Shown here piece after piece: positions 1 to 55,038 of a DNA stretch of 55,038 bases. The stretch is from the NCBI GenBank assembly GCA_937921595.1, contig CAKZTD010000122.1:1-55038 (forward strand), read 5' to 3'. A model generated the notes under the pieces. That model ran no database searches. It was not told the origin of the DNA and worked only from the letters and a program-made list of their open reading frames with translations. Every line of letters begins with the position of its first letter. Positions within the stretch are counted from its first letter, which is position 1. The position numbers and the translations under genes are program-made. This stretch comes from an uncultured Saprospiraceae bacterium (GTDB lineage Bacteria; Bacteroidota; Bacteroidia; Chitinophagales; Saprospiraceae).

Positions 1-239
1 TTATTGAGCCTATGGCTGCTGTGACAAAAACTGCATCTGGTATATACATTCCAGATACCGCAAAAGAAAAACCACAAAAAGGAAAGGTAGTAGCTGTCGG
101 TCCAGGCACCAAAGATGAAGCTGTTACTGTAAAAGTTGGCAATACTGTTCTTTATGGGAAGTACGCTGGTACAGAACTTAAGTTAGATGGTACTGATTAC
201 CTGATGATGCGTGAAAGCGATATTCTGGCTATCATTTAA
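1..239 (+). CDS. groES: Co-chaperonin GroES, 5'-truncated by window edge
   Basis: This is the 10-kDa lid of the GroEL chaperonin, which caps the folding chamber in the cytoplasm. The reading frame is open to the left edge: the three codons before the first ATG read I-E-P, which is GroES sequence. About 14 N-terminal residues are therefore probably missing, and the ATG at 12 is internal. Visible GroES features are the mobile-loop segment around [16 protein letters not shown], the GKVVAVGPG strand and the C-terminal ESDILAII. groEL follows after 100 bp in the same direction, which is the usual groESL operon order. Identification is secure; only the 5' end is unseen. Confidence 0.96.
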
Positions 240-333
240 TTTAATTCCTGCTCATACAGGAATCTATTCAACAAACCTTTTAGTTTAATCAAAAAGATTC
301 TCACCAAGGTGAGAATGAAAAATAAAATCATAA

Positions 334-1977
<1,644 letters not shown>

Positions 1978-2003
1978 TTGATAATCAATAATTTGATTTA
2001 TAT

Positions 2004-2038
2004 AAAAGCGGTTGGAATTTATTCTGACCGCTTTTTTG
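2004..2038 (+). terminator. Intrinsic terminator after groEL
   Basis: AAAAGCGGT (2004-2012) pairs with ACCGCTTTT (2027-2035) across a 14-nt loop, and the run of T continues to about 2037. It begins 27 bp after the groEL stop codon. Confidence 0.85.
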
Positions 2039-2151
2039 TTTTTGGGGAGGTAGTTTATTTGGGGACTATTCAAAGCAATAAGTCTGCTTGTTAAATACAA
2101 AGATCCCAGAGCTTAAGCTTTCATTCACTATATTTACATTAGTTTTTTATC

Positions 2152-2979
2152 ATGGTTTCAAAACCAGACTCCGTCTTTATCATGGATGAACCAGCTCGCT
2201 CCTACCCTAATCTTGGCCAGTCACTTGCGATCACCGCTATTGTATTGTCTTCGCAATTTCTTATTGGTTTGTCTCATCCTTTTTTGACTGGAATACTTGG
2301 AAGTACAGCTGCTTTGTTTTCAGTCTATCTGGTATCGATGAGTTTGTCTTTGTGGATTATCATGACGCTTGCAAAAATGCAGGGTGATCCTAAGCGTTTT
2401 AAATTAGAGCAGATAAATTTCAAAACCACCTTCTTAATTATCATCACAACAATCGCATTTCTTCTCGGAATTATTTACCCCATCTCTTTATTGATTCCAG
2501 TTTCGGAAACCGCAAAAGCTATCTTCAGAGCTACTTTTCAGGCGACAGATCTTTTCTTATTTTTATCGGTTGTGGTCGCAGCGCCTATTTTAGAAGAACT
2601 CATTTTCAGAGGTATTTTATTAGATGGACTTTTAAAAAAGTATGCTCCATTTTTAGCGATCTTGATTTCGAGTTTGTTGTTTGGTGTCTTCCATATTATA
2701 CCAAGGCAAATCATTACCGCTTTTCTGGGAGGGATATTTATTGCCTGGACCTACTATCAATTTAAGAATTTATGGTATTGCATCTTGATCCATTTTGTTG
2801 TAAATCTCTTTGGTTTTGCAATGATGACAGTGATTGGAATAGAGCAAATGATTGAAATGGATTTTGGAAATACTTACCTTAGGATAGAAGGAGGTGTAGT
2901 GATTTTTATTGCCTTAGTCATTTTTGCTTTTTGTATAAACATGCTTAAAAGCAAAATCAATAGTTCAAGAATATCGTGA
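2152..2979 (+). CDS. CPBP family intramembrane metalloprotease
   Basis: This is a polytopic membrane protein of the CPBP/Abi (CAAX-protease-like) family, which cleaves within membranes. The substrate is unknown. The family motifs are present: EELIFR (E148, E149, R153), FGVFH (F177, H181) and HFVVN (H214, N218). The first two motifs normally build the active site. About seven to eight hydrophobic segments span residues 25-270. The start could be ATG 2152 or ATG 2182 (Met11); both leave the family domain whole. It stands alone between groEL and the lipoprotein/sigma cluster. Its TGA stop forms the first three bases of the inverted repeat at 2977-3033. Confidence 0.88.
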   Translation: MVSKPDSVFIMDEPARSYPNLGQSLAITAIVLSSQFLIGLSHPFLTGILGSTAALFSVYLVSMSLSLWIIMTLAKMQGDPKRFKLEQINFKTTFLIIITTIAFLLGIIYPISLLIPVSETAKAIFRATFQATDLFLFLSVVVAAPILEELIFRGILLDGLLKKYAPFLAILISSLLFGVFHIIPRQIITAFLGGIFIAWTYYQFKNLWYCILIHFVVNLFGFAMMTVIGIEQMIEMDFGNTYLRIEGGVVIFIALVIFAFCINMLKSKINSSRIS

Positions 2980-3033
2980 TATAGTTATGTGGTCATATTA
3001 CTATATAACCTACATTTCAACATAACTATATCA
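2977..3033 (+). repeat. Family F inverted repeat, copy 1
   Basis: TGATATAGTTATGT (2977-2990) has a perfect 14-bp inverted partner at 3020-3033, with a 29-nt loop. The first three bases are the stop codon of the CPBP gene. The loop holds an AACCTACA word that is also found in or beside the two other copies (39360-39420 and 47584-47658). It may act as a weak terminator, but there is no T-run. Confidence 0.7.
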
Positions 3034-3166
3034 TTTAGAACTAAAAGCAGAACACATTCTTAAACAAATCATTCAAAAAAAAATATTCTAATGCAGCGTT
3101 TTAAAAAGAATGGCTTAGTATAAAGTGAAAGGCGCGCCAATACTTTTTAATTTCAAAAAAAACATC

Positions 3167-4960
3167 ATGAAATCATATAGATACTCCCTCTTTATTTTAA
3201 TGCTATTGATTACGGTATTGGGCTGTAGAAAAGAATCCAGTATAACAGATATAGATACGACGATCCCTGGACCGGAAATTTACATTGAATCCGAAGTTTT
3301 TGGATTAGTTAAATCGCAAGATGGAAATCCTATTGAAAACGCTCAAGTTTCCTGGGGAACTGCAACAACCCTCTCTGATCAAAATGGATTCTTCAAACTC
3401 AGATCTACTGTTCCAGAAAAAATTGCAGTTTTAAATATTAAAAAAGAAAATTATTTTGAAGCACATCAAACACTTTCTGCCATTAAAGAAAATTCGATCC
3501 AGACAAGTGTACAATTAATCGAACGTATATTAACAGGTAGTATTTCTGCAACAGCAGGCGGAACAATTAATGTGTCTGGTGGAGGGCAAGTTGATTTTAC
3601 TGCCAACAGCTTTAAAGATGAAAACGGCAATGCCTATTCTGGTGATGTAAATATTTATACCACCTATCTTGATCCTACCCGAACAGATTTACGGGAAGTG
3701 ATGCCAGGAAATTTAGTGGCTTTAAATACTGCTAACGAATTGCAATATTTAAAAAGTTTTGGAATGATCAATGTAGAATTAGAAGGAAGCAATGGTCAAA
3801 AAATTCAGCTCTCTGAAGCAGCTACATTAAGTACTCCTGTTCCAGACCTCTTAATCAACGACGCTCCTAATTCTATCCCGCTGTGGCATTTTGATACTGA
3901 ATCTGGGCTATGGAAACAAGAAGGAGAAGCAACGCTTCAAAACGGAAGTTATGTAGGAGAAGTGACTCATTTTAGTTGGTGGAATTGTGATGATCAAATA
4001 GACCTTGTCTGGTTAAATGGGCATATAAATGTTTTATCAGGCCCAGTTAATGTTGACGTACGAATTACCAGACCAGATGGAACGGCTTGTACTGCAGCTG
4101 CATCAAATACAGGACATTTTAGTGGATATATTCCAAAAAATGAATTATTGACTTTTGAAATAATTGACGTTTGTGGCAATGTAGTTTACTCCGAAGAAAT
4201 AGGCCCATTCGACCAAGATTATATTGGCTTTGAAATTTTTCTTGATTTAAGTGCTTTGGAATTAATTACACTTTCAGGAACTGCAATTAATTGTGATGGA
4301 CTTCCGGTAAGTAATGGGTATGTCCTCATCAATGGTCTAAATGAAGATCTAACTCAGCTCATCCAAACAGAAAGCGATGGGACTTTTTCAAGCACGTTTT
4401 ATAATTGTGGAGTGGAATCAATAGTCTTAATTGCGGCAGATCTTGATGAAGGTCTTCAAAGTGAACCAGAAGTATTTATGCTCCAAGAGAATACGACTGT
4501 CGGTGCGATAAATACTTGTGCAGATGAGATTGCTAGCGTACAGATTACGGTTGACGGTATAGATGAAGTATTATTTGTTCCTTGCATAACGACATTGGTT
4601 ATAAACGGAATAGGAAATCCTGTTTACAATATTAGTTTTGAATCTATTCAAGCTGATGGTAATGTTTCTTATTTTTTAAATATTCAAGATGAAAACAACA
4701 ATCCCAATGATCCTTCCTATAGTTATGTGTATGGTAACAACCCAATAGATTCACCCGAAATCAAGTATACAAGTTTATCTGTATTGAGTACGAATAGTAT
4801 CACGAAATTATCTTCGAACGAATCAATAGGTGACCTTGTACATTTTTTCATTGATGATGCATTAATGACCAAACAAACCATTGATTATACAACAGGCCAA
4901 ATTATGGAAGAGGTTCTTAATAATTGTACCATTGAAATAAAAGCTACATTAGTTCAGTAA
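3167..4960 (+). CDS. Surface lipoprotein with carboxypeptidase-regulatory-like and CILP/FAM171-like domains
   Basis: The protein has a lipoprotein signal peptide with lipobox VLGC (Cys20 from the ATG at 3167). A GTG at 3125 is also in frame, but it would place 14 extra residues before the signal peptide, so 3167 is preferred. After the lipobox come a carboxypeptidase-regulatory-like beta-sandwich (GLVKSQDGNPIENAQVSW) and a region resembling FAM171/CILP proteins (PLWHFDTESGLWKQEG). Further beta-rich modules follow, including a second regulatory-like domain near SGTAINCDGLPVSNGYV. No catalytic residues are recognised, and a ligand-binding or structural surface role is inferred. An ECF sigma factor gene follows after 23 bp, so the three genes to 6931 probably form one operon. 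Confidence 0.75.
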   Translation: MKSYRYSLFILMLLITVLGCRKESSITDIDTTIPGPEIYIESEVFGLVKSQDGNPIENAQVSWGTATTLSDQNGFFKLRSTVPEKIAVLNIKKENYFEAHQTLSAIKENSIQTSVQLIERILTGSISATAGGTINVSGGGQVDFTANSFKDENGNAYSGDVNIYTTYLDPTRTDLREVMPGNLVALNTANELQYLKSFGMINVELEGSNGQKIQLSEAATLSTPVPDLLINDAPNSIPLWHFDTESGLWKQEGEATLQNGSYVGEVTHFSWWNCDDQIDLVWLNGHINVLSGPVNVDVRITRPDGTACTAAASNTGHFSGYIPKNELLTFEIIDVCGNVVYSEEIGPFDQDYIGFEIFLDLSALELITLSGTAINCDGLPVSNGYVLINGLNEDLTQLIQTESDGTFSSTFYNCGVESIVLIAADLDEGLQSEPEVFMLQENTTVGAINTCADEIASVQITVDGIDEVLFVPCITTLVINGIGNPVYNISFESIQADGNVSYFLNIQDENNNPNDPSYSYVYGNNPIDSPEIKYTSLSVLSTNSITKLSSNESIGDLVHFFIDDALMTKQTIDYTTGQIMEEVLNNCTIEIKATLVQ

Positions 4961-4983
4961 ATTAACGACTCAGATTCTATCCA

Positions 4984-5538
4984 GTGAAAATAAACGAACT
5001 AATCATAAAATGTAAATCAGGCAATCGGCAAGCGGAAAAGGATCTCTTTTTCCGCTTTGCCGGTAAAGTACTTACGATCTGTAGGAGGTACACTAGATCG
5101 GATGATGATGCAAAAGATTATATGCAAGAGTGTTTTATCAATGTATTTGAAAACATAAAAAAATATGATTCTACTAAGGGCGTTTTTGAAGGTTGGATGT
5201 ATCAGGTTTGTACCAATAGAATTTTGGAGCTGATCAGAAAAAATAAAAATCAAATCAAAGTGGTATATGTCGATATACTTCCTCCAGAGGTTGATGAAAT
5301 AAGAGATGATCTTGATCCTTTGATATCTGCAGAGGAGTTATTAAACGCTATCCAAGAGCTTCCCAAAGGATACAGAGCCGTTTTAAATTTATACGCATTT
5401 GAAGGATTACGTCATCAAGAAATAGCAAAGCATTTAAACATTTCTGTAAGTACTTCTCGTTCGCAATACACCCGAGCAAAAGTTTTACTAAAGCAGAAAA
5501 TTCAAAAAAAAACCGGAATTAAATATGGAAGGTGCTAA
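4984..5538 (+). CDS. RNA polymerase sigma factor, sigma-70/ECF family
   Basis: This is a 184-residue alternative sigma factor that would direct RNA polymerase to a dedicated promoter set. Region 2 is seen in DDAKDYMQECFINVFENIKKYD and FEGWMYQVCTNRILELIRKNK. Region 4 is seen in LPKGYRAVLNLYAFEGLRHQEIAKHLNIS with its helix-turn-helix. The start is a GTG at 4984; no ATG suits the conserved N-terminus (MKINELIIKCKSG). It lies 23 bp after the lipoprotein gene and overlaps the next gene by 14 bp. That overlap suggests translational coupling with its likely regulator. Confidence 0.92.
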   Translation: MKINELIIKCKSGNRQAEKDLFFRFAGKVLTICRRYTRSDDDAKDYMQECFINVFENIKKYDSTKGVFEGWMYQVCTNRILELIRKNKNQIKVVYVDILPPEVDEIRDDLDPLISAEELLNAIQELPKGYRAVLNLYAFEGLRHQEIAKHLNISVSTSRSQYTRAKVLLKQKIQKKTGIKYGRC

Positions 5539-6931
5539 TTTTGAAAATAAGTTAAAAGAAAATTTATCGGACTATTCTTCTCCAATAGACCTGGACTTGG
5601 AATGGGCCGACTTAGAAACTCGTCGTAATAAAAAGCGAAAGAAACGACCTTTCTTTTGGATTTGGTGGGCGACTGGTATCATACTGCTTTCAGGAAGTAT
5701 TATGGTTCTGATGACTTATTCTAAGGATTTAAAAAAGTCTGCAACGCATGATCCTATTGTAGAAGATCAACCTCAAAAAGAAATTTTTTCAAATAACAAA
5801 AATCAAAACTCTACAAAAAGCATACAAGATGAATTAAGCACTCCGACAGCGCTTTCATCTTCTCAAAAAATAAGCGAGGAAACAAACAATGTATTCCAAA
5901 AGGATAAGTCTTTAGGCAATTCAAAAAATGTAACAAGTAAAAACATTAAGAAAACTAAAAACCAGGAATTATTAGAACTTGACTTTTCAACTACTAAAAG
6001 GAAGGTCGAATCAAGTCCTGACTCGTCTAATATAAAACTTAAAGTTGATGACTTATCAATAGCAAGTACAAATCGGCCATCTCTAAAATCATCCATTGAT
6101 CAAAAGGACACTCCTGTTTTATTATTACCTACCAGACTTCACTTAGTTCAGAATTATAAGTCATTACCTATTCTAAAATTTGAACTCAATCCTAAAAAAT
6201 CAATTGAAGAAAATCAAAAAAACTGGGCTTTAGGTATCTCCACTTCTTATGGAAAATCATTTCGAAATTTAACGCCATTGGAAGATAATTTTGTCTCTTT
6301 AGTTGATCGTCGAAATCAGGCTGAAGAAGCCCTTGATGTTTGGCAAACGGCATTAGTATTTCGCAAAAACATTAATGACAAATGGTTCTTGGATTTAGGT
6401 TTAGGATATGCTCAATCTGCTGATCGATTTGAGGATCTTAAAATGGAGTTTTCGAATCCTATTGAAGAAAATCAATTACTGAGCATTACTCATTTAATAG
6501 ACGGTAGTACAATCGAAGAAACAGGGGACGTCATAGCAGATCGAGTGACGATCAGCGATAATACTTTTTACCAGTATCAAGGAAATGTTTTCATCAAATT
6601 AGCTGCTGGTAGAAACTTAATAATAAATCCTAAGAATGGATTTAGTTTTAGTTCAGGTTTTAAATTTAATACTTACACTTTCAAACAGGGGGAAGTCTTC
6701 ATTGAAAATGATGATGCCTATGGCAATCTTAAAGATTATGATCTCAGAAAAATTGGAATAATTAATACTTCTTCGAATCTAGAATATTATCGAATCACAA
6801 AAAATAAAATCCGAATTTCCATCGGATTGGAAGGAGAATTTCAGCTCATTAATACGTTTTCGAATAAAAGTGATTTAAAAGAAAAGAGAAATATTTTAGG
6901 CTTATCGGCAAGTATCATAAAACCGTTTTAA
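5525..6931 (+). CDS. Putative anti-sigma protein with single TM helix and C-terminal outer-membrane-barrel-like domain
   Basis: The layout is unusual. Residues 1-41 form an acidic then highly basic cytoplasmic-type segment. A single hydrophobic helix spans about 42-64. Residues about 65-205 are S/K/N-rich and probably disordered. Residues about 233-468 are rich in alternating aromatic/polar strands (NWALGISTSYGK, WFLDLGLGYAQS, NGFSFSSGFKF) and end in phenylalanine, as outer-membrane beta-barrels do. The start ATG lies inside the sigma factor gene (14-bp overlap), so an anti-sigma or sigma-regulating role is inferred from position. The protein would reach from the cytoplasm across the inner membrane to the outer membrane. 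No known anti-sigma zinc motif is visible. Confidence 0.62.
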   Translation: MEGANFENKLKENLSDYSSPIDLDLEWADLETRRNKKRKKRPFFWIWWATGIILLSGSIMVLMTYSKDLKKSATHDPIVEDQPQKEIFSNNKNQNSTKSIQDELSTPTALSSSQKISEETNNVFQKDKSLGNSKNVTSKNIKKTKNQELLELDFSTTKRKVESSPDSSNIKLKVDDLSIASTNRPSLKSSIDQKDTPVLLLPTRLHLVQNYKSLPILKFELNPKKSIEENQKNWALGISTSYGKSFRNLTPLEDNFVSLVDRRNQAEEALDVWQTALVFRKNINDKWFLDLGLGYAQSADRFEDLKMEFSNPIEENQLLSITHLIDGSTIEETGDVIADRVTISDNTFYQYQGNVFIKLAAGRNLIINPKNGFSFSSGFKFNTYTFKQGEVFIENDDAYGNLKDYDLRKIGIINTSSNLEYYRITKNKIRISIGLEGEFQLINTFSNKSDLKEKRNILGLSASIIKPF

Positions 6932-6999
6932 GGTCTAGATTTTCTAAATATTATTGGATTTATTTAAAAATATGTTTGTTTTCTTACCAAGGGGTCACC

Positions 7000-7060
7000 A
7001 AAATAAAAAGAGGAAGTTTAGTTAAGCTTACACCTATACTAAACTTCCTCTTTTTATTTT
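7000..7060. terminator. Bidirectional terminator between convergent genes
   Basis: A perfect 23-bp inverted repeat (7000-7022 and 7038-7060) has a 15-nt loop and an AAAATAAAAAGAGG start, giving a T-run on either strand. It serves the plus-strand gene ending at 6931 and the minus-strand gene ending at 7129. Confidence 0.9.
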
Positions 7061-7099
7061 GATGACAGACTATGCTCAAAAGAAAATCTCCAAAATTTT

Positions 7100-7138
7100 C
7101 CCTCACCACTATTTCACGTTAGTGAAATCTACTTCCCG
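7100..7138 (-). repeat. Family A hairpin repeat, locus 1 (one hairpin)
   Basis: On the minus strand the TAG stop of the TlpA-like gene (7129-7131) is followed at once by ATTTCAC-loop-GTGAAAT (7111-7128). The linker AGTGGTGAGGG comes next. The hairpin sequence differs from other family A hairpins, but the flanks (GGGAAGTAG before, AGTGGTGAGGG after) match them. Confidence 0.7.
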
Positions 7139-8562
7139 TCCAATCCTAATTTCTCTCTTTCCAATTTATCCAAATGAAAATCAAGAACCTCTTTCAATTG
7201 ATCACTGCCAATTCCTTTAGAGATGATTTTTTTATCTTTATCTAAAACAAAAACTCTAGGATTACTAGTGATATTGTATTTTGATTTACCTTGAAGATAT
7301 GGATCAGTTACGTGAATCCACCCATCCATTTTACGTTCTTTGATCGCATCCCAGCACATCTTCTTTTCATCCTTTCTTCGATTACAGACGCCAATAACTT
7401 TTACTCCTTTGCTTGCGTATTCGTTATGAAAATCAACAACAAACGGGATTGATTTTTTACAATGTCCACAATCTGGATCCCAGAAATATATAACAGTAAA
7501 ATCTGCTTCTACATCATGAACATTCATCCATTCTGTATTTTCTTTTTGGAAACGAACATTCGGTGCAGGTTTTCCAATCAGAATTGGAGCAAAATCATCT
7601 GCGTTTTTACAAATCTTTGCTCTTTGCTCTTCATCAATCCAATCGGTCTTTCCAGCACAATAATATTTATGCGCTACATGAACATATACTGCATCCATTC
7701 CAACAATTTCGGCAGACTCTTTTGCATATTTATTTAAAAAATGAGTCACCCAATATTGATACGTGTCTTTATTAGGTTGAGCCTTTCCAATGATGTAATC
7801 AATTTCTACAATCAAAGAATCTGGAAGCTTATAGACTAAATTACTAAAATAAGAATCCACTTTACTCAATAATAATGGCGAACGAATTAATCTCGGATCA
7901 GCGAAATCTAAATTATCAAAATAATGGCCTTTATAGAACTCGTATCGTTTTTGCTTTTTCTCATCTTCAGTTCCTGTAAATTCTGGAATATCTACCGACC
8001 AAGAAGCTTTGATAATTGCTGCAGTCAATGAGCCTGGATATTTTTTAACCATCTCTCTCTGAGCAGATTTTACATATTTGTCCAATTCATCTAGCAACTT
8101 ATTGGTTTTTTCTAATTCCGCACCTTCCGCAGTTTCTTTAGTTTTTCTCAAGTCTGCAGCCTCCTTCCCTTTCGATCTCAATATTTTAGAATACTCCTGA
8201 AAAATCCCATTGGCCTTTGAGTTTTCAAACTTCAAAGAACCCGCTAAATCATTTGCTGAGGTTTCTACACTAAAATGCTGATCGTCATTATCAATGAGCA
8301 TTTCGAAATAGTTATTAGAAGGAACCAATAAAACCATATAAATTCCACCTTCTAATGCCTCTTCTCCAGCATATTCAAAAAGTCCAGCTGCATTCCGCTG
8401 GATCGTATCTTTGACCAGTTGTTTTCCATTATAATGATAACCTAAAACAACTTCTTTTTGATCATAATCATTAATCTTGATTTTGATATTGAAACCGTCA
8501 GCAGCAAAAACAGCACTTAATGAAAAGAAAATCAGGGTAAAGAATAAAACAGTTTTTTTCAT
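7129..8562 (-). CDS. Exported TlpA-like thiol:disulfide oxidoreductase (DUF4369/DUF5106 type)
   Basis: This is a periplasmic thioredoxin-fold protein of the TlpA/ResA type, common in Bacteroidota, probably involved in disulfide exchange. It has a signal peptide ending near AVFA. A DUF4369-like beta domain lies at about 20-120 (IKIKINDYDQKEVVLGYHYNGK), and a helical DUF5106-like middle at about 120-320. The C-terminal AhpC/TSA-thioredoxin domain has the redox motif C365-G-H-C368 in YFWDPDCGHCKKSIP. A TTG at 8571 is also in frame; the ATG at 8562 gives the better signal peptide and is chosen. It faces the sigma operon convergently. Its stop codon is embedded in a family A repeat. Confidence 0.87.
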   Translation of the reverse strand: MKKTVLFFTLIFFSLSAVFAADGFNIKIKINDYDQKEVVLGYHYNGKQLVKDTIQRNAAGLFEYAGEEALEGGIYMVLLVPSNNYFEMLIDNDDQHFSVETSANDLAGSLKFENSKANGIFQEYSKILRSKGKEAADLRKTKETAEGAELEKTNKLLDELDKYVKSAQREMVKKYPGSLTAAIIKASWSVDIPEFTGTEDEKKQKRYEFYKGHYFDNLDFADPRLIRSPLLLSKVDSYFSNLVYKLPDSLIVEIDYIIGKAQPNKDTYQYWVTHFLNKYAKESAEIVGMDAVYVHVAHKYYCAGKTDWIDEEQRAKICKNADDFAPILIGKPAPNVRFQKENTEWMNVHDVEADFTVIYFWDPDCGHCKKSIPFVVDFHNEYASKGVKVIGVCNRRKDEKKMCWDAIKERKMDGWIHVTDPYLQGKSKYNITSNPRVFVLDKDKKIISKGIGSDQLKEVLDFHLDKLEREKLGLDGK

Positions 8563-8945
8563 TTTCTTCAATTTTTAGAATTCTATAGGATCTTTGATCT
8601 TTTTATAATTGCAAAATAAGCAATAGCTTTCTTTATTAACGGCATAGCTATTCTAATTATTCTGACTTAGCAATAACGAATATAGTAACAAATTTCACTC
8701 CTTTCAGTCGGAATAAAAAGGAATTTTAACGTCATTAACCATTCCTTAACAAGGAGAAGTCATTTGATAACAATAAGCCGAAAAAATTGTGCTGGATTTG
8801 CTTTAGCACAATGAATCTAAGAGCTTGTTTAACTTATAGATTTTTTTTGAATCAGATAATATTGAAAATTTGAGTCTAACAAAAAAAAGCCATGCAAATA
8901 ATCACATGGCATTTTCGATTTTATCGTAATATTCAAAAAGGAAAA
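8563..8945. other. Gene-free 383 bp between TlpA-like and coiled-coil genes
   Basis: No open frame is credible here. Visible structures are a TTGTGCT (8787-8793) / AGCACAA (8805-8811) hairpin and the terminator-like hairpin at 8879-8910. The 8563-8700 part should hold the promoter of the minus-strand TlpA-like gene, but no clear TAnnTTTG element was found. Confidence 0.5.
8879..8910 (-). terminator. Intrinsic terminator of the coiled-coil gene
   Basis: On the minus strand GCCATG-loop-CATGGC (8910-8905 with 8894-8889) is followed by a T-run (8888 downward). It lies 36 bp past the stop of the gene at 8946. Confidence 0.75.
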
Positions 8946-11900
8946 TTAGTTCTCCTTTTTAATTTGATCTTGCAATTCTTTCAATTGTCTTTTAGCTTCT
9001 TCTATCTGCTTATTGAGCGCATCTAGCTTTTCTTTTTCCTCATTGATCTTAGCTCTTTCCTCCGCTATCCGTTCCGCAGTATCTGCTTTTACAGCATTAA
9101 TTGATTCCTTAGACTCTTGCTTTGATTGGAACACCGCATCAGATGCTTCCTTTTGAGCAGCACTGATTTCTTCCAAAGAAGTTTTACGAGCATTTTCAGC
9201 ATCTTCAATGTATTTGGCTTTCTTAGTATCCGTTTCTTTTCGAATTTCAGCAATCTCATCAGCAGAAACTTGCTGGGCATCCTTGATCGATTTTCTACTA
9301 GCTTCCTCTTCCGTCGCAACTTCTTTTGCCAATTCAGCCAATCGATTATCTCGATCATCTTTTGCCTGAGACATCGCTTCTGCAGCTTGTTGTTTGGTAG
9401 CAGAAACTTCCTGAGCAGCTTCTTCCTGAGTATTTGCGATTTCCTCAGCAGCATCTTCCCGAACTTTTAGAACTTGCAAAGCAGACTCTTCTTTCGCTTT
9501 CGCTGATTTTTCTTTAGCTTCTTTCATCTCATTAGCAGCTTGTTGCTGGATCGCATTGATTTCTTCAGCAGCTTGATCTCTAGCTGTTGCAACACTGTTT
9601 GCAATCTCTTGTTTCTCTCTCGAAGCATCTTCTTTCGTTAACTTGATAGACTCTGCTTCTTCACTTTGAACTTTTGAAATTTGCTCTGCTGCATTTCTTT
9701 TAGCTTCAGAGATACTATTGGAAGACTCTTGATCTGCTAGTGCTACCGCTTCTTTTAATTTTGCGATTTCCTTTGCGCTTTGTTCTCTGATCGTTGTTAA
9801 TTCGGAAGTTGCTTTATCTCTAGCTGCAACCACTTCTTCGGCGGTCATTTTCTTTGTTTCTGTTTCTTTAGATTTTGCATCTGCAATTTTTTGAGCCACC
9901 TCTTCCTGTATTTCTTTTATTTTGCTTTGAGCTTTTGTTTGAGCATCCGCAACATTATTTGCATAATCTCCTTTGGCTTTTTCCGCATTAGCAATTGCTT
10001 CTTGCACTCGCTGAGCAGCTTCTTCTTGAGCTAATTTAATTTCTGATGATGAACGTTCTTTAGCTTTTACCACTTCTTGAGCCGAACTATTTTTAACTTC
10101 TAATTCTGCTTGTTTTGCTTTTTCAATAGCAGCTGCAACTTCCGTTTGAATTTTAGAAATTTCATCGCTAGCCTTTTTTCTTGCAACTTGAACATCAGAA
10201 GCAATTTTTTCTTTTTCAACTTTAGCACTAGCTCTAGAGTCTGCTACTTTTTGAGCTTCTTCTTTTGTGATATCCTGAATCGTAAGGGCCGCTCTAGTTC
10301 TTGCTTCTGAAACATCAGATGCTAAACTAGCTTTCTCTTCATCTGCTTTACGTTTCGCATCCGCGACTTCAGAGGCAGAAGCCGTTTGAGATGAAGTAAT
10401 TTCTGAATTTGCTCTTTCTTTTTCAGAAGCTACTTGTTGTTGAGTTTTAGAAATTTCCTCAGAAGCTTTCTGCTTGGTCTCCGCGACTAATTTCGCTTGA
10501 GATTCTTTTTCTTTGGCTATGTTTTCTTTTAATTCAGCAACTTCATTTGCATTACTTTCTTTGATTAATGCTTGCTCTTCAGCTCCTTTTCTACGAGATT
10601 CAGCAACTTCAAAAGCTACTTTTTCTTTCTCTAAAACTGCATTCTCTTTAATCTGAGCAATCTCTTCAGCAGTTTCTTCTCTTACTTTTAAAATCTGCTC
10701 AGAAGCTGTTTTTTTAGAATTTACAACATCTTCTGTTGTCTTGTTTCTTTCTGTCTTCGCTTTCTCTCTTGCATCTGCGATCATTTCAGCAGTTTCTTCT
10801 CGAATCTTAGACAATTCATTTTGAGAATTCTCTCTCGCCGAAGCAACTTCATCAGCATATTCTAATTTCGCCAATTCAAGGCTTTCTTTTACTTTTTGAA
10901 TTTCTGAAGCCGCTTGATCTCTTGCAGCTGATACTTCTTGAGCAGATTCTATCTTAGCTTTTTGAATTTCTTCTGTTGCTCTTGTTCTTGATTCAACAAC
11001 ATTTGTACTGATTTTTTCTAGCTCTACATTCGCATTGGTTCGAGCATCAGAAACTGAAACAGCAATCGCTTCCTTCTCTTTATCAATTTCTCCTTGAGAA
11101 TTTTGACGAGCTTCTAAAACTTCTTTAGCGTATTGAGCTTTTTTATCTGCTGCTTGTTGCTGAGCGGTTGACACTTCTTGTCGAAGATTTGATTTGATTT
11201 GTTCCGCTTTTTGTTTCTCTGCATCAATCTCTGCTCTTAATCTATCTTTGGTTTCTTTTAATTCCTGTTTTAAACTCGCTAATTCTTCATCGTTTAAAAG
11301 ACTAATATCTGCCACTTTTCTTGTGCCGGAGTTAGTTGAACTCATTGGTCTATCTTTCTTTGGCCCTCCAGTACTCGCTGTTTTTCCTTTTCGAGGCGTA
11401 TAGTCGTTTCCTTTTAAAACAACATCATTTACCTTAGATTTATCTAATGAACTATTAAAACAAGATATGCTACTTTTAAAATCCGCTTGACGACTACCAT
11501 TTACGGTAAACTTGCGCATTTCATTGCTAATATTATTTTTTATATAAATAGTGGTAATTACTGAAGACGAGAACCAATTGATGGCAGCCAGATCTAATTG
11601 TAATATATTTTGGTAAACCGGAGTTCCTCCTTGGCGTACAACTTCTCCCATTCCGATAAAGCGGTAACTTTTTCGATTACTGGAATTATCAACGAAAATG
11701 ATTTCATCTTCCTGATTAAATTCAACACCATTTTTAGAAGAGACTTTAGCAACGACACCTTTTTTGTCATTCATAAACTCAATAGCGTAGCTATAGTTTC
11801 CTCTAACTACAAGAGTCTGAGGTTTCGTCTTTAATTGCTGAAAATTTCCAACAACCTTGTTCTCAGATATCCATGAACCACAGTTTTGGGCAAAGGAAAA

Positions 11901-11957
11901 ATGAGAAATAAAACAAAACAGGATAATGACGGGCAGAGATAAGCAATTATGCTTCAT
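8946..11957 (-). CDS. Exported giant coiled-coil protein built of 40-residue repeats
   Basis: Function is not recognised. The signal peptide ends near FSFAQ. A globular beta-rich head covers about residues 30-190 and contains three cysteines, and a short basic linker follows. The rest is one continuous A/E/K/S-rich coiled coil to the end. Numbered from the in-frame GTG at 11975, residues 286-965 divide into 16 units of exactly 40 residues. Extra modules are 11 residues (within 326-376 and at 875-885) and 18 residues (537-554). Hydrophobic positions 1, 4, 8, 12, 15, 19, 23, 26, 30, 34 and 37 fit three hendecads plus one heptad. ATG 11957 is preferred over GTG 11975 because it gives a compact signal peptide. 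A periplasmic or surface spacer role is inferred. It appears monocistronic, with a terminator at 8879-8910. Confidence 0.82.
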   Translation of the reverse strand: MKHNCLSLPVIILFCFISHFSFAQNCGSWISENKVVGNFQQLKTKPQTLVVRGNYSYAIEFMNDKKGVVAKVSSKNGVEFNQEDEIIFVDNSSNRKSYRFIGMGEVVRQGGTPVYQNILQLDLAAINWFSSSVITTIYIKNNISNEMRKFTVNGSRQADFKSSISCFNSSLDKSKVNDVVLKGNDYTPRKGKTASTGGPKKDRPMSSTNSGTRKVADISLLNDEELASLKQELKETKDRLRAEIDAEKQKAEQIKSNLRQEVSTAQQQAADKKAQYAKEVLEARQNSQGEIDKEKEAIAVSVSDARTNANVELEKISTNVVESRTRATEEIQKAKIESAQEVSAARDQAASEIQKVKESLELAKLEYADEVASARENSQNELSKIREETAEMIADAREKAKTERNKTTEDVVNSKKTASEQILKVREETAEEIAQIKENAVLEKEKVAFEVAESRRKGAEEQALIKESNANEVAELKENIAKEKESQAKLVAETKQKASEEISKTQQQVASEKERANSEITSSQTASASEVADAKRKADEEKASLASDVSEARTRAALTIQDITKEEAQKVADSRASAKVEKEKIASDVQVARKKASDEISKIQTEVAAAIEKAKQAELEVKNSSAQEVVKAKERSSSEIKLAQEEAAQRVQEAIANAEKAKGDYANNVADAQTKAQSKIKEIQEEVAQKIADAKSKETETKKMTAEEVVAARDKATSELTTIREQSAKEIAKLKEAVALADQESSNSISEAKRNAAEQISKVQSEEAESIKLTKEDASREKQEIANSVATARDQAAEEINAIQQQAANEMKEAKEKSAKAKEESALQVLKVREDAAEEIANTQEEAAQEVSATKQQAAEAMSQAKDDRDNRLAELAKEVATEEEASRKSIKDAQQVSADEIAEIRKETDTKKAKYIEDAENARKTSLEEISAAQKEASDAVFQSKQESKESINAVKADTAERIAEERAKINEEKEKLDALNKQIEEAKRQLKELQDQIKKEN

Positions 11958-12098
11958 AAAATAGGATTTTAACACAAAATAAGTGTTTACAAGTTACATA
12001 AAACAATTACAAATGTGTAACCAAAAAGACAAAATATATGATGGGAAAACGTAAAATAACTTTTTTTTATTTGTTTTCTGGAGTCAAAACGTTCAACT

Positions 12099-13031
12099 TT
12101 AACGCTTAGCTGCCAATAAGAATAGAATTGCCATCCGAACTGCTACCCCATTTTCGACTTGCTGAAGGATAATTGACTGTTCAGAATCCGCTACATCACT
12201 GGTTATTTCCACTCCTCTATTGATTGGGCCAGGGTGCATGATGATCACTTCACTGTCTAAACTGTCTAATAATTGCTTATTTATACCAAAATATTGAGAA
12301 TATTCCCGGAGAGATGGGAAATATTTGATATCCTGTCTTTCTAACTGAATTCTTAAAACATTAGCAACATCGCACCATTCCAGTGTTTCTCTTACATTAT
12401 AGCTTACTTCTACTCCTAATTGGTCAATATATTTTGGAATCAATGTCGGAGGTCCGCATACTCTGACCTTAGCTCCTAATTTTTGAAGGCAAAAAATATT
12501 ACTCAAAGCTACTCTTGAGTGGAGTACATCTCCGAAGATCGCAATATTTTTTCCACCCAAGTTTCCTCCGATTGCTTCTCTCATTGAAAAAGCATCTAGC
12601 AAGGCTTGAGTTGGATGCTCATGAGTACCATCACCGGCATTGATAATATTTGCATCAATATGATTGGCAAGAAAAGTCGGAGCTCCAGGAGCAGGATGCC
12701 TCATCACCACCATATCAACTTTCATGGAAAGTATATTATTGACAGTGTCCAACAGGGTTTCTCCTTTTTTGACAGAAGAGGAAGATGCTGAAAAATTGAC
12801 AACATCTGCAGAAAGTCGTTTTTCTGCTAGTTCAAATGATATACGAGTTCGAGTGGAATTTTCAAAAAAGAGATTAGCTACGGTGACGTCTCGAAGAGAA
12901 GGTACTTTTTTGATTGGACGGTTAATAACCTCTTTAAAGTTTTCTGCCGTTTCAAAAATGAGATTAATATCGTTGACGTTTAAGTACTTGATCCCTAAAA
13001 CATGTTTTGTACTGAGTTGTGTTTTGCTCAT
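12099..13031 (-). CDS. pyrB: Aspartate carbamoyltransferase catalytic subunit
   Basis: PyrB joins carbamoyl phosphate and aspartate to form N-carbamoyl-aspartate, the committed step of pyrimidine synthesis in the cytoplasm. The 310-residue length is typical. The carbamoyl-phosphate loop STRTR lies at 59-63 (FFENSTRTRISFELAEKRL). HPTQALLD and the C-terminal MHPGPINRGVEI are also present. It lies 66 bp downstream of pyrR on the same strand. PyrR-PyrB pairing is typical where PyrR controls pyrimidine genes by attenuation, but no antiterminator/terminator pair is clear in the 66-bp gap. Confidence 0.97.
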   Translation of the reverse strand: MSKTQLSTKHVLGIKYLNVNDINLIFETAENFKEVINRPIKKVPSLRDVTVANLFFENSTRTRISFELAEKRLSADVVNFSASSSSVKKGETLLDTVNNILSMKVDMVVMRHPAPGAPTFLANHIDANIINAGDGTHEHPTQALLDAFSMREAIGGNLGGKNIAIFGDVLHSRVALSNIFCLQKLGAKVRVCGPPTLIPKYIDQLGVEVSYNVRETLEWCDVANVLRIQLERQDIKYFPSLREYSQYFGINKQLLDSLDSEVIIMHPGPINRGVEITSDVADSEQSIILQQVENGVAVRMAILFLLAAKR

Positions 13032-13097
13032 TGAAAACGCGATATCTTTTGTTTTTTATATAATTTATCTTTGCTTCGAAAGACAGAGCGTATCTAT

Positions 13098-13658
13098 CTA
13101 ATCTTCGCTACTTTGTTTATTCTGATATAAAATGACCTGATCATTCCCTTCGTGTTCTTCCCATTCTACTTTTACATAGGCTTCATCAATGGCATCGATG
13201 GTCAAGCCGATGTAATCTGATTGAATCGGTAAATGTCGATTATAACGTCGATCCACTAATGCTACCAATTCCACTTTCTCTGGTCTTCCAAAATGTTGCA
13301 ATGCACTCATCGCTGCTTGAATCGTCCGACCAGTATATAAAACATCATCAACTAAAATCACTTGCTTGTCTTCCACTAAAAAGTCGATCTCCGTGACACT
13401 AGCTTTTAACGGCTTTTCCCGAGTTCTAAAATCATCTCTGTGAAAAGTAATATCAAGTTTACCGTATTCGATATTCTTGATCTTAAGGATAGATTGTAAT
13501 TGTTTATGGATACGGTCAGCGAAGTATACGCCTCTAGGTTGAACACCGATGAGACAAGCGTTTTCAAAATTGTCATAATTTTCAATCAGTTGATGACACA
13601 ACCGATCAATCATCAAATTTAAACGTTTGCTTTTTAGAATGACTCTTCCTTTCGTCAT
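13098..13658 (-). CDS. pyrR: PyrR: pyr operon attenuation regulator / uracil phosphoribosyltransferase
   Basis: This is a type I phosphoribosyltransferase-fold protein of 186 residues. In known members it binds pyr mRNA in response to UMP and often converts uracil plus PRPP to UMP. The PRPP-binding motif VILVDDVLYTGRT is intact. IGVQPRGVYFADRI and LVDRRYNRHLPIQSDYIGL match PyrR rather than Upp. The gene precedes pyrB on the same strand. A promoter-like TATCTTTGG sits so close to the ATG that the mRNA may be nearly leaderless. Confidence 0.92.
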   Translation of the reverse strand: MTKGRVILKSKRLNLMIDRLCHQLIENYDNFENACLIGVQPRGVYFADRIHKQLQSILKIKNIEYGKLDITFHRDDFRTREKPLKASVTEIDFLVEDKQVILVDDVLYTGRTIQAAMSALQHFGRPEKVELVALVDRRYNRHLPIQSDYIGLTIDAIDEAYVKVEWEEHEGNDQVILYQNKQSSED

Positions 13659-13664
13659 GATGAG

Positions 13665-13673
13665 CCAAAGATA
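13665..13673 (-). promoter_or_regulatory. Possible -7 element for pyrR-pyrB
   Basis: On the minus strand TATCTTTGG resembles the Bacteroidota -7 consensus TAnnTTTG. Its last base is 6 bp from the pyrR ATG (13658), which implies little or no 5' leader. No good -33 TTTG is visible. Confidence 0.4.
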
Positions 13674-13804
13674 GGAAATGAGGAATGAAATATTAAGAAT
13701 TAGGAATGAATAATTTTGGATAAAAATAGATGGTAATTAATTCGGGCTTAAGACGATAGCACAGACACGTTTTAACTTCTCTAAATAACTTTGATCCTAA
13801 AACA

Positions 13805-13848
13805 CTAATACTCGTCAAACAACCATGCAGGCGTCAAACGAGTATTAG
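13805..13848 (-). terminator. Hairpin/terminator after glnS
   Basis: CTAATACTCGT (13805-13815) and ACGAGTATTAG (13838-13848) form a perfect 11-bp stem with a 22-nt loop that contains the word CGTCAAAC. On the minus strand it is followed by TGTTTTAGG, 24 bp past the glnS stop. Confidence 0.65.
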
Positions 13849-13872
13849 AAATTAGTGCTAATATTATTACTT

Positions 13873-15537
13873 TTATTTCTTCACTGGTGGTTTATAACTA
13901 CTCTTCAAACCAACTGTTTGATTGAAGATAAGTTTATCCTCTGATGATTCTTGATCTACACAGAAATAGCCTTTTCGCATAAATTGAAGCTGTGTCAGCG
14001 GAGCGGTATTCACTAAGCTTGGTTCGACATAAGCTTTAGGAATCACTGTTAAAGATTCTTTATTGAAAAATTCTAAAAAGTCTTTATCCTCATGAGATGC
14101 TGGCGTTTCGTCAGTAAATAGACGATCGTACATTCTAACTTCAGCTTCAACTGCATGAGCCGCAGAAACCCAATGAAGTGTCCCTTTAGCTTTTATACCT
14201 GAATTGTCTTCTCCACTTTTAGTATTATCGAAATAGGTACATTTTATCTCAATGACTTTGCCGTCTTCATCTTTTACAAAATCTTCGCAGTGGATGATGT
14301 AAGCATTTTTGAGTCGTACTGTTTTTCCTGGACCTAAACGGAAAAATTTCTTTGGAGGATCTTCCATAAAATCTTCTCGTTCAATATATAGCTCTCCAGA
14401 AAAAGGAATATCACGCCCGCCCATCGAATCATCCTCAGGATTGCTGATGGCATGAAGCATTTCAGACTCCCCTTTCGGATAATTGGTAATGGTCAATTTT
14501 ACCGGATCTAAAACAGCATGTACTCTAGCTGTCGTTTTATTTAATTCGTCCCGAACACAAGATTCGAGTAAATCAATTTCAATTAAATTCTCTCTTTTTG
14601 CGACACCTACTTTATCACAAAAAACTCTTAGAGCAGCTGCCGGATAACCTTTACGTCTCATCCCTGAGATCGTCGGCATTCGTGGATCATCCCAACCTGT
14701 GACCAATCCCTCTTCCACTAGTTTTTTCAATTTTCGCTTACTGGTAATCATGAAAGCCACATTCATCCTTGCAAATTCGATTTGTCTAGATGGAAATATC
14801 TCCAAGTTTTCGATAAACCAATTGTATAATGGTCGGTGATGGATGAATTCTAATGAACAAAGGGAGTAAGTAATCCCTTCGATAGAATCGGACTGTCCAT
14901 GAGCAAAATCGTATAATGGATAGATGCACCATTCGTCACCAGTTCGATGATGAGTTTCATGTTTGATCCGATATAAAACAGGATCACGCATCAACATATT
15001 TGGAGATTCCATATCGATTTTTGCTCTTAGTACTCGAGCTCCATCAGGGTATTCTCCTTTCTTCATTCGAGCAAAAAGATCAAGGTTTTCTTCGACTGAT
15101 CTTGAACGATATTCGTTGGCCACACCAGGTTTGGTTGGTGTTCCTTTTTGCGTTGCAATTTCATCTGGAGTAGAATCATCTACATAAGCTAAACCCTTTT
15201 TAATAAGCGTAACTGCATATTCGTAAAGCTTACCAAAATAGTCAGAAGCAAAATACTCCCGATCTTCCCAATCGAATCCTAACCACTTAATGTCTTTTTT
15301 TATATTATCAACAAATTCCGTGTCTTCCGTCGTAGGGTTAGTATCATCAAAACGAAGGTTGGTTTTTCCACCAAACTTCTTTGCTGTTTCGAAATTGATA
15401 CAAATTGCTTTAACGTGACCAATGTGAAGATATCCGTTCGGTTCCGGAGGGAAACGGGTATGGATCGTCGGAACAGTTCCGAGATTTTCTTCTATGATTT
15501 GTTCTATAAAATTTAGAGACTCTACTTTATCGCTCAT
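13873..15537 (-). CDS. glnS: Glutaminyl-tRNA synthetase
   Basis: This enzyme charges tRNA-Gln with glutamine in the cytoplasm, using ATP. Its 554-residue length is that of bacterial GlnRS. The class I signature HIGH is at 38-41 (FPPEPNGYLHIGHVK). The KMSKS-like loop reads ITSKRKL. The GlnRS anticodon-binding region includes WVSAAHAVEAEVRMYDRLF. Direct GlnRS implies that the Asp/Glu-tRNA amidotransferase route is not needed for glutamine. argS ends 39 bp upstream, so the two synthetase genes are probably co-transcribed. Confidence 0.97.
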   Translation of the reverse strand: MSDKVESLNFIEQIIEENLGTVPTIHTRFPPEPNGYLHIGHVKAICINFETAKKFGGKTNLRFDDTNPTTEDTEFVDNIKKDIKWLGFDWEDREYFASDYFGKLYEYAVTLIKKGLAYVDDSTPDEIATQKGTPTKPGVANEYRSRSVEENLDLFARMKKGEYPDGARVLRAKIDMESPNMLMRDPVLYRIKHETHHRTGDEWCIYPLYDFAHGQSDSIEGITYSLCSLEFIHHRPLYNWFIENLEIFPSRQIEFARMNVAFMITSKRKLKKLVEEGLVTGWDDPRMPTISGMRRKGYPAAALRVFCDKVGVAKRENLIEIDLLESCVRDELNKTTARVHAVLDPVKLTITNYPKGESEMLHAISNPEDDSMGGRDIPFSGELYIEREDFMEDPPKKFFRLGPGKTVRLKNAYIIHCEDFVKDEDGKVIEIKCTYFDNTKSGEDNSGIKAKGTLHWVSAAHAVEAEVRMYDRLFTDETPASHEDKDFLEFFNKESLTVIPKAYVEPSLVNTAPLTQLQFMRKGYFCVDQESSEDKLIFNQTVGLKSSYKPPVKK

Positions 15538-15576
15538 TGTTCTTTATTTAAGATGACGTCTTTTACAATTTTAAAA

Positions 15577-17418
15577 TTACATTCTCTCTGGCATTTCGAT
15601 ACCGAGAAGACCCATTGATTTTTCGATTACCTGACCAACGACGGTGCTTAGTTTTAATCTAAAGTCTTTGGCTGCTGGTGTTTCTGCGGTGATGATTTTA
15701 CAATCGTGATAAAATCTATGGAACACTTTTGCCAGATCGAAACTAAAACTTGCAACGAGTGCAGGATCATATTGTTCGGCTGCTTGTTGGATGATTTCTG
15801 GAAATTTATAAAGCAGGGCAATCAATTCTCTTTCTGATGATTCCAGTTTTTTGTAATCAACAGAGCCAGAAGTATCAGCATGATCAGCTTTTCGCAAAAC
15901 ACTTTGGATTCTTACAAATGCGTTCTGAATATAAGGTCCCGTATCTCCTTGAAGATCAACCGATTCTTGCGGATTGAAAACCATTCTCTTTTGAGGATTG
16001 ATTTTTAAAATAAAATATTTTAAAGCCGCTAAACCAATTTTTCTATACGTATCTTCTCTTTTTTCAACAGGAAGATCATCCAGATCTCCTCTTTCTACAG
16101 AACCATTTCTTGCTTCACCAATTACTTCCGCAACTAAGTCATCTGCATCGACAATAGTTCCTTCTCTCGATTTCATTTTACCAGTTGGCAGATCAATCAT
16201 TCCATAAGCTAAATGGTAAAGTCCATCTGCATAAGGTTCTCCTAAACGTTTTAGAATTTCGAAAAGCACTTTAAAATGGCTGATCTGTTCATCGCCAACA
16301 ACATAGACAACTTTTTCCATTCCAAAATCCTCATATCTCAATTTTGCAGTCCCTAAATCTTGAGACGTGTAGGTAGAAGTTCCATCACTTTTGATTACTG
16401 TTTTGACACCAAGCTTTACATCCTCAAGATCAACAAGCACTCTTTTTCCATCTTCTTTCAAGATACCTGCTTCCAAACCTTTTTGAATCATATCTTTCCC
16501 TAAAAGATAGGTATCAGATTCGTAATATAATTTGTCAAAAGTAACATTAAGGTCTTTGTAGGTAACTTCATAACCAGCATAAACCCAACTATTCATTTGT
16601 TTCCAAAGTGCTCTAACTTCCGGGTCATTATCCTCCCATTTAATGAGCATTTCTTTCACTGCTTTTCCTACAACACTATATTCATTGAAATAAACTTTGT
16701 CATACTTTTTAAAGAAACTTTCCTGATCTTGATCTTCTTTCTTTTTGGAATTATAAACTTCCAACGCTTCGGAAGTCTGTTGCCAAGCACTATATTCTTC
16801 TTTTAGTTTTTGTTGAAAGAGCACATAATATTTACCAACCAATTGATCTCCTTTTATGCCAGAAGATTCAGGAGTTTCATTATTCCCAAAAGTTTTCCAT
16901 GCATACATAGATTTACAAACGGCCACTCCCCGATCATTGAGAATCTGAACTTTGATTACATCGTAACCAGCAGTTTCTAATATTTGCGAACAAGACCAAC
17001 CTAGAAGGATGTTTCTGATGTGTCCAAGATGCAATGGTTTATTAGTATTTGGTGAAGAAAACTCTACCATTACTTTTCTTCCATTAGAAGTCTGTGTTCC
17101 ATAATTCTCAACCGCACTTACTTCTTCTAGAAATGACTTCCAGAATTGATCATCAATTTCGAGATTCAAAAAACCTTTGATTACATTATATCCTGAAACC
17201 TCCCTTATATTATCGACAAGAAATTTCCCCATCTCCTCTCCTATTTCGTCTGGCTTCTTGCGAGCAATCTTAGTAAATGGAAAAGTTACGACTGTAAAGT
17301 CTCCGGTGAACTCCTTTCGAGTAGCACTCATGGTGACTTTATCAGTACCAATTTCTTCATTATAAAGCGTATTGACCGCTTTGACAACCCCTTCTTGAAT
17401 AATATTTATAATGTTCAT
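15577..17418 (-). CDS. argS: Arginyl-tRNA synthetase
   Basis: This class I synthetase attaches arginine to tRNA-Arg. Visible features are the N-terminal Add-1 domain, FSSPNTNKPLHLGHIRNI with the HLGH signature, the KMSKS-equivalent KMKSREGTIV, and the C-terminal DALR anticodon-binding domain ending in GIEMPERM. A GTG at 17424 (two codons earlier) is in frame; the ATG at 17418 is chosen. The likely promoter is at 17491-17499. A 34-bp perfect palindrome (17444-17477) lies between promoter and start codon, within the expected leader. Confidence 0.97.
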   Translation of the reverse strand: MNIINIIQEGVVKAVNTLYNEEIGTDKVTMSATRKEFTGDFTVVTFPFTKIARKKPDEIGEEMGKFLVDNIREVSGYNVIKGFLNLEIDDQFWKSFLEEVSAVENYGTQTSNGRKVMVEFSSPNTNKPLHLGHIRNILLGWSCSQILETAGYDVIKVQILNDRGVAVCKSMYAWKTFGNNETPESSGIKGDQLVGKYYVLFQQKLKEEYSAWQQTSEALEVYNSKKKEDQDQESFFKKYDKVYFNEYSVVGKAVKEMLIKWEDNDPEVRALWKQMNSWVYAGYEVTYKDLNVTFDKLYYESDTYLLGKDMIQKGLEAGILKEDGKRVLVDLEDVKLGVKTVIKSDGTSTYTSQDLGTAKLRYEDFGMEKVVYVVGDEQISHFKVLFEILKRLGEPYADGLYHLAYGMIDLPTGKMKSREGTIVDADDLVAEVIGEARNGSVERGDLDDLPVEKREDTYRKIGLAALKYFILKINPQKRMVFNPQESVDLQGDTGPYIQNAFVRIQSVLRKADHADTSGSVDYKKLESSERELIALLYKFPEIIQQAAEQYDPALVASFSFDLAKVFHRFYHDCKIITAETPAAKDFRLKLSTVVGQVIEKSMGLLGIEMPERM

Positions 17419-17443
17419 CTTCACTGTTTTCTAAATAATAGAT

Positions 17444-17477
17444 CAATAGACTTTATTCTATAGAATAAAGTCTATTG
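17444..17477. repeat. Perfect 34-bp palindrome in the argS leader
   Basis: CAATAGACTTTATTCTA (17444-17460) is followed directly by its exact reverse complement (17461-17477), with no spacer. Sixteen of these bases recur at 20306-20321 up to one base, and 13 recur at the left end of the large palindrome at 42288. It looks like two terminal repeats of one element joined head to head. Confidence 0.85.
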
Positions 17478-17490
17478 GGTAAATTTGGAC

Positions 17491-17499
17491 GCAAATTTA
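17491..17499 (-). promoter_or_regulatory. -7 promoter element for argS-glnS
   Basis: On the minus strand TAAATTTGC is an exact match to TAnnTTTG(C). A CTTG lies 17 bp upstream as a possible -33. Transcription would start near 17485 and pass through the palindrome at 17444-17477. Confidence 0.65.
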
Positions 17500-17624
17500 T
17501 CTTTTATCCTTGATAGCAAGAAGTTTTAATGGAATTTTCTAAGAAACTATTGAATATGTAGGTGATCTGCTCATGTAACCATGCAGCAATATAATCTACA
17601 ATACTTACACAACCATATCTAAGA

Positions 17625-18056
17625 TTAGGCCCTGGGTTTGGCTTTCTTTAAAAAGATTTTGCCAGGGATACAGGATGAAAAACTTGTTACACCTTGCCAA
17701 TCACCAGTAAAACTCCATTTCCCTTCTTTCCTTTTTAATAAAAGTTGGTAGCTTTTAATACACCATTCCATGCCTTTTAGTTCATCATGGGTAATAATTT
17801 TATCATCCTGGAGATTTAAGTAAATACCGCTTTGGAAAGTTCCGGAAATATTCATTTCAGCATAAATATTATCAACAAAAACGAAGGACTTTCCTTTGAT
17901 GGAATCACCTGTTTGAACAATCCATAATTCTAATACATATTCTGAACGATACCCACCTTCGTTTTGTGTGATGGTCCCTTTCCAATAACCTGAGATGTCT
18001 TGTGAAAATCCGAGGGTGCTGATGCAGCAAAATATGAATGTGAAGAGGTAATTCAT
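17625..18056 (-). CDS. Small secreted protein of unknown function
   Basis: This 143-residue protein has a clear signal peptide (MNYLFTFIFCCISTLGFSQ). The short mature domain is beta-rich and opens DISGYWKGTITQNEGGYRSEYVLELW. The pattern resembles lipocalin-like stress or ligand-binding domains common in Bacteroidota, but I do not recognise a family with confidence. It is monocistronic, and the family B repeat lies upstream between it and rsmD. Confidence 0.6.
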   Translation of the reverse strand: MNYLFTFIFCCISTLGFSQDISGYWKGTITQNEGGYRSEYVLELWIVQTGDSIKGKSFVFVDNIYAEMNISGTFQSGIYLNLQDDKIITHDELKGMEWCIKSYQLLLKRKEGKWSFTGDWQGVTSFSSCIPGKIFLKKAKPRA

Positions 18057-18179
18057 TTATGGTATATTGTTGAGGAACAAAATACGGTTTTTTGAGGATA
18101 TTTTTTGTTAAGGGAATCTTAGTATTTTATACATCATATACTGATGACTTCCTTTGGATTTTGTTTTAGCCTATTTCCA

Positions 18180-18252
18180 GCAAGTTTGGAAACTTGCATT
18201 ATTACCCTGTTCCAAGTTGCGTCTCCTGTAAGTCGACTTAAACTTGAAACAG
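18180..18252 (-). repeat. Family B double hairpin, copy 1
   Basis: GCAAGTTTGGAAACTTGC (18180-18197) is a perfect hairpin. The second hairpin pairs CTGTTCCAAGTT (18207-18218) with AACTTGAAACAG (18241-18252), 11 of 12 matching. It ends 3 bp from the rsmD stop codon and lies 3' of rsmD in sense orientation. The 18-bp hairpin is identical at 34874-34891. Confidence 0.78.
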
Positions 18253-18254
18253 TG

Positions 18255-18794
18255 CTATGGTGTAAAGATGCTGAAGATGGTGGTTCCGTAATTTCGTTCC
18301 TTGATGTATTTTGGATGGTCTTTGAAATCGTGATTGGGATTGTGCTCTAACACGAGCCAACCATCTTCTTTTACAAGATCGTGTTCAAAAATAACATCGG
18401 GAATCGTGTCTAAATTAGGCAGTGGATAAGGAGGCCCTGCAAAGATATAATCGTATTGTTGTTTGGTGCTTTTTACAAATTTAAAAACATCAGATTTATA
18501 AATTTTCAAATACTTTTCAATCTCTAAAAGTGCTGCTGTCTTTTTGACGAAAGCAACGCATCCACCAAATTTATCAACGTAAGTCACATCGGTAGCTCCC
18601 CTGGAAATGAACTCATAACTATGGTTTCCGGTTCCACCAAAAAGGTCAAGAACTTTTAGCTCTTCAAAATCAAAATTGTTATTAATGATATTAAAAAGTC
18701 CTTCCTTCGCAAAATCTGTCGTTGGTCTAGTTGGCCATTTATTGGCTGGTGGATTAAATCTTCGACCTTTGAATTTACCTCCGATTATACGCAT
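18255..18794 (-). CDS. rsmD: 16S rRNA (guanine966-N2)-methyltransferase RsmD
   Basis: RsmD methylates G966 of 16S rRNA using S-adenosylmethionine. The 179-residue length fits. MRIIGGKFKGRRF, RPTTDFAKEGLFNI and VLDLFGGTGNHSYEFISRGA (SAM-binding loop) are characteristic. The catalytic motif, usually (D/N)PP(Y/F), reads G120-P-P-Y123 here (IFAGPPYPLP). The first acidic or amide residue is thus replaced by glycine, which could affect activity. The gene overlaps the DUF3822 gene by 10 bp, so the pair is probably translationally coupled. Confidence 0.9.
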   Translation of the reverse strand: MRIIGGKFKGRRFNPPANKWPTRPTTDFAKEGLFNIINNNFDFEELKVLDLFGGTGNHSYEFISRGATDVTYVDKFGGCVAFVKKTAALLEIEKYLKIYKSDVFKFVKSTKQQYDYIFAGPPYPLPNLDTIPDVIFEHDLVKEDGWLVLEHNPNHDFKDHPKYIKERNYGTTIFSIFTP

Positions 18795-19636
18795 AGCTTA
18801 GAACAATATAGATTGAAATAATGATGACTTGTTTGATTTTTCACTCTTGGACCAAAGTTCAGAAAATGAGGAAGTTGTACAAAATGGATGTGTCGAACAT
18901 ACCGATAGATCAATTTGTATATTTCAGAATCTTCCGCAACATGACCACAAAGATACAAAGGTACCGCTTCTGGTTTCAATTTGAATTGATCAAAAATCAA
19001 TAAGGTAAAGTAAATGAAATCATCTGATGTTTGAAAATGATAGATATTACTAAACAATAATTCCTGATCTTCCATCAGTACAATTTGAAAATTGCTACCG
19101 ATGATATTCAAATAAATTTGGTATCCACTTCTGTGTTTTGACAATTCCCTAGCTCCCTGAATAAAAAGAGTAGAAGTATGAAAGAATTCCGCATTCGGAA
19201 AATAACCTTCGAGAATGGTTTTCAATCCTTTATCAATCGCAAAAACATTTTTGACATCTAGTTCTGGAATATCATTAACCATGACCACGTCATTTGGAGC
19301 GACTTCGATGAGCTTTTCAAGATAAGTATTAAGAGAAGCCTCATCGTATAAACGAGTAGGAACCAAAGTACTTTTGTCATTAACAATTGCTAGGAAAGAT
19401 CTTAAGAAACCGGATTTTAAGAGATGATCCTGATTATAAACCTGATGAATAAGGGTTTTTGGATCATCTTGCTTCTTTGAATGGAAAGTATAGCTTTTTA
19501 GAAATTGAACCTTAGTTTGGTCTTGATCATAAGCCATAAAAGAAAATCTGTCTGCTCCTACAAGAGCAGACAGATTATAGGAGGAAACCGCATTTTTAAC
19601 GAATGAATCTTCGTATATGTCTATGCTTATTCCCAA
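18785..19636 (-). CDS. DUF3822 family protein
   Basis: This 283-residue protein matches the Bacteroidota-specific DUF3822 family, which commonly sits beside rsmD. The family has been likened to the actin-like ATPase fold; its function is unknown. No signal peptide or membrane segment is visible. It overlaps rsmD by 10 bp on one side and the single-pass membrane protein gene by 10 bp on the other. Both overlaps indicate tight co-expression. Confidence 0.82.
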   Translation of the reverse strand: MGISIDIYEDSFVKNAVSSYNLSALVGADRFSFMAYDQDQTKVQFLKSYTFHSKKQDDPKTLIHQVYNQDHLLKSGFLRSFLAIVNDKSTLVPTRLYDEASLNTYLEKLIEVAPNDVVMVNDIPELDVKNVFAIDKGLKTILEGYFPNAEFFHTSTLFIQGARELSKHRSGYQIYLNIIGSNFQIVLMEDQELLFSNIYHFQTSDDFIYFTLLIFDQFKLKPEAVPLYLCGHVAEDSEIYKLIYRYVRHIHFVQLPHFLNFGPRVKNQTSHHYFNLYCSKLCV

Positions 19637-20226
19637 TTTCCTGTAAGGTTAGGAGCACTAAGATTCCCAAACTTAATATAAGCACCTGGGTTGTAATTAG
19701 CATCATAACGAGCAAATCTCGCTGATCCAAATTTTCCCATGTAATTAGCTTTTTTTGTTTTTACCTCTAATACATTTACCAATGTTTGTTGGTAAGTGAT
19801 TGTATCCGCGGCAATTTCAAATTGTTTACCTCCACTAAAAGGAACAAAAGGTAAAGAATCCAAAATGATCTTAAAATCACTAACTTCATTCAATTCAGCA
19901 ATTTTTTCCATTGCAGAAGAATAAGTAGTATCATAAGTAATGGTTGGATCAGAAGGATCATCCGGATTTCCTTGTACAGAAATAGTCATGATTTTTCCGT
20001 TCTGAAGGGTTGTTTTCAGACTATCAAAATTAGGTGAATAACCCTCTCCACTGATTTGACGGAATATATCCTGAGCAGATCTAATAGATTTTAATCGGTT
20101 GATAACCGCTGTCTCTCGCTTAGTTTTTTCTGCATTAAAAGCGATAGGTTCTTGAATACTATTTACAAGTGTCCACACTAGTAAACAGATGATCACAAAT
20201 AATCCAAGATTGATAGCTACTCTCAT
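19627..20226 (-). CDS. Conserved single-pass membrane protein, first gene of the rsmD operon
   Basis: This 199-residue protein has one N-terminal transmembrane helix (INLGLFVIICLLVWTLVNSI). A short helical segment follows (ETAVINRLKSIRSAQDIFRQISGEGYSP), resembling the start of type II pseudopilin-like proteins, and then a mixed soluble domain. Function is unknown. It overlaps DUF3822 by 10 bp, so it probably works with that protein at the inner membrane. Gene order is membrane protein, DUF3822, rsmD. Confidence 0.72.
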   Translation of the reverse strand: MRVAINLGLFVIICLLVWTLVNSIQEPIAFNAEKTKRETAVINRLKSIRSAQDIFRQISGEGYSPNFDSLKTTLQNGKIMTISVQGNPDDPSDPTITYDTTYSSAMEKIAELNEVSDFKIILDSLPFVPFSGGKQFEIAADTITYQQTLVNVLEVKTKKANYMGKFGSARFARYDANYNPGAYIKFGNLSAPNLTGNWE

Positions 20227-20305
20227 ATAATCAATATTTTTCGTTTATAATGGGATATAATGTTAAAATCCCTGACGCAATAATACTATTTTTTCTTTAA
20301 AATAT

Positions 20306-20362
20306 AATAGACTTTATTCTAAATAATTTGGGATGAAGCTGAATTACCTTTTATCACTACTT
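20306..20362 (+). repeat. Solo copy of the left arm of the 42.3-kb palindromic element
   Basis: Positions 20306-20362 match 42288-42344 at 51 of 57 bases, beginning AATAGACTTTAT and including GGATGAAGCTGAATTA. No matching right arm is seen downstream, so this is a truncated or solo copy. It lies in the 337-bp gap between the rsmD operon and bactofilin. Confidence 0.75.
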
Positions 20363-20440
20363 ATTTCAAAACCAATTGTAATATAAAGAAGTTATTCATA
20401 GTCTCTTAAGTACGAAAAGAATATTTTATTCAAACTATAA

Positions 20441-20472
20441 ACAGGCAACTTCTATATCTAGAAGATGCCTGT
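20441..20472 (-). terminator. Long hairpin downstream of bactofilin
   Basis: ACAGGCAACTTCTA (20441-20454), loop TATC, then TAGAAGATGCCTGT (20459-20472): 13 of 14 positions pair. On the plus strand it is followed by CTAGTC and a T6 run. On the minus strand it is the distal hairpin of two that follow the bactofilin stop. Confidence 0.65.
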
Positions 20473-20531
20473 CTAGTCTTTTTTGGTGTGTTTGTGTCTA
20501 AACTTGCTCCTACTTTATTGGACTAAACCAG

Positions 20532-20552
20532 CCTGCTCCGCGAACGGACAGG
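20532..20552 (-). terminator. GC-rich hairpin 11 bp after the bactofilin stop
   Basis: CCTG-C-TCCG (20532-20540), loop CGAA, CGGA-CAGG (20545-20552), with one bulged C. It is much more GC-rich than its surroundings and starts 11 bp past the bactofilin stop codon. Confidence 0.55.
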
Positions 20553-20562
20553 TTATATTATT

Positions 20563-20952
20563 CTATTTTTTAAAATGCTGTTCACCGATCAGACATTCTC
20601 CATTATAGGACGCACCTTCATCAACGATCATCTTTTTAGCCCTGATCTTACCTTTGATAAGTGCGGTGCTCAACAAATGCAGTAAACCATTTACGTTTAG
20701 TTCACCTTCAATTTTGCCTTTTATTGCAGACTCTAAACAATGTACGGTTCCTTCAATTTTTCCAGTCTCCCCCATTACAATCTTATTGGATTGTACTTCA
20801 CCAATGATTGTACCATCTAAACGCAAATCTTCAGTGCTTTTGAATTTGCCTTCAATGACTGTTCCTTTTGAGATTACACAAGAGGATCTATCTAAAGATG
20901 GAGAAGAAGTTAAATTTTTTGAAGTTTCGTTCTTATTTTTGCCTTTGAACAT
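20563..20952 (-). CDS. Bactofilin (polymer-forming cytoskeletal protein)
   Basis: Bactofilins polymerise without nucleotide into filaments that position cell-wall or envelope machinery. This one has 129 residues. A short polar N-tail precedes the beta-helix core at about residues 26-120: VISKGTVIEGKFKS, LRLDGTIIGEV, GKIEGTV, GKIEGELNVNG, GKIRAKKMIVDEGASYNGE. The repeated G-x-(I/V)-x-G turns show the right-handed helix. There is no membrane segment. It is monocistronic, read away from tsaD, and followed by two hairpins. Confidence 0.93.
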   Translation of the reverse strand: MFKGKNKNETSKNLTSSPSLDRSSCVISKGTVIEGKFKSTEDLRLDGTIIGEVQSNKIVMGETGKIEGTVHCLESAIKGKIEGELNVNGLLHLLSTALIKGKIRAKKMIVDEGASYNGECLIGEQHFKK

Positions 20953-21220
20953 GTAAGGTCATTAAAAAGGTTAGGAAATAGTTTAGGGTGTAAGAGAACA
21001 ACTAAATTTTTAGACGGAATTATTGAAAAGTCATTTTTTAAGATATCTCAAGATTTTCAATACACAATCTTTTAGTCAATTGTCTATTACAATCTTCAGA
21101 ATATCAAAATAGCTTAACAATAATTTTGACCCGTCGCTTAGCTAAAAACCAGAGCAATAATTTGAAAAATAAGTGTGTGTGTGGTTAAAACAAAAAACTG
21201 GTTTTCTTTTTTAATGATTC
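20953..21220. other. Gene-free region between divergent bactofilin and tsaD, left part
   Basis: This is an AT-rich stretch with no credible frame. It should contain the bactofilin promoter, but no exact TAnnTTTG was found. It leads directly into the large palindrome at 21221-21380. Confidence 0.4.
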
Positions 21221-21380
21221 AGTAGTTCACGGAATTAAATATTATATTAACTTGAGTGCCTTTTTACTTTATACTTCTTCAAAAATACTCGCCATAGCTA
21301 CGGCTATGTCTTTGTTTTTTGAATTGCCTAAAAGAAAAATTCAGATCAAGCTAACATATACCCAATTTCCGTGAACTACT
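21221..21380. repeat. Large 160-bp imperfect palindrome with TAGC-TACG-GCTA tip
   Basis: The outer arms 21221-21255 and 21346-21380 match as inverted repeats at 26 of 35 positions, with the outer 14 (AGTAGTTCACGGAA) perfect. An inner stem TTCAAAAA (21278-21285) / TTTTTGAA (21316-21323) leads to the tip CATAGC-TACG-GCTATG (21293-21308). The word AAAATACTC two bases before the tip recurs at the same place in the element at 42288-42457. It lies about 120 bp upstream of tsaD. Confidence 0.8.
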
Positions 21381-21498
21381 TAACTTAGGTATATCTAAGA
21401 TTTTTCGAGAAGTTTGTTTCTCGCTTTCGGCCCAAATTTAAATAATTATTATTTAATTTTATGCTAAGTGTTCAATAAAAATTAAAAAAAATCATAAT

Positions 21499-22527
21499 AT
21501 GAGTATTGTACTTCTGGGAATTGAATCTTCATGCGACGACACCTCTGCATCGATCTTGAAAGATGGTGTGATATTAAGTAACTGTGTAGCCAATCAAGAA
21601 GTTCATAAATTGTATGGTGGAGTGGTTCCTGAAGTTGCATCTCGTGCACATCAGGTTAACATAATTCCAGTAGTAGATCAGGCCATTAAAAAAGCGGGGA
21701 TACAGAAAAGTGATATCACTGCGGTAGCTTTTACCAGAGGTCCCGGCTTAATTGGCTCCCTTATCGTTGGAGTTTCTTTTGCCAAATCTTTTGCAATGAG
21801 CCTTGGAATTCCAATCATCGAAGTGAATCATATGCAGGCACATGTCTTAGCTCACTTTGCTGAAGATCCAAAACCTAAGTTCCCATTTCTATGTCTGACG
21901 GTTTCTGGTGGTCATACCCAAATCATAAAAGTCAAAGATCATTTGACAATGGAAGTTCTGGGTGAGACGATTGATGATGCTGCAGGTGAGGCTTTTGATA
22001 AAACAGGAAAGCTCTTGGGGCTTGACTACCCAGCTGGTCCATTGATCGATAAGTTTGCAAAAGAAGGGAAAGCGGTTTTTGATTTTCCAGAACCTAAAAT
22101 TCCAGAACTCAATTTTAGTTTCAGTGGCTTGAAGACTTCCATTCTTTATTTTTTAAAAAAGAATATAAAGGAAGATCCTGATTTTATTAAAAAGAATCTG
22201 AATGATATTTGTGCTTCAGTACAAGATCGAATTGTGAGTATTTTGATTACGAAATTAAAAAGAGCTGCAAAGGAAACGGGGATTAAAGAGGTGGCCATTG
22301 CTGGTGGTGTTTCTGCGAATTCTGCCTTAAGAAGTACTTTGACTCAAACCGGTGAGGAATTGGATTGGAATACTTATATTCCTCGTTTTGAATTTTGTAC
22401 GGATAATGCGGCGATGATTGCGGTGACAGGTTATTATAAATATATGATGGGGGAATTTGCAGAGCAGGATGTGAGTCCGACGGCTAGGTATAGTTTCTCC
22501 CTGCGGTCGAAAAGTGATGAGGGATAG
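21499..22527 (+). CDS. tsaD: tRNA N6-adenosine threonylcarbamoyltransferase TsaD
   Basis: TsaD transfers the threonylcarbamoyl group to A37 of ANN-decoding tRNAs, together with TsaB and TsaE. The 342-residue length is typical. The metal-binding HMQAH motif, GIESSCDDTS at the N-terminus, SGGHTQI and DDAAGEAFDK are intact. The last dozen codons (YSFSLRSKSDEG) and the TAG stop lie within the first unit of a family A repeat, so the C-terminal tail appears repeat-derived. The gene stands alone, with the large palindrome upstream. Confidence 0.97.
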   Translation: MSIVLLGIESSCDDTSASILKDGVILSNCVANQEVHKLYGGVVPEVASRAHQVNIIPVVDQAIKKAGIQKSDITAVAFTRGPGLIGSLIVGVSFAKSFAMSLGIPIIEVNHMQAHVLAHFAEDPKPKFPFLCLTVSGGHTQIIKVKDHLTMEVLGETIDDAAGEAFDKTGKLLGLDYPAGPLIDKFAKEGKAVFDFPEPKIPELNFSFSGLKTSILYFLKKNIKEDPDFIKKNLNDICASVQDRIVSILITKLKRAAKETGIKEVAIAGGVSANSALRSTLTQTGEELDWNTYIPRFEFCTDNAAMIAVTGYYKYMMGEFAEQDVSPTARYSFSLRSKSDEG

Positions 22528-22590
22528 ATTTTTCGACGGGGTCGAAATAGGGATAGATTCTCCCTATGGTCGAATAAGGGATGAGGGGTG
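22491..22590 (+). repeat. Family A hairpin repeat, locus 2 (three hairpins)
   Basis: There are three units: TTTC...GAAA with inner CC/GG (22494-22512), TTTCGAC-GGG-GTCGAAA (22531-22547), and ATTC...GAAT with inner CC/GG (22557-22575). They are separated by GTGATGAGGGATAG-type linkers. Unit 1 lies inside the tsaD coding end and its linker supplies the TAG stop. Confidence 0.78.
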
Positions 22591-22593
22591 AAT

Positions 22594-22637
22594 AAAAAAG
22601 TCATTCTGGATTTTTGAAATCTGGAATGACTTTTTTT
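22594..22637. terminator. Bidirectional terminator between tsaD and the DUF697 gene
   Basis: AAAAAAGTCATTC (22594-22606) pairs with GAATGACTTTTTT (22624-22636), a perfect 13-bp stem with T-runs on both strands. Confidence 0.9.
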
Positions 22638-22662
22638 AATTAAAATATATTATCGTTTCGAC

Positions 22663-23415
22663 TTAGAATTCGTCGATTAGTTTTTTCTTCATTTTATCGA
22701 ACTCTTCTTCGGTGATGACACCGGAAGCTTTTAAGTCCCCAAGTTCTTTCAACTTAGCAAGCACATCGTCAGAGTCTGTTTCAGGTTCTTCTTGCGTAGG
22801 TACCGGAGGAGGAGTTGCATCTTTTGCAGAAGTTGGTTCTGAAAATGGAGCAGAATCTTTGAAATCCCCTTCTTTCGCCGTTTTATTCATTTCTTTGGCT
22901 ACTGTTTTTCCTTTTTCAAACTTCTCTTTATAATATTTACGTAGGCGATCTGGATCGAAATCTAAGATTGTCCCTCCTGAATCAAAATGTTTTTTGAATA
23001 CTTCTCCAAGTGCATAAGTTGAAGCACCAGCAAAAATAGAAACGGTCGCTCCTCCAATCATGGAACCTACTCCTGGGATTAGCTTGATGATACTTCCTGC
23101 TCCAAGCCTTGCCAAGGTAGTACTAGTCAGCGAAGTCACTAAAGCTTTGCCTTGAGTTTCTTTGAAATCAATATCATAAATTTTGCACATTTGACGGATC
23201 ATGTCTAGTTGCAAAGCACTGACTGCAAATATATCTGCAATCAAAACGGGTATTAAACCAGCGCCCATTGACCAAATTACATGGTTTCTAATAATGGTGT
23301 CTGCGTGGTTGCTTCTGTCGTTACTGTTATCACTCATAATTGTATTTTTTACTTTTTTAAATGTAGCATTTCCTACTTTTTTAAGGGCTGAGCCTACAAT
23401 TTTCTTTTTTTTCAT
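22663..23415 (-). CDS. DUF697-like membrane protein with C-terminal SHOCT domain
   Basis: The 250-residue protein has a DUF697-like core at about 40-150. It contains hydrophobic segments at VIWSMGAGLIPVLIADIFAVSAL and a glycine-rich GVGSMIGGATVSIFAGASTYALG. A charged, proline-rich linker follows. The C-terminus is a SHOCT domain (VLAKLKELGDLKASGVITEEEFDKMKKKLIDEF). SHOCT domains are thought to mediate oligomerisation. Function is unknown; DUF697 proteins occur with membrane-stress or GTPase partners, but none is nearby. Confidence 0.8.
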   Translation of the reverse strand: MKKKKIVGSALKKVGNATFKKVKNTIMSDNSNDRSNHADTIIRNHVIWSMGAGLIPVLIADIFAVSALQLDMIRQMCKIYDIDFKETQGKALVTSLTSTTLARLGAGSIIKLIPGVGSMIGGATVSIFAGASTYALGEVFKKHFDSGGTILDFDPDRLRKYYKEKFEKGKTVAKEMNKTAKEGDFKDSAPFSEPTSAKDATPPPVPTQEEPETDSDDVLAKLKELGDLKASGVITEEEFDKMKKKLIDEF

Positions 23416-23511
23416 TGTAAAAATAATTTGTACGATAGCAAGATAAGAGATTGTTCTTTATTCGATAAGTTTTTCTCGACGATAGCGGATGGAACTTAGA
23501 CGAATCTTTTC

Positions 23512-23581
23512 AAAGGAACAATGAAATAAGCTAGCAGAGGAAGAATGAAGCAATGTCTTGCTGTTCCTTTGCTAACTTATT
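23512..23581. other. Interleaved inverted repeats with pseudoknot topology
   Basis: AAAGGAACA (23512-23520) is complementary to TGTTCCTTT (23562-23570). AATAAGCTAGC (23525-23535) is complementary at 10 of 11 positions to GCTAACTTATT (23571-23581). The order left1-left2-right1-right2 allows an H-type pseudoknot. It starts 17 bp past the stop of the alpha-2-macroglobulin gene, in its likely 3' UTR. Confidence 0.6.
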
Positions 23582-23597
23582 CACTTTAATTCTCGCC

Positions 23598-26500
23598 TTA
23601 CTTCTCTCCTACTGTCACTCGAATTCCTTCGGAATGACTGGTGAATTCTGGTGCGTACATACTTTGAATGGTTGTGATGCCATTTGAAAAATCTCCATTA
23701 TGGATAACTCGCATTGGGTATTCGAATACATAAGTACCTTTTGGTAAATAGCTAAAAAAGAAATTGGTTGCCGCGTCTCTTGTACTTTCGTAATAACCAA
23801 GACCACCTTGCCATTTATAGCTACTTAAAACATTCATCGGTTCAAAACCACTGGCTCGCATGTCCTTCATATGCACATATTCCATATCGCGATCTACGCG
23901 AAGTTCGATTCGAACTTTTAGTTTATCTCCAGGATTTAGTTTTGACCCTTCGGTTAACAAATCCATCTGTGGTCCGGTATCTGTGTTTTTGACTTTGAAT
24001 AATTTTTTATTGATGGTCAAAGGTGTATCCTCGAAGGTTTCGATTTTGTCGAGCTGCTCAAAATACTGCCAGTACATCGCTCCCCAGGCAACCACCTTAT
24101 TTGGATTTTCTACTTTGACCTGACTCATATTATTCTCGATGTCTTCTCCATCCCAAGTCGTTTTAAAATAACCGGTTCCAGCTTCTGTTTCTAATTTACT
24201 TTGATCGATTACTTTATTGCCCATTGTGATTTTCACAGGTTGATCTTCTAGCAACCAATTATCTCCTCGGCGAAGTAAAGCATAAACTGCCGCTGCTGTA
24301 CCTTTGGTTGTTTTCCAATTATTGGTTTGTTTATTTTTTAATAACCAAACCTTCAAATCATCAACAGCTTGAGCATCTTCTGCCACTTCATCAAAAACCT
24401 CAATCATCAAAGCATGTGTTTCGATTGGTAATTGATACCAGTAATAACCAGTTTCATATTTCCAGTACATGCCAAGTTCTTCCTTATTTAGCGAACGTTC
24501 TTTTAGCGATTTAACAATCTCCATTGCCTGATCACTTTTAGGTTTATATCTTTTTAAAGCCAAAGCGATCATCCCTTCAGAGTACATGCCTTTTTTCAAC
24601 CAGTATTTTTCAGATTGACCAAGATAATAATCGAAAGCTGTTTGTGCATTTCTTTTTATCGGCTGATCTTTGAAAAACGAACGCGCATATAAATAATGAA
24701 TCGCTAACGATCCTAAGTGGTCCTTATTGATATCACCACCATGCCGTTTGATTCTTTTTAGTAAACGATCATATTCCTCAGCAATCCGATCATCGATATA
24801 GCTTACTGCTTTGGTTAAAACAGCTTTAGTCTTTGGATCTTCTTTTAGTTCCTTCACACCCAATTCATTTAAATGGCCCATGCCTTCTACCAGGTATTGA
24901 GTGATGTACCAACTATCGCGTCCACCAGGGAACCATGAAAATCCACCGTTTGATAATTGTCGGTCGGTGATTTTTTTCAATGCGATTCGAGATTCATTAC
25001 TCATTCTATTTAAATCGAAAAGCAATCCGATATTTCGTTTTTGTTGTGCTTCACTTTGCGCTTGTAAAACCCAAGGTGTTTCTTCCAGCAATGCCGATTT
25101 AAGTTCTTGATTTTTAGACAAATTACTTTCTAATGCGTCCGTTCCTTTCCAAGCTTCGAAGATTCGTTTCACCTTTGGATGCGAATTGGCCACACTACTA
25201 GCTAGAGCATTTGCATAATATCTACTAAATATCTGCTCCGTACAATCGTAAGGATATTCCATCATATAAGGTAATGCTTGAACCGCATACCATGCAGGAT
25301 TGGAAGTAAACTCCAAGGTCATTTTATGGTGTGTCAATGTTGTCGACCGACTTGCTTTTTCCATTGCTTTGAAAGTAAAATCTTTGGTTTGATTTCCTCT
25401 CACTGGAAGTGGCTGTGTTTCTGTCACCAACATTCGATTGGTCAAAACTGGTAGTGCAGATTCTTCTCCATCGGAGAAAGTATTTGATTTTGCAATCACT
25501 CGGTGTGTGACTGCTCCGAGCTGACCTACTGGGATTTTTAAATTCCAAGCCAAGCGATCAGATTGTCCTGCTTTTGCAGTAAAACTTATGGCATTTGAGG
25601 TGTTTCCTAATTTGCTATCAATCGGCTCCATCGTGATGGCATCGAATAATTGTAGGGTCGCCGTTCCCGAGATTTCTTTCTCAGTTAAATTACTAACCTT
25701 AGCCGTAAATTCGATATCGTCTCCTTCTCTAAAAAACCTTGGTGGATTTGGCAAAACCATAAGATCTTTTTGAGTTACAATCTCTTTAGACGTCAATCCA
25801 ATTTGTAAATCTTTGGTATGTGCCATGCCCATGAATTTCCATCGAGTCAGGGCTTCATTCATTGTAAATTGTACGATCACATTTCCTTCTTCATCAGTTT
25901 TTAAATTTGGAAAGAAGAAAACGGTTTCTTTAAGATTGGTTCTGATTTGTGGTGGATTATCACCTCCATTTTCAGTTCCATCAATATCTAGTTCTGATTC
26001 ATCTATATTACCTGCATCTCCATCTGCATTCCCACTTACACCCGCTGTCGTTGCTGCAATAGCACTGATATCTTTAGTCGGCATATTTTTCATTTCCTTT
26101 TTTGATCTCGACCTTCCAGATGCCTCCGGCTCTTCAGTCATTGGTGCTGACATTGGTGCTTCCATCATTACTGCATCATCCATCATTTCAGCTTCCATAT
26201 AATATTGATTGTAATTATAATTGCTAAACCCAAACCAATTGAGATGTTCTAGATTTCGGTATAAATTCCCGCTAGAATTATTACCTCTATCCCACTGGTA
26301 ATGAATCTCCTGTCCTCTTGATGAGCCAGAGCCATAACTTCTCCACGTATATCTTTTGTAAGCATACGGAAATGGACTTAATCCCCAGCTGTTTGGAGCA
26401 AAAACATCGAGTGATGCATCATACATTCCTGCGACCATTTCAGCCATCACTTTTTCTTTCTTAGGGCCGCTGATCTTTATTTGCCAAGTTTCCTCTTCTC

Positions 26501-29500
26501 CAGGATATAATTTATCTCTGAATGTTCCATATTCTACAGTTAAGTTCTTGTTTGACCAAGGAACTGAAATCGTATAGGCTGTATTATGAAAACGGTTGTT
26601 TTGAGTGAAATAGATGTTATAAAAAAGGTTTCCTCTATGGGTTTCAAGTATTTCTTGAGACTCTTTATTTAAACCATTAATAGTCAGCCATTTCGTTTTT
26701 ACAATCTGATTATTATGTTCTATCTCTACAAGCATTTTTTGATTCTGCTTGAATGATCCTAAAAACCATTCTGCAGTCTCTTCTGGCTCATAAGTATATT
26801 GCTCAGCAATGTGGAAATAAGCTTCATTGGATGGCACTTTAGCACTATTGAGATCATAGATAGTGATGTAATTTTTTAACTCGATTTCTTCTCCAAAAGC
26901 ATCCTTAGTTTTTAAAGTACAGGCATATTTACCAGGAGCGAATCTTGTATTATTGAAAGATAATTCCTTGTTTTTTTCAGTATCAAAATCACTTTCAAAA
27001 ACAGTACTTTCTACTTTCCAATTTTGAACTTTGTCTTCATCTTTATAAGCATAATTTGGAAAGTCATTTGCAAAGTCCTGCTCTGATATAATGTATTGAT
27101 CTGATTGGCTCCAATAGCGATCAATGAAGCTTTTCTTAGGTGTAATTAGCTTTTCGATTTTAAAAGAACCTTTGGCTGCTTCGAATTCGCCATTGAGGTT
27201 TGTGGTGTTGATCGTGGTAGACTTTAAACTATCTGAATTCACCAAACTTTTGATATCAAAACTAGCTTGTAGTGCCACCGTTCCAATAGAAACTCCCTGA
27301 CTTGAAGAATGAGTTTCTCCAGTAATATCGATCACATCAGCATAGACGGTATAGTAAAAAACAGGCTTTGTTTTTTTATCAATTGAAGGATCATCTAAGG
27401 CATCGAATTTGATTTCAAAATTACCCGACTCGTCAGTTTTTGTTTCGCCATTCGTAATTTCAACCGAAGGAGCTGAAGGTCTCCACCAGCCTCTTCTCCA
27501 CCAAGGAAAGTATGGAAATCTAGCTTCCCTAACGACTCGGTAAGTTACTTGAGCTCCATCTATATTACTACCCGCATATGCTTTAGCATTTCCAGTTACA
27601 GTCACCTCCTCTGCTATTTTAAAACTTCCTTTTACCTTATCAAATTTGACTTCAAATTTTGGTCTTTTATAATCCTCAACTCGAAAGTATTTTTGACTAT
27701 TAGAACCACCCCAGCTTGCAGAAATATTCATAGATCCAGTAATCCCATTATTAGGAGCTGTAAAAAATCCATTGATCGTTCCATATTCATTGGTTCGCAA
27801 TTTTACCTTTTCTGCTTCTTGTCGATTGACATCTTTCAAGATAACGGTCACCTCCTCATTCGGCATGATCGTCGGCATTCCTTTGGTGTCGTATGACAAA
27901 GCAATTCCTTTAAAATAAACAGTCTGCCCTGGTCGGTAAATGGCACGATCTAAGTAAAAATGAATCGTACTATTTCTTCTTCGATCAAAAGATCTCGAAA
28001 CATTAGATGCTCTGGTATCAAGATCAAGTACATCTGTTCCTTTTGTAAAAATGGTTTTAAATCTTGCATTATTAGGCAGTGTATTTTTAGCAAATCCATC
28101 TGCATTGGTTGTTGCACTTCCCCTGTTTTTGGTTTCGTATTTCCTTCGGGCGTTATTATATTTTTCTTCAAAAAAGCTAATATTTACACCTTCCATCGGT
28201 TCACCACTTTTCCTACTGGTCACTATAAATTCAGACTTTCCTGCTTGATCATTTCGAATAGAATATGCAATATCCGAAACATGTAAATACAGGTACTGAA
28301 GACTCTTTGCCTTATCTTTTAAATCATTACCATTCGAAAGCGCAATCATATATAATCCATAAGGTAAACCATCGATTTTAGCTTCTAATGTATGCATCCG
28401 AAAATCCCCTACTTGAGGAAAGTCAATAGAAAAACCTTTTAATGGATCTAATTTTAAAATTTCCGTTCCTCTTTTATCCCAATCTGTTCCTTCTATTTTT
28501 TGTTTTTGAGATGGAGACATTGGGATCACCCTTGCGTATGCCTTTTCTAGATTTCGATAAGAAACACTCATCAAAATTGCTTCGTTTGGAAGATTAACCA
28601 ATTCTGCCTGAAACTGAATGTCTTGAATAACCATTCTAGATTTCAATTCCTTACATTGATCCGCACCAAAAGAATCTGGGTATTTCGCAATTGCTTTATC
28701 ACATAATTCTATAGCCGTTTTAAAATAGAATTGTTTTCCATCATCTTGTCCTGGAGAATAATTTGATCCAGCAATGAAGTAATATTCTGCAATCCGATGT
28801 ACTATCTCAGTATAAACAGGGCTATCTTCATTTTCTTTTTCCAGTTTTTCTAAAGACTCCAAATAGATTTTTTCTTTACCTGGAATAACCGCATTATCAT
28901 AAACGAATTTCATTCTACGGAGGTCCGCATAAATTAAAGCATCTTTTGAATCATCGTTTTTATGGAAAGTCAAAAGCTTTTGAAAAAGCTTTACCATTTG
29001 GAGTTTTTGAGAAGTAGAATCTCTGGACTCGAAATTATAATCTACAAACGTCTCCCGATCTGCCAATGCTTCTGGTTGGTTTAGGTAAAACTGGTAAGCC
29101 GGTTTCGTTAAATACGTTCTGTCATTTGAAAAATGGGTGATTGCTCGATAGACTAAAAAATCGAAAAGCGTTGGTTGTAAACCTTCGGCATTATTTCCAG
29201 AATGTAAAATCGCTTGAAATTCTGAAAGTTTGATTTGCTGAGTAGCATCATCATTGATGGAAGCTAGATAAAGTTCTCTAGATTTTTTTGACAATTGCCC
29301 TGTAGTCCAAGTTGCCATATCTTCTGGCGTAAAATCAGCCAATTCCGTTCGATCTCTGAGTTTCCATTGGTTTTGATTGAGATAGTTTTGATACATCTCT
29401 GCCATCATGGATTCTAATATCTTATTTTGAGGGAAGCTCGCATTCTCAATATGAGTTTCCATGTCTTTGATGGCTTTCACAAATCCACCTTCTTCTAATT

Positions 29501-29789
29501 GGGTATTGTACTTCCCTAGATAAATAAGGCATTTTATAATTTGTGCAGGGACTTTATCACTTTGAACTCTGGTATAAAGTTCTTGCACTTTTTCTAAAGC
29601 TGATTTGGGTAATCCTCTTTGATCTAGAGAATCTATGGTCTTCCACTCTTTTTCGTAACTATCGTTATTGAGATTTATCATCTGAGGATTGTTGATCTGT
29701 TTTGCTATTGCTTTATTTTTATTTGTATTGCAAGCGAATAAAATAAAAATAAAGAAGGGAATTGAGAATAAGAAAAATTGTTTTTTCAT
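23598..29789 (-). CDS. Alpha-2-macroglobulin family lipoprotein
   Basis: Bacterial alpha-2-macroglobulins trap proteases in the periplasm or at the surface, using an internal thioester. This 2063-residue protein has a lipobox ending at Cys20 (FILFAC). A helical N-terminal region (about 30-400) with tetratrico-like character comes first. An MG2 domain lies near 605-700 (DRAIYRPGQTVYFKG). A low-complexity Met/Ala/Glu segment occurs near 1195-1230. The conserved A2M segment is near 1290 (DEEGNVIVQFTMNEALTRWKF). The helical thioester domain carries C1516-T-E-Q1519 in YPYDCTEQIFSR, so the thioester is probably functional. The usual partner pbpC is not adjacent. It is monocistronic; an interleaved hairpin follows its stop. 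Confidence 0.93.
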   Translation of the reverse strand: MKKQFFLFSIPFFIFILFACNTNKNKAIAKQINNPQMINLNNDSYEKEWKTIDSLDQRGLPKSALEKVQELYTRVQSDKVPAQIIKCLIYLGKYNTQLEEGGFVKAIKDMETHIENASFPQNKILESMMAEMYQNYLNQNQWKLRDRTELADFTPEDMATWTTGQLSKKSRELYLASINDDATQQIKLSEFQAILHSGNNAEGLQPTLFDFLVYRAITHFSNDRTYLTKPAYQFYLNQPEALADRETFVDYNFESRDSTSQKLQMVKLFQKLLTFHKNDDSKDALIYADLRRMKFVYDNAVIPGKEKIYLESLEKLEKENEDSPVYTEIVHRIAEYYFIAGSNYSPGQDDGKQFYFKTAIELCDKAIAKYPDSFGADQCKELKSRMVIQDIQFQAELVNLPNEAILMSVSYRNLEKAYARVIPMSPSQKQKIEGTDWDKRGTEILKLDPLKGFSIDFPQVGDFRMHTLEAKIDGLPYGLYMIALSNGNDLKDKAKSLQYLYLHVSDIAYSIRNDQAGKSEFIVTSRKSGEPMEGVNISFFEEKYNNARRKYETKNRGSATTNADGFAKNTLPNNARFKTIFTKGTDVLDLDTRASNVSRSFDRRRNSTIHFYLDRAIYRPGQTVYFKGIALSYDTKGMPTIMPNEEVTVILKDVNRQEAEKVKLRTNEYGTINGFFTAPNNGITGSMNISASWGGSNSQKYFRVEDYKRPKFEVKFDKVKGSFKIAEEVTVTGNAKAYAGSNIDGAQVTYRVVREARFPYFPWWRRGWWRPSAPSVEITNGETKTDESGNFEIKFDALDDPSIDKKTKPVFYYTVYADVIDITGETHSSSQGVSIGTVALQASFDIKSLVNSDSLKSTTINTTNLNGEFEAAKGSFKIEKLITPKKSFIDRYWSQSDQYIISEQDFANDFPNYAYKDEDKVQNWKVESTVFESDFDTEKNKELSFNNTRFAPGKYACTLKTKDAFGEEIELKNYITIYDLNSAKVPSNEAYFHIAEQYTYEPEETAEWFLGSFKQNQKMLVEIEHNNQIVKTKWLTINGLNKESQEILETHRGNLFYNIYFTQNNRFHNTAYTISVPWSNKNLTVEYGTFRDKLYPGEEETWQIKISGPKKEKVMAEMVAGMYDASLDVFAPNSWGLSPFPYAYKRYTWRSYGSGSSRGQEIHYQWDRGNNSSGNLYRNLEHLNWFGFSNYNYNQYYMEAEMMDDAVMMEAPMSAPMTEEPEASGRSRSKKEMKNMPTKDISAIAATTAGVSGNADGDAGNIDESELDIDGTENGGDNPPQIRTNLKETVFFFPNLKTDEEGNVIVQFTMNEALTRWKFMGMAHTKDLQIGLTSKEIVTQKDLMVLPNPPRFFREGDDIEFTAKVSNLTEKEISGTATLQLFDAITMEPIDSKLGNTSNAISFTAKAGQSDRLAWNLKIPVGQLGAVTHRVIAKSNTFSDGEESALPVLTNRMLVTETQPLPVRGNQTKDFTFKAMEKASRSTTLTHHKMTLEFTSNPAWYAVQALPYMMEYPYDCTEQIFSRYYANALASSVANSHPKVKRIFEAWKGTDALESNLSKNQELKSALLEETPWVLQAQSEAQQKRNIGLLFDLNRMSNESRIALKKITDRQLSNGGFSWFPGGRDSWYITQYLVEGMGHLNELGVKELKEDPKTKAVLTKAVSYIDDRIAEEYDRLLKRIKRHGGDINKDHLGSLAIHYLYARSFFKDQPIKRNAQTAFDYYLGQSEKYWLKKGMYSEGMIALALKRYKPKSDQAMEIVKSLKERSLNKEELGMYWKYETGYYWYQLPIETHALMIEVFDEVAEDAQAVDDLKVWLLKNKQTNNWKTTKGTAAAVYALLRRGDNWLLEDQPVKITMGNKVIDQSKLETEAGTGYFKTTWDGEDIENNMSQVKVENPNKVVAWGAMYWQYFEQLDKIETFEDTPLTINKKLFKVKNTDTGPQMDLLTEGSKLNPGDKLKVRIELRVDRDMEYVHMKDMRASGFEPMNVLSSYKWQGGLGYYESTRDAATNFFFSYLPKGTYVFEYPMRVIHNGDFSNGITTIQSMYAPEFTSHSEGIRVTVGEK

Positions 29790-30060
29790 AATAGAGAATT
29801 TTGTCTGGTTCTCGGCTTCGTCAGGTCTGATGATTTTGCGAAGGAGACATTAATTGCAAGAAATGCTTTTTTTATTAGAATGCGTATTTTGATTTAGAAA
29901 AATTGAACTTAATACGTTCTCTAAATGGATGCAATTATTTGAGAATTTACATAAATGGTCTTTAGGGTTAAGATAATTTTAACAAGATAGGGAAAAATTT
30001 GAGTGGGTTGATTGATTTTTGGTAGTGTTTGGGATGATATCTGATAATTAAATGGGGCTA
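29790..30060. other. Gene-free region upstream of the alpha-2-macroglobulin gene
   Basis: The minus-strand promoter of the macroglobulin gene should lie here, but no exact TAnnTTTG element is seen. There is no credible coding frame. A family B repeat occupies 30061-30131. Confidence 0.4.
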
Positions 30061-30131
30061 GCAAGTTACAAACTTGCCTGTATACAATACTTTCAAGTTT
30101 CAGCCTCCTGCGTCGGCTTTAAACTTAAAAG
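30061..30131 (-). repeat. Family B double hairpin, copy 2
   Basis: GCAAGTT-ACA-AACTTGC (30061-30077) is the simple hairpin. CTTTCAAGTTT (30090-30100) pairs with AAACTTAAAAG (30121-30131) at 10 of 11. An inner AGCC/GGCT stem carries the word CTCCTG, shared with copy 1. It lies 12 bp past the stop of the FAD oxidoreductase gene, in sense orientation. Confidence 0.72.
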
Positions 30132-30142
30132 AGCTAGAAGAC

Positions 30143-31192
30143 TTAGACGTAGAATCTTGAAAGATTGACTTCTGGTTCTAGAGGTGTATTATTTAGCAGG
30201 TGGTTGGCTAAATGCTTGGCCCAGTAGGGACCTAGAGATGCGCCTTTGGTACCTAGACCGTTGAAGATGGCGATTTTGGGATTTCGAGGATGAGAACCGA
30301 GAACTGGACGACGGTCTTTGACGCTTGGGCGGATGGCTGCTTTGTGGTAGATGACTTCAAATGGAAGTTTTAGTGTTTTTTGGAGTTTTTTAATAAAATC
30401 GGTTTTAAAACTTTCTGTAGGTCGATCGTGGGTGGCATTCCATTCGTAATTACTTCCGGTCCAATAAAGGTCGTTTCCTAAGGGAGCAATCATGATCTTG
30501 TTTTTGAGTAAGTCTTTGAAGTTTAGATTTGGGATTTTTACAAATAGCACTTCTCCTTTCGCTGGCTCAAATGGAATGGCGTCAAAAGCAGGGTTAAATT
30601 GGGCTTGATAGCCTTCGCAAAAAATAATTTTATCCGCATCGATCCCATTAAATGCTGACTTTATGTCATTTTGCTTAAGCAATTGATAATCAATTTTTTG
30701 ATCCGAAATCACATTTTTCTCCTGGAAGTATTCTTTGAAGGTTTTTATTAAAAGAGGAATATCTATTTGAGCGGAAGGTTTAATAACCCCTATACCAAAT
30801 GGGAGGTGAAAATGATCTGCTAATTCTTCCATATTTTCATACTCTTGCATGTATTCTCCAAAGCCTTCCCAAGAGGATCTTCCATACCAATCGTTGATGT
30901 CTTTGTTCCCATGAAGGAAACGTAAGACTGCTCGATCGTGGAATATATTGATATTAAATCGTTGTTCTATTTTTTGGTAATATTCTTTGGCGAATGGAAG
31001 GAATTGATCGATTCTCCAGCTTTTGGCGAAACGGCGTCCGGTTATAGGATTGATAATGCCAGCGGCGATTGATGAGGCTGCGCCTTCATGGTGATTATCA
31101 AAAATGTGAATACTTTTGCCTTGTTGAAGGAGTTCGTAGGCGAGTAGACTACCGGCTAGTCCTTGTCCTATGATGATGTAATCTTTTTGCAT
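30143..31192 (-). CDS. FAD-dependent amino-acid-oxidase-like oxidoreductase
   Basis: This is a 349-residue DAO-superfamily flavoprotein. The Rossmann FAD motif GQGLAG is at residues 8-13 (DYIIIGQGLAGSLLAYEL). AAGIINPITGRRFAKSW and the C-terminal FNGLGTKGASLGPYWAKHLANHLL are typical of D-amino acid dehydrogenase/MnmC-C-like enzymes. The substrate is not determinable from sequence. There is no signal peptide, so it is cytoplasmic. A family B hairpin follows its stop. Confidence 0.83.
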   Translation of the reverse strand: MQKDYIIIGQGLAGSLLAYELLQQGKSIHIFDNHHEGAASSIAAGIINPITGRRFAKSWRIDQFLPFAKEYYQKIEQRFNINIFHDRAVLRFLHGNKDINDWYGRSSWEGFGEYMQEYENMEELADHFHLPFGIGVIKPSAQIDIPLLIKTFKEYFQEKNVISDQKIDYQLLKQNDIKSAFNGIDADKIIFCEGYQAQFNPAFDAIPFEPAKGEVLFVKIPNLNFKDLLKNKIMIAPLGNDLYWTGSNYEWNATHDRPTESFKTDFIKKLQKTLKLPFEVIYHKAAIRPSVKDRRPVLGSHPRNPKIAIFNGLGTKGASLGPYWAKHLANHLLNNTPLEPEVNLSRFYV

Positions 31193-31318
31193 TTAGATTT
31201 TTAATTATCCTAAGTAAGTTCCTAGTTTCTGGCAAAAGAGTATACTTAACAATAAGTTCTTTTTTAAAATTTAAAATGAGATTCATTAATATTGAATAAC
31301 TATCCGTTTTATTGATCT

Positions 31319-31675
31319 CTAGAGGTTTTTCAAAAACTCCTTGTCTGCTTTTTTGAGTTTGGCGACGACACAATCGTAGGAATGGTCGATCAGCGAAATT
31401 AAGAATTTATCGCTTAGTCCATTTTCAAAATATACGGTATTCCAATGTTTTTTACTCATGTGCCAACCTGCATGAATGTCTTCATATTCTTCTCTTAGCT
31501 CAATTGAGTATTCTGGGTCGCATTTTAGATTGACTCGGAATTCCTCTTTTTCTAAACCTGTGAGGGCAAACATTTTTCCCATGACTTTAAAGACTAAGGT
31601 TTGCTCATCGAATGGAAATGCTTCTTCGACAGCTTTTTTAGAAAGGCAATATAATCTGAAGGTTTCTATATCCAT
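31319..31675 (-). CDS. MmcQ/YjbR family protein
   Basis: This is a 118-residue single-domain protein of the MmcQ/YjbR (CyaY-like fold) family. MDIETFRLYCLSKKAVEEAFPFD, FKVMGKMFAL and GWHMSKKHWNTVYF are the family landmarks. Members are often described as DNA-binding, but their role is not established. An exact TAnnTTTGC promoter element lies about 45 bp upstream (31720-31728). It is divergent from truA. Confidence 0.9.
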   Translation of the reverse strand: MDIETFRLYCLSKKAVEEAFPFDEQTLVFKVMGKMFALTGLEKEEFRVNLKCDPEYSIELREEYEDIHAGWHMSKKHWNTVYFENGLSDKFLISLIDHSYDCVVAKLKKADKEFLKNL

Positions 31676-31719
31676 TTTACAAGTTAATAAGTAAATAGAA
31701 GATTAAGTGATCAAGTCTT

Positions 31720-31728
31720 GCAAAGGTA
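31720..31728 (-). promoter_or_regulatory. -7 promoter element for the MmcQ/YjbR gene
   Basis: On the minus strand TACCTTTGC is an exact TAnnTTTGC. No clear -33 TTTG is present. The start codon is 45 bp downstream. Confidence 0.55.
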
Positions 31729-31751
31729 TTTAATTTTTGGATTTTTTTGAT

Positions 31752-31782
31752 TTTGATATGTTAGTGGCTTTGGATACTTTTG
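31752..31782 (+). promoter_or_regulatory. Promoter of truA
   Basis: TTTG (31752-31755), 19 bp, then TACTTTTG (31775-31782) fits the Bacteroidota consensus TTTG-N19-TAnnTTTG. The truA ATG is at 31841, giving a leader of about 50 nt. Confidence 0.7.
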
Positions 31783-31840
31783 TTCATTCAGGTGAAATCC
31801 AAAAGATGATAGGAGATCACCAATGAAAGTAAAATAAAAT

Positions 31841-32581
31841 ATGAGGTACTTTTTGCATTTGGCTTATAATGGGACGAACTATCATGGATGGCAAAGGCAG
31901 GCTCAGGTCTCTTCTGTACAGGCTACGATAGAAGATAAAATGAGAATAATGTTGTCCTCTGATTTGACGATTCATGGTTGTGGTAGAACGGATACAGGTG
32001 TCCATGCGAGTAGTTATTATGCTCATTTTAAAATTGAAGAAAAGATTGATTTTGATTTGGTTTATAAATTGAATCGGATGCTTCCTGATGATATTGTCAT
32101 CTATGATTTGATTGAAGTTGGTGAAAAAGCTAATGCCCAATTGGATGCTAAGGATAGAACCTATGAATACAGGGTGCATTTAAAAAAGGATCCTTTTTTG
32201 GTTAACAAAAGTGCTTGTTATGATATGATTGACATGGATTTAGATAAAATGAAGCAAGCCTGTGTTTTGTTTTCTAAGTATGAGGACTTTAAATATTTTT
32301 GCTTGCAACCAGAATTGCATAATCATACGCTTTGCGATTTGAGAGAAGTTTCGATGACTTTAAATGAGTCGAAAGATCGGATTTTATTTCGTTTTAGAGC
32401 AAATCGTTTTTTGAGGGGAATGATTCGGATTAGTGTGGGACGAATATTGGATGTTGGCCGAGGTCAGGTAAGTTTGGATGAATTGGAATTGAGTCTTTCT
32501 GGAAAACAAGAGAATCGATATATGACACAGGCTTATCCGCAAGGTTTGTATTTGACGGATGTGGTTTATGATTATATTTGA
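31841..32581 (+). CDS. truA: tRNA pseudouridine(38-40) synthase TruA
   Basis: TruA isomerises uridines 38-40 of the tRNA anticodon arm. It has 246 residues. The catalytic aspartate lies in GRTDTGVHAS. YNGTNYHGWQRQ at the N-terminus and FRANRFLRGMIRISVGRILDVGRG near the C-terminus are diagnostic. It begins at ATG 31841 and is monocistronic, with a consensus promoter upstream and divergent from the MmcQ gene. Confidence 0.97.
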   Translation: MRYFLHLAYNGTNYHGWQRQAQVSSVQATIEDKMRIMLSSDLTIHGCGRTDTGVHASSYYAHFKIEEKIDFDLVYKLNRMLPDDIVIYDLIEVGEKANAQLDAKDRTYEYRVHLKKDPFLVNKSACYDMIDMDLDKMKQACVLFSKYEDFKYFCLQPELHNHTLCDLREVSMTLNESKDRILFRFRANRFLRGMIRISVGRILDVGRGQVSLDELELSLSGKQENRYMTQAYPQGLYLTDVVYDYI

Positions 32582-32835
32582 AACGGTAGAAATTTATCTT
32601 TTATGTCGGCCTGGGTTGTAAATCTTTTTTAGTTTTTATTTGCTCTATGCTAGGGAAAAACGGTATTAGGTTTTCGGTCTCTTCTAATGTCGAGCCCTCA
32701 TTACGGTTCCGCTCATGTAATATAAAGGCCTCAATGAAGAACAACATTCCGATTTGATGCTGAGCACTAAGCTATTAGAAACTTTATCATTTCTTTTCAA
32801 ACTTGATTTGTATAATTTAATTAAAAAAGAAAAAT

Positions 32836-34002
32836 ATGAAAGCTAAAACCTTACTTTTCTTCCTTAGTCTATGTATCTCTCCCTTTATAGCTCAAGCCGA
32901 TCATATCTTGGGAGGCAAGATTCATTACACCCATATTAGTGATGATATTTACGAATTTGAGATGAATATTTACCGAGATTGCAATAGCGGAGGTGCTATT
33001 TTTGACGATCCTGCTACTATTACTTTATACCGTGGAAATTCAGAGCCTTATGATTTTGTCCAATCCTTTTCTATTAGCCATACTCAACCATTTTCATTTT
33101 CACCAATGATTGATCCTTGTGTCACTAATCCTTTTCCTTTTTGTTTACAGCAAGCAATTTATCGATTTGAAACTACTTTGGTAGATAATGGAGAAGACTA
33201 TCATCTTGTGTACCAGAGGTGTTGTAAAAGCTCAAGCTATGGGAATCTTGATGATCCAGAAGAAATAGGTTTTACGATCACCTCTGACATTACTTCTAGT
33301 GCACTACAAACAAATAATAGTAGTCCGGAATTTAATTTTGCTCCATTTTTTGAAATATGTAATGGCGTTCCTTTTAGTTATAACATAGCAGCTCTGGAAA
33401 GTGACGCAGATAGTATTATCTATGAATTTTGTTCTCCGATAATTGGAGGTGGACCATTTGGAACTCCAACTAATCCAGGAGATCCAAATGCTTGCGATGG
33501 TGTCAGTCCTGTTCCTGCCTGCCCACCGCCTTTTGACAATGTTATTTTTAGTGGTTCGATTTTTAGTTTTGACAACCCTTTGGGAGCGGGATCTACTTTA
33601 GAATTGGACCGGAATACTGGTGAGATTTCTGGAATGACTCCTTTTCTTGGGCAGTTTTTAGTTGGGATTTGTGCTAGCGAATATGTGGGTGGCGAAGTCG
33701 TTTCGCTTAGTCGATTGGATTTGACCTTTTGGGTTGATTTTGCAAACAATACAGCAGACTTAGTTTTTCAACCGCTTTCTTTTTATCCAAATCCAGCGAA
33801 TGAGCGGCTTATTATTGATATTCCTGGAAATGGGGATCGTTTTGATTTGACGGTCCGAGATGTGAATGGACGGATTGTAAAGCGTATTTTGAATATTAGT
33901 GGTAATCAATATGAGCTGGTGACGGAAGGCTTGCTAGGGGTTTATTTTGTGGAATTGCGGAATGAGGATGTGGGGTATTTTGGGAAAGTTTTGGTATTCT
34001 AG
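32836..34002 (+). CDS. Secreted T9SS substrate with type A C-terminal sorting domain
   Basis: This 388-residue exported protein is probably a surface or released protein. The signal peptide ends near FIAQA. The mature N-terminus DHILGGKIHYTHISDDIYEFEMNIYRDCNSGG matches the beta-domain that opens many large Saprospirales and Flavobacteria surface proteins. The last about 75 residues are a type A sorting domain (LSFYPNPANERLIID ... GVYFVELRNEDVGYFGKVLVF) used by the type IX secretion system. It is short for this family, with one N-domain and no adhesion repeats. A strong bidirectional terminator follows. Confidence 0.88.
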   Translation: MKAKTLLFFLSLCISPFIAQADHILGGKIHYTHISDDIYEFEMNIYRDCNSGGAIFDDPATITLYRGNSEPYDFVQSFSISHTQPFSFSPMIDPCVTNPFPFCLQQAIYRFETTLVDNGEDYHLVYQRCCKSSSYGNLDDPEEIGFTITSDITSSALQTNNSSPEFNFAPFFEICNGVPFSYNIAALESDADSIIYEFCSPIIGGGPFGTPTNPGDPNACDGVSPVPACPPPFDNVIFSGSIFSFDNPLGAGSTLELDRNTGEISGMTPFLGQFLVGICASEYVGGEVVSLSRLDLTFWVDFANNTADLVFQPLSFYPNPANERLIIDIPGNGDRFDLTVRDVNGRIVKRILNISGNQYELVTEGLLGVYFVELRNEDVGYFGKVLVF

Positions 34003-34072
34003 ACAATTCATTCAAGTGTGAATTATTAACTAAAAAAACTAACCGCTGATAAATCAGAGGAAACGATGAGTT

Positions 34073-34111
34073 AAAAAAGGATAAAACGCTTTGCGCGTTT
34101 TATCCTTTTTT
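34073..34111. terminator. Bidirectional terminator after the T9SS substrate gene
   Basis: A perfect 17-bp stem starts AAAAAAGGATAAAACGC (34073-34089), has the 5-nt loop TTTGC, and has its complement at 34095-34111. T-runs occur on both strands, serving the genes ending at 34002 (+) and 34130 (-). Confidence 0.93.
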
Positions 34112-34129
34112 GGGTTTAACATCTAAATG

Positions 34130-34846
34130 CTATTGTTTTAAAAGCTTATCTGCTCCTAGGAATTTATTGTCTTTGTTATAATACCATTTTCTGGTTTTTG
34201 GCAGCTTCATATTTCCTACCTTTTCTTCGGCTTCTAGGGTGATGTATTCGCCATCATTTTTACTTTCTTCATGATAAAATTTGTAGCCATGAAGGGCATA
34301 GTTTGATTTTTTAAAATAAAAATACCAAATGTCCTTTCCGACCTCTGCATCATAAGTTACTTTCAATTTATAGCAATCTACATTTTCAAAAGATTCTACT
34401 TTGACTTCATTGCTAATGATCGTTCCCGGGTCTTTCAATTTCATTGGTAGTCCCCAAAGGTAGGTGTAGTAATTTCTAATTCTAATAGCAGTTTCACAAT
34501 TGAGTCTATGCTTTTTCGCTTCGTCTTCGGAGAAGGTTTCGGAGTTATTGAATTTTACAACGCATTCATCTTGCTCGTTTTTGATGAAATATTCTTTTTT
34601 CGCATCCTTCTTGTCCTGAAGATAAGTGAATTGACTTTTAGGATTATTAATATAGGTACTAACCTGGCTAGTCGAACCATCAGGCCTCGATTGCTCAAAA
34701 GTCATTTGAAAATCCGTTTGAAACCATTCTCCTTTTGGATCATGATACTTGATGGACTCGTCTAGAATGAAAGTACTGGATGGATTTTGACTGAAAGTAG
34801 TCGTTACTGCTAGTAGGTAAATAGAGATTAGGCTTAGGTATTTCAT
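34130..34846 (-). CDS. Exported DUF6503-like protein
   Basis: This 238-residue protein has a signal peptide ending near TTFSQ. The fold looks like a LolA/outer-membrane-lipoprotein-sorting type half-barrel: SIKYHDPKGEWFQTDFQMTFEQSRPDG, ENVDCYKLKVTYDAEVGKDIWYFYFKKSNYALHGYKFYH, LPKTRKWYYNKDNKFLGADKL. I match it tentatively to the DUF6503 family, which is abundant in Bacteroidota and of unknown function. The upstream gene on this strand is the RluA-type synthase; a family B repeat lies between them. Confidence 0.7.
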   Translation of the reverse strand: MKYLSLISIYLLAVTTTFSQNPSSTFILDESIKYHDPKGEWFQTDFQMTFEQSRPDGSTSQVSTYINNPKSQFTYLQDKKDAKKEYFIKNEQDECVVKFNNSETFSEDEAKKHRLNCETAIRIRNYYTYLWGLPMKLKDPGTIISNEVKVESFENVDCYKLKVTYDAEVGKDIWYFYFKKSNYALHGYKFYHEESKNDGEYITLEAEEKVGNMKLPKTRKWYYNKDNKFLGADKLLKQ

Positions 34847-34873
34847 CTTTTCTATTTTTTATGCTTTGTCATC

Positions 34874-34946
34874 GCAAGTTTGGAAACTTGCTTTATTGAG
34901 ATGTTTCAAGTTAAATCCGATTGTATCGGATATTAAACTTAAAACA
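34874..34946 (-). repeat. Family B double hairpin, copy 3
   Basis: The simple hairpin GCAAGTTTGGAAACTTGC (34874-34891) is identical to copy 1. The second hairpin pairs TGTTTCAAGTT (34902-34912) with AACTTAAAACA (34936-34946) at 10 of 11. Inside it is a different perfect inner stem, ATCCGAT-TGT-ATCGGAT (34915-34931). It lies 10 bp past the stop of the pseudouridine synthase gene. Confidence 0.8.
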
Positions 34947-34955
34947 GTATTCTTT

Positions 34956-35657
34956 TTAAAAATCAACATTCAAGGTATTCCATAATTGCGTAGAAGGTGG
35001 TTTTGCTTTGATTTCTATTAATTCCTTTTTTACGGGATGAACAAATGACAGCTTTTTACAATGCAAATGAATAGAACCATCTTGGTTTGCTTTTCCAAAA
35101 CCGTATTTTAAATCACCCCAAATTGGACATCCGATTTTTGATAATTGGACTCGAATCTGATGCGGTCTCCCAGTTTTAGGCTTGACCTCCAAAAGGTGTA
35201 AATTTCCAATTTCTCTGATCAAATTATAGCTCAATTCACTTTCCTTCGCATTTTTAGTTCGATTCCCTACCTGATCGTAAGCCTTCGCTTTATTCTTTTC
35301 ATGATCTTTTAAAATAAAATTAATCAAAGTCCCATTAATCGGTTTTGGTCGCTCCCCTACTACTGCCCAATACGTTTTTTCAACTTTTCGCTCTTGAAAT
35401 AGTTTATTCATACGAGTGAGGGCCTTAGTGGTACGTGCAAAGACAACGACTCCACTTACTGGTCGATCTAATCGGTGAATGGTGCCTAAAAATACATCGC
35501 CAGGTTTTTTGTACCGAACCTTAATGTATTGTTTGACATATTCTGAAATTGGGGTGTCCCCAGTATCATCTCCTTGAACTAACCATCTTGGCGGTTTGTT
35601 GACAGCAATCAAATGGTTATCTTCGTAGATGACTTTGAGTCCTTTGATATCGAGCAT
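34956..35657 (-). CDS. RluA-family pseudouridine synthase
   Basis: This 233-residue RNA pseudouridine synthase has the RluA catalytic motif HRLDRPVSGVVVFA. KPKTGRPHQIRVQLS and the N-terminal VIYEDNHLIAVNKPP are also present. There is no S4 domain, so it is of the compact TruC/RluA type; the target RNA cannot be decided. It is divergent from mqnD, with a shared inverted word CAAGTTAATAAG/CTTATTAACTTG in the 162-bp gap. Confidence 0.92.
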   Translation of the reverse strand: MLDIKGLKVIYEDNHLIAVNKPPRWLVQGDDTGDTPISEYVKQYIKVRYKKPGDVFLGTIHRLDRPVSGVVVFARTTKALTRMNKLFQERKVEKTYWAVVGERPKPINGTLINFILKDHEKNKAKAYDQVGNRTKNAKESELSYNLIREIGNLHLLEVKPKTGRPHQIRVQLSKIGCPIWGDLKYGFGKANQDGSIHLHCKKLSFVHPVKKELIEIKAKPPSTQLWNTLNVDF

Positions 35658-35700
35658 GTTGTTATTATTTAAAATTCGATTTTTTACTTAACAAAGCGAA

Positions 35701-35785
35701 CAAGTTAATAAGTGACTAATTTAGCAATGGTGCAAAGATTATATCCTCTGCCAAATCAAATCGTTATTGCTAGCTTATTAACTTG
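35701..35785. repeat. Inverted repeat in the rluA-like/mqnD divergent promoter region
   Basis: CAAGTTAATAAG (35701-35712) and CTTATTAACTTG (35774-35785) are perfect inverted copies. The adjoining TAGCAAT words are also inverted. The same 12-mer occurs at 31680-31691, just upstream of the MmcQ gene. In each case CTTATTAACTTG reads toward a start codon. Confidence 0.6.
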
Positions 35786-35819
35786 CTAAGTTGTCAGCTT
35801 ATAAATATTTGCAAAAGTA

Positions 35820-36647
35820 ATGAAATTATCTCTTGGGTTTTCACCTTGTCCTAATGATACTTTTATTTTTGATGGAATGATCCATGGAAAAATAGATACT
35901 GAAGGCTTAGAATTTGATATAAAATTGGGTGATGTTGAAGAATTGAATCAGGGAGCTTTTAGAGGCGACCTCGATATTACGAAACTGAGTTACCATGCAT
36001 TTGCTTATGCCTTGAAAGAATATGCCTTACTGAATAGTGGCAGTGCACTGGGTAATAATTGTGGACCTTTATTGATCGCAAAACAAGCACTTTCCGCAAA
36101 AGCGATTGATGAAGCAAAAATTGCAATCCCTGGAAAGTACACTACCGCTAATTTCCTTTTGAGTTTGGCCTACCCTGCGGCAGTAAATAAACAGGAGTTA
36201 TTGTTCTCCGATATTGAAAATTCAGTACTTGATGGAACGGTTGACGCAGGTTTGATTATTCATGAAAATCGATTTACCTATCAAGATCGAGGCCTGACTA
36301 AAATTCGTGACCTTGGAGAATATTGGGAAGAAACTTTTCAATTGCCAATCCCGCTAGGTGGGATTGTAGTAAAGCGTTCTTTGCCCAAGGAAATTCAGCA
36401 AAAGGTTGATCGGGTTTTACGAAGAAGTGTTGAGTTTGCTTTGGATAATCCTGAGCAGACGATGAGTTATGTTTCCCAATACGCTCAAGAGATGGATCCT
36501 GAGGTTATGAAACAGCATATTGGGCTTTATGTGAATGATTATACGGTTGATTTGGGTATAAAAGGAAAAGCTGCAATTAAACATTTGTTTGAAACTGCTT
36601 ATGAAAAAGGGATTTTGGAGCGTAGCGAATTGGAGCTGTTTGTTTGA
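35820..36647 (+). CDS. mqnD: 1,4-dihydroxy-6-naphthoate synthase MqnD
   Basis: MqnD converts cyclic dehypoxanthine futalosine to 1,4-dihydroxy-6-naphthoate in the futalosine route to menaquinone. The 275-residue protein has the type 2 periplasmic-binding fold. FSPCPNDTFIFDGMIHG at the N-terminus, LDITKLSYHAFAY, GLIIHENRFTYQ and LPIPLGGIVVKR are diagnostic. A TATTTGC lies 9 bp before the ATG, suggesting a very short leader. No other mqn gene is in the window. Confidence 0.93.
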   Translation: MKLSLGFSPCPNDTFIFDGMIHGKIDTEGLEFDIKLGDVEELNQGAFRGDLDITKLSYHAFAYALKEYALLNSGSALGNNCGPLLIAKQALSAKAIDEAKIAIPGKYTTANFLLSLAYPAAVNKQELLFSDIENSVLDGTVDAGLIIHENRFTYQDRGLTKIRDLGEYWEETFQLPIPLGGIVVKRSLPKEIQQKVDRVLRRSVEFALDNPEQTMSYVSQYAQEMDPEVMKQHIGLYVNDYTVDLGIKGKAAIKHLFETAYEKGILERSELELFV

Positions 36648-36659
36648 AAACACAGCCAA

Positions 36660-36703
36660 GTTTACTAATACTTTTGTACTCCATAGAGAGAAGTTTAGTA
36701 AAC
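36660..36703 (+). other. Hairpin after mqnD
   Basis: GTTTACTAA (36660-36668) and TTAGTAAAC (36695-36703) form a perfect 9-bp stem 12 bp past the mqnD stop. No T-run follows on the plus strand, so a terminator role is uncertain. Confidence 0.5.
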
Positions 36704-36795
36704 CTAAAAAAACTCCTATTAATCCCATCCTGTCCGTATCTTACAAAGAAGGTTAAATTTTGATTTTTATTTTGATTTTGAATGTTTTAAAAGCC

Positions 36796-36804
36796 TATAT
36801 TTGC
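36796..36804 (+). promoter_or_regulatory. -7 promoter element for ald
   Basis: TATATTTGC is an exact TAnnTTTGC. A TTTG at 36771-36774 (21 bp upstream) could serve as -33. The ald ATG is at 36875. Confidence 0.65.
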
Positions 36805-36874
36805 ACTCGATTTATCAAAATAAGTAGATCTAAGAAAAACGAATTAAAACAAACCATTTAAAACCTATTGAAAA

Positions 36875-37987
36875 ATGATCATTGGCGTTCCTAAAGAAAT
36901 AAAAAACAACGAAAATCGTGTTGCGCTAACTCCAGCTGGAGCTTTAGAATTAACAAAAAGAGGGCATAAAGTATTTGTACAATCAACTGCTGGAGAAGGT
37001 AGTGGATTTCAGGATGAAGAGTATAAAGAATCAGGTGCTAAAATCCTCAAAACCATTGAGGAGGTTTATAAAAAGGCAGAAATGATCATGAAGGTCAAAG
37101 AGCCTATCAAAAAAGAATACAAATTGATCCGAGAAGATCAATTATTATTCACCTATTTCCACTTTGCATCTTATAAGCCATTAACTATGGCGATGATCAA
37201 ACAAAAAGCAATTTGCTTGGCATATGAGACTGTAGAGCTTGACGACAGAACGCTTCCATTATTGGTTCCAATGTCTGAAGTTGCTGGAAGAATGGCAACT
37301 CAAGAAGGTGCAAAATATTTGGAGAAACCAATGGGTGGTTTAGGAATTTTATTAGGAGGTGTTCCTGGTGTACAACCTGCTAAAGTGATGGTGATTGGTG
37401 GTGGAGTTGTAGGAACCCAAGCAGCAAAAATGGCTGCAGGTATGGGAGCAAGTGTCAAAATTTTAGATATTAACTTAAACAGACTTAGATACCTTGCCGA
37501 TATCATGCCTCCAAATGTGGAGACCATTCATTCCAATGAATTAATCATTCGAAAATTAGTGCAACGTTCTGATCTAATTATTGGAGCAGTCTTAATCCCT
37601 GGTGCTAAAGCACCAAATCTTATTACACGGGATATGCTAAAAACAATGAGACCAGGTACTGTAATAGTCGATGTTGCAGTCGATCAAGGTGGTTGTATCG
37701 AAACTTGTAAGCCAACAACTCATGCTAAACCGACTTATGTAGTAGACGGCGTCGTTCATTATTGTGTTGCTAATATGCCTGGAGCAGTTCCTTATACTTC
37801 TACGATTGCTCTAACCAATGCAACACTTCCTTATGCAGTTCAACTTGCTGAAAAAGGTTGGAGACAAGCTTGTAAAGAAAGTAGACCTTTACGATTTGGG
37901 TTAAACATTATCAAAGGCAAGGTAGTTTATAGAGGAGTAGCGGATGCCTTCAATTTGAAGTTGCATGATGAAAATGATTTACTTTAA
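36875..37987 (+). CDS. ald: Alanine dehydrogenase
   Basis: Ald interconverts L-alanine and pyruvate plus ammonia with NAD. It has 370 residues. [20 protein letters not shown] is diagnostic at the N-terminus. The NAD-binding [18 protein letters not shown] occupies about 173-190. [19 protein letters not shown] and [24 protein letters not shown] follow. rocD begins 86 bp downstream on the same strand; the pair probably serves amino-acid breakdown. The promoter has a consensus -7 element. Confidence 0.97.
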
Positions 37988-38073
37988 ACCGAGGAAGAAT
38001 AAATCAGGACATAAAACTAAAGTTTCCGTTTTACGTAAAAAATAATTTTACTAATCAACAAATTCTAAATATT

Positions 38074-39348
38074 ATGATAGATCAAAGTACTTTATCTTCA
38101 AAAGAATTAATGCAACTGGAAGATCGTTATGGCGCTCATAATTATCATCCACTTCCAATTGTTATTGCCAGAGGCGAAGGTGTTCATGTATGGGATCCAG
38201 AAGGTAAAAAGTATTTTGATTTCCTTTCTGCTTACTCTGCAGTAAACCAAGGTCACTGCCATCCTCGAATAATTAATGCTCTAAAAGAACAAGCAGAAAC
38301 CTTGACTTTGACCAGTCGTGCTTTTTATAATGACAAATTAGGTCCTTATGAAAAATACGTAACCGAGTATTTCGGATATGACAAAGTATTGCCGATGAAC
38401 ACGGGTGTTGAGGCTGTAGAAACAGCTTTGAAGCTTTGTAGAAAATGGGCTTATGATGTAAAGGGAACGCCAAGCAATCAAGCTAAGATTATTTTCGCTT
38501 CTGGTAATTTCCACGGTCGAACAATGGGTGTGATTTCTGCATCAGTTGATCCATCAAGTACGAAAGGGTTTGGTCCTTATATGCCAGGATTTGAAATCAT
38601 TCCTTACAACGATTTGGAAGCGTTGAAAGTAGCATTGGAAGATCCGAATGTTGCTGGTTTTATTGTTGAACCAATCCAAGGTGAAGCAGGAGTTGTTGTT
38701 CCTGATGCGAATTACTTACCAGACGCTTACCATCTTTGTAAAGCACATAATGCTTTATTTATTGCGGATGAAGTACAAACTGGAATTGCAAGAACAGGAA
38801 AATTATTAGCGACTTGCGGAAACTGTAATTGTTCAGGAAATTGCGAAAACAAACCTGAGGTAAGACCTGATATTTTGGTTCTTGGAAAAGCAATGTCTGG
38901 AGGAGTATTTCCAGTATCTGCGGTACTAGCTGATGATGAAATCATGATGGCTATTAAACCTGGAGAGCATGGTTCTACCTTCGGTGGAAATCCATTGGCT
39001 TGTGCTGTTGCGATTGCTGCTTTGGAGGTTGTCAAGGATGAAAATCTAGCAGAGAATGCGGAAAACATGGGTAAGATCTTCAGAGGAAGAATGCAGGACC
39101 TTATAGATAAATGTGATTTAGTGACTTTGGTTAGAGGAAAAGGATTATTGAATGCCATCGTCATTAATGATACTGAGGATAGCAAAACGGCTTGGAATAT
39201 CTGTGTCGCTTTAAAAGATAATGGTTTACTCGCTAAACCGACTCATGGAAATATCATCCGATTTGCGCCACCTTTAGTTATGAATGAAGAACAAATCCAA
39301 GAGTGTTGCGATATTATTGAAAAGACAATCATGGATTATAAAAAGTAG
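38074..39348 (+). CDS. rocD: Ornithine aminotransferase with cysteine-rich insertion
   Basis: This PLP enzyme converts ornithine and 2-oxoglutarate to glutamate semialdehyde and glutamate. It has 424 residues. ADEVQTG (Asp232) and the PLP lysine K272 in [10 protein letters not shown] are intact, as are GHCHPRI and [15 protein letters not shown]. Between residues 245 and 263 an insertion carries C248, C251, C253 and C257 ([10 protein letters not shown]). Classical ornithine aminotransferases have only a short acidic turn there, so a bound metal or disulfide pair is possible. It lies 86 bp after ald. A family F inverted repeat follows the stop. Confidence 0.94.
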
Positions 39349-39359
39349 TCATACAAAAA

Positions 39360-39420
39360 TATAGTAATGTAGGTTATGTCTGTTGTATAATTCTATGACG
39401 ACGTAACCTACATCTCTATA
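39360..39420 (+). repeat. Family F inverted repeat, copy 2
   Basis: TATAGTAATGTAGGTTATGTC-type arms (39360-39380 and 39400-39420) match as inverted repeats at 18 of 21, with a 19-nt loop. The element lies between convergent rocD and the histidine kinase, 11 bp past the rocD stop. Confidence 0.7.
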
Positions 39421-39444
39421 TAAATCGAACTTTAAATGAGCGCA

Positions 39445-41442
39445 TTAATTTATCGAATTGCTAACGCTCTGTTTTTCTATCGTAAAGAAAAAAGTCGTTC
39501 CCTTCCCTACTTCAGATTCCAACCAAATTTTTCCTCCGTGTTTTTCCACAACTCTTTTACAATAAGCTAATCCAATACCTGATCCTTCAAATTCACTTTT
39601 ACCGTGAAGTCTTTTGAAAAGAGTAAAGATTTTATCATGATACTCTTTTGCTATTCCTATACCATTGTCTGAAACTTCGAACTCCCAGAATTCTGAATTT
39701 TCACTACCTTTTATTTTTATCTTTGGCGAATTCCCTGATTGCTGAAATTTCATCCCATTAGCGATCAGGTTTTGAAAAAGCTGAGTTATTTTTGTTTTAT
39801 TAGCAACGATCTGATCAGGTAAAGATTCAAAAATTACCTCTGCCCTATTTTCTTCAATTGAAGCATTTAAATTTCGAATGACATTACCCAAAATATGGTT
39901 TGGGTCTAATTCATCAACTGGATTACCGGATGAAGAAACCGTAGAATACATCAATAAATTTTCAATCAAGGTACTCATGTCTTTGACCCCTTCAAAAATA
40001 AAACCCATAAATTCTTTTTCCTCTTGTTCAAGTTTTTTTGAAATTTTACGATTCAAAAGCTGAGTGAAATTTCCAATCGTTCGAAGCGGAGCTTTAAGAT
40101 CATGTGAAGCGATATAAGCAAAGTTTTCTAATTCCATATTGGAATCAATGTATTTCTCAAGCTTCTGATTTTGTTCGTAAAGCGCAATTATTTGCGAATC
40201 AATTAAATCCCCAGCTTCTTTAGATTCTGTAACATCAGTAATAGTTGCAAGATCATAAACAGGATTTCCTTTCTCATCTAGAATGATAGAAACAGCTATT
40301 CGACACCAGATAGAAGTACCGTCTTTTCTGAGTAATCTTTTTTCGAATCCAAACGCAGAATCATCTTCACCAAGTGAAGTTTTATATTTCTCTTTATGTA
40401 TGTTGTGATCATCAGCATGAGTAACCTCATACATGGTCTTTTCTTTCAGCTCCTTAATAGAATATCCAAGAAGCTTACAAATCCTAAAATTCGCATTGAG
40501 TATCTTTGCTGTATTAGGGCAAATCATGACAATCCCAAGCGGGCTCTCTTTAAAAAGTCTTTTAAAAAATTCTTCACTTTGTTGAAGTAATTCTACAGAA
40601 TTTGTATGCTCTATTTCATAAGCCAATTTTTTAGTAAAAATAGGCAGCACCTTTCGAAGCAATTTCTGATTATGAATTGGCTTATCATCAAATAAGGTAA
40701 TAGCTCCGATGACTTCTCCCTTTCTATTTTTTAATACAATACCTTGTGCAGTTGTATATTTAGTTTTAAAATAAATATTGAATTTTTCCAGATTCTCTTT
40801 CGAAAAATCATAAAAAATATCTGTTACATTTTCACCATTTTTTAAATCCAAATCTTTGATTAAAAAACGATAACTATCCTCTAGTTCAAACTTTTTACCT
40901 GAAGTGGCAAAACGAACACTTTGATCTTCTTCTCCCTCTTGAATACAACTAATCGTCAACATCGGAACATTAAAAATCTTAAGAATTTCTTTGCTAATCG
41001 AGTCGAAGAATTGAAAAATATCATCTTGGACATAATGATTGGCGACAGCTTCTAGAGCCAATTGAGAAGATTCTTTGATGGTGATATCATCTAAAAAAAC
41101 AAATGCTCCTTTAAAATTAGCTTTCTCATAGACACTCAATAATCTGATACTTAGAATCTTAAACTCTCCAGCAAAATGAGATATTTTTTTAGTAATGAAT
41201 ATTTCACCTCTCTCTTTTTCTTTAAATTGTTTGATATAAAACTGGAGTTCTTTTTCTTCAAACAAATTAACATCCTGAATACTTTTAGGAATACTAGTCT
41301 GCCTCAAGGTCTCAAGAAATTGAGCATTGAATTCTTTTATACTAAGCGAATGATCAAAATAAGCTATTGCAATAGAGTTTGAACTTAACAAAGCATTTGC
41401 TAATGAATAATTAAACGTAGCAGTAGACAAAGTATCTAACAT
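39445..41442 (-). CDS. Cytoplasmic PAS/GAF hybrid sensor histidine kinase
   Basis: This is a 665-residue histidine kinase without membrane segments, so it senses an intracellular or diffusible signal. The order is a PAS-like domain (about 20-122), a GAF-like domain (about 140-280), and a second PAS (about 288-405, ESPLGIVMICPNTAKILNANFRICKLLGYS). HisKA follows with the phospho-acceptor H447 in FAYIASHDLKAPLRTI, then HATPase (about 545-660; NLIANGMKFQ, DNGIGIA, GSGIGLAYCKRVVEKHGG). No response regulator is adjacent, so it is an orphan kinase. It resembles phytochrome-like kinases in its C-terminal half, but no chromophore cysteine is evident. Confidence 0.9.
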   Translation of the reverse strand: MLDTLSTATFNYSLANALLSSNSIAIAYFDHSLSIKEFNAQFLETLRQTSIPKSIQDVNLFEEKELQFYIKQFKEKERGEIFITKKISHFAGEFKILSIRLLSVYEKANFKGAFVFLDDITIKESSQLALEAVANHYVQDDIFQFFDSISKEILKIFNVPMLTISCIQEGEEDQSVRFATSGKKFELEDSYRFLIKDLDLKNGENVTDIFYDFSKENLEKFNIYFKTKYTTAQGIVLKNRKGEVIGAITLFDDKPIHNQKLLRKVLPIFTKKLAYEIEHTNSVELLQQSEEFFKRLFKESPLGIVMICPNTAKILNANFRICKLLGYSIKELKEKTMYEVTHADDHNIHKEKYKTSLGEDDSAFGFEKRLLRKDGTSIWCRIAVSIILDEKGNPVYDLATITDVTESKEAGDLIDSQIIALYEQNQKLEKYIDSNMELENFAYIASHDLKAPLRTIGNFTQLLNRKISKKLEQEEKEFMGFIFEGVKDMSTLIENLLMYSTVSSSGNPVDELDPNHILGNVIRNLNASIEENRAEVIFESLPDQIVANKTKITQLFQNLIANGMKFQQSGNSPKIKIKGSENSEFWEFEVSDNGIGIAKEYHDKIFTLFKRLHGKSEFEGSGIGLAYCKRVVEKHGGKIWLESEVGKGTTFFFTIEKQSVSNSIN

Positions 41443-41746
41443 TTATAGTTTTTTTATCAATACAGTAAGATTCTAGAAGATATAAATATGTATTGACAGT
41501 CGATTAAAAACACTTGGTAATGAGTTCTATTGAGACATTAGAATTGTCGAGCGAAAGGCTTGGGGATTTTTCAAAAACGAAAAACTCGTCAACAAATCTA
41601 GCTATTTCACCAAAGCCAACTGCTAATAAATCCGTTTATCGTTTGCAAACACAGAATTTTAAAAAGTATTTATTCTTTTTAATATGTTTAAATAAAATGC
41701 AAGAATTAAGCCTAATTTCAACCTTTAATTACCTAACAATACATCT
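41443..41746. other. Gene-free 304 bp between kinase and flavodoxin-like gene
   Basis: A short plus-strand frame (41514-41759) and a minus-strand frame over 41514-41640 are both open, but neither matches a family I know. The minus-strand reading includes FVFEKSPSLSLDNSNVS, which could be a decayed gene or repeat remnant. No promoter consensus was found. Confidence 0.35.
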
Positions 41747-42238
41747 ATGTCTTCAATAATTATAATGGGTAGTTCCAGAAGTGATGGAAATACAAAGAGA
41801 GTTTGCGATTATATCAGTACATTGAAAGATATCCCTATTTTTGATTTAAACGACTATAAAATAGGATATTACGATTATGACCATCAAAATCAGGAGGATG
41901 ATTATTTCCCTTTGATGGAAAAAATCCTAGATTTTGACACTCTGATTTTTGCAACTCCCGTATACTGGTATGCGATGAGTGCAACTATGAAAACCTTTTT
42001 CGATCGGATAACTGATCTTTTAAAAATAAGAAAAGATCTAGGTCGACAATTAAGAGGTAAGAATATGAAAGTTGTTTGCTGTAGCTCTGATCAAGAAGAG
42101 TTTCCGGAATTTTGGAAACCATTTGAAAGATCTGCGGAATATTTAGGGATGCAATATCAGGGAGCCGTTCATACATGGATTGAAGAAAATGAAATTCCTG
42201 TTCTCGTTAAAAATAGGTTAAAAACTTGCTTTAAATGA
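41747..42238 (+). CDS. NADPH-dependent FMN reductase / flavodoxin-fold oxidoreductase
   Basis: This 163-residue flavodoxin-fold protein resembles the NADPH-dependent FMN reductase family. The FMN-phosphate loop GSSRSDGNTKR follows the first strand (MSSIIIMG). DTLIFATPVYWYAMSATMKTFFDRITDLL is the second flavin-contacting segment. The substrate is unknown; quinone or flavin reduction is usual. It starts at ATG 41747 and stands alone, followed by the 42.3-kb palindromic element. Confidence 0.88.
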   Translation: MSSIIIMGSSRSDGNTKRVCDYISTLKDIPIFDLNDYKIGYYDYDHQNQEDDYFPLMEKILDFDTLIFATPVYWYAMSATMKTFFDRITDLLKIRKDLGRQLRGKNMKVVCCSSDQEEFPEFWKPFERSAEYLGMQYQGAVHTWIEENEIPVLVKNRLKTCFK

Positions 42239-42287
42239 GGGTTTCAGAATCTCCAATCGTCATTAAATCAAAGGGATTCTCCTAGAC

Positions 42288-42457
42288 AATAGACTTTATG
42301 CCAAATAATTTCGGATGAAGCTGAATTATCTTTTATCGCTACTCTTCGTTGGTAAAATACTCATGTAGCTACGGCTACACTCCGTTTTCACCGCCTCAAT
42401 TAGCAATAAAACCTTAATCCCCATTCATCACTAAACCATTTTGGAATATAGTCTAAT
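42288..42457. repeat. Large 170-bp imperfect palindrome with TAGC-TACG-GCTA tip
   Basis: The left end AATAGACTTTATGCC (from 42288) is inverted at the right end (GGAATATAGTCTA, to 42455). Further nested pairings run inward, such as GAATTATCTTTTATCGCTA with TAGCAATAAAACCTTAAT. The tip is TGTAGC-TACG-GCTACA (42364-42379), preceded by AAAATACTC as in the 21221-21380 element. The left arm recurs as a solo copy at 20306 and its end as the palindrome at 17444. It has no coding content, so a MITE-like nature is possible. Confidence 0.78.
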
Positions 42458-42678
42458 ACAAATGTAAAGTCTCAAAATTTTCATAAATTCGTCGCAATAA
42501 ATAACGAATTGAACCAGTTTGTGCTTTATTACCGTACATAGGAGAGTTAATTAAAAATCACACATAACTTAAATATCTAATTATCAATCATTTACATCAA
42601 GAACACATCAAATCCTACAAACCGTCTTTTAACACATGGGACTTTTTCCCAACTATTAGAAACACCAATTCATATAAG
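42458..42678. other. Leader/promoter region of the TPR gene
   Basis: This is AT-rich, non-coding sequence with no clear promoter consensus. It presumably holds the promoter and 5' leader of the gene at 42679. Confidence 0.4.
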
Positions 42679-45600
42679 ATGAAAATTCAAAAATTAGTTT
42701 GTATCCTCATCATTGGTTTGCTTTCCTTTAGTGCAAATGCACAGCAAACTACTGTCTTTACAGAAGCCAATCAAGCTTTCAAGAGTGGCAAAGCTTTTTA
42801 TGATCAAGGCCTTGCCGGTAAAGCTCAGCATGAGTTTCAGAAGGTAATTGATCTGCTACAACCTGCCAATGAACCAAATTCGGAATTATTGAAAATGAAA
42901 GCCGAATTGTTTTATGCGAAATCTGCAGTTCGACTAAATCTCCCTGAAGGAGAAAAATTGGTCTTAGATTTTGCCAGAAAGTATGATCCAGATCCTTTAG
43001 CTAATGAAGCGATCATCGAAATGGCTAATTACTATTACAATAGTCGTAAGTATGAAAAAGCGATTCAGCTTTTTGGAAGTATTGACACTTATGACTTGAC
43101 TAAAGAGCAACGATCCGAAGTAAAATTCAAACAAGGATATTGTCATTTCTATAAAAAGAATTTCAAAGCTGCAGCTCAAGCTTTTAAAGAAATTAAAGAC
43201 GTTGATAATCAATACTACTTCCCTACTAATTACTATTATGGGATTACTCAATTTTATGAGAACAAATATCCTGAGGCGGTGAAGAGTTTTGAAAGAGTTC
43301 AACCTTCTAAAAAATATCGGGTTTACGTACCTTATTATATTACCCAAATTTATTTTGCTCAAGGTCTTTACGATGAGGTGATTGACTATGGTGCTAAAAA
43401 AGCACAAGCTTCTGGTTTGAAAAAGAAACCAGAGATCAATCAATTAGTTGGACAAGCTTATTTTGAAAAAGGAGATTACAATCGGGCCCTTCCCCATTTA
43501 GAGTATTATTCAAACAACTCTATGAAAATGCGGGCAGAGGAATATTTCCAAATAGGTTTTACTCAAAAAGAAACAGGTGACTGTGTAAAAGCTGCTAAGA
43601 ATTTTGAAAGATTAAGAGATGTCAACAGTCCATTGGGTCAGGCTGCAATGTATAGCTTAGCGGATTGTCAAATTAAAAACGGTGACAAACAAAAAGCTCG
43701 TAATGCTTTTAAATTGGCCAGCCGAATGAATTATGACAAAGCGATCAAAGCAGAATCTGAATTCAATTATGGAAAGCTTTCCTATGAATTGAATTATGAC
43801 CGGGAAGCGGTTCCTGCTTTGCAAAGTATTCCTTCTGACTCTAAATATTATGCAGAAGCTCAAACGATGTTGAGCAATATTTTTCTAAATACCCGAGATT
43901 ATGCAAACGCAATGACATTGTTGGAAAAGATTCCTAACAAAACGCCAAAGATGCGAGAGACTTATCAAAAAGTCGCTTACTACAGAGGTTTGCAATTATT
44001 AAAAGACGGAGATACTGAAAAAGCTAAAACGAATTTTGTTAAGTCTTTACAGAATCCAGTTGATAACAGAACCAAAGCATTGACTTATTACTGGTTAGGT
44101 GAGTTAGCCAATAATGCTGGTAATTATAGTGAAAGTGCTCAACAGCTCAATAAATTTACGACACTTGCGAAGAACATGAGTAACCTTCCTGATGAGGCTT
44201 CATTGTACACCGCAAACTATACCATGGGGTACAATTATTTAAAACAAAAAAATTATAACGGAGCACTTGGATATTTTCAAGATGCAATCACTGGAATTCG
44301 TCAAAATAGTATGTTCATCAATAATGAATACATCACTAAAAATGTATTGGGTGATGCGACCTTAAGAGCTGGTGATTGTTTGTTTAAAAGAAATCAATAC
44401 GACAAGGCGATCCGATATTACGATGATGCCATTAGCAACAAATACTCTGGTTATGTTTATGCGCTTTATCAAAAAGCAATCATCGAAGGACTAAGAGGAA
44501 ATACTACGGAGAAAATTCTTGCCTTAGAAAGTATCTCTGATGATTATCCTAATTCTGAATATGCGGATAATGCATTGCTACAATTAGGAAACACTTATCA
44601 GGAAATCGGACAATTCGATCAATCCATCGCAGCATTAAAAAAGCTTACGCAATCTCATAAAAATTCAGAGCTTTATAATGAGGCATTGATCAAGCTTGGT
44701 TTGATTAGCTATAATAAAGGTTCTGTAAATACCGCGATTGATTATTATAAAAAAGTATTCTCTCATAACCCAACAGCAAAAGAAGCGGAAGCTGCTTTAG
44801 CTGCCTTGGAAGAAATTTATGTGGATGATCTTGGTAAACCAGATGAGTATTTTGCTTTCTTGGAAACGATCCCGGGTTACAAAGTAAACTCTGGAGAAAA
44901 AGAAAAGATCAGCTTCAAAGCTGCAGAGTCTCAGTTTGAAAATGGTGATTATGAAAAAGCAATTACAGGATATACCAACTACCTTAGAAAATACCCTAAT
45001 GGTGGAAATAGCTTGCTTGCTTACTATCACCGAGGAGAATCTTATAGTGTTTTAAAAAGATATAGTGAAGCATTGAAAGATTACGAGTTTGTTTCTAATA
45101 AAGGACCAGGAAGATACTTCACGAAGGCACTTAGAAAAGCAGCACTGATTTCTTACAATCATGAGCAGGATTTTCAAAAAGCATATACTTTCTATTCTCA
45201 ATTAGAAGCTGCAGCTGATAATGCTGATCTTCGTTTCGAAGCACAACTCGGAGCGATGCGGAGTGCTTACCGAACAAATAATTCAGCAGCCGTTGTTTCT
45301 ATGGCTAAGAAAGTGAGTCAAAATCCAGCAGCTGATGATGCACAAAAATCCACTGCATTTTTCTACATCGGAAAATTGAATACGGATACTAAAAAATATG
45401 ACAAAGCACTCGCTGCTTTCAATGAAGTGATCCGAATGAGTAATGATGAGCAAACGGCAGAAGCAAGATATTTGGTCGCATACATTTATTACGTTCAACG
45501 TGATTTAGATGTAGCTCAGCAACTTTGTTTGAATGCAAACAAGGAAAGTGCTGGTTATAATTACTGGATCGCAAAGAGTGTTATTTTACTTGCAGATATT

Positions 45601-45801
45601 CTTGCTGAAAAAGGCGATTTGTTTAATGCTCAGGCGGCCTTAGAAGGTTTGATTGAAAACTATGATGAGGATGAGGAGTTGGTGAATATCGCTAAAGCTA
45701 AATTGGCTAATTTAAAAAGTCAGTCGACTAATAATGGTTTGATTCGAACTCCTGCGGATAATGGAAATATGGAATTTGAGGAAGAAGGTGGGAATGATTG
45801 A
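42679..45801 (+). CDS. Exported tetratricopeptide-repeat protein (about 1040 residues)
   Basis: The signal peptide ends near FSANA. The mature protein is almost wholly TPR and Tol-Pal/YbgF-like helical repeats: EAIIEMANYYYNSRKYEKAIQLF, AEYFQIGFTQKETGDCVKAAKNF, DNALLQLGNTYQEIGQFDQSIAAL, AARYLVAYIYYVQRDLDVAQ and many more. The acidic C-terminus has no sorting domain. A periplasmic scaffold role is inferred. An outer-membrane barrel gene follows after 132 bp, and such TPR/barrel pairs recur in Bacteroidota. The stop codon is followed by a two-hairpin family A repeat. Confidence 0.85.
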   Translation: MKIQKLVCILIIGLLSFSANAQQTTVFTEANQAFKSGKAFYDQGLAGKAQHEFQKVIDLLQPANEPNSELLKMKAELFYAKSAVRLNLPEGEKLVLDFARKYDPDPLANEAIIEMANYYYNSRKYEKAIQLFGSIDTYDLTKEQRSEVKFKQGYCHFYKKNFKAAAQAFKEIKDVDNQYYFPTNYYYGITQFYENKYPEAVKSFERVQPSKKYRVYVPYYITQIYFAQGLYDEVIDYGAKKAQASGLKKKPEINQLVGQAYFEKGDYNRALPHLEYYSNNSMKMRAEEYFQIGFTQKETGDCVKAAKNFERLRDVNSPLGQAAMYSLADCQIKNGDKQKARNAFKLASRMNYDKAIKAESEFNYGKLSYELNYDREAVPALQSIPSDSKYYAEAQTMLSNIFLNTRDYANAMTLLEKIPNKTPKMRETYQKVAYYRGLQLLKDGDTEKAKTNFVKSLQNPVDNRTKALTYYWLGELANNAGNYSESAQQLNKFTTLAKNMSNLPDEASLYTANYTMGYNYLKQKNYNGALGYFQDAITGIRQNSMFINNEYITKNVLGDATLRAGDCLFKRNQYDKAIRYYDDAISNKYSGYVYALYQKAIIEGLRGNTTEKILALESISDDYPNSEYADNALLQLGNTYQEIGQFDQSIAALKKLTQSHKNSELYNEALIKLGLISYNKGSVNTAIDYYKKVFSHNPTAKEAEAALAALEEIYVDDLGKPDEYFAFLETIPGYKVNSGEKEKISFKAAESQFENGDYEKAITGYTNYLRKYPNGGNSLLAYYHRGESYSVLKRYSEALKDYEFVSNKGPGRYFTKALRKAALISYNHEQDFQKAYTFYSQLEAAADNADLRFEAQLGAMRSAYRTNNSAAVVSMAKKVSQNPAADDAQKSTAFFYIGKLNTDTKKYDKALAAFNEVIRMSNDEQTAEARYLVAYIYYVQRDLDVAQQLCLNANKESAGYNYWIAKSVILLADILAEKGDLFNAQAALEGLIENYDEDEELVNIAKAKLANLKSQSTNNGLIRTPADNGNMEFEEEGGND

Positions 45802-45866
45802 TAAGGATAGATTCCGATAAATCGGAATAGTGATGAGAGATAGGTTTCGCTGAAGCGAAATAGTGA
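45799..45866 (+). repeat. Family A hairpin repeat, locus 3 (two hairpins)
   Basis: Right after the TPR gene stop come ATTCCGAT-AA-ATCGGAAT (45811-45828) and TTTCGCT-GA-AGCGAAA (45845-45860). They are separated by AGTGATGAGAGATAG and followed by TAGTGAGG. Both stems are perfect and differ from each other. The repeat lies between the TPR gene and the barrel gene. Confidence 0.8.
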
Positions 45867-45933
45867 GGAAATGTTAGAATTAAAATTAATAATTGTTATT
45901 CTGAGAGAAATCGAGGAATTAAATTTTTATAAA

Positions 45934-47565
45934 ATGATGAGCATCAAAAATATAGTAAGCACTTTTATTTTCTTGGTTATCGCTGTTGTGGCTTATGCCC
46001 AACCCGGTGGTGATCTTCCTTCTGAAGAAGTAGAGATCATTAAAAACTTTGAAGCAGCTTTGGAAGAATCTAATAAATTGGAAATCACGCCAGAGCTTCC
46101 GCCTTTGGATGAGAATTCTAGAAAGTTAGTTTATACGATTCCGAGTAAGACATTAAACGTAGAATACTTAGCTCCAAAGATCCGTCCGATTGCGATGAAA
46201 AGAGATCCAATTCCTAAAGTATATAATGGACATATAAAATTAGGTTATGGTATCCCCTCTTCACCATATGTAGAAGGGTCTTACCATTATGTCGATCCAA
46301 AGAAATTTGAATTAGGATTTAACGGAATGCATCATTCTGCTAATTTCAAAGATCTAGACAACCAGCGTTTTGCATTAACTGATATTGGATTTGATGGAAC
46401 CTATTTTAATAGTGATCAAGGTTTCGCTATTGGCGGAAATCTTGGATATACCATTGATCAAGTACATTTTTATGGTTATGATCATGATGAGCAAACTTTT
46501 GCAAGAGATCAAATTAAGCAAGAGTTTAAAACTTTTGAAGCTGGTGCAAAGATTTTTAATGGAGAGCGTACGAATGGCGATTTAAATTATACAGCAGGTT
46601 TTGATTTCTATAGACTGACAGATAATTACGCTTCTGATGAGAACAACATCGATATCAAACTTGGTGTTACCAAATGGTTTAATGAGCAACATGAGTTGAC
46701 ACTTGGAATCACAACTGATTTCACAACTTATGATGATCAGATGGAAAAAAACAATCTGAACAACTTTTACCTGATGCCTAACTTCACTTTCCATGGTGAT
46801 GCTTTCAAAGTAAAAGTAGGTGCTAATTTAACTTCAAATGATGACAAGTTTAAGGTATTTCCAAATGCGGAAGCTGCTGTAAATATCGTCGGTAATAAAT
46901 TATCCATTTATGCAGGAGCAGAAGGATCATTGTATAAAAACAGTTTCAAAAAACTAAGTGATTATAATCCTTTTATCGTTTCGAGAACGAATCTTGAAAT
47001 CAAGAACTCCAGCTACAATAATTTCTACGGAGGTATCCGAGGTAATTTAAAAGTTGTAGACTATCAAGGACAAATTGGTTTGAAAAAGGTAAATGATTTA
47101 GCATTGTTTATTCAACACCCAGTGGATACTTTACGATTCGGAGTATTGTATGATACGGTTGATGTTTTTTATATCAAAGGAACCATCAATGCGACCCCAA
47201 TCAAAGGCTTGGAAATCATTGGTACGGTAGGTTCAAATGTTTACTCACTCAACAATCAGGAAAAAGCTTGGCATCTTCCAGCTTTCGAAGTGAACGTAGG
47301 ATTGACTTATACCACATTGGAAGATAAGCTTAGAATTAAAGGAGAGGTTTTCGTAGAAAACGGTGTTCCATATATGAATGATCTCGGCGAAGCCGATAAG
47401 CTCAATGGCTTGTTTGACATCAGTCTTGGAGCGGATTATCAACTAGCTAAAAACTTCGGAATATTTTTCCAGCTAAATAATCTGGCGAATAATAAGCGTC
47501 AGCGATGGGCAAATTATCCGACTTACGGAATTAATATTCTTGGAGGAATTACTGCTAGGTTTTAA
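45934..47565 (+). CDS. Outer-membrane beta-barrel protein
   Basis: The signal peptide (MMSIKNIVSTFIFLVIAVVAYAQ) starts at ATG 45934 or 45937. An in-frame ATG at 45871 lies inside the repeat-bearing intergenic region and would add an unlikely 21-residue extension. The mature N-terminus is an acidic helix and a proline-rich strand (ITPELPPLDENSRKL). A beta-barrel with many aromatic-edged strands follows (VYNGHIKLGYGIPSSPYVEGSYHYV, FDGTYFNSDQGFAIGGNLGYTI, YGINILGGITARF), ending in phenylalanine. It resembles TonB-receptor-type barrels but has no plug domain. It probably works with the TPR protein upstream. Confidence 0.82.
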   Translation: MMSIKNIVSTFIFLVIAVVAYAQPGGDLPSEEVEIIKNFEAALEESNKLEITPELPPLDENSRKLVYTIPSKTLNVEYLAPKIRPIAMKRDPIPKVYNGHIKLGYGIPSSPYVEGSYHYVDPKKFELGFNGMHHSANFKDLDNQRFALTDIGFDGTYFNSDQGFAIGGNLGYTIDQVHFYGYDHDEQTFARDQIKQEFKTFEAGAKIFNGERTNGDLNYTAGFDFYRLTDNYASDENNIDIKLGVTKWFNEQHELTLGITTDFTTYDDQMEKNNLNNFYLMPNFTFHGDAFKVKVGANLTSNDDKFKVFPNAEAAVNIVGNKLSIYAGAEGSLYKNSFKKLSDYNPFIVSRTNLEIKNSSYNNFYGGIRGNLKVVDYQGQIGLKKVNDLALFIQHPVDTLRFGVLYDTVDVFYIKGTINATPIKGLEIIGTVGSNVYSLNNQEKAWHLPAFEVNVGLTYTTLEDKLRIKGEVFVENGVPYMNDLGEADKLNGLFDISLGADYQLAKNFGIFFQLNNLANNKRQRWANYPTYGINILGGITARF

Positions 47566-47583
47566 TCATATGATTATATCGTG

Positions 47584-47658
47584 ATGTAGTTATATGGTTA
47601 TGTGGTTCAAACTGTTTTCTTTGCTAAAACTAATGATCACCTAACCATATAACTACAT
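47584..47658 (+). repeat. Family F inverted repeat, copy 3
   Basis: Arms ATGTAGTTATATGGTTATGTG-like (47584-47604 and 47638-47658) match at 20 of 21, with a 33-nt loop, and an AACCTACC-type word follows. It lies 18 bp past the barrel gene stop, between convergent genes. Confidence 0.75.
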
Positions 47659-47674
47659 AACCTACCTAACCACA

Positions 47675-48625
47675 TCAATAGTATTCGTACTGATAATCCA
47701 CCACTCGATAAATGTTTTCATTATTATAAGACCGTAGACGAATCAAGCGGCCATCCGCAAAAACTTCTATGTGTCGAATGCCTCTCTCGGTAGTAATCTT
47801 TTGCCAGATTTTTCCTTTTTTATATAAAAATTCTTTCGTAGCGACTGTTTTATCCTTGAGATAATTACTGATGATCAGTTTAACTTTATACATCGGCGCT
47901 TTAGATAATTTTATATCGGTATATGCATAATCTTCTACTATGCTTACCGTTCCATCAAAATCATATTCTATTGTTTTTAATAAATATCGATGGCTCGAAT
48001 GATAATGGTATGTTTTCTTTCGGGTATCGAATTTCTTAGAATTCGGCATGTTGTAAACCATTATTTTTTCACTGACCAATTGTTTTCTAGTATTGTATTT
48101 GTAGATGACTCGTTCCTTAAGTTGGAATTTATTCCCAAGTTCTAATCCTTTGGAATAAGTTTTCATTTCTATTTTCTGTTTCTTTTTATTAAAGAAAACA
48201 ACCTCGCGATTCAACTTCCCACGGAAGGACCATTCTTTGATCGTACGATCAGATTTATAGGTATAACGAGTAAGCAAAAGATCAATTCCTTTACCTTCTC
48301 TCGTTTCTAAAACCACTCCTTTTTTATTTAGAATATTATAGGTATTCAAAATGGAAGGTTCTCCTCCTGAAGTATAGTTGAGTAAGTGGCCATTTTGATC
48401 AAAGGAACTCGCCATACCTTTTACGGATTTAGCTTTTAAACTTGGGCTAACCCACTCAGTGATCCGTTTGACTTTCTTCTTAGTCTCTGGTGCTTTGTCG
48501 TAAGGCTGAGCATGGAGATTGAAACCTAGGAAAAGAATAAAAGATAATAGGGATATTTTTTTAATAACAGAATATCCAATATTTAATTTCCAATATTCAA
48601 TATTGATTGGGCTTAGGTTTTTCAT
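47675..48625 (-). CDS. Exported YD-repeat-like protein, repeat-derived N-terminus
   Basis: This 316-residue protein has a signal-like hydrophobic stretch (ISLLSFILFLGFNLHAQ) preceded by an unusual 23-residue extension (SPINIEYWKLNIGYSV). That extension is encoded by CCAATATT-type direct repeats (48577-48604), and no other ATG, GTG or TTG start precedes the signal sequence in frame. The mature part has short strand repeats resembling RHS/YD-repeats (KSDRTIKEWSFRGKLNREVVFFNKKKQKIEMKTY; YKYNTRKQLVSEKIMV). Function is unknown. It faces the barrel gene convergently. Confidence 0.65.
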   Translation of the reverse strand: MKNLSPINIEYWKLNIGYSVIKKISLLSFILFLGFNLHAQPYDKAPETKKKVKRITEWVSPSLKAKSVKGMASSFDQNGHLLNYTSGGEPSILNTYNILNKKGVVLETREGKGIDLLLTRYTYKSDRTIKEWSFRGKLNREVVFFNKKKQKIEMKTYSKGLELGNKFQLKERVIYKYNTRKQLVSEKIMVYNMPNSKKFDTRKKTYHYHSSHRYLLKTIEYDFDGTVSIVEDYAYTDIKLSKAPMYKVKLIISNYLKDKTVATKEFLYKKGKIWQKITTERGIRHIEVFADGRLIRLRSYNNENIYRVVDYQYEYY

Positions 48626-48683
48626 ATTGATTTTATAGTGTTTTGTATAGTTTTTCTCGACTTAATTGGCGTGCCTGCAACTC

Positions 48684-48785
48684 ATCCCTATTTTGATTCA
48701 TCAAAATCTCATCACTATTCCGATTCCTCGGAATCTATCCCTCATCACTATTTCACCATTGCGAAATCTATCATCTCATTCCCGA
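48684..48785 (-). repeat. Family A hairpin repeat, locus 4 (three hairpins)
   Basis: In plus coordinates: ATTTTGAT-TC-ATCAAAAT (48690-48707, perfect), ATTCCGA-TTCC-TCGGAAT (48717-48734, perfect), and TTTC...GAAA (48751-48766). Linkers CTCATCACT and CTATCCCTCATCACT separate them. It starts at the TGA stop of the TIR gene and reads in that gene's sense on the minus strand. Confidence 0.8.
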
Positions 48786-50303
48786 CGAAAACGCACCTTG
48801 TGCAGAAGGCCGATTTATTTTTTTAAAAACATAACGATTGCCATCTACACCCATTCCAAAATATTGGCCATTTTGTTCTTGTTGAATTTGTACTGCAAAC
48901 TCAAAAGGAAAGCCACTCATGTAGCCCATGATATAAATGTAGTTATTTTGAAAACTCCAATTCCCTGTAAAAGGAACATAAACTTGTTTTCCATTTAAGC
49001 TACCATTTGGAAATAAATTCAAATACATAGTATTAGGAATAAAGCTATGGATTTCTACTTCCCACTCTCCTACCGGATTGAATGGTTGAGTTCTAGGAAG
49101 AGGCGGAGGCGTTGGTGATTTTGGAATCTGTGGAATCTTTGGTTCTTTTGATATTTCAGCATAAGCTAACATCTCTTCACAATCTGCAACTAATTGTTTA
49201 TGCCCTAAACTTTTAAAAGTCTTTTTTGCTTTTCGAAGCAAATCTACATCGAGATGATCCATACTCGAAGTCGCCAACATAAATCGAGCTTGAGCTAAAT
49301 AAAATGCGGTATCATCATCTTTTGGATTTTGTACCATCAATTCAATTTGCTCTAAAATCGCTTCTTCATCTGTGGTATCATCTGGCGTCAAAATGACCAA
49401 TACCTTCGCCATTTCTAAAAGCGTTTCAATATTATTAGGTTCTAGTTTATTAGCTTGTTCTAATAAATTAAAAGCTTGTTCCAACTTTTTGTGATCATCA
49501 TGCCGAATGGAAGACTTATGCAAAAGGATTGCTTTTTTTAACAACAAATCTGCTCTCGAAAATTCAATATCATCCACTACCACGGAAGATACTTTATCAG
49601 ATTTCGTCAAAAAGCTATCAATAATTTTTTCTTGTTTTTCATTACCCATTCCATTTTGAATACCACCGATATCTCCAGCCGTATTGATGGAATGCACATT
49701 CATAACTTCGACTGCCTCTTTATAATCTTTTAAAGATGGATTTTTAATTTCTAATTTATCATTCGTGATCACCTCTTCGGTCTGTCCAAGTTCTTTTCGA
49801 TTTGCGAACTTTACCACTCGAACAATTTCGTTCACCACTTTCAAAAAAGCATCATCTGCATTTTCCCAATGTTTATGAACGACTGGATATTTTTCTGAAG
49901 GAAGCATTTTCAATTTCGTCAACACAGTAGTTTCCATATAAGTCGTCCTCAACATCACTGGAATTACAAAGGCATTTTGATCTTCTTTTTCATGACGATC
50001 TAATGCTAGTTTTAAATCCTCAATACAATTTTCATCATTAAAAAAATCAACACTAATCAGAAGCAGGATAATATCACTATCCATAATTCGTCGAGTCTCT
50101 TCCTCATTGACATCCAAGCCAGCTTCGATTTCATCCCAGACAGCAATCAATTTACGCCGCTCTAGCATAGCCAGATGCTTTTTCAATTGGAGCGCTAATT
50201 TATCATCCTGAGATTCTTTCGCCCAAGAAATATATAGTTTTAAGGTTTTTTCTAATTCTGGCATATCGATGCTACTACTGTGCTTTAAAAGTGATTTATT
50301 CAA
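48771..50303 (-). CDS. TIR-domain protein with TPR-like region and C-terminal beta domain
   Basis: The protein has an N-terminal bacterial TIR domain (about 20-165): KLYISWAKESQDDKLALQLKKHLAMLERRKLIAVWDEIEAGLD, DSDIILLLISVDFFND, FVIPVMLR. A flexible GDIGGIQNG linker follows, then a helical TPR-like region (about 235-395), a proline-rich spacer and a beta-rich tail (NPVGEWEVEIHSFIPNTMYLNLFPNGS). TIR domains may cleave NAD or act in signalling and defence. The usual catalytic-Glu region reads C93-I-E-D-L, one residue shorter than typical, so activity is uncertain. It is monocistronic and its stop begins a family A repeat. Confidence 0.82.
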   Translation of the reverse strand: MNKSLLKHSSSIDMPELEKTLKLYISWAKESQDDKLALQLKKHLAMLERRKLIAVWDEIEAGLDVNEEETRRIMDSDIILLLISVDFFNDENCIEDLKLALDRHEKEDQNAFVIPVMLRTTYMETTVLTKLKMLPSEKYPVVHKHWENADDAFLKVVNEIVRVVKFANRKELGQTEEVITNDKLEIKNPSLKDYKEAVEVMNVHSINTAGDIGGIQNGMGNEKQEKIIDSFLTKSDKVSSVVVDDIEFSRADLLLKKAILLHKSSIRHDDHKKLEQAFNLLEQANKLEPNNIETLLEMAKVLVILTPDDTTDEEAILEQIELMVQNPKDDDTAFYLAQARFMLATSSMDHLDVDLLRKAKKTFKSLGHKQLVADCEEMLAYAEISKEPKIPQIPKSPTPPPLPRTQPFNPVGEWEVEIHSFIPNTMYLNLFPNGSLNGKQVYVPFTGNWSFQNNYIYIMGYMSGFPFEFAVQIQQEQNGQYFGMGVDGNRYVFKKINRPSAQGAFSSGMR

Positions 50304-50552
50304 CTCAAAGTTAATAAAATCAATGAAATTGTAAGCGCTTCTATCTTACTATCCCTTTTTAAAGTAAATCTCTGATTTTCAGTATGCTCACTCTGTTCTT
50401 ATTTTTTATAAAATCAGAAAAGGCTTCTAGCTTCTTCCACATGATTTCCTATCTTTAGGTCTCAGTTAATCATTTTTCAAGGAAGTTAATTAAGAACCAT
50501 GTGTCATGTCATCATGATGCCTATCTATTTATTTTTTCAAAAAACCTCTTAC

Positions 50553-52091
50553 ATGAAAAACTTAAATCTGACTTTCGCTCTATTCTTTCTCCTTTTCAGC
50601 ACTGCTTGTTCTGTTTCTAAAAAAACAACAATCGTTCAATCTACCGATAACGGAATGATCGATGTAACTTTCCTTCAAATCAATGATGTTTACGAAATTG
50701 CTCCATTAGAAGGAGGTAAAAGAGGAGGAATGGCCAGAGTTGCAACTTTGAAAAAACAACTCCTAAAAGAGAATCCAAACACCCTCACTATTTTATCTGG
50801 TGATTTTTTAAATCCTTCTGTGATTGGAACCTTAAAATATAAAGGTAAACGAATCAAAGGTGAACAAATGATCGATGTCATGAATCATCTCGGAGTTGAT
50901 TTGGTCACTTTTGGAAATCATGAATTTGATCTAAAGCAAAATGAATTACAAGAACGACTCAACGAATCAAATGCCGTCTGGCTTGGAACCAATGTCCTTT
51001 TAAAAACAGGAGATAAAATTCATTCTTTTTATCACGATCAGGGTTCAAAGAAAAAGTACATTCAGGAAATGTGGATATGGGAAGTTGAAGATACCGATGG
51101 TACCAAAGCTAAAATCGGATTTTTTGGAACAACAATTAATTCTAATCCTAAAGACTATGTGATCTATGAAGATTTCAAAGTTGAGGCCATCAAAGCGTAT
51201 CAGTTTCTAGCTCAGTATACCGACCTCGTGATTGGTGTTACCCATTTGGAAGTCGAAGAAGATTTAGAATTAGCGGCTTTGTTGCAAGACGTTCCATTGC
51301 TGATGGGTGGCCATGATCACAGCAATATGATGCATACGGTCGGAAAGTCAAAAGTTGCTAAAGCTGATGCCAATGCAAAATCTGCTTACGTTCATCGAGT
51401 ACGAATCAACACTAAAAATAAAAGTTCTAATATTGAATCGAAATTAGTTGAACTCGATGAATCAGTGGCCCTTGATCCGGCAGTTTCAAAAGTCGTTGAT
51501 AAATGGAATGCAATTGCTACGGAGATTTTCAGCAAAGATGGTTTCAATACCAACGAAGTAATTGCTACCCTTCCAGAACCACTTGATGGTCGAGAGAGTT
51601 CGATCCGTCATAAGCAAACTAACTTAGGCCAATTGGTCACTTCTGCCATGAGTGATGCTTATAATAATGAAAATGATTGTACGATTCTAAATAGTGGTTC
51701 GATCCGAATTGATGATCAAATCAGTGGCCAGATTACACAATTTGATATTATCCGTGCGATGCCTTTTGGTGGTGGAATTGCTCAGGTAAAAATGACTGGA
51801 GCATTACTACGTTCAGCGCTCGATTTTGGAATTAATAAAACAGGAAACGGGGCTTTCTTACAATGGGATAAGATTGAGCAAGTGGATGGAAAAGCTTGGA
51901 AAATTAATGGCCAGTTATTAAAAGATGATCAAACTTATACGGTAATTCTCAATGACTTTTTATTATTAGGTTTTGATATCCCGACATTGAAAGAAGGAAC
52001 GGAAGGACTTTCTGATATTGTGAAACCAGAGAAAGGGGATTTGAAATCTGACATCCGATTGTTGGTGATTGATTATTTAAAAAAGAAATAA
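50553..52091 (+). CDS. 5'-nucleotidase / UshA-type metallophosphatase lipoprotein
   Basis: This is a lipoprotein (lipobox STAC, Cys19 from the ATG at 50553); an earlier in-frame ATG at 50499 would put 18 residues before the signal peptide. The metallophosphoesterase domain holds VTFLQINDVYEI, ILSGDFLNPS, VTFGNHEFD and LLMGGHDHSN. The 5'-nucleotidase C-terminal domain (about 350-500) includes NLGQLVTSAMSDAY, NSGSIRIDD and AMPFGGGIAQVKMTG. It probably hydrolyses extracellular nucleotides at the cell surface for salvage of nucleoside and phosphate. Confidence 0.92.
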   Translation: MKNLNLTFALFFLLFSTACSVSKKTTIVQSTDNGMIDVTFLQINDVYEIAPLEGGKRGGMARVATLKKQLLKENPNTLTILSGDFLNPSVIGTLKYKGKRIKGEQMIDVMNHLGVDLVTFGNHEFDLKQNELQERLNESNAVWLGTNVLLKTGDKIHSFYHDQGSKKKYIQEMWIWEVEDTDGTKAKIGFFGTTINSNPKDYVIYEDFKVEAIKAYQFLAQYTDLVIGVTHLEVEEDLELAALLQDVPLLMGGHDHSNMMHTVGKSKVAKADANAKSAYVHRVRINTKNKSSNIESKLVELDESVALDPAVSKVVDKWNAIATEIFSKDGFNTNEVIATLPEPLDGRESSIRHKQTNLGQLVTSAMSDAYNNENDCTILNSGSIRIDDQISGQITQFDIIRAMPFGGGIAQVKMTGALLRSALDFGINKTGNGAFLQWDKIEQVDGKAWKINGQLLKDDQTYTVILNDFLLLGFDIPTLKEGTEGLSDIVKPEKGDLKSDIRLLVIDYLKKK

Positions 52092-52097
52092 GATTTG

Positions 52098-52180
52098 GAC
52101 ACGAAGCCCTCGAAGAATATTCCATAAAAATCTATGCTTTTCTTCGTGAGCTTCGTGTCTTCTTCTTGAGCTTCGTGTTC
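52098..52180 (+). repeat. CTTCGTG-type inverted and direct repeat
   Basis: Arms 52098-52117 and 52140-52159 pair at 18 of 20 (GACACGAAGC... with ...GCTTCGTGTC). TGAGCTTCGTGT also occurs twice as a direct repeat (52147-52158 and 52167-52178), 20 bp apart. It lies 6 bp after the nucleotidase stop and leads to the next gene. Confidence 0.7.
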
Positions 52181-52193
52181 GAAAAAGAAATTA

Positions 52194-53018
52194 ATGTTCA
52201 TAAACTACAACAGCAAGTTAATACCCAAGGATCAAGTAATCTTGTCTTCAGAAAATCGAGCGTTCCGCTATGGTGATGGAATCTTTGAATCTATCCGCAT
52301 ATTTGATGGGCAGATAATCTTTTGGAACGAGCATTGGAAACGATTGTCAAAAGGTGCTGAATATTTGCAATTTGAAAAACTGAAAGATGCTAGTTTTTAT
52401 AAAGAAGAAATCGAAAAACTTTGTGGAAATACTGGTAATTGGCGTATTCGTTTGTCTCTCTTTCGAAAAGACGGAGGCTTGTATACTCCTGCAGAAATGA
52501 AAACAGATTTTATTATTGAAGCGAGTCCTTTAGAGAGCAAGCATTTTATATTAAATAAAAAAGGATTGACTGTCGACCTTTGTGATACGATAAAAATCCC
52601 TCAGCATCCGCTTTCTAATTTCAAAACTAATAATAGTTTGCCTTATGTTCTTGCAGGTATTTTCAAAAAGAAAAAAGGATTAGATGATTGTATCTTACTC
52701 AACAACAAAGGTCATGTCGTTGAAGGGTCAAGCTCGAATATTTTCATTGTAAAAAAAGGAAAACTGATCACTCCGAAATTAAGTTCTGGCTGCAAAATGG
52801 GTACGATGCGATCTGCGATTTTAAGACTTTCAGAACAAATAGATTTAAAGGTTTGCAAACAAAAAATACTCCCTAAGGATTTGAAAAAGGCAGAGGAAAT
52901 TTGGTTGACGAATGCAACACAAGGGATTCGATGGATTGAAAATTATGATGACAAAAACTATCAGAAAAAGTTTGCAAAAAAAATGACAAACATATTGAAT
53001 CAAGCAATCCCAAAGTAA
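52194..53018 (+). CDS. Class IV aminotransferase (branched-chain aminotransferase / aminodeoxychorismate lyase type)
   Basis: This 274-residue fold-type IV PLP enzyme shows FRYGDGIFESIRIFDGQIIFWNEHWKRL, NFKTNNSLPYVLAG (probable PLP-lysine segment) and VVEGSSSNIFIV, with TPKLSSGCKMGTMR near the end. The family includes IlvE, PabC and D-amino-acid aminotransferases, and sequence alone does not separate them; a PabC-like lyase is plausible at this length. It begins 102 bp after the nucleotidase gene, on the same strand. Confidence 0.88.
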   Translation: MFINYNSKLIPKDQVILSSENRAFRYGDGIFESIRIFDGQIIFWNEHWKRLSKGAEYLQFEKLKDASFYKEEIEKLCGNTGNWRIRLSLFRKDGGLYTPAEMKTDFIIEASPLESKHFILNKKGLTVDLCDTIKIPQHPLSNFKTNNSLPYVLAGIFKKKKGLDDCILLNNKGHVVEGSSSNIFIVKKGKLITPKLSSGCKMGTMRSAILRLSEQIDLKVCKQKILPKDLKKAEEIWLTNATQGIRWIENYDDKNYQKKFAKKMTNILNQAIPK

Positions 53019-53033
53019 CCTCCTATAATAAAA

Positions 53034-53078
53034 CCTCTGTGTTTTCTCTGTGAATCTCTGAGAGCTCTGTGGTTAAAG
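53034..53078 (+). repeat. CTCTGTG reiteration
   Basis: CTCTG(T/A)G occurs at 53035, 53046, 53056 and 53065 (spacings 11, 10 and 9), ending in GTGGTTAAAG. It occupies most of the 73-bp gap before the hydrolase gene. A related motif follows that gene. Confidence 0.6.
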
Positions 53079-53091
53079 AAAACGCCTCTCA

Positions 53092-53739
53092 ATGAAAAAC
53101 GTCCCCATCACCCTCTTCATTCTATCCTATTTGTTACTCTATAGCTGCAATAATCAAGAAACACAAGCACACGCATTCTTCCTACACAATCGCTTCCTCG
53201 AAACACATAAAGTCAATGACATCCATCCACTATACGGCCAAGTAGAATATGACAAAATTCTCAAAGCTTTTGAAAAAGAAAACATCAAAGTGATCAGCGA
53301 ACAAAGAAAGGGCGACACCAATACTCAAGCATATGCCCGTTATGTACAAGGCCAAATAGACAGCCTAATTTCAGTCGGTATTCCTCCTCAAAAAATCACT
53401 GTCATCGGCACCTCCAAAGGCGGATACATCGCTCAATACATTTCCACTTACCTGAACAATCCAGCGATCAACTTTGTCTTTGTGGCAGCTTATCAGGATA
53501 GCGATATTGAAAATTTCCCAGAGATCAATTATTGCGGAAACATTCTGACCATCCATGAAAAAAGTGATCCTTTTGGTGTCTCAGCAATTCGGAGAAAAGA
53601 AACTTCGACTTGTAATATCAAACATTTTAAAGAAGTGGAATTGAATACTGGTTTAAATCATGGATTTATTTTTAGACCAATGGAGGAATGGATTTCGCCT
53701 TGTATTAGGTGGGCGAAGGGAGATTATTTATTGAAATAA
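53092..53739 (+). CDS. Alpha/beta-hydrolase lipoprotein
   Basis: This 215-residue exported lipoprotein has a lipobox ending at Cys19 (LLYSC). It has an alpha/beta-hydrolase core with the nucleophile elbow G-T-S108-K-G-G (KITVIGTSKGGYIAQYIS). Possible catalytic Asp and His lie in HEKSDPFGVS and GLNHGFIF. Substrate is unknown. It starts 73 bp after the aminotransferase gene and converges with the reverse transcriptase gene. Confidence 0.84.
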   Translation: MKNVPITLFILSYLLLYSCNNQETQAHAFFLHNRFLETHKVNDIHPLYGQVEYDKILKAFEKENIKVISEQRKGDTNTQAYARYVQGQIDSLISVGIPPQKITVIGTSKGGYIAQYISTYLNNPAINFVFVAAYQDSDIENFPEINYCGNILTIHEKSDPFGVSAIRRKETSTCNIKHFKEVELNTGLNHGFIFRPMEEWISPCIRWAKGDYLLK

Positions 53740-53740
53740 T

Positions 53741-53790
53741 TTTGGACACAAAAGTCTACTAAGAAGACACAGAGGACTTCGAAATTCCTC
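53741..53790 (-). repeat. Degenerate CTCTGTGTC repeat downstream of the reverse transcriptase
   Basis: On the minus strand this reads TCTGTGTCTTCTTAG then GACTTTTGTGTCC, similar to the repeat words at 52098 and 53034. It separates the convergent hydrolase and reverse transcriptase genes. Confidence 0.5.
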
Positions 53791-55038
53791 TACCAAAACT
53801 TCCACCAAGGCTTCCCTCCTTCCGGTTTCTGAATTCCACTAGGCTTCACTTTCTTCGGTGCATGTTTCTTTCGGATCGACTCAACCTGCGTCAAATATTT
53901 TTTCCCTTTCACCGGATCAACCATATAAACGTATCTCGCAAAGCCTAAAATCGAGCCCATCAAATCTGACGACGTCCCCCATTTTTTACCAACAGGACCA
54001 TCTTTTTCAATCTGATAAAGTAACGCTCGAAATGATTTAAGCTTAGACTTTTCAATCGAAATTTTTTCATTGACTACAATTCCAGTGACCTCTTTTCGAT
54101 TTCCAGTAGACATGATTTTTGTTTTCTTAGGGTGGATATTGAATCCTTCATCCTTGATCACTGCTTTGGTTTGCCACATGAGTTTTTTGATATTTTGACG
54201 ACTTGCTTCATCGCCAGAAAAAGTCATATCATCAGCGTAACGAGTATAGGTAAACCCTAACTTTCTAGCAATCCCCGCCATCCTTTGATCCAATCGAAAA
54301 CAAATAACATTGGTCAACATTGGAGACGTTGGTGCTCCTTGTGGCAAAACTCTTTCTCCTTGATTGACATAGAAAATCTCACCATCGATTTTCACTTTCT
54401 CTTCGACAGGTTCCGTACATATCAAACTCAAAACTGTAGCAATCTGATCACTGAATCCAAGTTTCCGAATCAAACCATTAATGCGTTTATAATCCAAAGT
54501 TGGAAAGAAATCTTTGAGATCCATGTTCACCACAAGGTCCGCTTTGATATGCGGTGTTGCATTAGTAAGAATAGATTTTTGATTTAAAAACCCATGCGCA
54601 TATTCGCTTACTGAAAGCTTTGAAAATAGTTCATCTAAGATAGATCGTTGCACCGTTTTCAATCTAGGTTGCGGAGCTGAAATTTTTCTAACGCCTCCAC
54701 TCTTCTTTGGAATCGCATAACGAATATAGTGGCTAGATTTTGAAACGAAACGGTGATAACTTAAAAACCTTAATTCATTGATTGAGGTTTTTAAAACCTT
54801 AGCGAGTTCAAGGACATTTTGAATTTTTGGAAGATTATTTTTCTGGAGGGTTTCCAGATCATTGGTTTTATTTTGTAAAGAAGCACTGTATTTTTCACCG
54901 AGATAAATAATATCTTTCGTCTGCTGTTTCGCCCAAGCAGCTTTTCTTTCCAGTCGCTCTTCCTCTCGTTTTTCTTTATTCTCTTTTTGTTTTTCTCGAG
55001 ATTTCCGAAGGCGCTCTTTTTTATATCTTTTTAAAACA
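53790..55038 (-). CDS. Retron-type reverse transcriptase, 5' end beyond the right edge
   Basis: This RNA-directed DNA polymerase has at least 416 residues and is open to the right window edge; a TTG at 54662 is internal, not the start. From the edge there is a basic helical extension (about 65 residues). The RT follows: YAIPKKSGGVRKISAPQPRLK, NMDLKDFFPTL, LPQGAPTSPMLTN and the active site YTRYADDMTF. The retron hallmarks NAxxH (TNATPH) and VTG (KEVTGIVV) are both present. Retron RTs make msDNA from an adjacent msr-msd RNA, often for phage defence. The RNA and any toxin partner would lie off the window. Confidence 0.88.
   Translation of the reverse strand, partial: VLKRYKKERLRKSREKQKENKEKREEERLERKAAWAKQQTKDIIYLGEKYSASLQNKTNDLETLQKNNLPKIQNVLELAKVLKTSINELRFLSYHRFVSKSSHYIRYAIPKKSGGVRKISAPQPRLKTVQRSILDELFSKLSVSEYAHGFLNQKSILTNATPHIKADLVVNMDLKDFFPTLDYKRINGLIRKLGFSDQIATVLSLICTEPVEEKVKIDGEIFYVNQGERVLPQGAPTSPMLTNVICFRLDQRMAGIARKLGFTYTRYADDMTFSGDEASRQNIKKLMWQTKAVIKDEGFNIHPKKTKIMSTGNRKEVTGIVVNEKISIEKSKLKSFRALLYQIEKDGPVGKKWGTSSDLMGSILGFARYVYMVDPVKGKKYLTQVESIRKKHAPKKVKPSGIQKPEGGKPWWKFW

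Follow-up and report, generated by a model that had tools for sequence, protein, structure and literature searches.

An exported rod protein with a strict 40-residue repeat

The window analyzed here (the whole stretch of 55,038 nucleotides from an uncultured Saprospiraceae bacterium) encodes a protein of ~1000 residues in which a signal peptide, a β-rich head of ~150 residues with two cysteines and a linker precede a ~780-residue helical rod built on a 40-residue coiled-coil repeat. Our tentative reading, which may well prove right, is that of a Sec-exported fibrous envelope protein whose chains would form parallel, in-register and nearly straight rod pairs of ~115 nm, with such rods packing side by side into a fibre or mesh. 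The reading frame lies on the minus strand, with its stop at 8946 and candidate starts at GTG 11975 and ATG 11957. The first-pass annotation had the frame and its coordinates right, and its picture of an exported protein with a signal peptide, a globular head and a coiled-coil rod is borne out. Since homologues place the signal peptide there too, ATG 11957 (residue 7 when numbered from the GTG) is most likely the true start. The features of the gene are as follows, with residues numbered from the GTG unless stated otherwise.

11889..11957, minus strand: signal peptide, residues 7-29; from the sequence, with cleavage placed by eye after ...FSFA and before QNC
11430..11888, minus strand: head domain, mature residues 1-153; structure model with 11 strands and 2 helices, invariant cysteines C3 and C143
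11307..11429, minus strand: low-complexity linker from head to rod; from the sequence, with pLDDT <50 at model residues 165-175
11121..11306, minus strand: first rod part, residues 224-285, ahead of the strict repeats; from the sequence, and the lag analysis of residues 229-1009 also peaks at 40
9081..11120, minus strand: rod of 40-residue repeats, residues 286-965; lag 40 with z=17.3, circular HMM, Fourier peak at 3.635
10909..10929, minus strand: phase break 1, approximate, near residue 353, one additional hendecad; circular HMM, 60/63 proteins
10411..10431, minus strand: phase break 2, approximate, near residue 519, 18 additional residues, the chief indel site in the family; circular HMM
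9409..9429, minus strand: phase break 3, approximate, near residue 853, one additional hendecad; circular HMM, 49/63 proteins
8949..9080, minus strand: C-terminal end, residues 966-1009, a leucine/isoleucine-rich heptad-like segment and then a charged tail; from the sequence
8889..8910, minus strand: hairpin resembling a terminator, with a T run behind it, 35 bases past the stop codon; the sole such site in 8400-12200

An [AGS]-Q-x-C junction stands at the matching place in homologues, with few variants. Inspection by eye reveals no lipobox with a cysteine at +1, the first cysteine falling at least one residue past the cleavage site in the Q-x-C context, and no hydrophobic segment after the signal peptide; Pfam gives no anchor domain. 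No C-terminal sorting domain of Type IX secretion cargo is matched in Pfam or NCBIfam at E<=1, and the C-terminus looks helical, although the protein may still be Type IX cargo with some unrecognized signal. Sec would thus export the protein, and with no lipobox, sorting domain or anchor recognized, a periplasmic location would follow by default. The terminator-like hairpin is weak evidence by itself (1 site observed in 8400-12200 versus 2.7 expected in shuffles); the fold z for 8850-8960 is -3.6.

The repeat consists of three hendecads and one heptad

Each protein was compared with itself at increasing offsets. For residues 286-965 of the window protein, none of 200 lags scores higher than lag 40 (z=17.3, with 28% of residues identical), as the first-pass annotation had anticipated, and lags 80 and 120 rank next. 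Lags 11, 18, 22, 29 and 51 are raised as well, as expected of a mixture of hendecads and heptads, and lags 7 and 14 are flat (z 0.2 and 0.0). A circular 40-state HMM was trained on 63 proteins, the window protein included; N-termini were mis-set in four rows during training (L043, L050, L058 and L084) and corrected for length, indel and later counts. In the window protein it sets three phase breaks and no more; the states skipped there number 29, 22 and 29, which equal insertions of 11, 18 and 11 residues modulo 40. The two analyses together confirm the proposed division of residues 286-965 into 16 units of 40 plus three extra pieces, down to the lengths of those pieces. The window protein, itself part of the training set, scores 427. 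Sixty shuffles that exchange residues only inside their own class (VILMFYW, AGST or polar), and so keep the class pattern, score 62 +/- 19 and reach at most 103. That is to say, most of the score is lost when only residue identities are exchanged, so that the 40-residue identity pattern exceeds a generic coil pattern.

The family profile reads 11+11+7+11 (hendecad, hendecad, heptad, hendecad), with valine or isoleucine at states 12, 23 and 34, alanine at 15, 19 and 37, glutamate at 11 and 22, basic residues at 5, 16 and 38, and glutamine, arginine or lysine at 27. Ten of the 11 hydrophobic positions first assigned to the unit hold in this profile when alanine is counted as hydrophobic; position 34 does not, as the corresponding state 5 (in our mapping) is mostly lysine and its neighbour mostly glutamate or alanine. 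Fourier analysis yields a hydrophobic period of 3.635 both for the window rod and for the mean of the 63 proteins, where 40/11 is 3.636. Profile and period together support the coiled coil of hendecads and a heptad that had been proposed. An undistorted α-helix has a period of 3.63, according to a passage of PMC9858780, and a nearly straight coil is expected from this agreement.

The composition of the rod also brings to mind a flexible or single-helix stress protein, with LEA-like 11-mers or an ER/K single helix and no coiled coil at all. The richness in alanine, glutamate and lysine and the 11-residue periodicity are what such a protein would display. In contrast, states 12, 23 and 34 are 92-97% V/I/L/M/F/Y/W, the peak at 3.635 is sharp, opposite-charge pairs from i to i+4 rise only modestly above expectation (29 and 41 versus 25), and both register and length are conserved. 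We regard a single helix as very unlikely.

Length and register are nearly fixed across the family

The set of 63 proteins was built from 71 match rows, of which nine are absent, with L033 added. Those left out are the contig-truncated G190 and G196, G238:C24, the head-only G362:C91 (L064), the CHAT-type paralogues L070, L072 and L073 (L073 being identical to L072), G144 (L071) and a G302 copy identical to L062. Four near-identical rows (L065-L068) were kept, as was L069 from another family of the order, which was excluded from identity comparisons (62 proteins). Lag 40 exceeds z=5 in 62/63 proteins and is the top lag in 53/63.

Mature length falls between 920 and 1040 residues in 60/63 proteins. 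Set against the window protein, 44 homologues (>38% identity, rod ends left out) divide into 11 whose rod carries no indel, 29 with a single one of 11, 18, 22 or 29 residues, and four messier cases (L036, L044, L091 and L094). Across 906 pairs above 40% identity, which are not independent of one another, the rod gaps number 1191, of which 966 measure 4, 7, 11, 18, 22 or 29 residues and only three measure 40. The earlier proposal of growth by whole coiled-coil modules is thus upheld in one respect, in that 40 of the 44 homologues differ by nothing or by one such module; the number of 40-residue units, however, is not growing. Phase break 1 sits at mature position 320.6 +/- 7.9 in the proteins that have it. 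Mapped onto a midpoint-rooted head tree by Fitch parsimony, with HMM calls (composite ones included) as states, break 2 changes state 16 times, break 3 12 times and break 1 three times.

For the 568 pairs whose rods are 45-90% identical, identity is 51% at orthologous rod positions and 0.27 (27%) between units inside the same protein, which indicates that the duplication predates the family. No DNA-level tandem array of a 120-base unit is found, and the repeat must therefore be old. A recently expanding tandem repeat of drifting unit number, in which the 40-residue unit has no specific role, would find its best cases in the shorter lineages: g22, with frames of 688 and 691 residues, three g52 genomes with 886-899 beside others with 1035-1036, and g59 with 914 and 917. 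The missing 120-base array, the narrow range of lengths, the rarity of 40-residue indels and the closer match of orthologous units than of units within one protein all speak against such expansion, which we consider hardly credible. Growth by 40-residue units is, as judged from these comparisons, ancient, and length and breakpoints are now nearly fixed.

Lineage g22 also provides a separate observation: L091:283-2268 (G188) and G868 have a far shorter rod, with a mature L091 of 662 residues, and offer a natural experiment on the role of length. Taken as a whole, the family offers coiled-coil biology a natural record of tolerated module changes, in a natural rod of ~700 residues whose hydrophobic period is that of the undistorted α-helix and whose register is kept across a bacterial family.

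Rod conservation favours specific packing over a passive spacer

Another possible role for this exported head-plus-rod protein is that of a passive spacer or stalk, in which a single rod holds the head ~115 nm from an anchoring point, on the outer cell face or along the envelope, and only length is selected. The layout and the near-constant length suit this role, the outline resembles the Omp-alpha rod of Thermotoga as described in an excerpt of PMC5082667, and outer rod positions are less conserved than the core. The same excerpt states that spacer coils keep their length and diverge maximally in sequence, and that near-invariance in sequence and length alike reveals a coil with a role over its entire length.

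To compare the two parts of the protein, pairwise identities were calculated for head and rod. Over all 1830 usable pairs of the 62 proteins, mean identity is 0.390 for the head and 0.404 for the rod; that is, the two are about equally conserved, in contrast to what a spacer would suggest. Selecting pairs on rod identity favours the rod, hence the use of all 1830 pairs and of 509 pairs selected on head identity, where the head reaches 0.548 and the rod 0.496. Among the 568 pairs selected at 45-90% rod identity, head and rod tie at 0.507 and 0.508, and rod identity divides into 0.61 at core, 0.59 at core-flanking and 0.43 at outer positions. Individual units remain recognizable in near relatives: of 13 homologues compared, three (the lowest at 49% rod identity) have all 17 window units matching their orthologous unit best, which again argues against a spacer. 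The other ten give 3 to 15 of 17, and the distant homologues L036, L052, L060 and L065 only 3 to 8, a point against the packing reading. The 63 proteins contain no cysteine in 46,777 rod residues past mature position 230, and no proline in the same stretches once the last 15 residues of each are set aside.

These comparisons speak for rods that pair and pack specifically more than for a passive spacer, with the qualification that part of the conservation is that of the core alone, that helix pairing may explain much of it and that the rod is far from invariant. The C-terminus is a short charged tail, and Pfam gives no anchor domain; both count against a stalk. The periplasmic or surface spacer first suggested for this protein is accordingly not favoured in its plain surface form, given the similar conservation of rod and head, the lack of a recognized lipobox, sorting domain or anchor, and a length of ~115 nm that is long for a strut spanning the periplasm. 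A passive spacer is possible but on balance unlikely.

A proposed model of paired rods in the envelope

Under the preferred reading of a fibrous envelope protein, two chains would pair in parallel and in register to form a stiff, alanine-rich, nearly straight coil, whose ~115 nm is calculated at 0.15 nm per residue. Straight, in-register pairing is suggested by the closeness of the hydrophobic period to the natural period of the α-helix, and a parallel pair by the alanine-rich hendecad core, as in the dimers FilP and Scy; an excerpt of PMC9858780 associates such cores with dimers in these two proteins. The rod is thus probably a parallel dimer. Antiparallel pairing was also considered, since breaks 1 and 3 lie roughly symmetrically about the rod middle; single uncompensated indels at break 2 appear to fit a parallel arrangement better.

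The heads would lie together at one end, pinned by a disulfide. A length of ~115 nm exceeds the usual width of the periplasm, and so the rod is expected either to run along the envelope or to exit the cell. With less confidence, we propose that rods pack laterally in steps of one unit (~5.9 nm) to give a fibre or mesh lying in the envelope plane, where the head would anchor the fibre or cap its ends. Charge and shape that recur every 5.9 nm are suited to stepwise lateral packing, and packing of this kind would require what the rod displays, namely a constant length, a constant register and a strongly conserved sequence. The protein provides a concrete candidate for an envelope fibre in this group and predicts a 5.9 nm axial repeat and ~115 nm rods for electron microscopy. 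A bolder version, which we think improbable, makes it the building block of a Saprospiraceae envelope fibre not described before: a periplasmic, intermediate-filament-like exoskeleton of straight 40/11-repeat rods side by side at a 5.9 nm step, possibly corresponding to the bundle fibres of Saprospira grandis.

Distribution and the gliding machinery

The head is matched in 203/399 sampled genomes of Saprospiraceae, leaving about half of the family without it, which counts against the preferred reading. In a sample of the order it occurs in 66/396 genomes, 64 of which (window included) belong to the window's family, and in a sample of the phylum in 4/395, all from that family. Both relatives that bear names belong to Saprospiraceae. 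In genomes of group g37 the gene is present, its frames measuring 975-983 residues, and within the window's own genome the head as query returns a single match, the window itself. Substitute rods are absent from 20/20 family genomes without a head match when the rod is used as query (positive control 8/8). The family is old and well kept, and neither Pfam nor NCBIfam has a name for it.

The rod might be a lineage-specific part of a gliding or envelope fibre system. S. grandis, in the portion of PMC9870892 that bears on it, has 7.5 nm bundle fibres of unidentified composition and most Gld/Spr orthologues, and the rod could belong to such fibres. Similar fibres are reported in Flavobacterium, yet the phylum sample yields matches in the window's family only. 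Further, the presence of the rod does not follow the gliding-core marker GldJ: model TIGR03524 matches 40/40 genomes (20 with the rod and 20 without), at E<=1e-94 in 39 and weakly in one without the rod, although its curated cut-off is passed in 1/40 and 2/14 control genomes also match. The gliding marker was therefore ruled out as a correlate of the rod, and membership of a gliding or fibre system of this kind is quite unlikely.

Outside the window's family, L069 (family f2, same order) shares the head, here at L069:1860-4397 on a coil whose best lag is 18 (11+7; z 8.8), not 40 (z 2.0). This 18-residue coil is a possible ancestral form of the repeat, and the 40-residue unit could derive from an 18-residue unit and two hendecads.

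Comparison with known coiled-coil systems

Scy and FilP of Streptomyces are cytoplasmic, and Walshaw et al. 2010 reportedly described a 51-residue unit of hendecads and a heptad in their class. Like these proteins, the window rod is a very long, alanine-rich and hendecad-dominated coiled coil, as the family profile and 3.635 period indicate. Unlike these actinobacterial proteins, the window protein belongs to Bacteroidota and has a signal peptide, an unrelated head and a 40-residue unit. FilP forms filaments, as stated in a passage of PMC6599971, and the N-terminus of Scy/FilP is described as DivIVA-like in part of PMC9858780. Over its full length the window protein matches no Pfam family at E<=1, a DivIVA-like domain included, and its N-terminus is instead the signal peptide and β-rich head.

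The head of Omp-alpha is an SLH domain. The stalk of Tetrabrachion (Staphylothermus) is an exported hendecad coil that forms a long stiff rod, a four-stranded archaeal surface stalk with a protease. Tetrabrachion and the window rod are thus both exported hendecad coils, and no PDB sequence matches the window rod at E<=0.001. Omp-alpha of Thermotoga maritima, in the excerpt of PMC5082667, is an outer-membrane protein with a 50 nm rod that spans the periplasm and is described as a spacer. Both it and the window protein, by predicted export, are envelope rods, but the window rod would be more than twice as long at its calculated ~115 nm, and Pfam reveals neither an SLH head nor an outer-membrane anchor, with no hydrophobic segment seen by eye past the signal peptide. 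The open-licence literature searched yields no paper that joins Saprospiraceae with coiled coils or a 40-residue repeat with a coiled coil. Hendecad-heptad coils are already known; the 40-residue version appears to be a new one, with a putative and testable role.

The head domain and its other carriers

Neither Pfam nor NCBIfam matches the whole protein at E<=1, and PADLOC gives no match either. A Pfam match of the N-terminal part alone (E=0.21) missed the cut-off and was taken as chance. The best PDB sequence match of the head profile, at E 0.39, is not significant. Structural comparison places IalB (PDB 3dtd) against the head model at 7% identity and rmsd 4.6, a result of the VIA-align comparison alone that may miss other folds. 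No sequence match to IalB accompanies it, the window protein having no Pfam match at E<=1, and the same holds among the 25 listed families (of 37) in a scan of 46 members.

Exported TPR-CHAT proteins of Saprospiraceae share the head domain in one to four copies, with TPR and CHAT (caspase-like) domains in place of the rod. These are L142:859-6201, L143:1855-5784, L144:2211-5111, L070:1923-4715 and L072:1921-4710, assigned by Pfam except for L144, which has a similar C-terminal end. Each has a signal peptide by eye, L143 has a hydrophobic C-terminal segment after CHAT, and the head may serve to address these proteins. L145:3695-4249 is a stand-alone head protein of 149 residues past its signal peptide, and L146:2951-3748 may be another, less clear one.

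Gene neighbourhood

No constant partner gene accompanies the rod gene across 41 loci, one of which is present twice, and this too counts against the preferred reading. Clusters that occupy the positions of pyrR and pyrB in the window recur in 17/41 loci, and a TlpA-like gene lies downstream in 14/41 (homology judged by eye). None of these neighbours, though common, is constant enough to be named as an operon partner. In the window itself, 7129-8571 encodes a TlpA-like thioredoxin protein with DUF4369/DUF5106, 48771-50303 is a reading frame with an N-terminal TIR domain, and 23598-29789 encodes an alpha-2-macroglobulin-like protein of 2063 residues.
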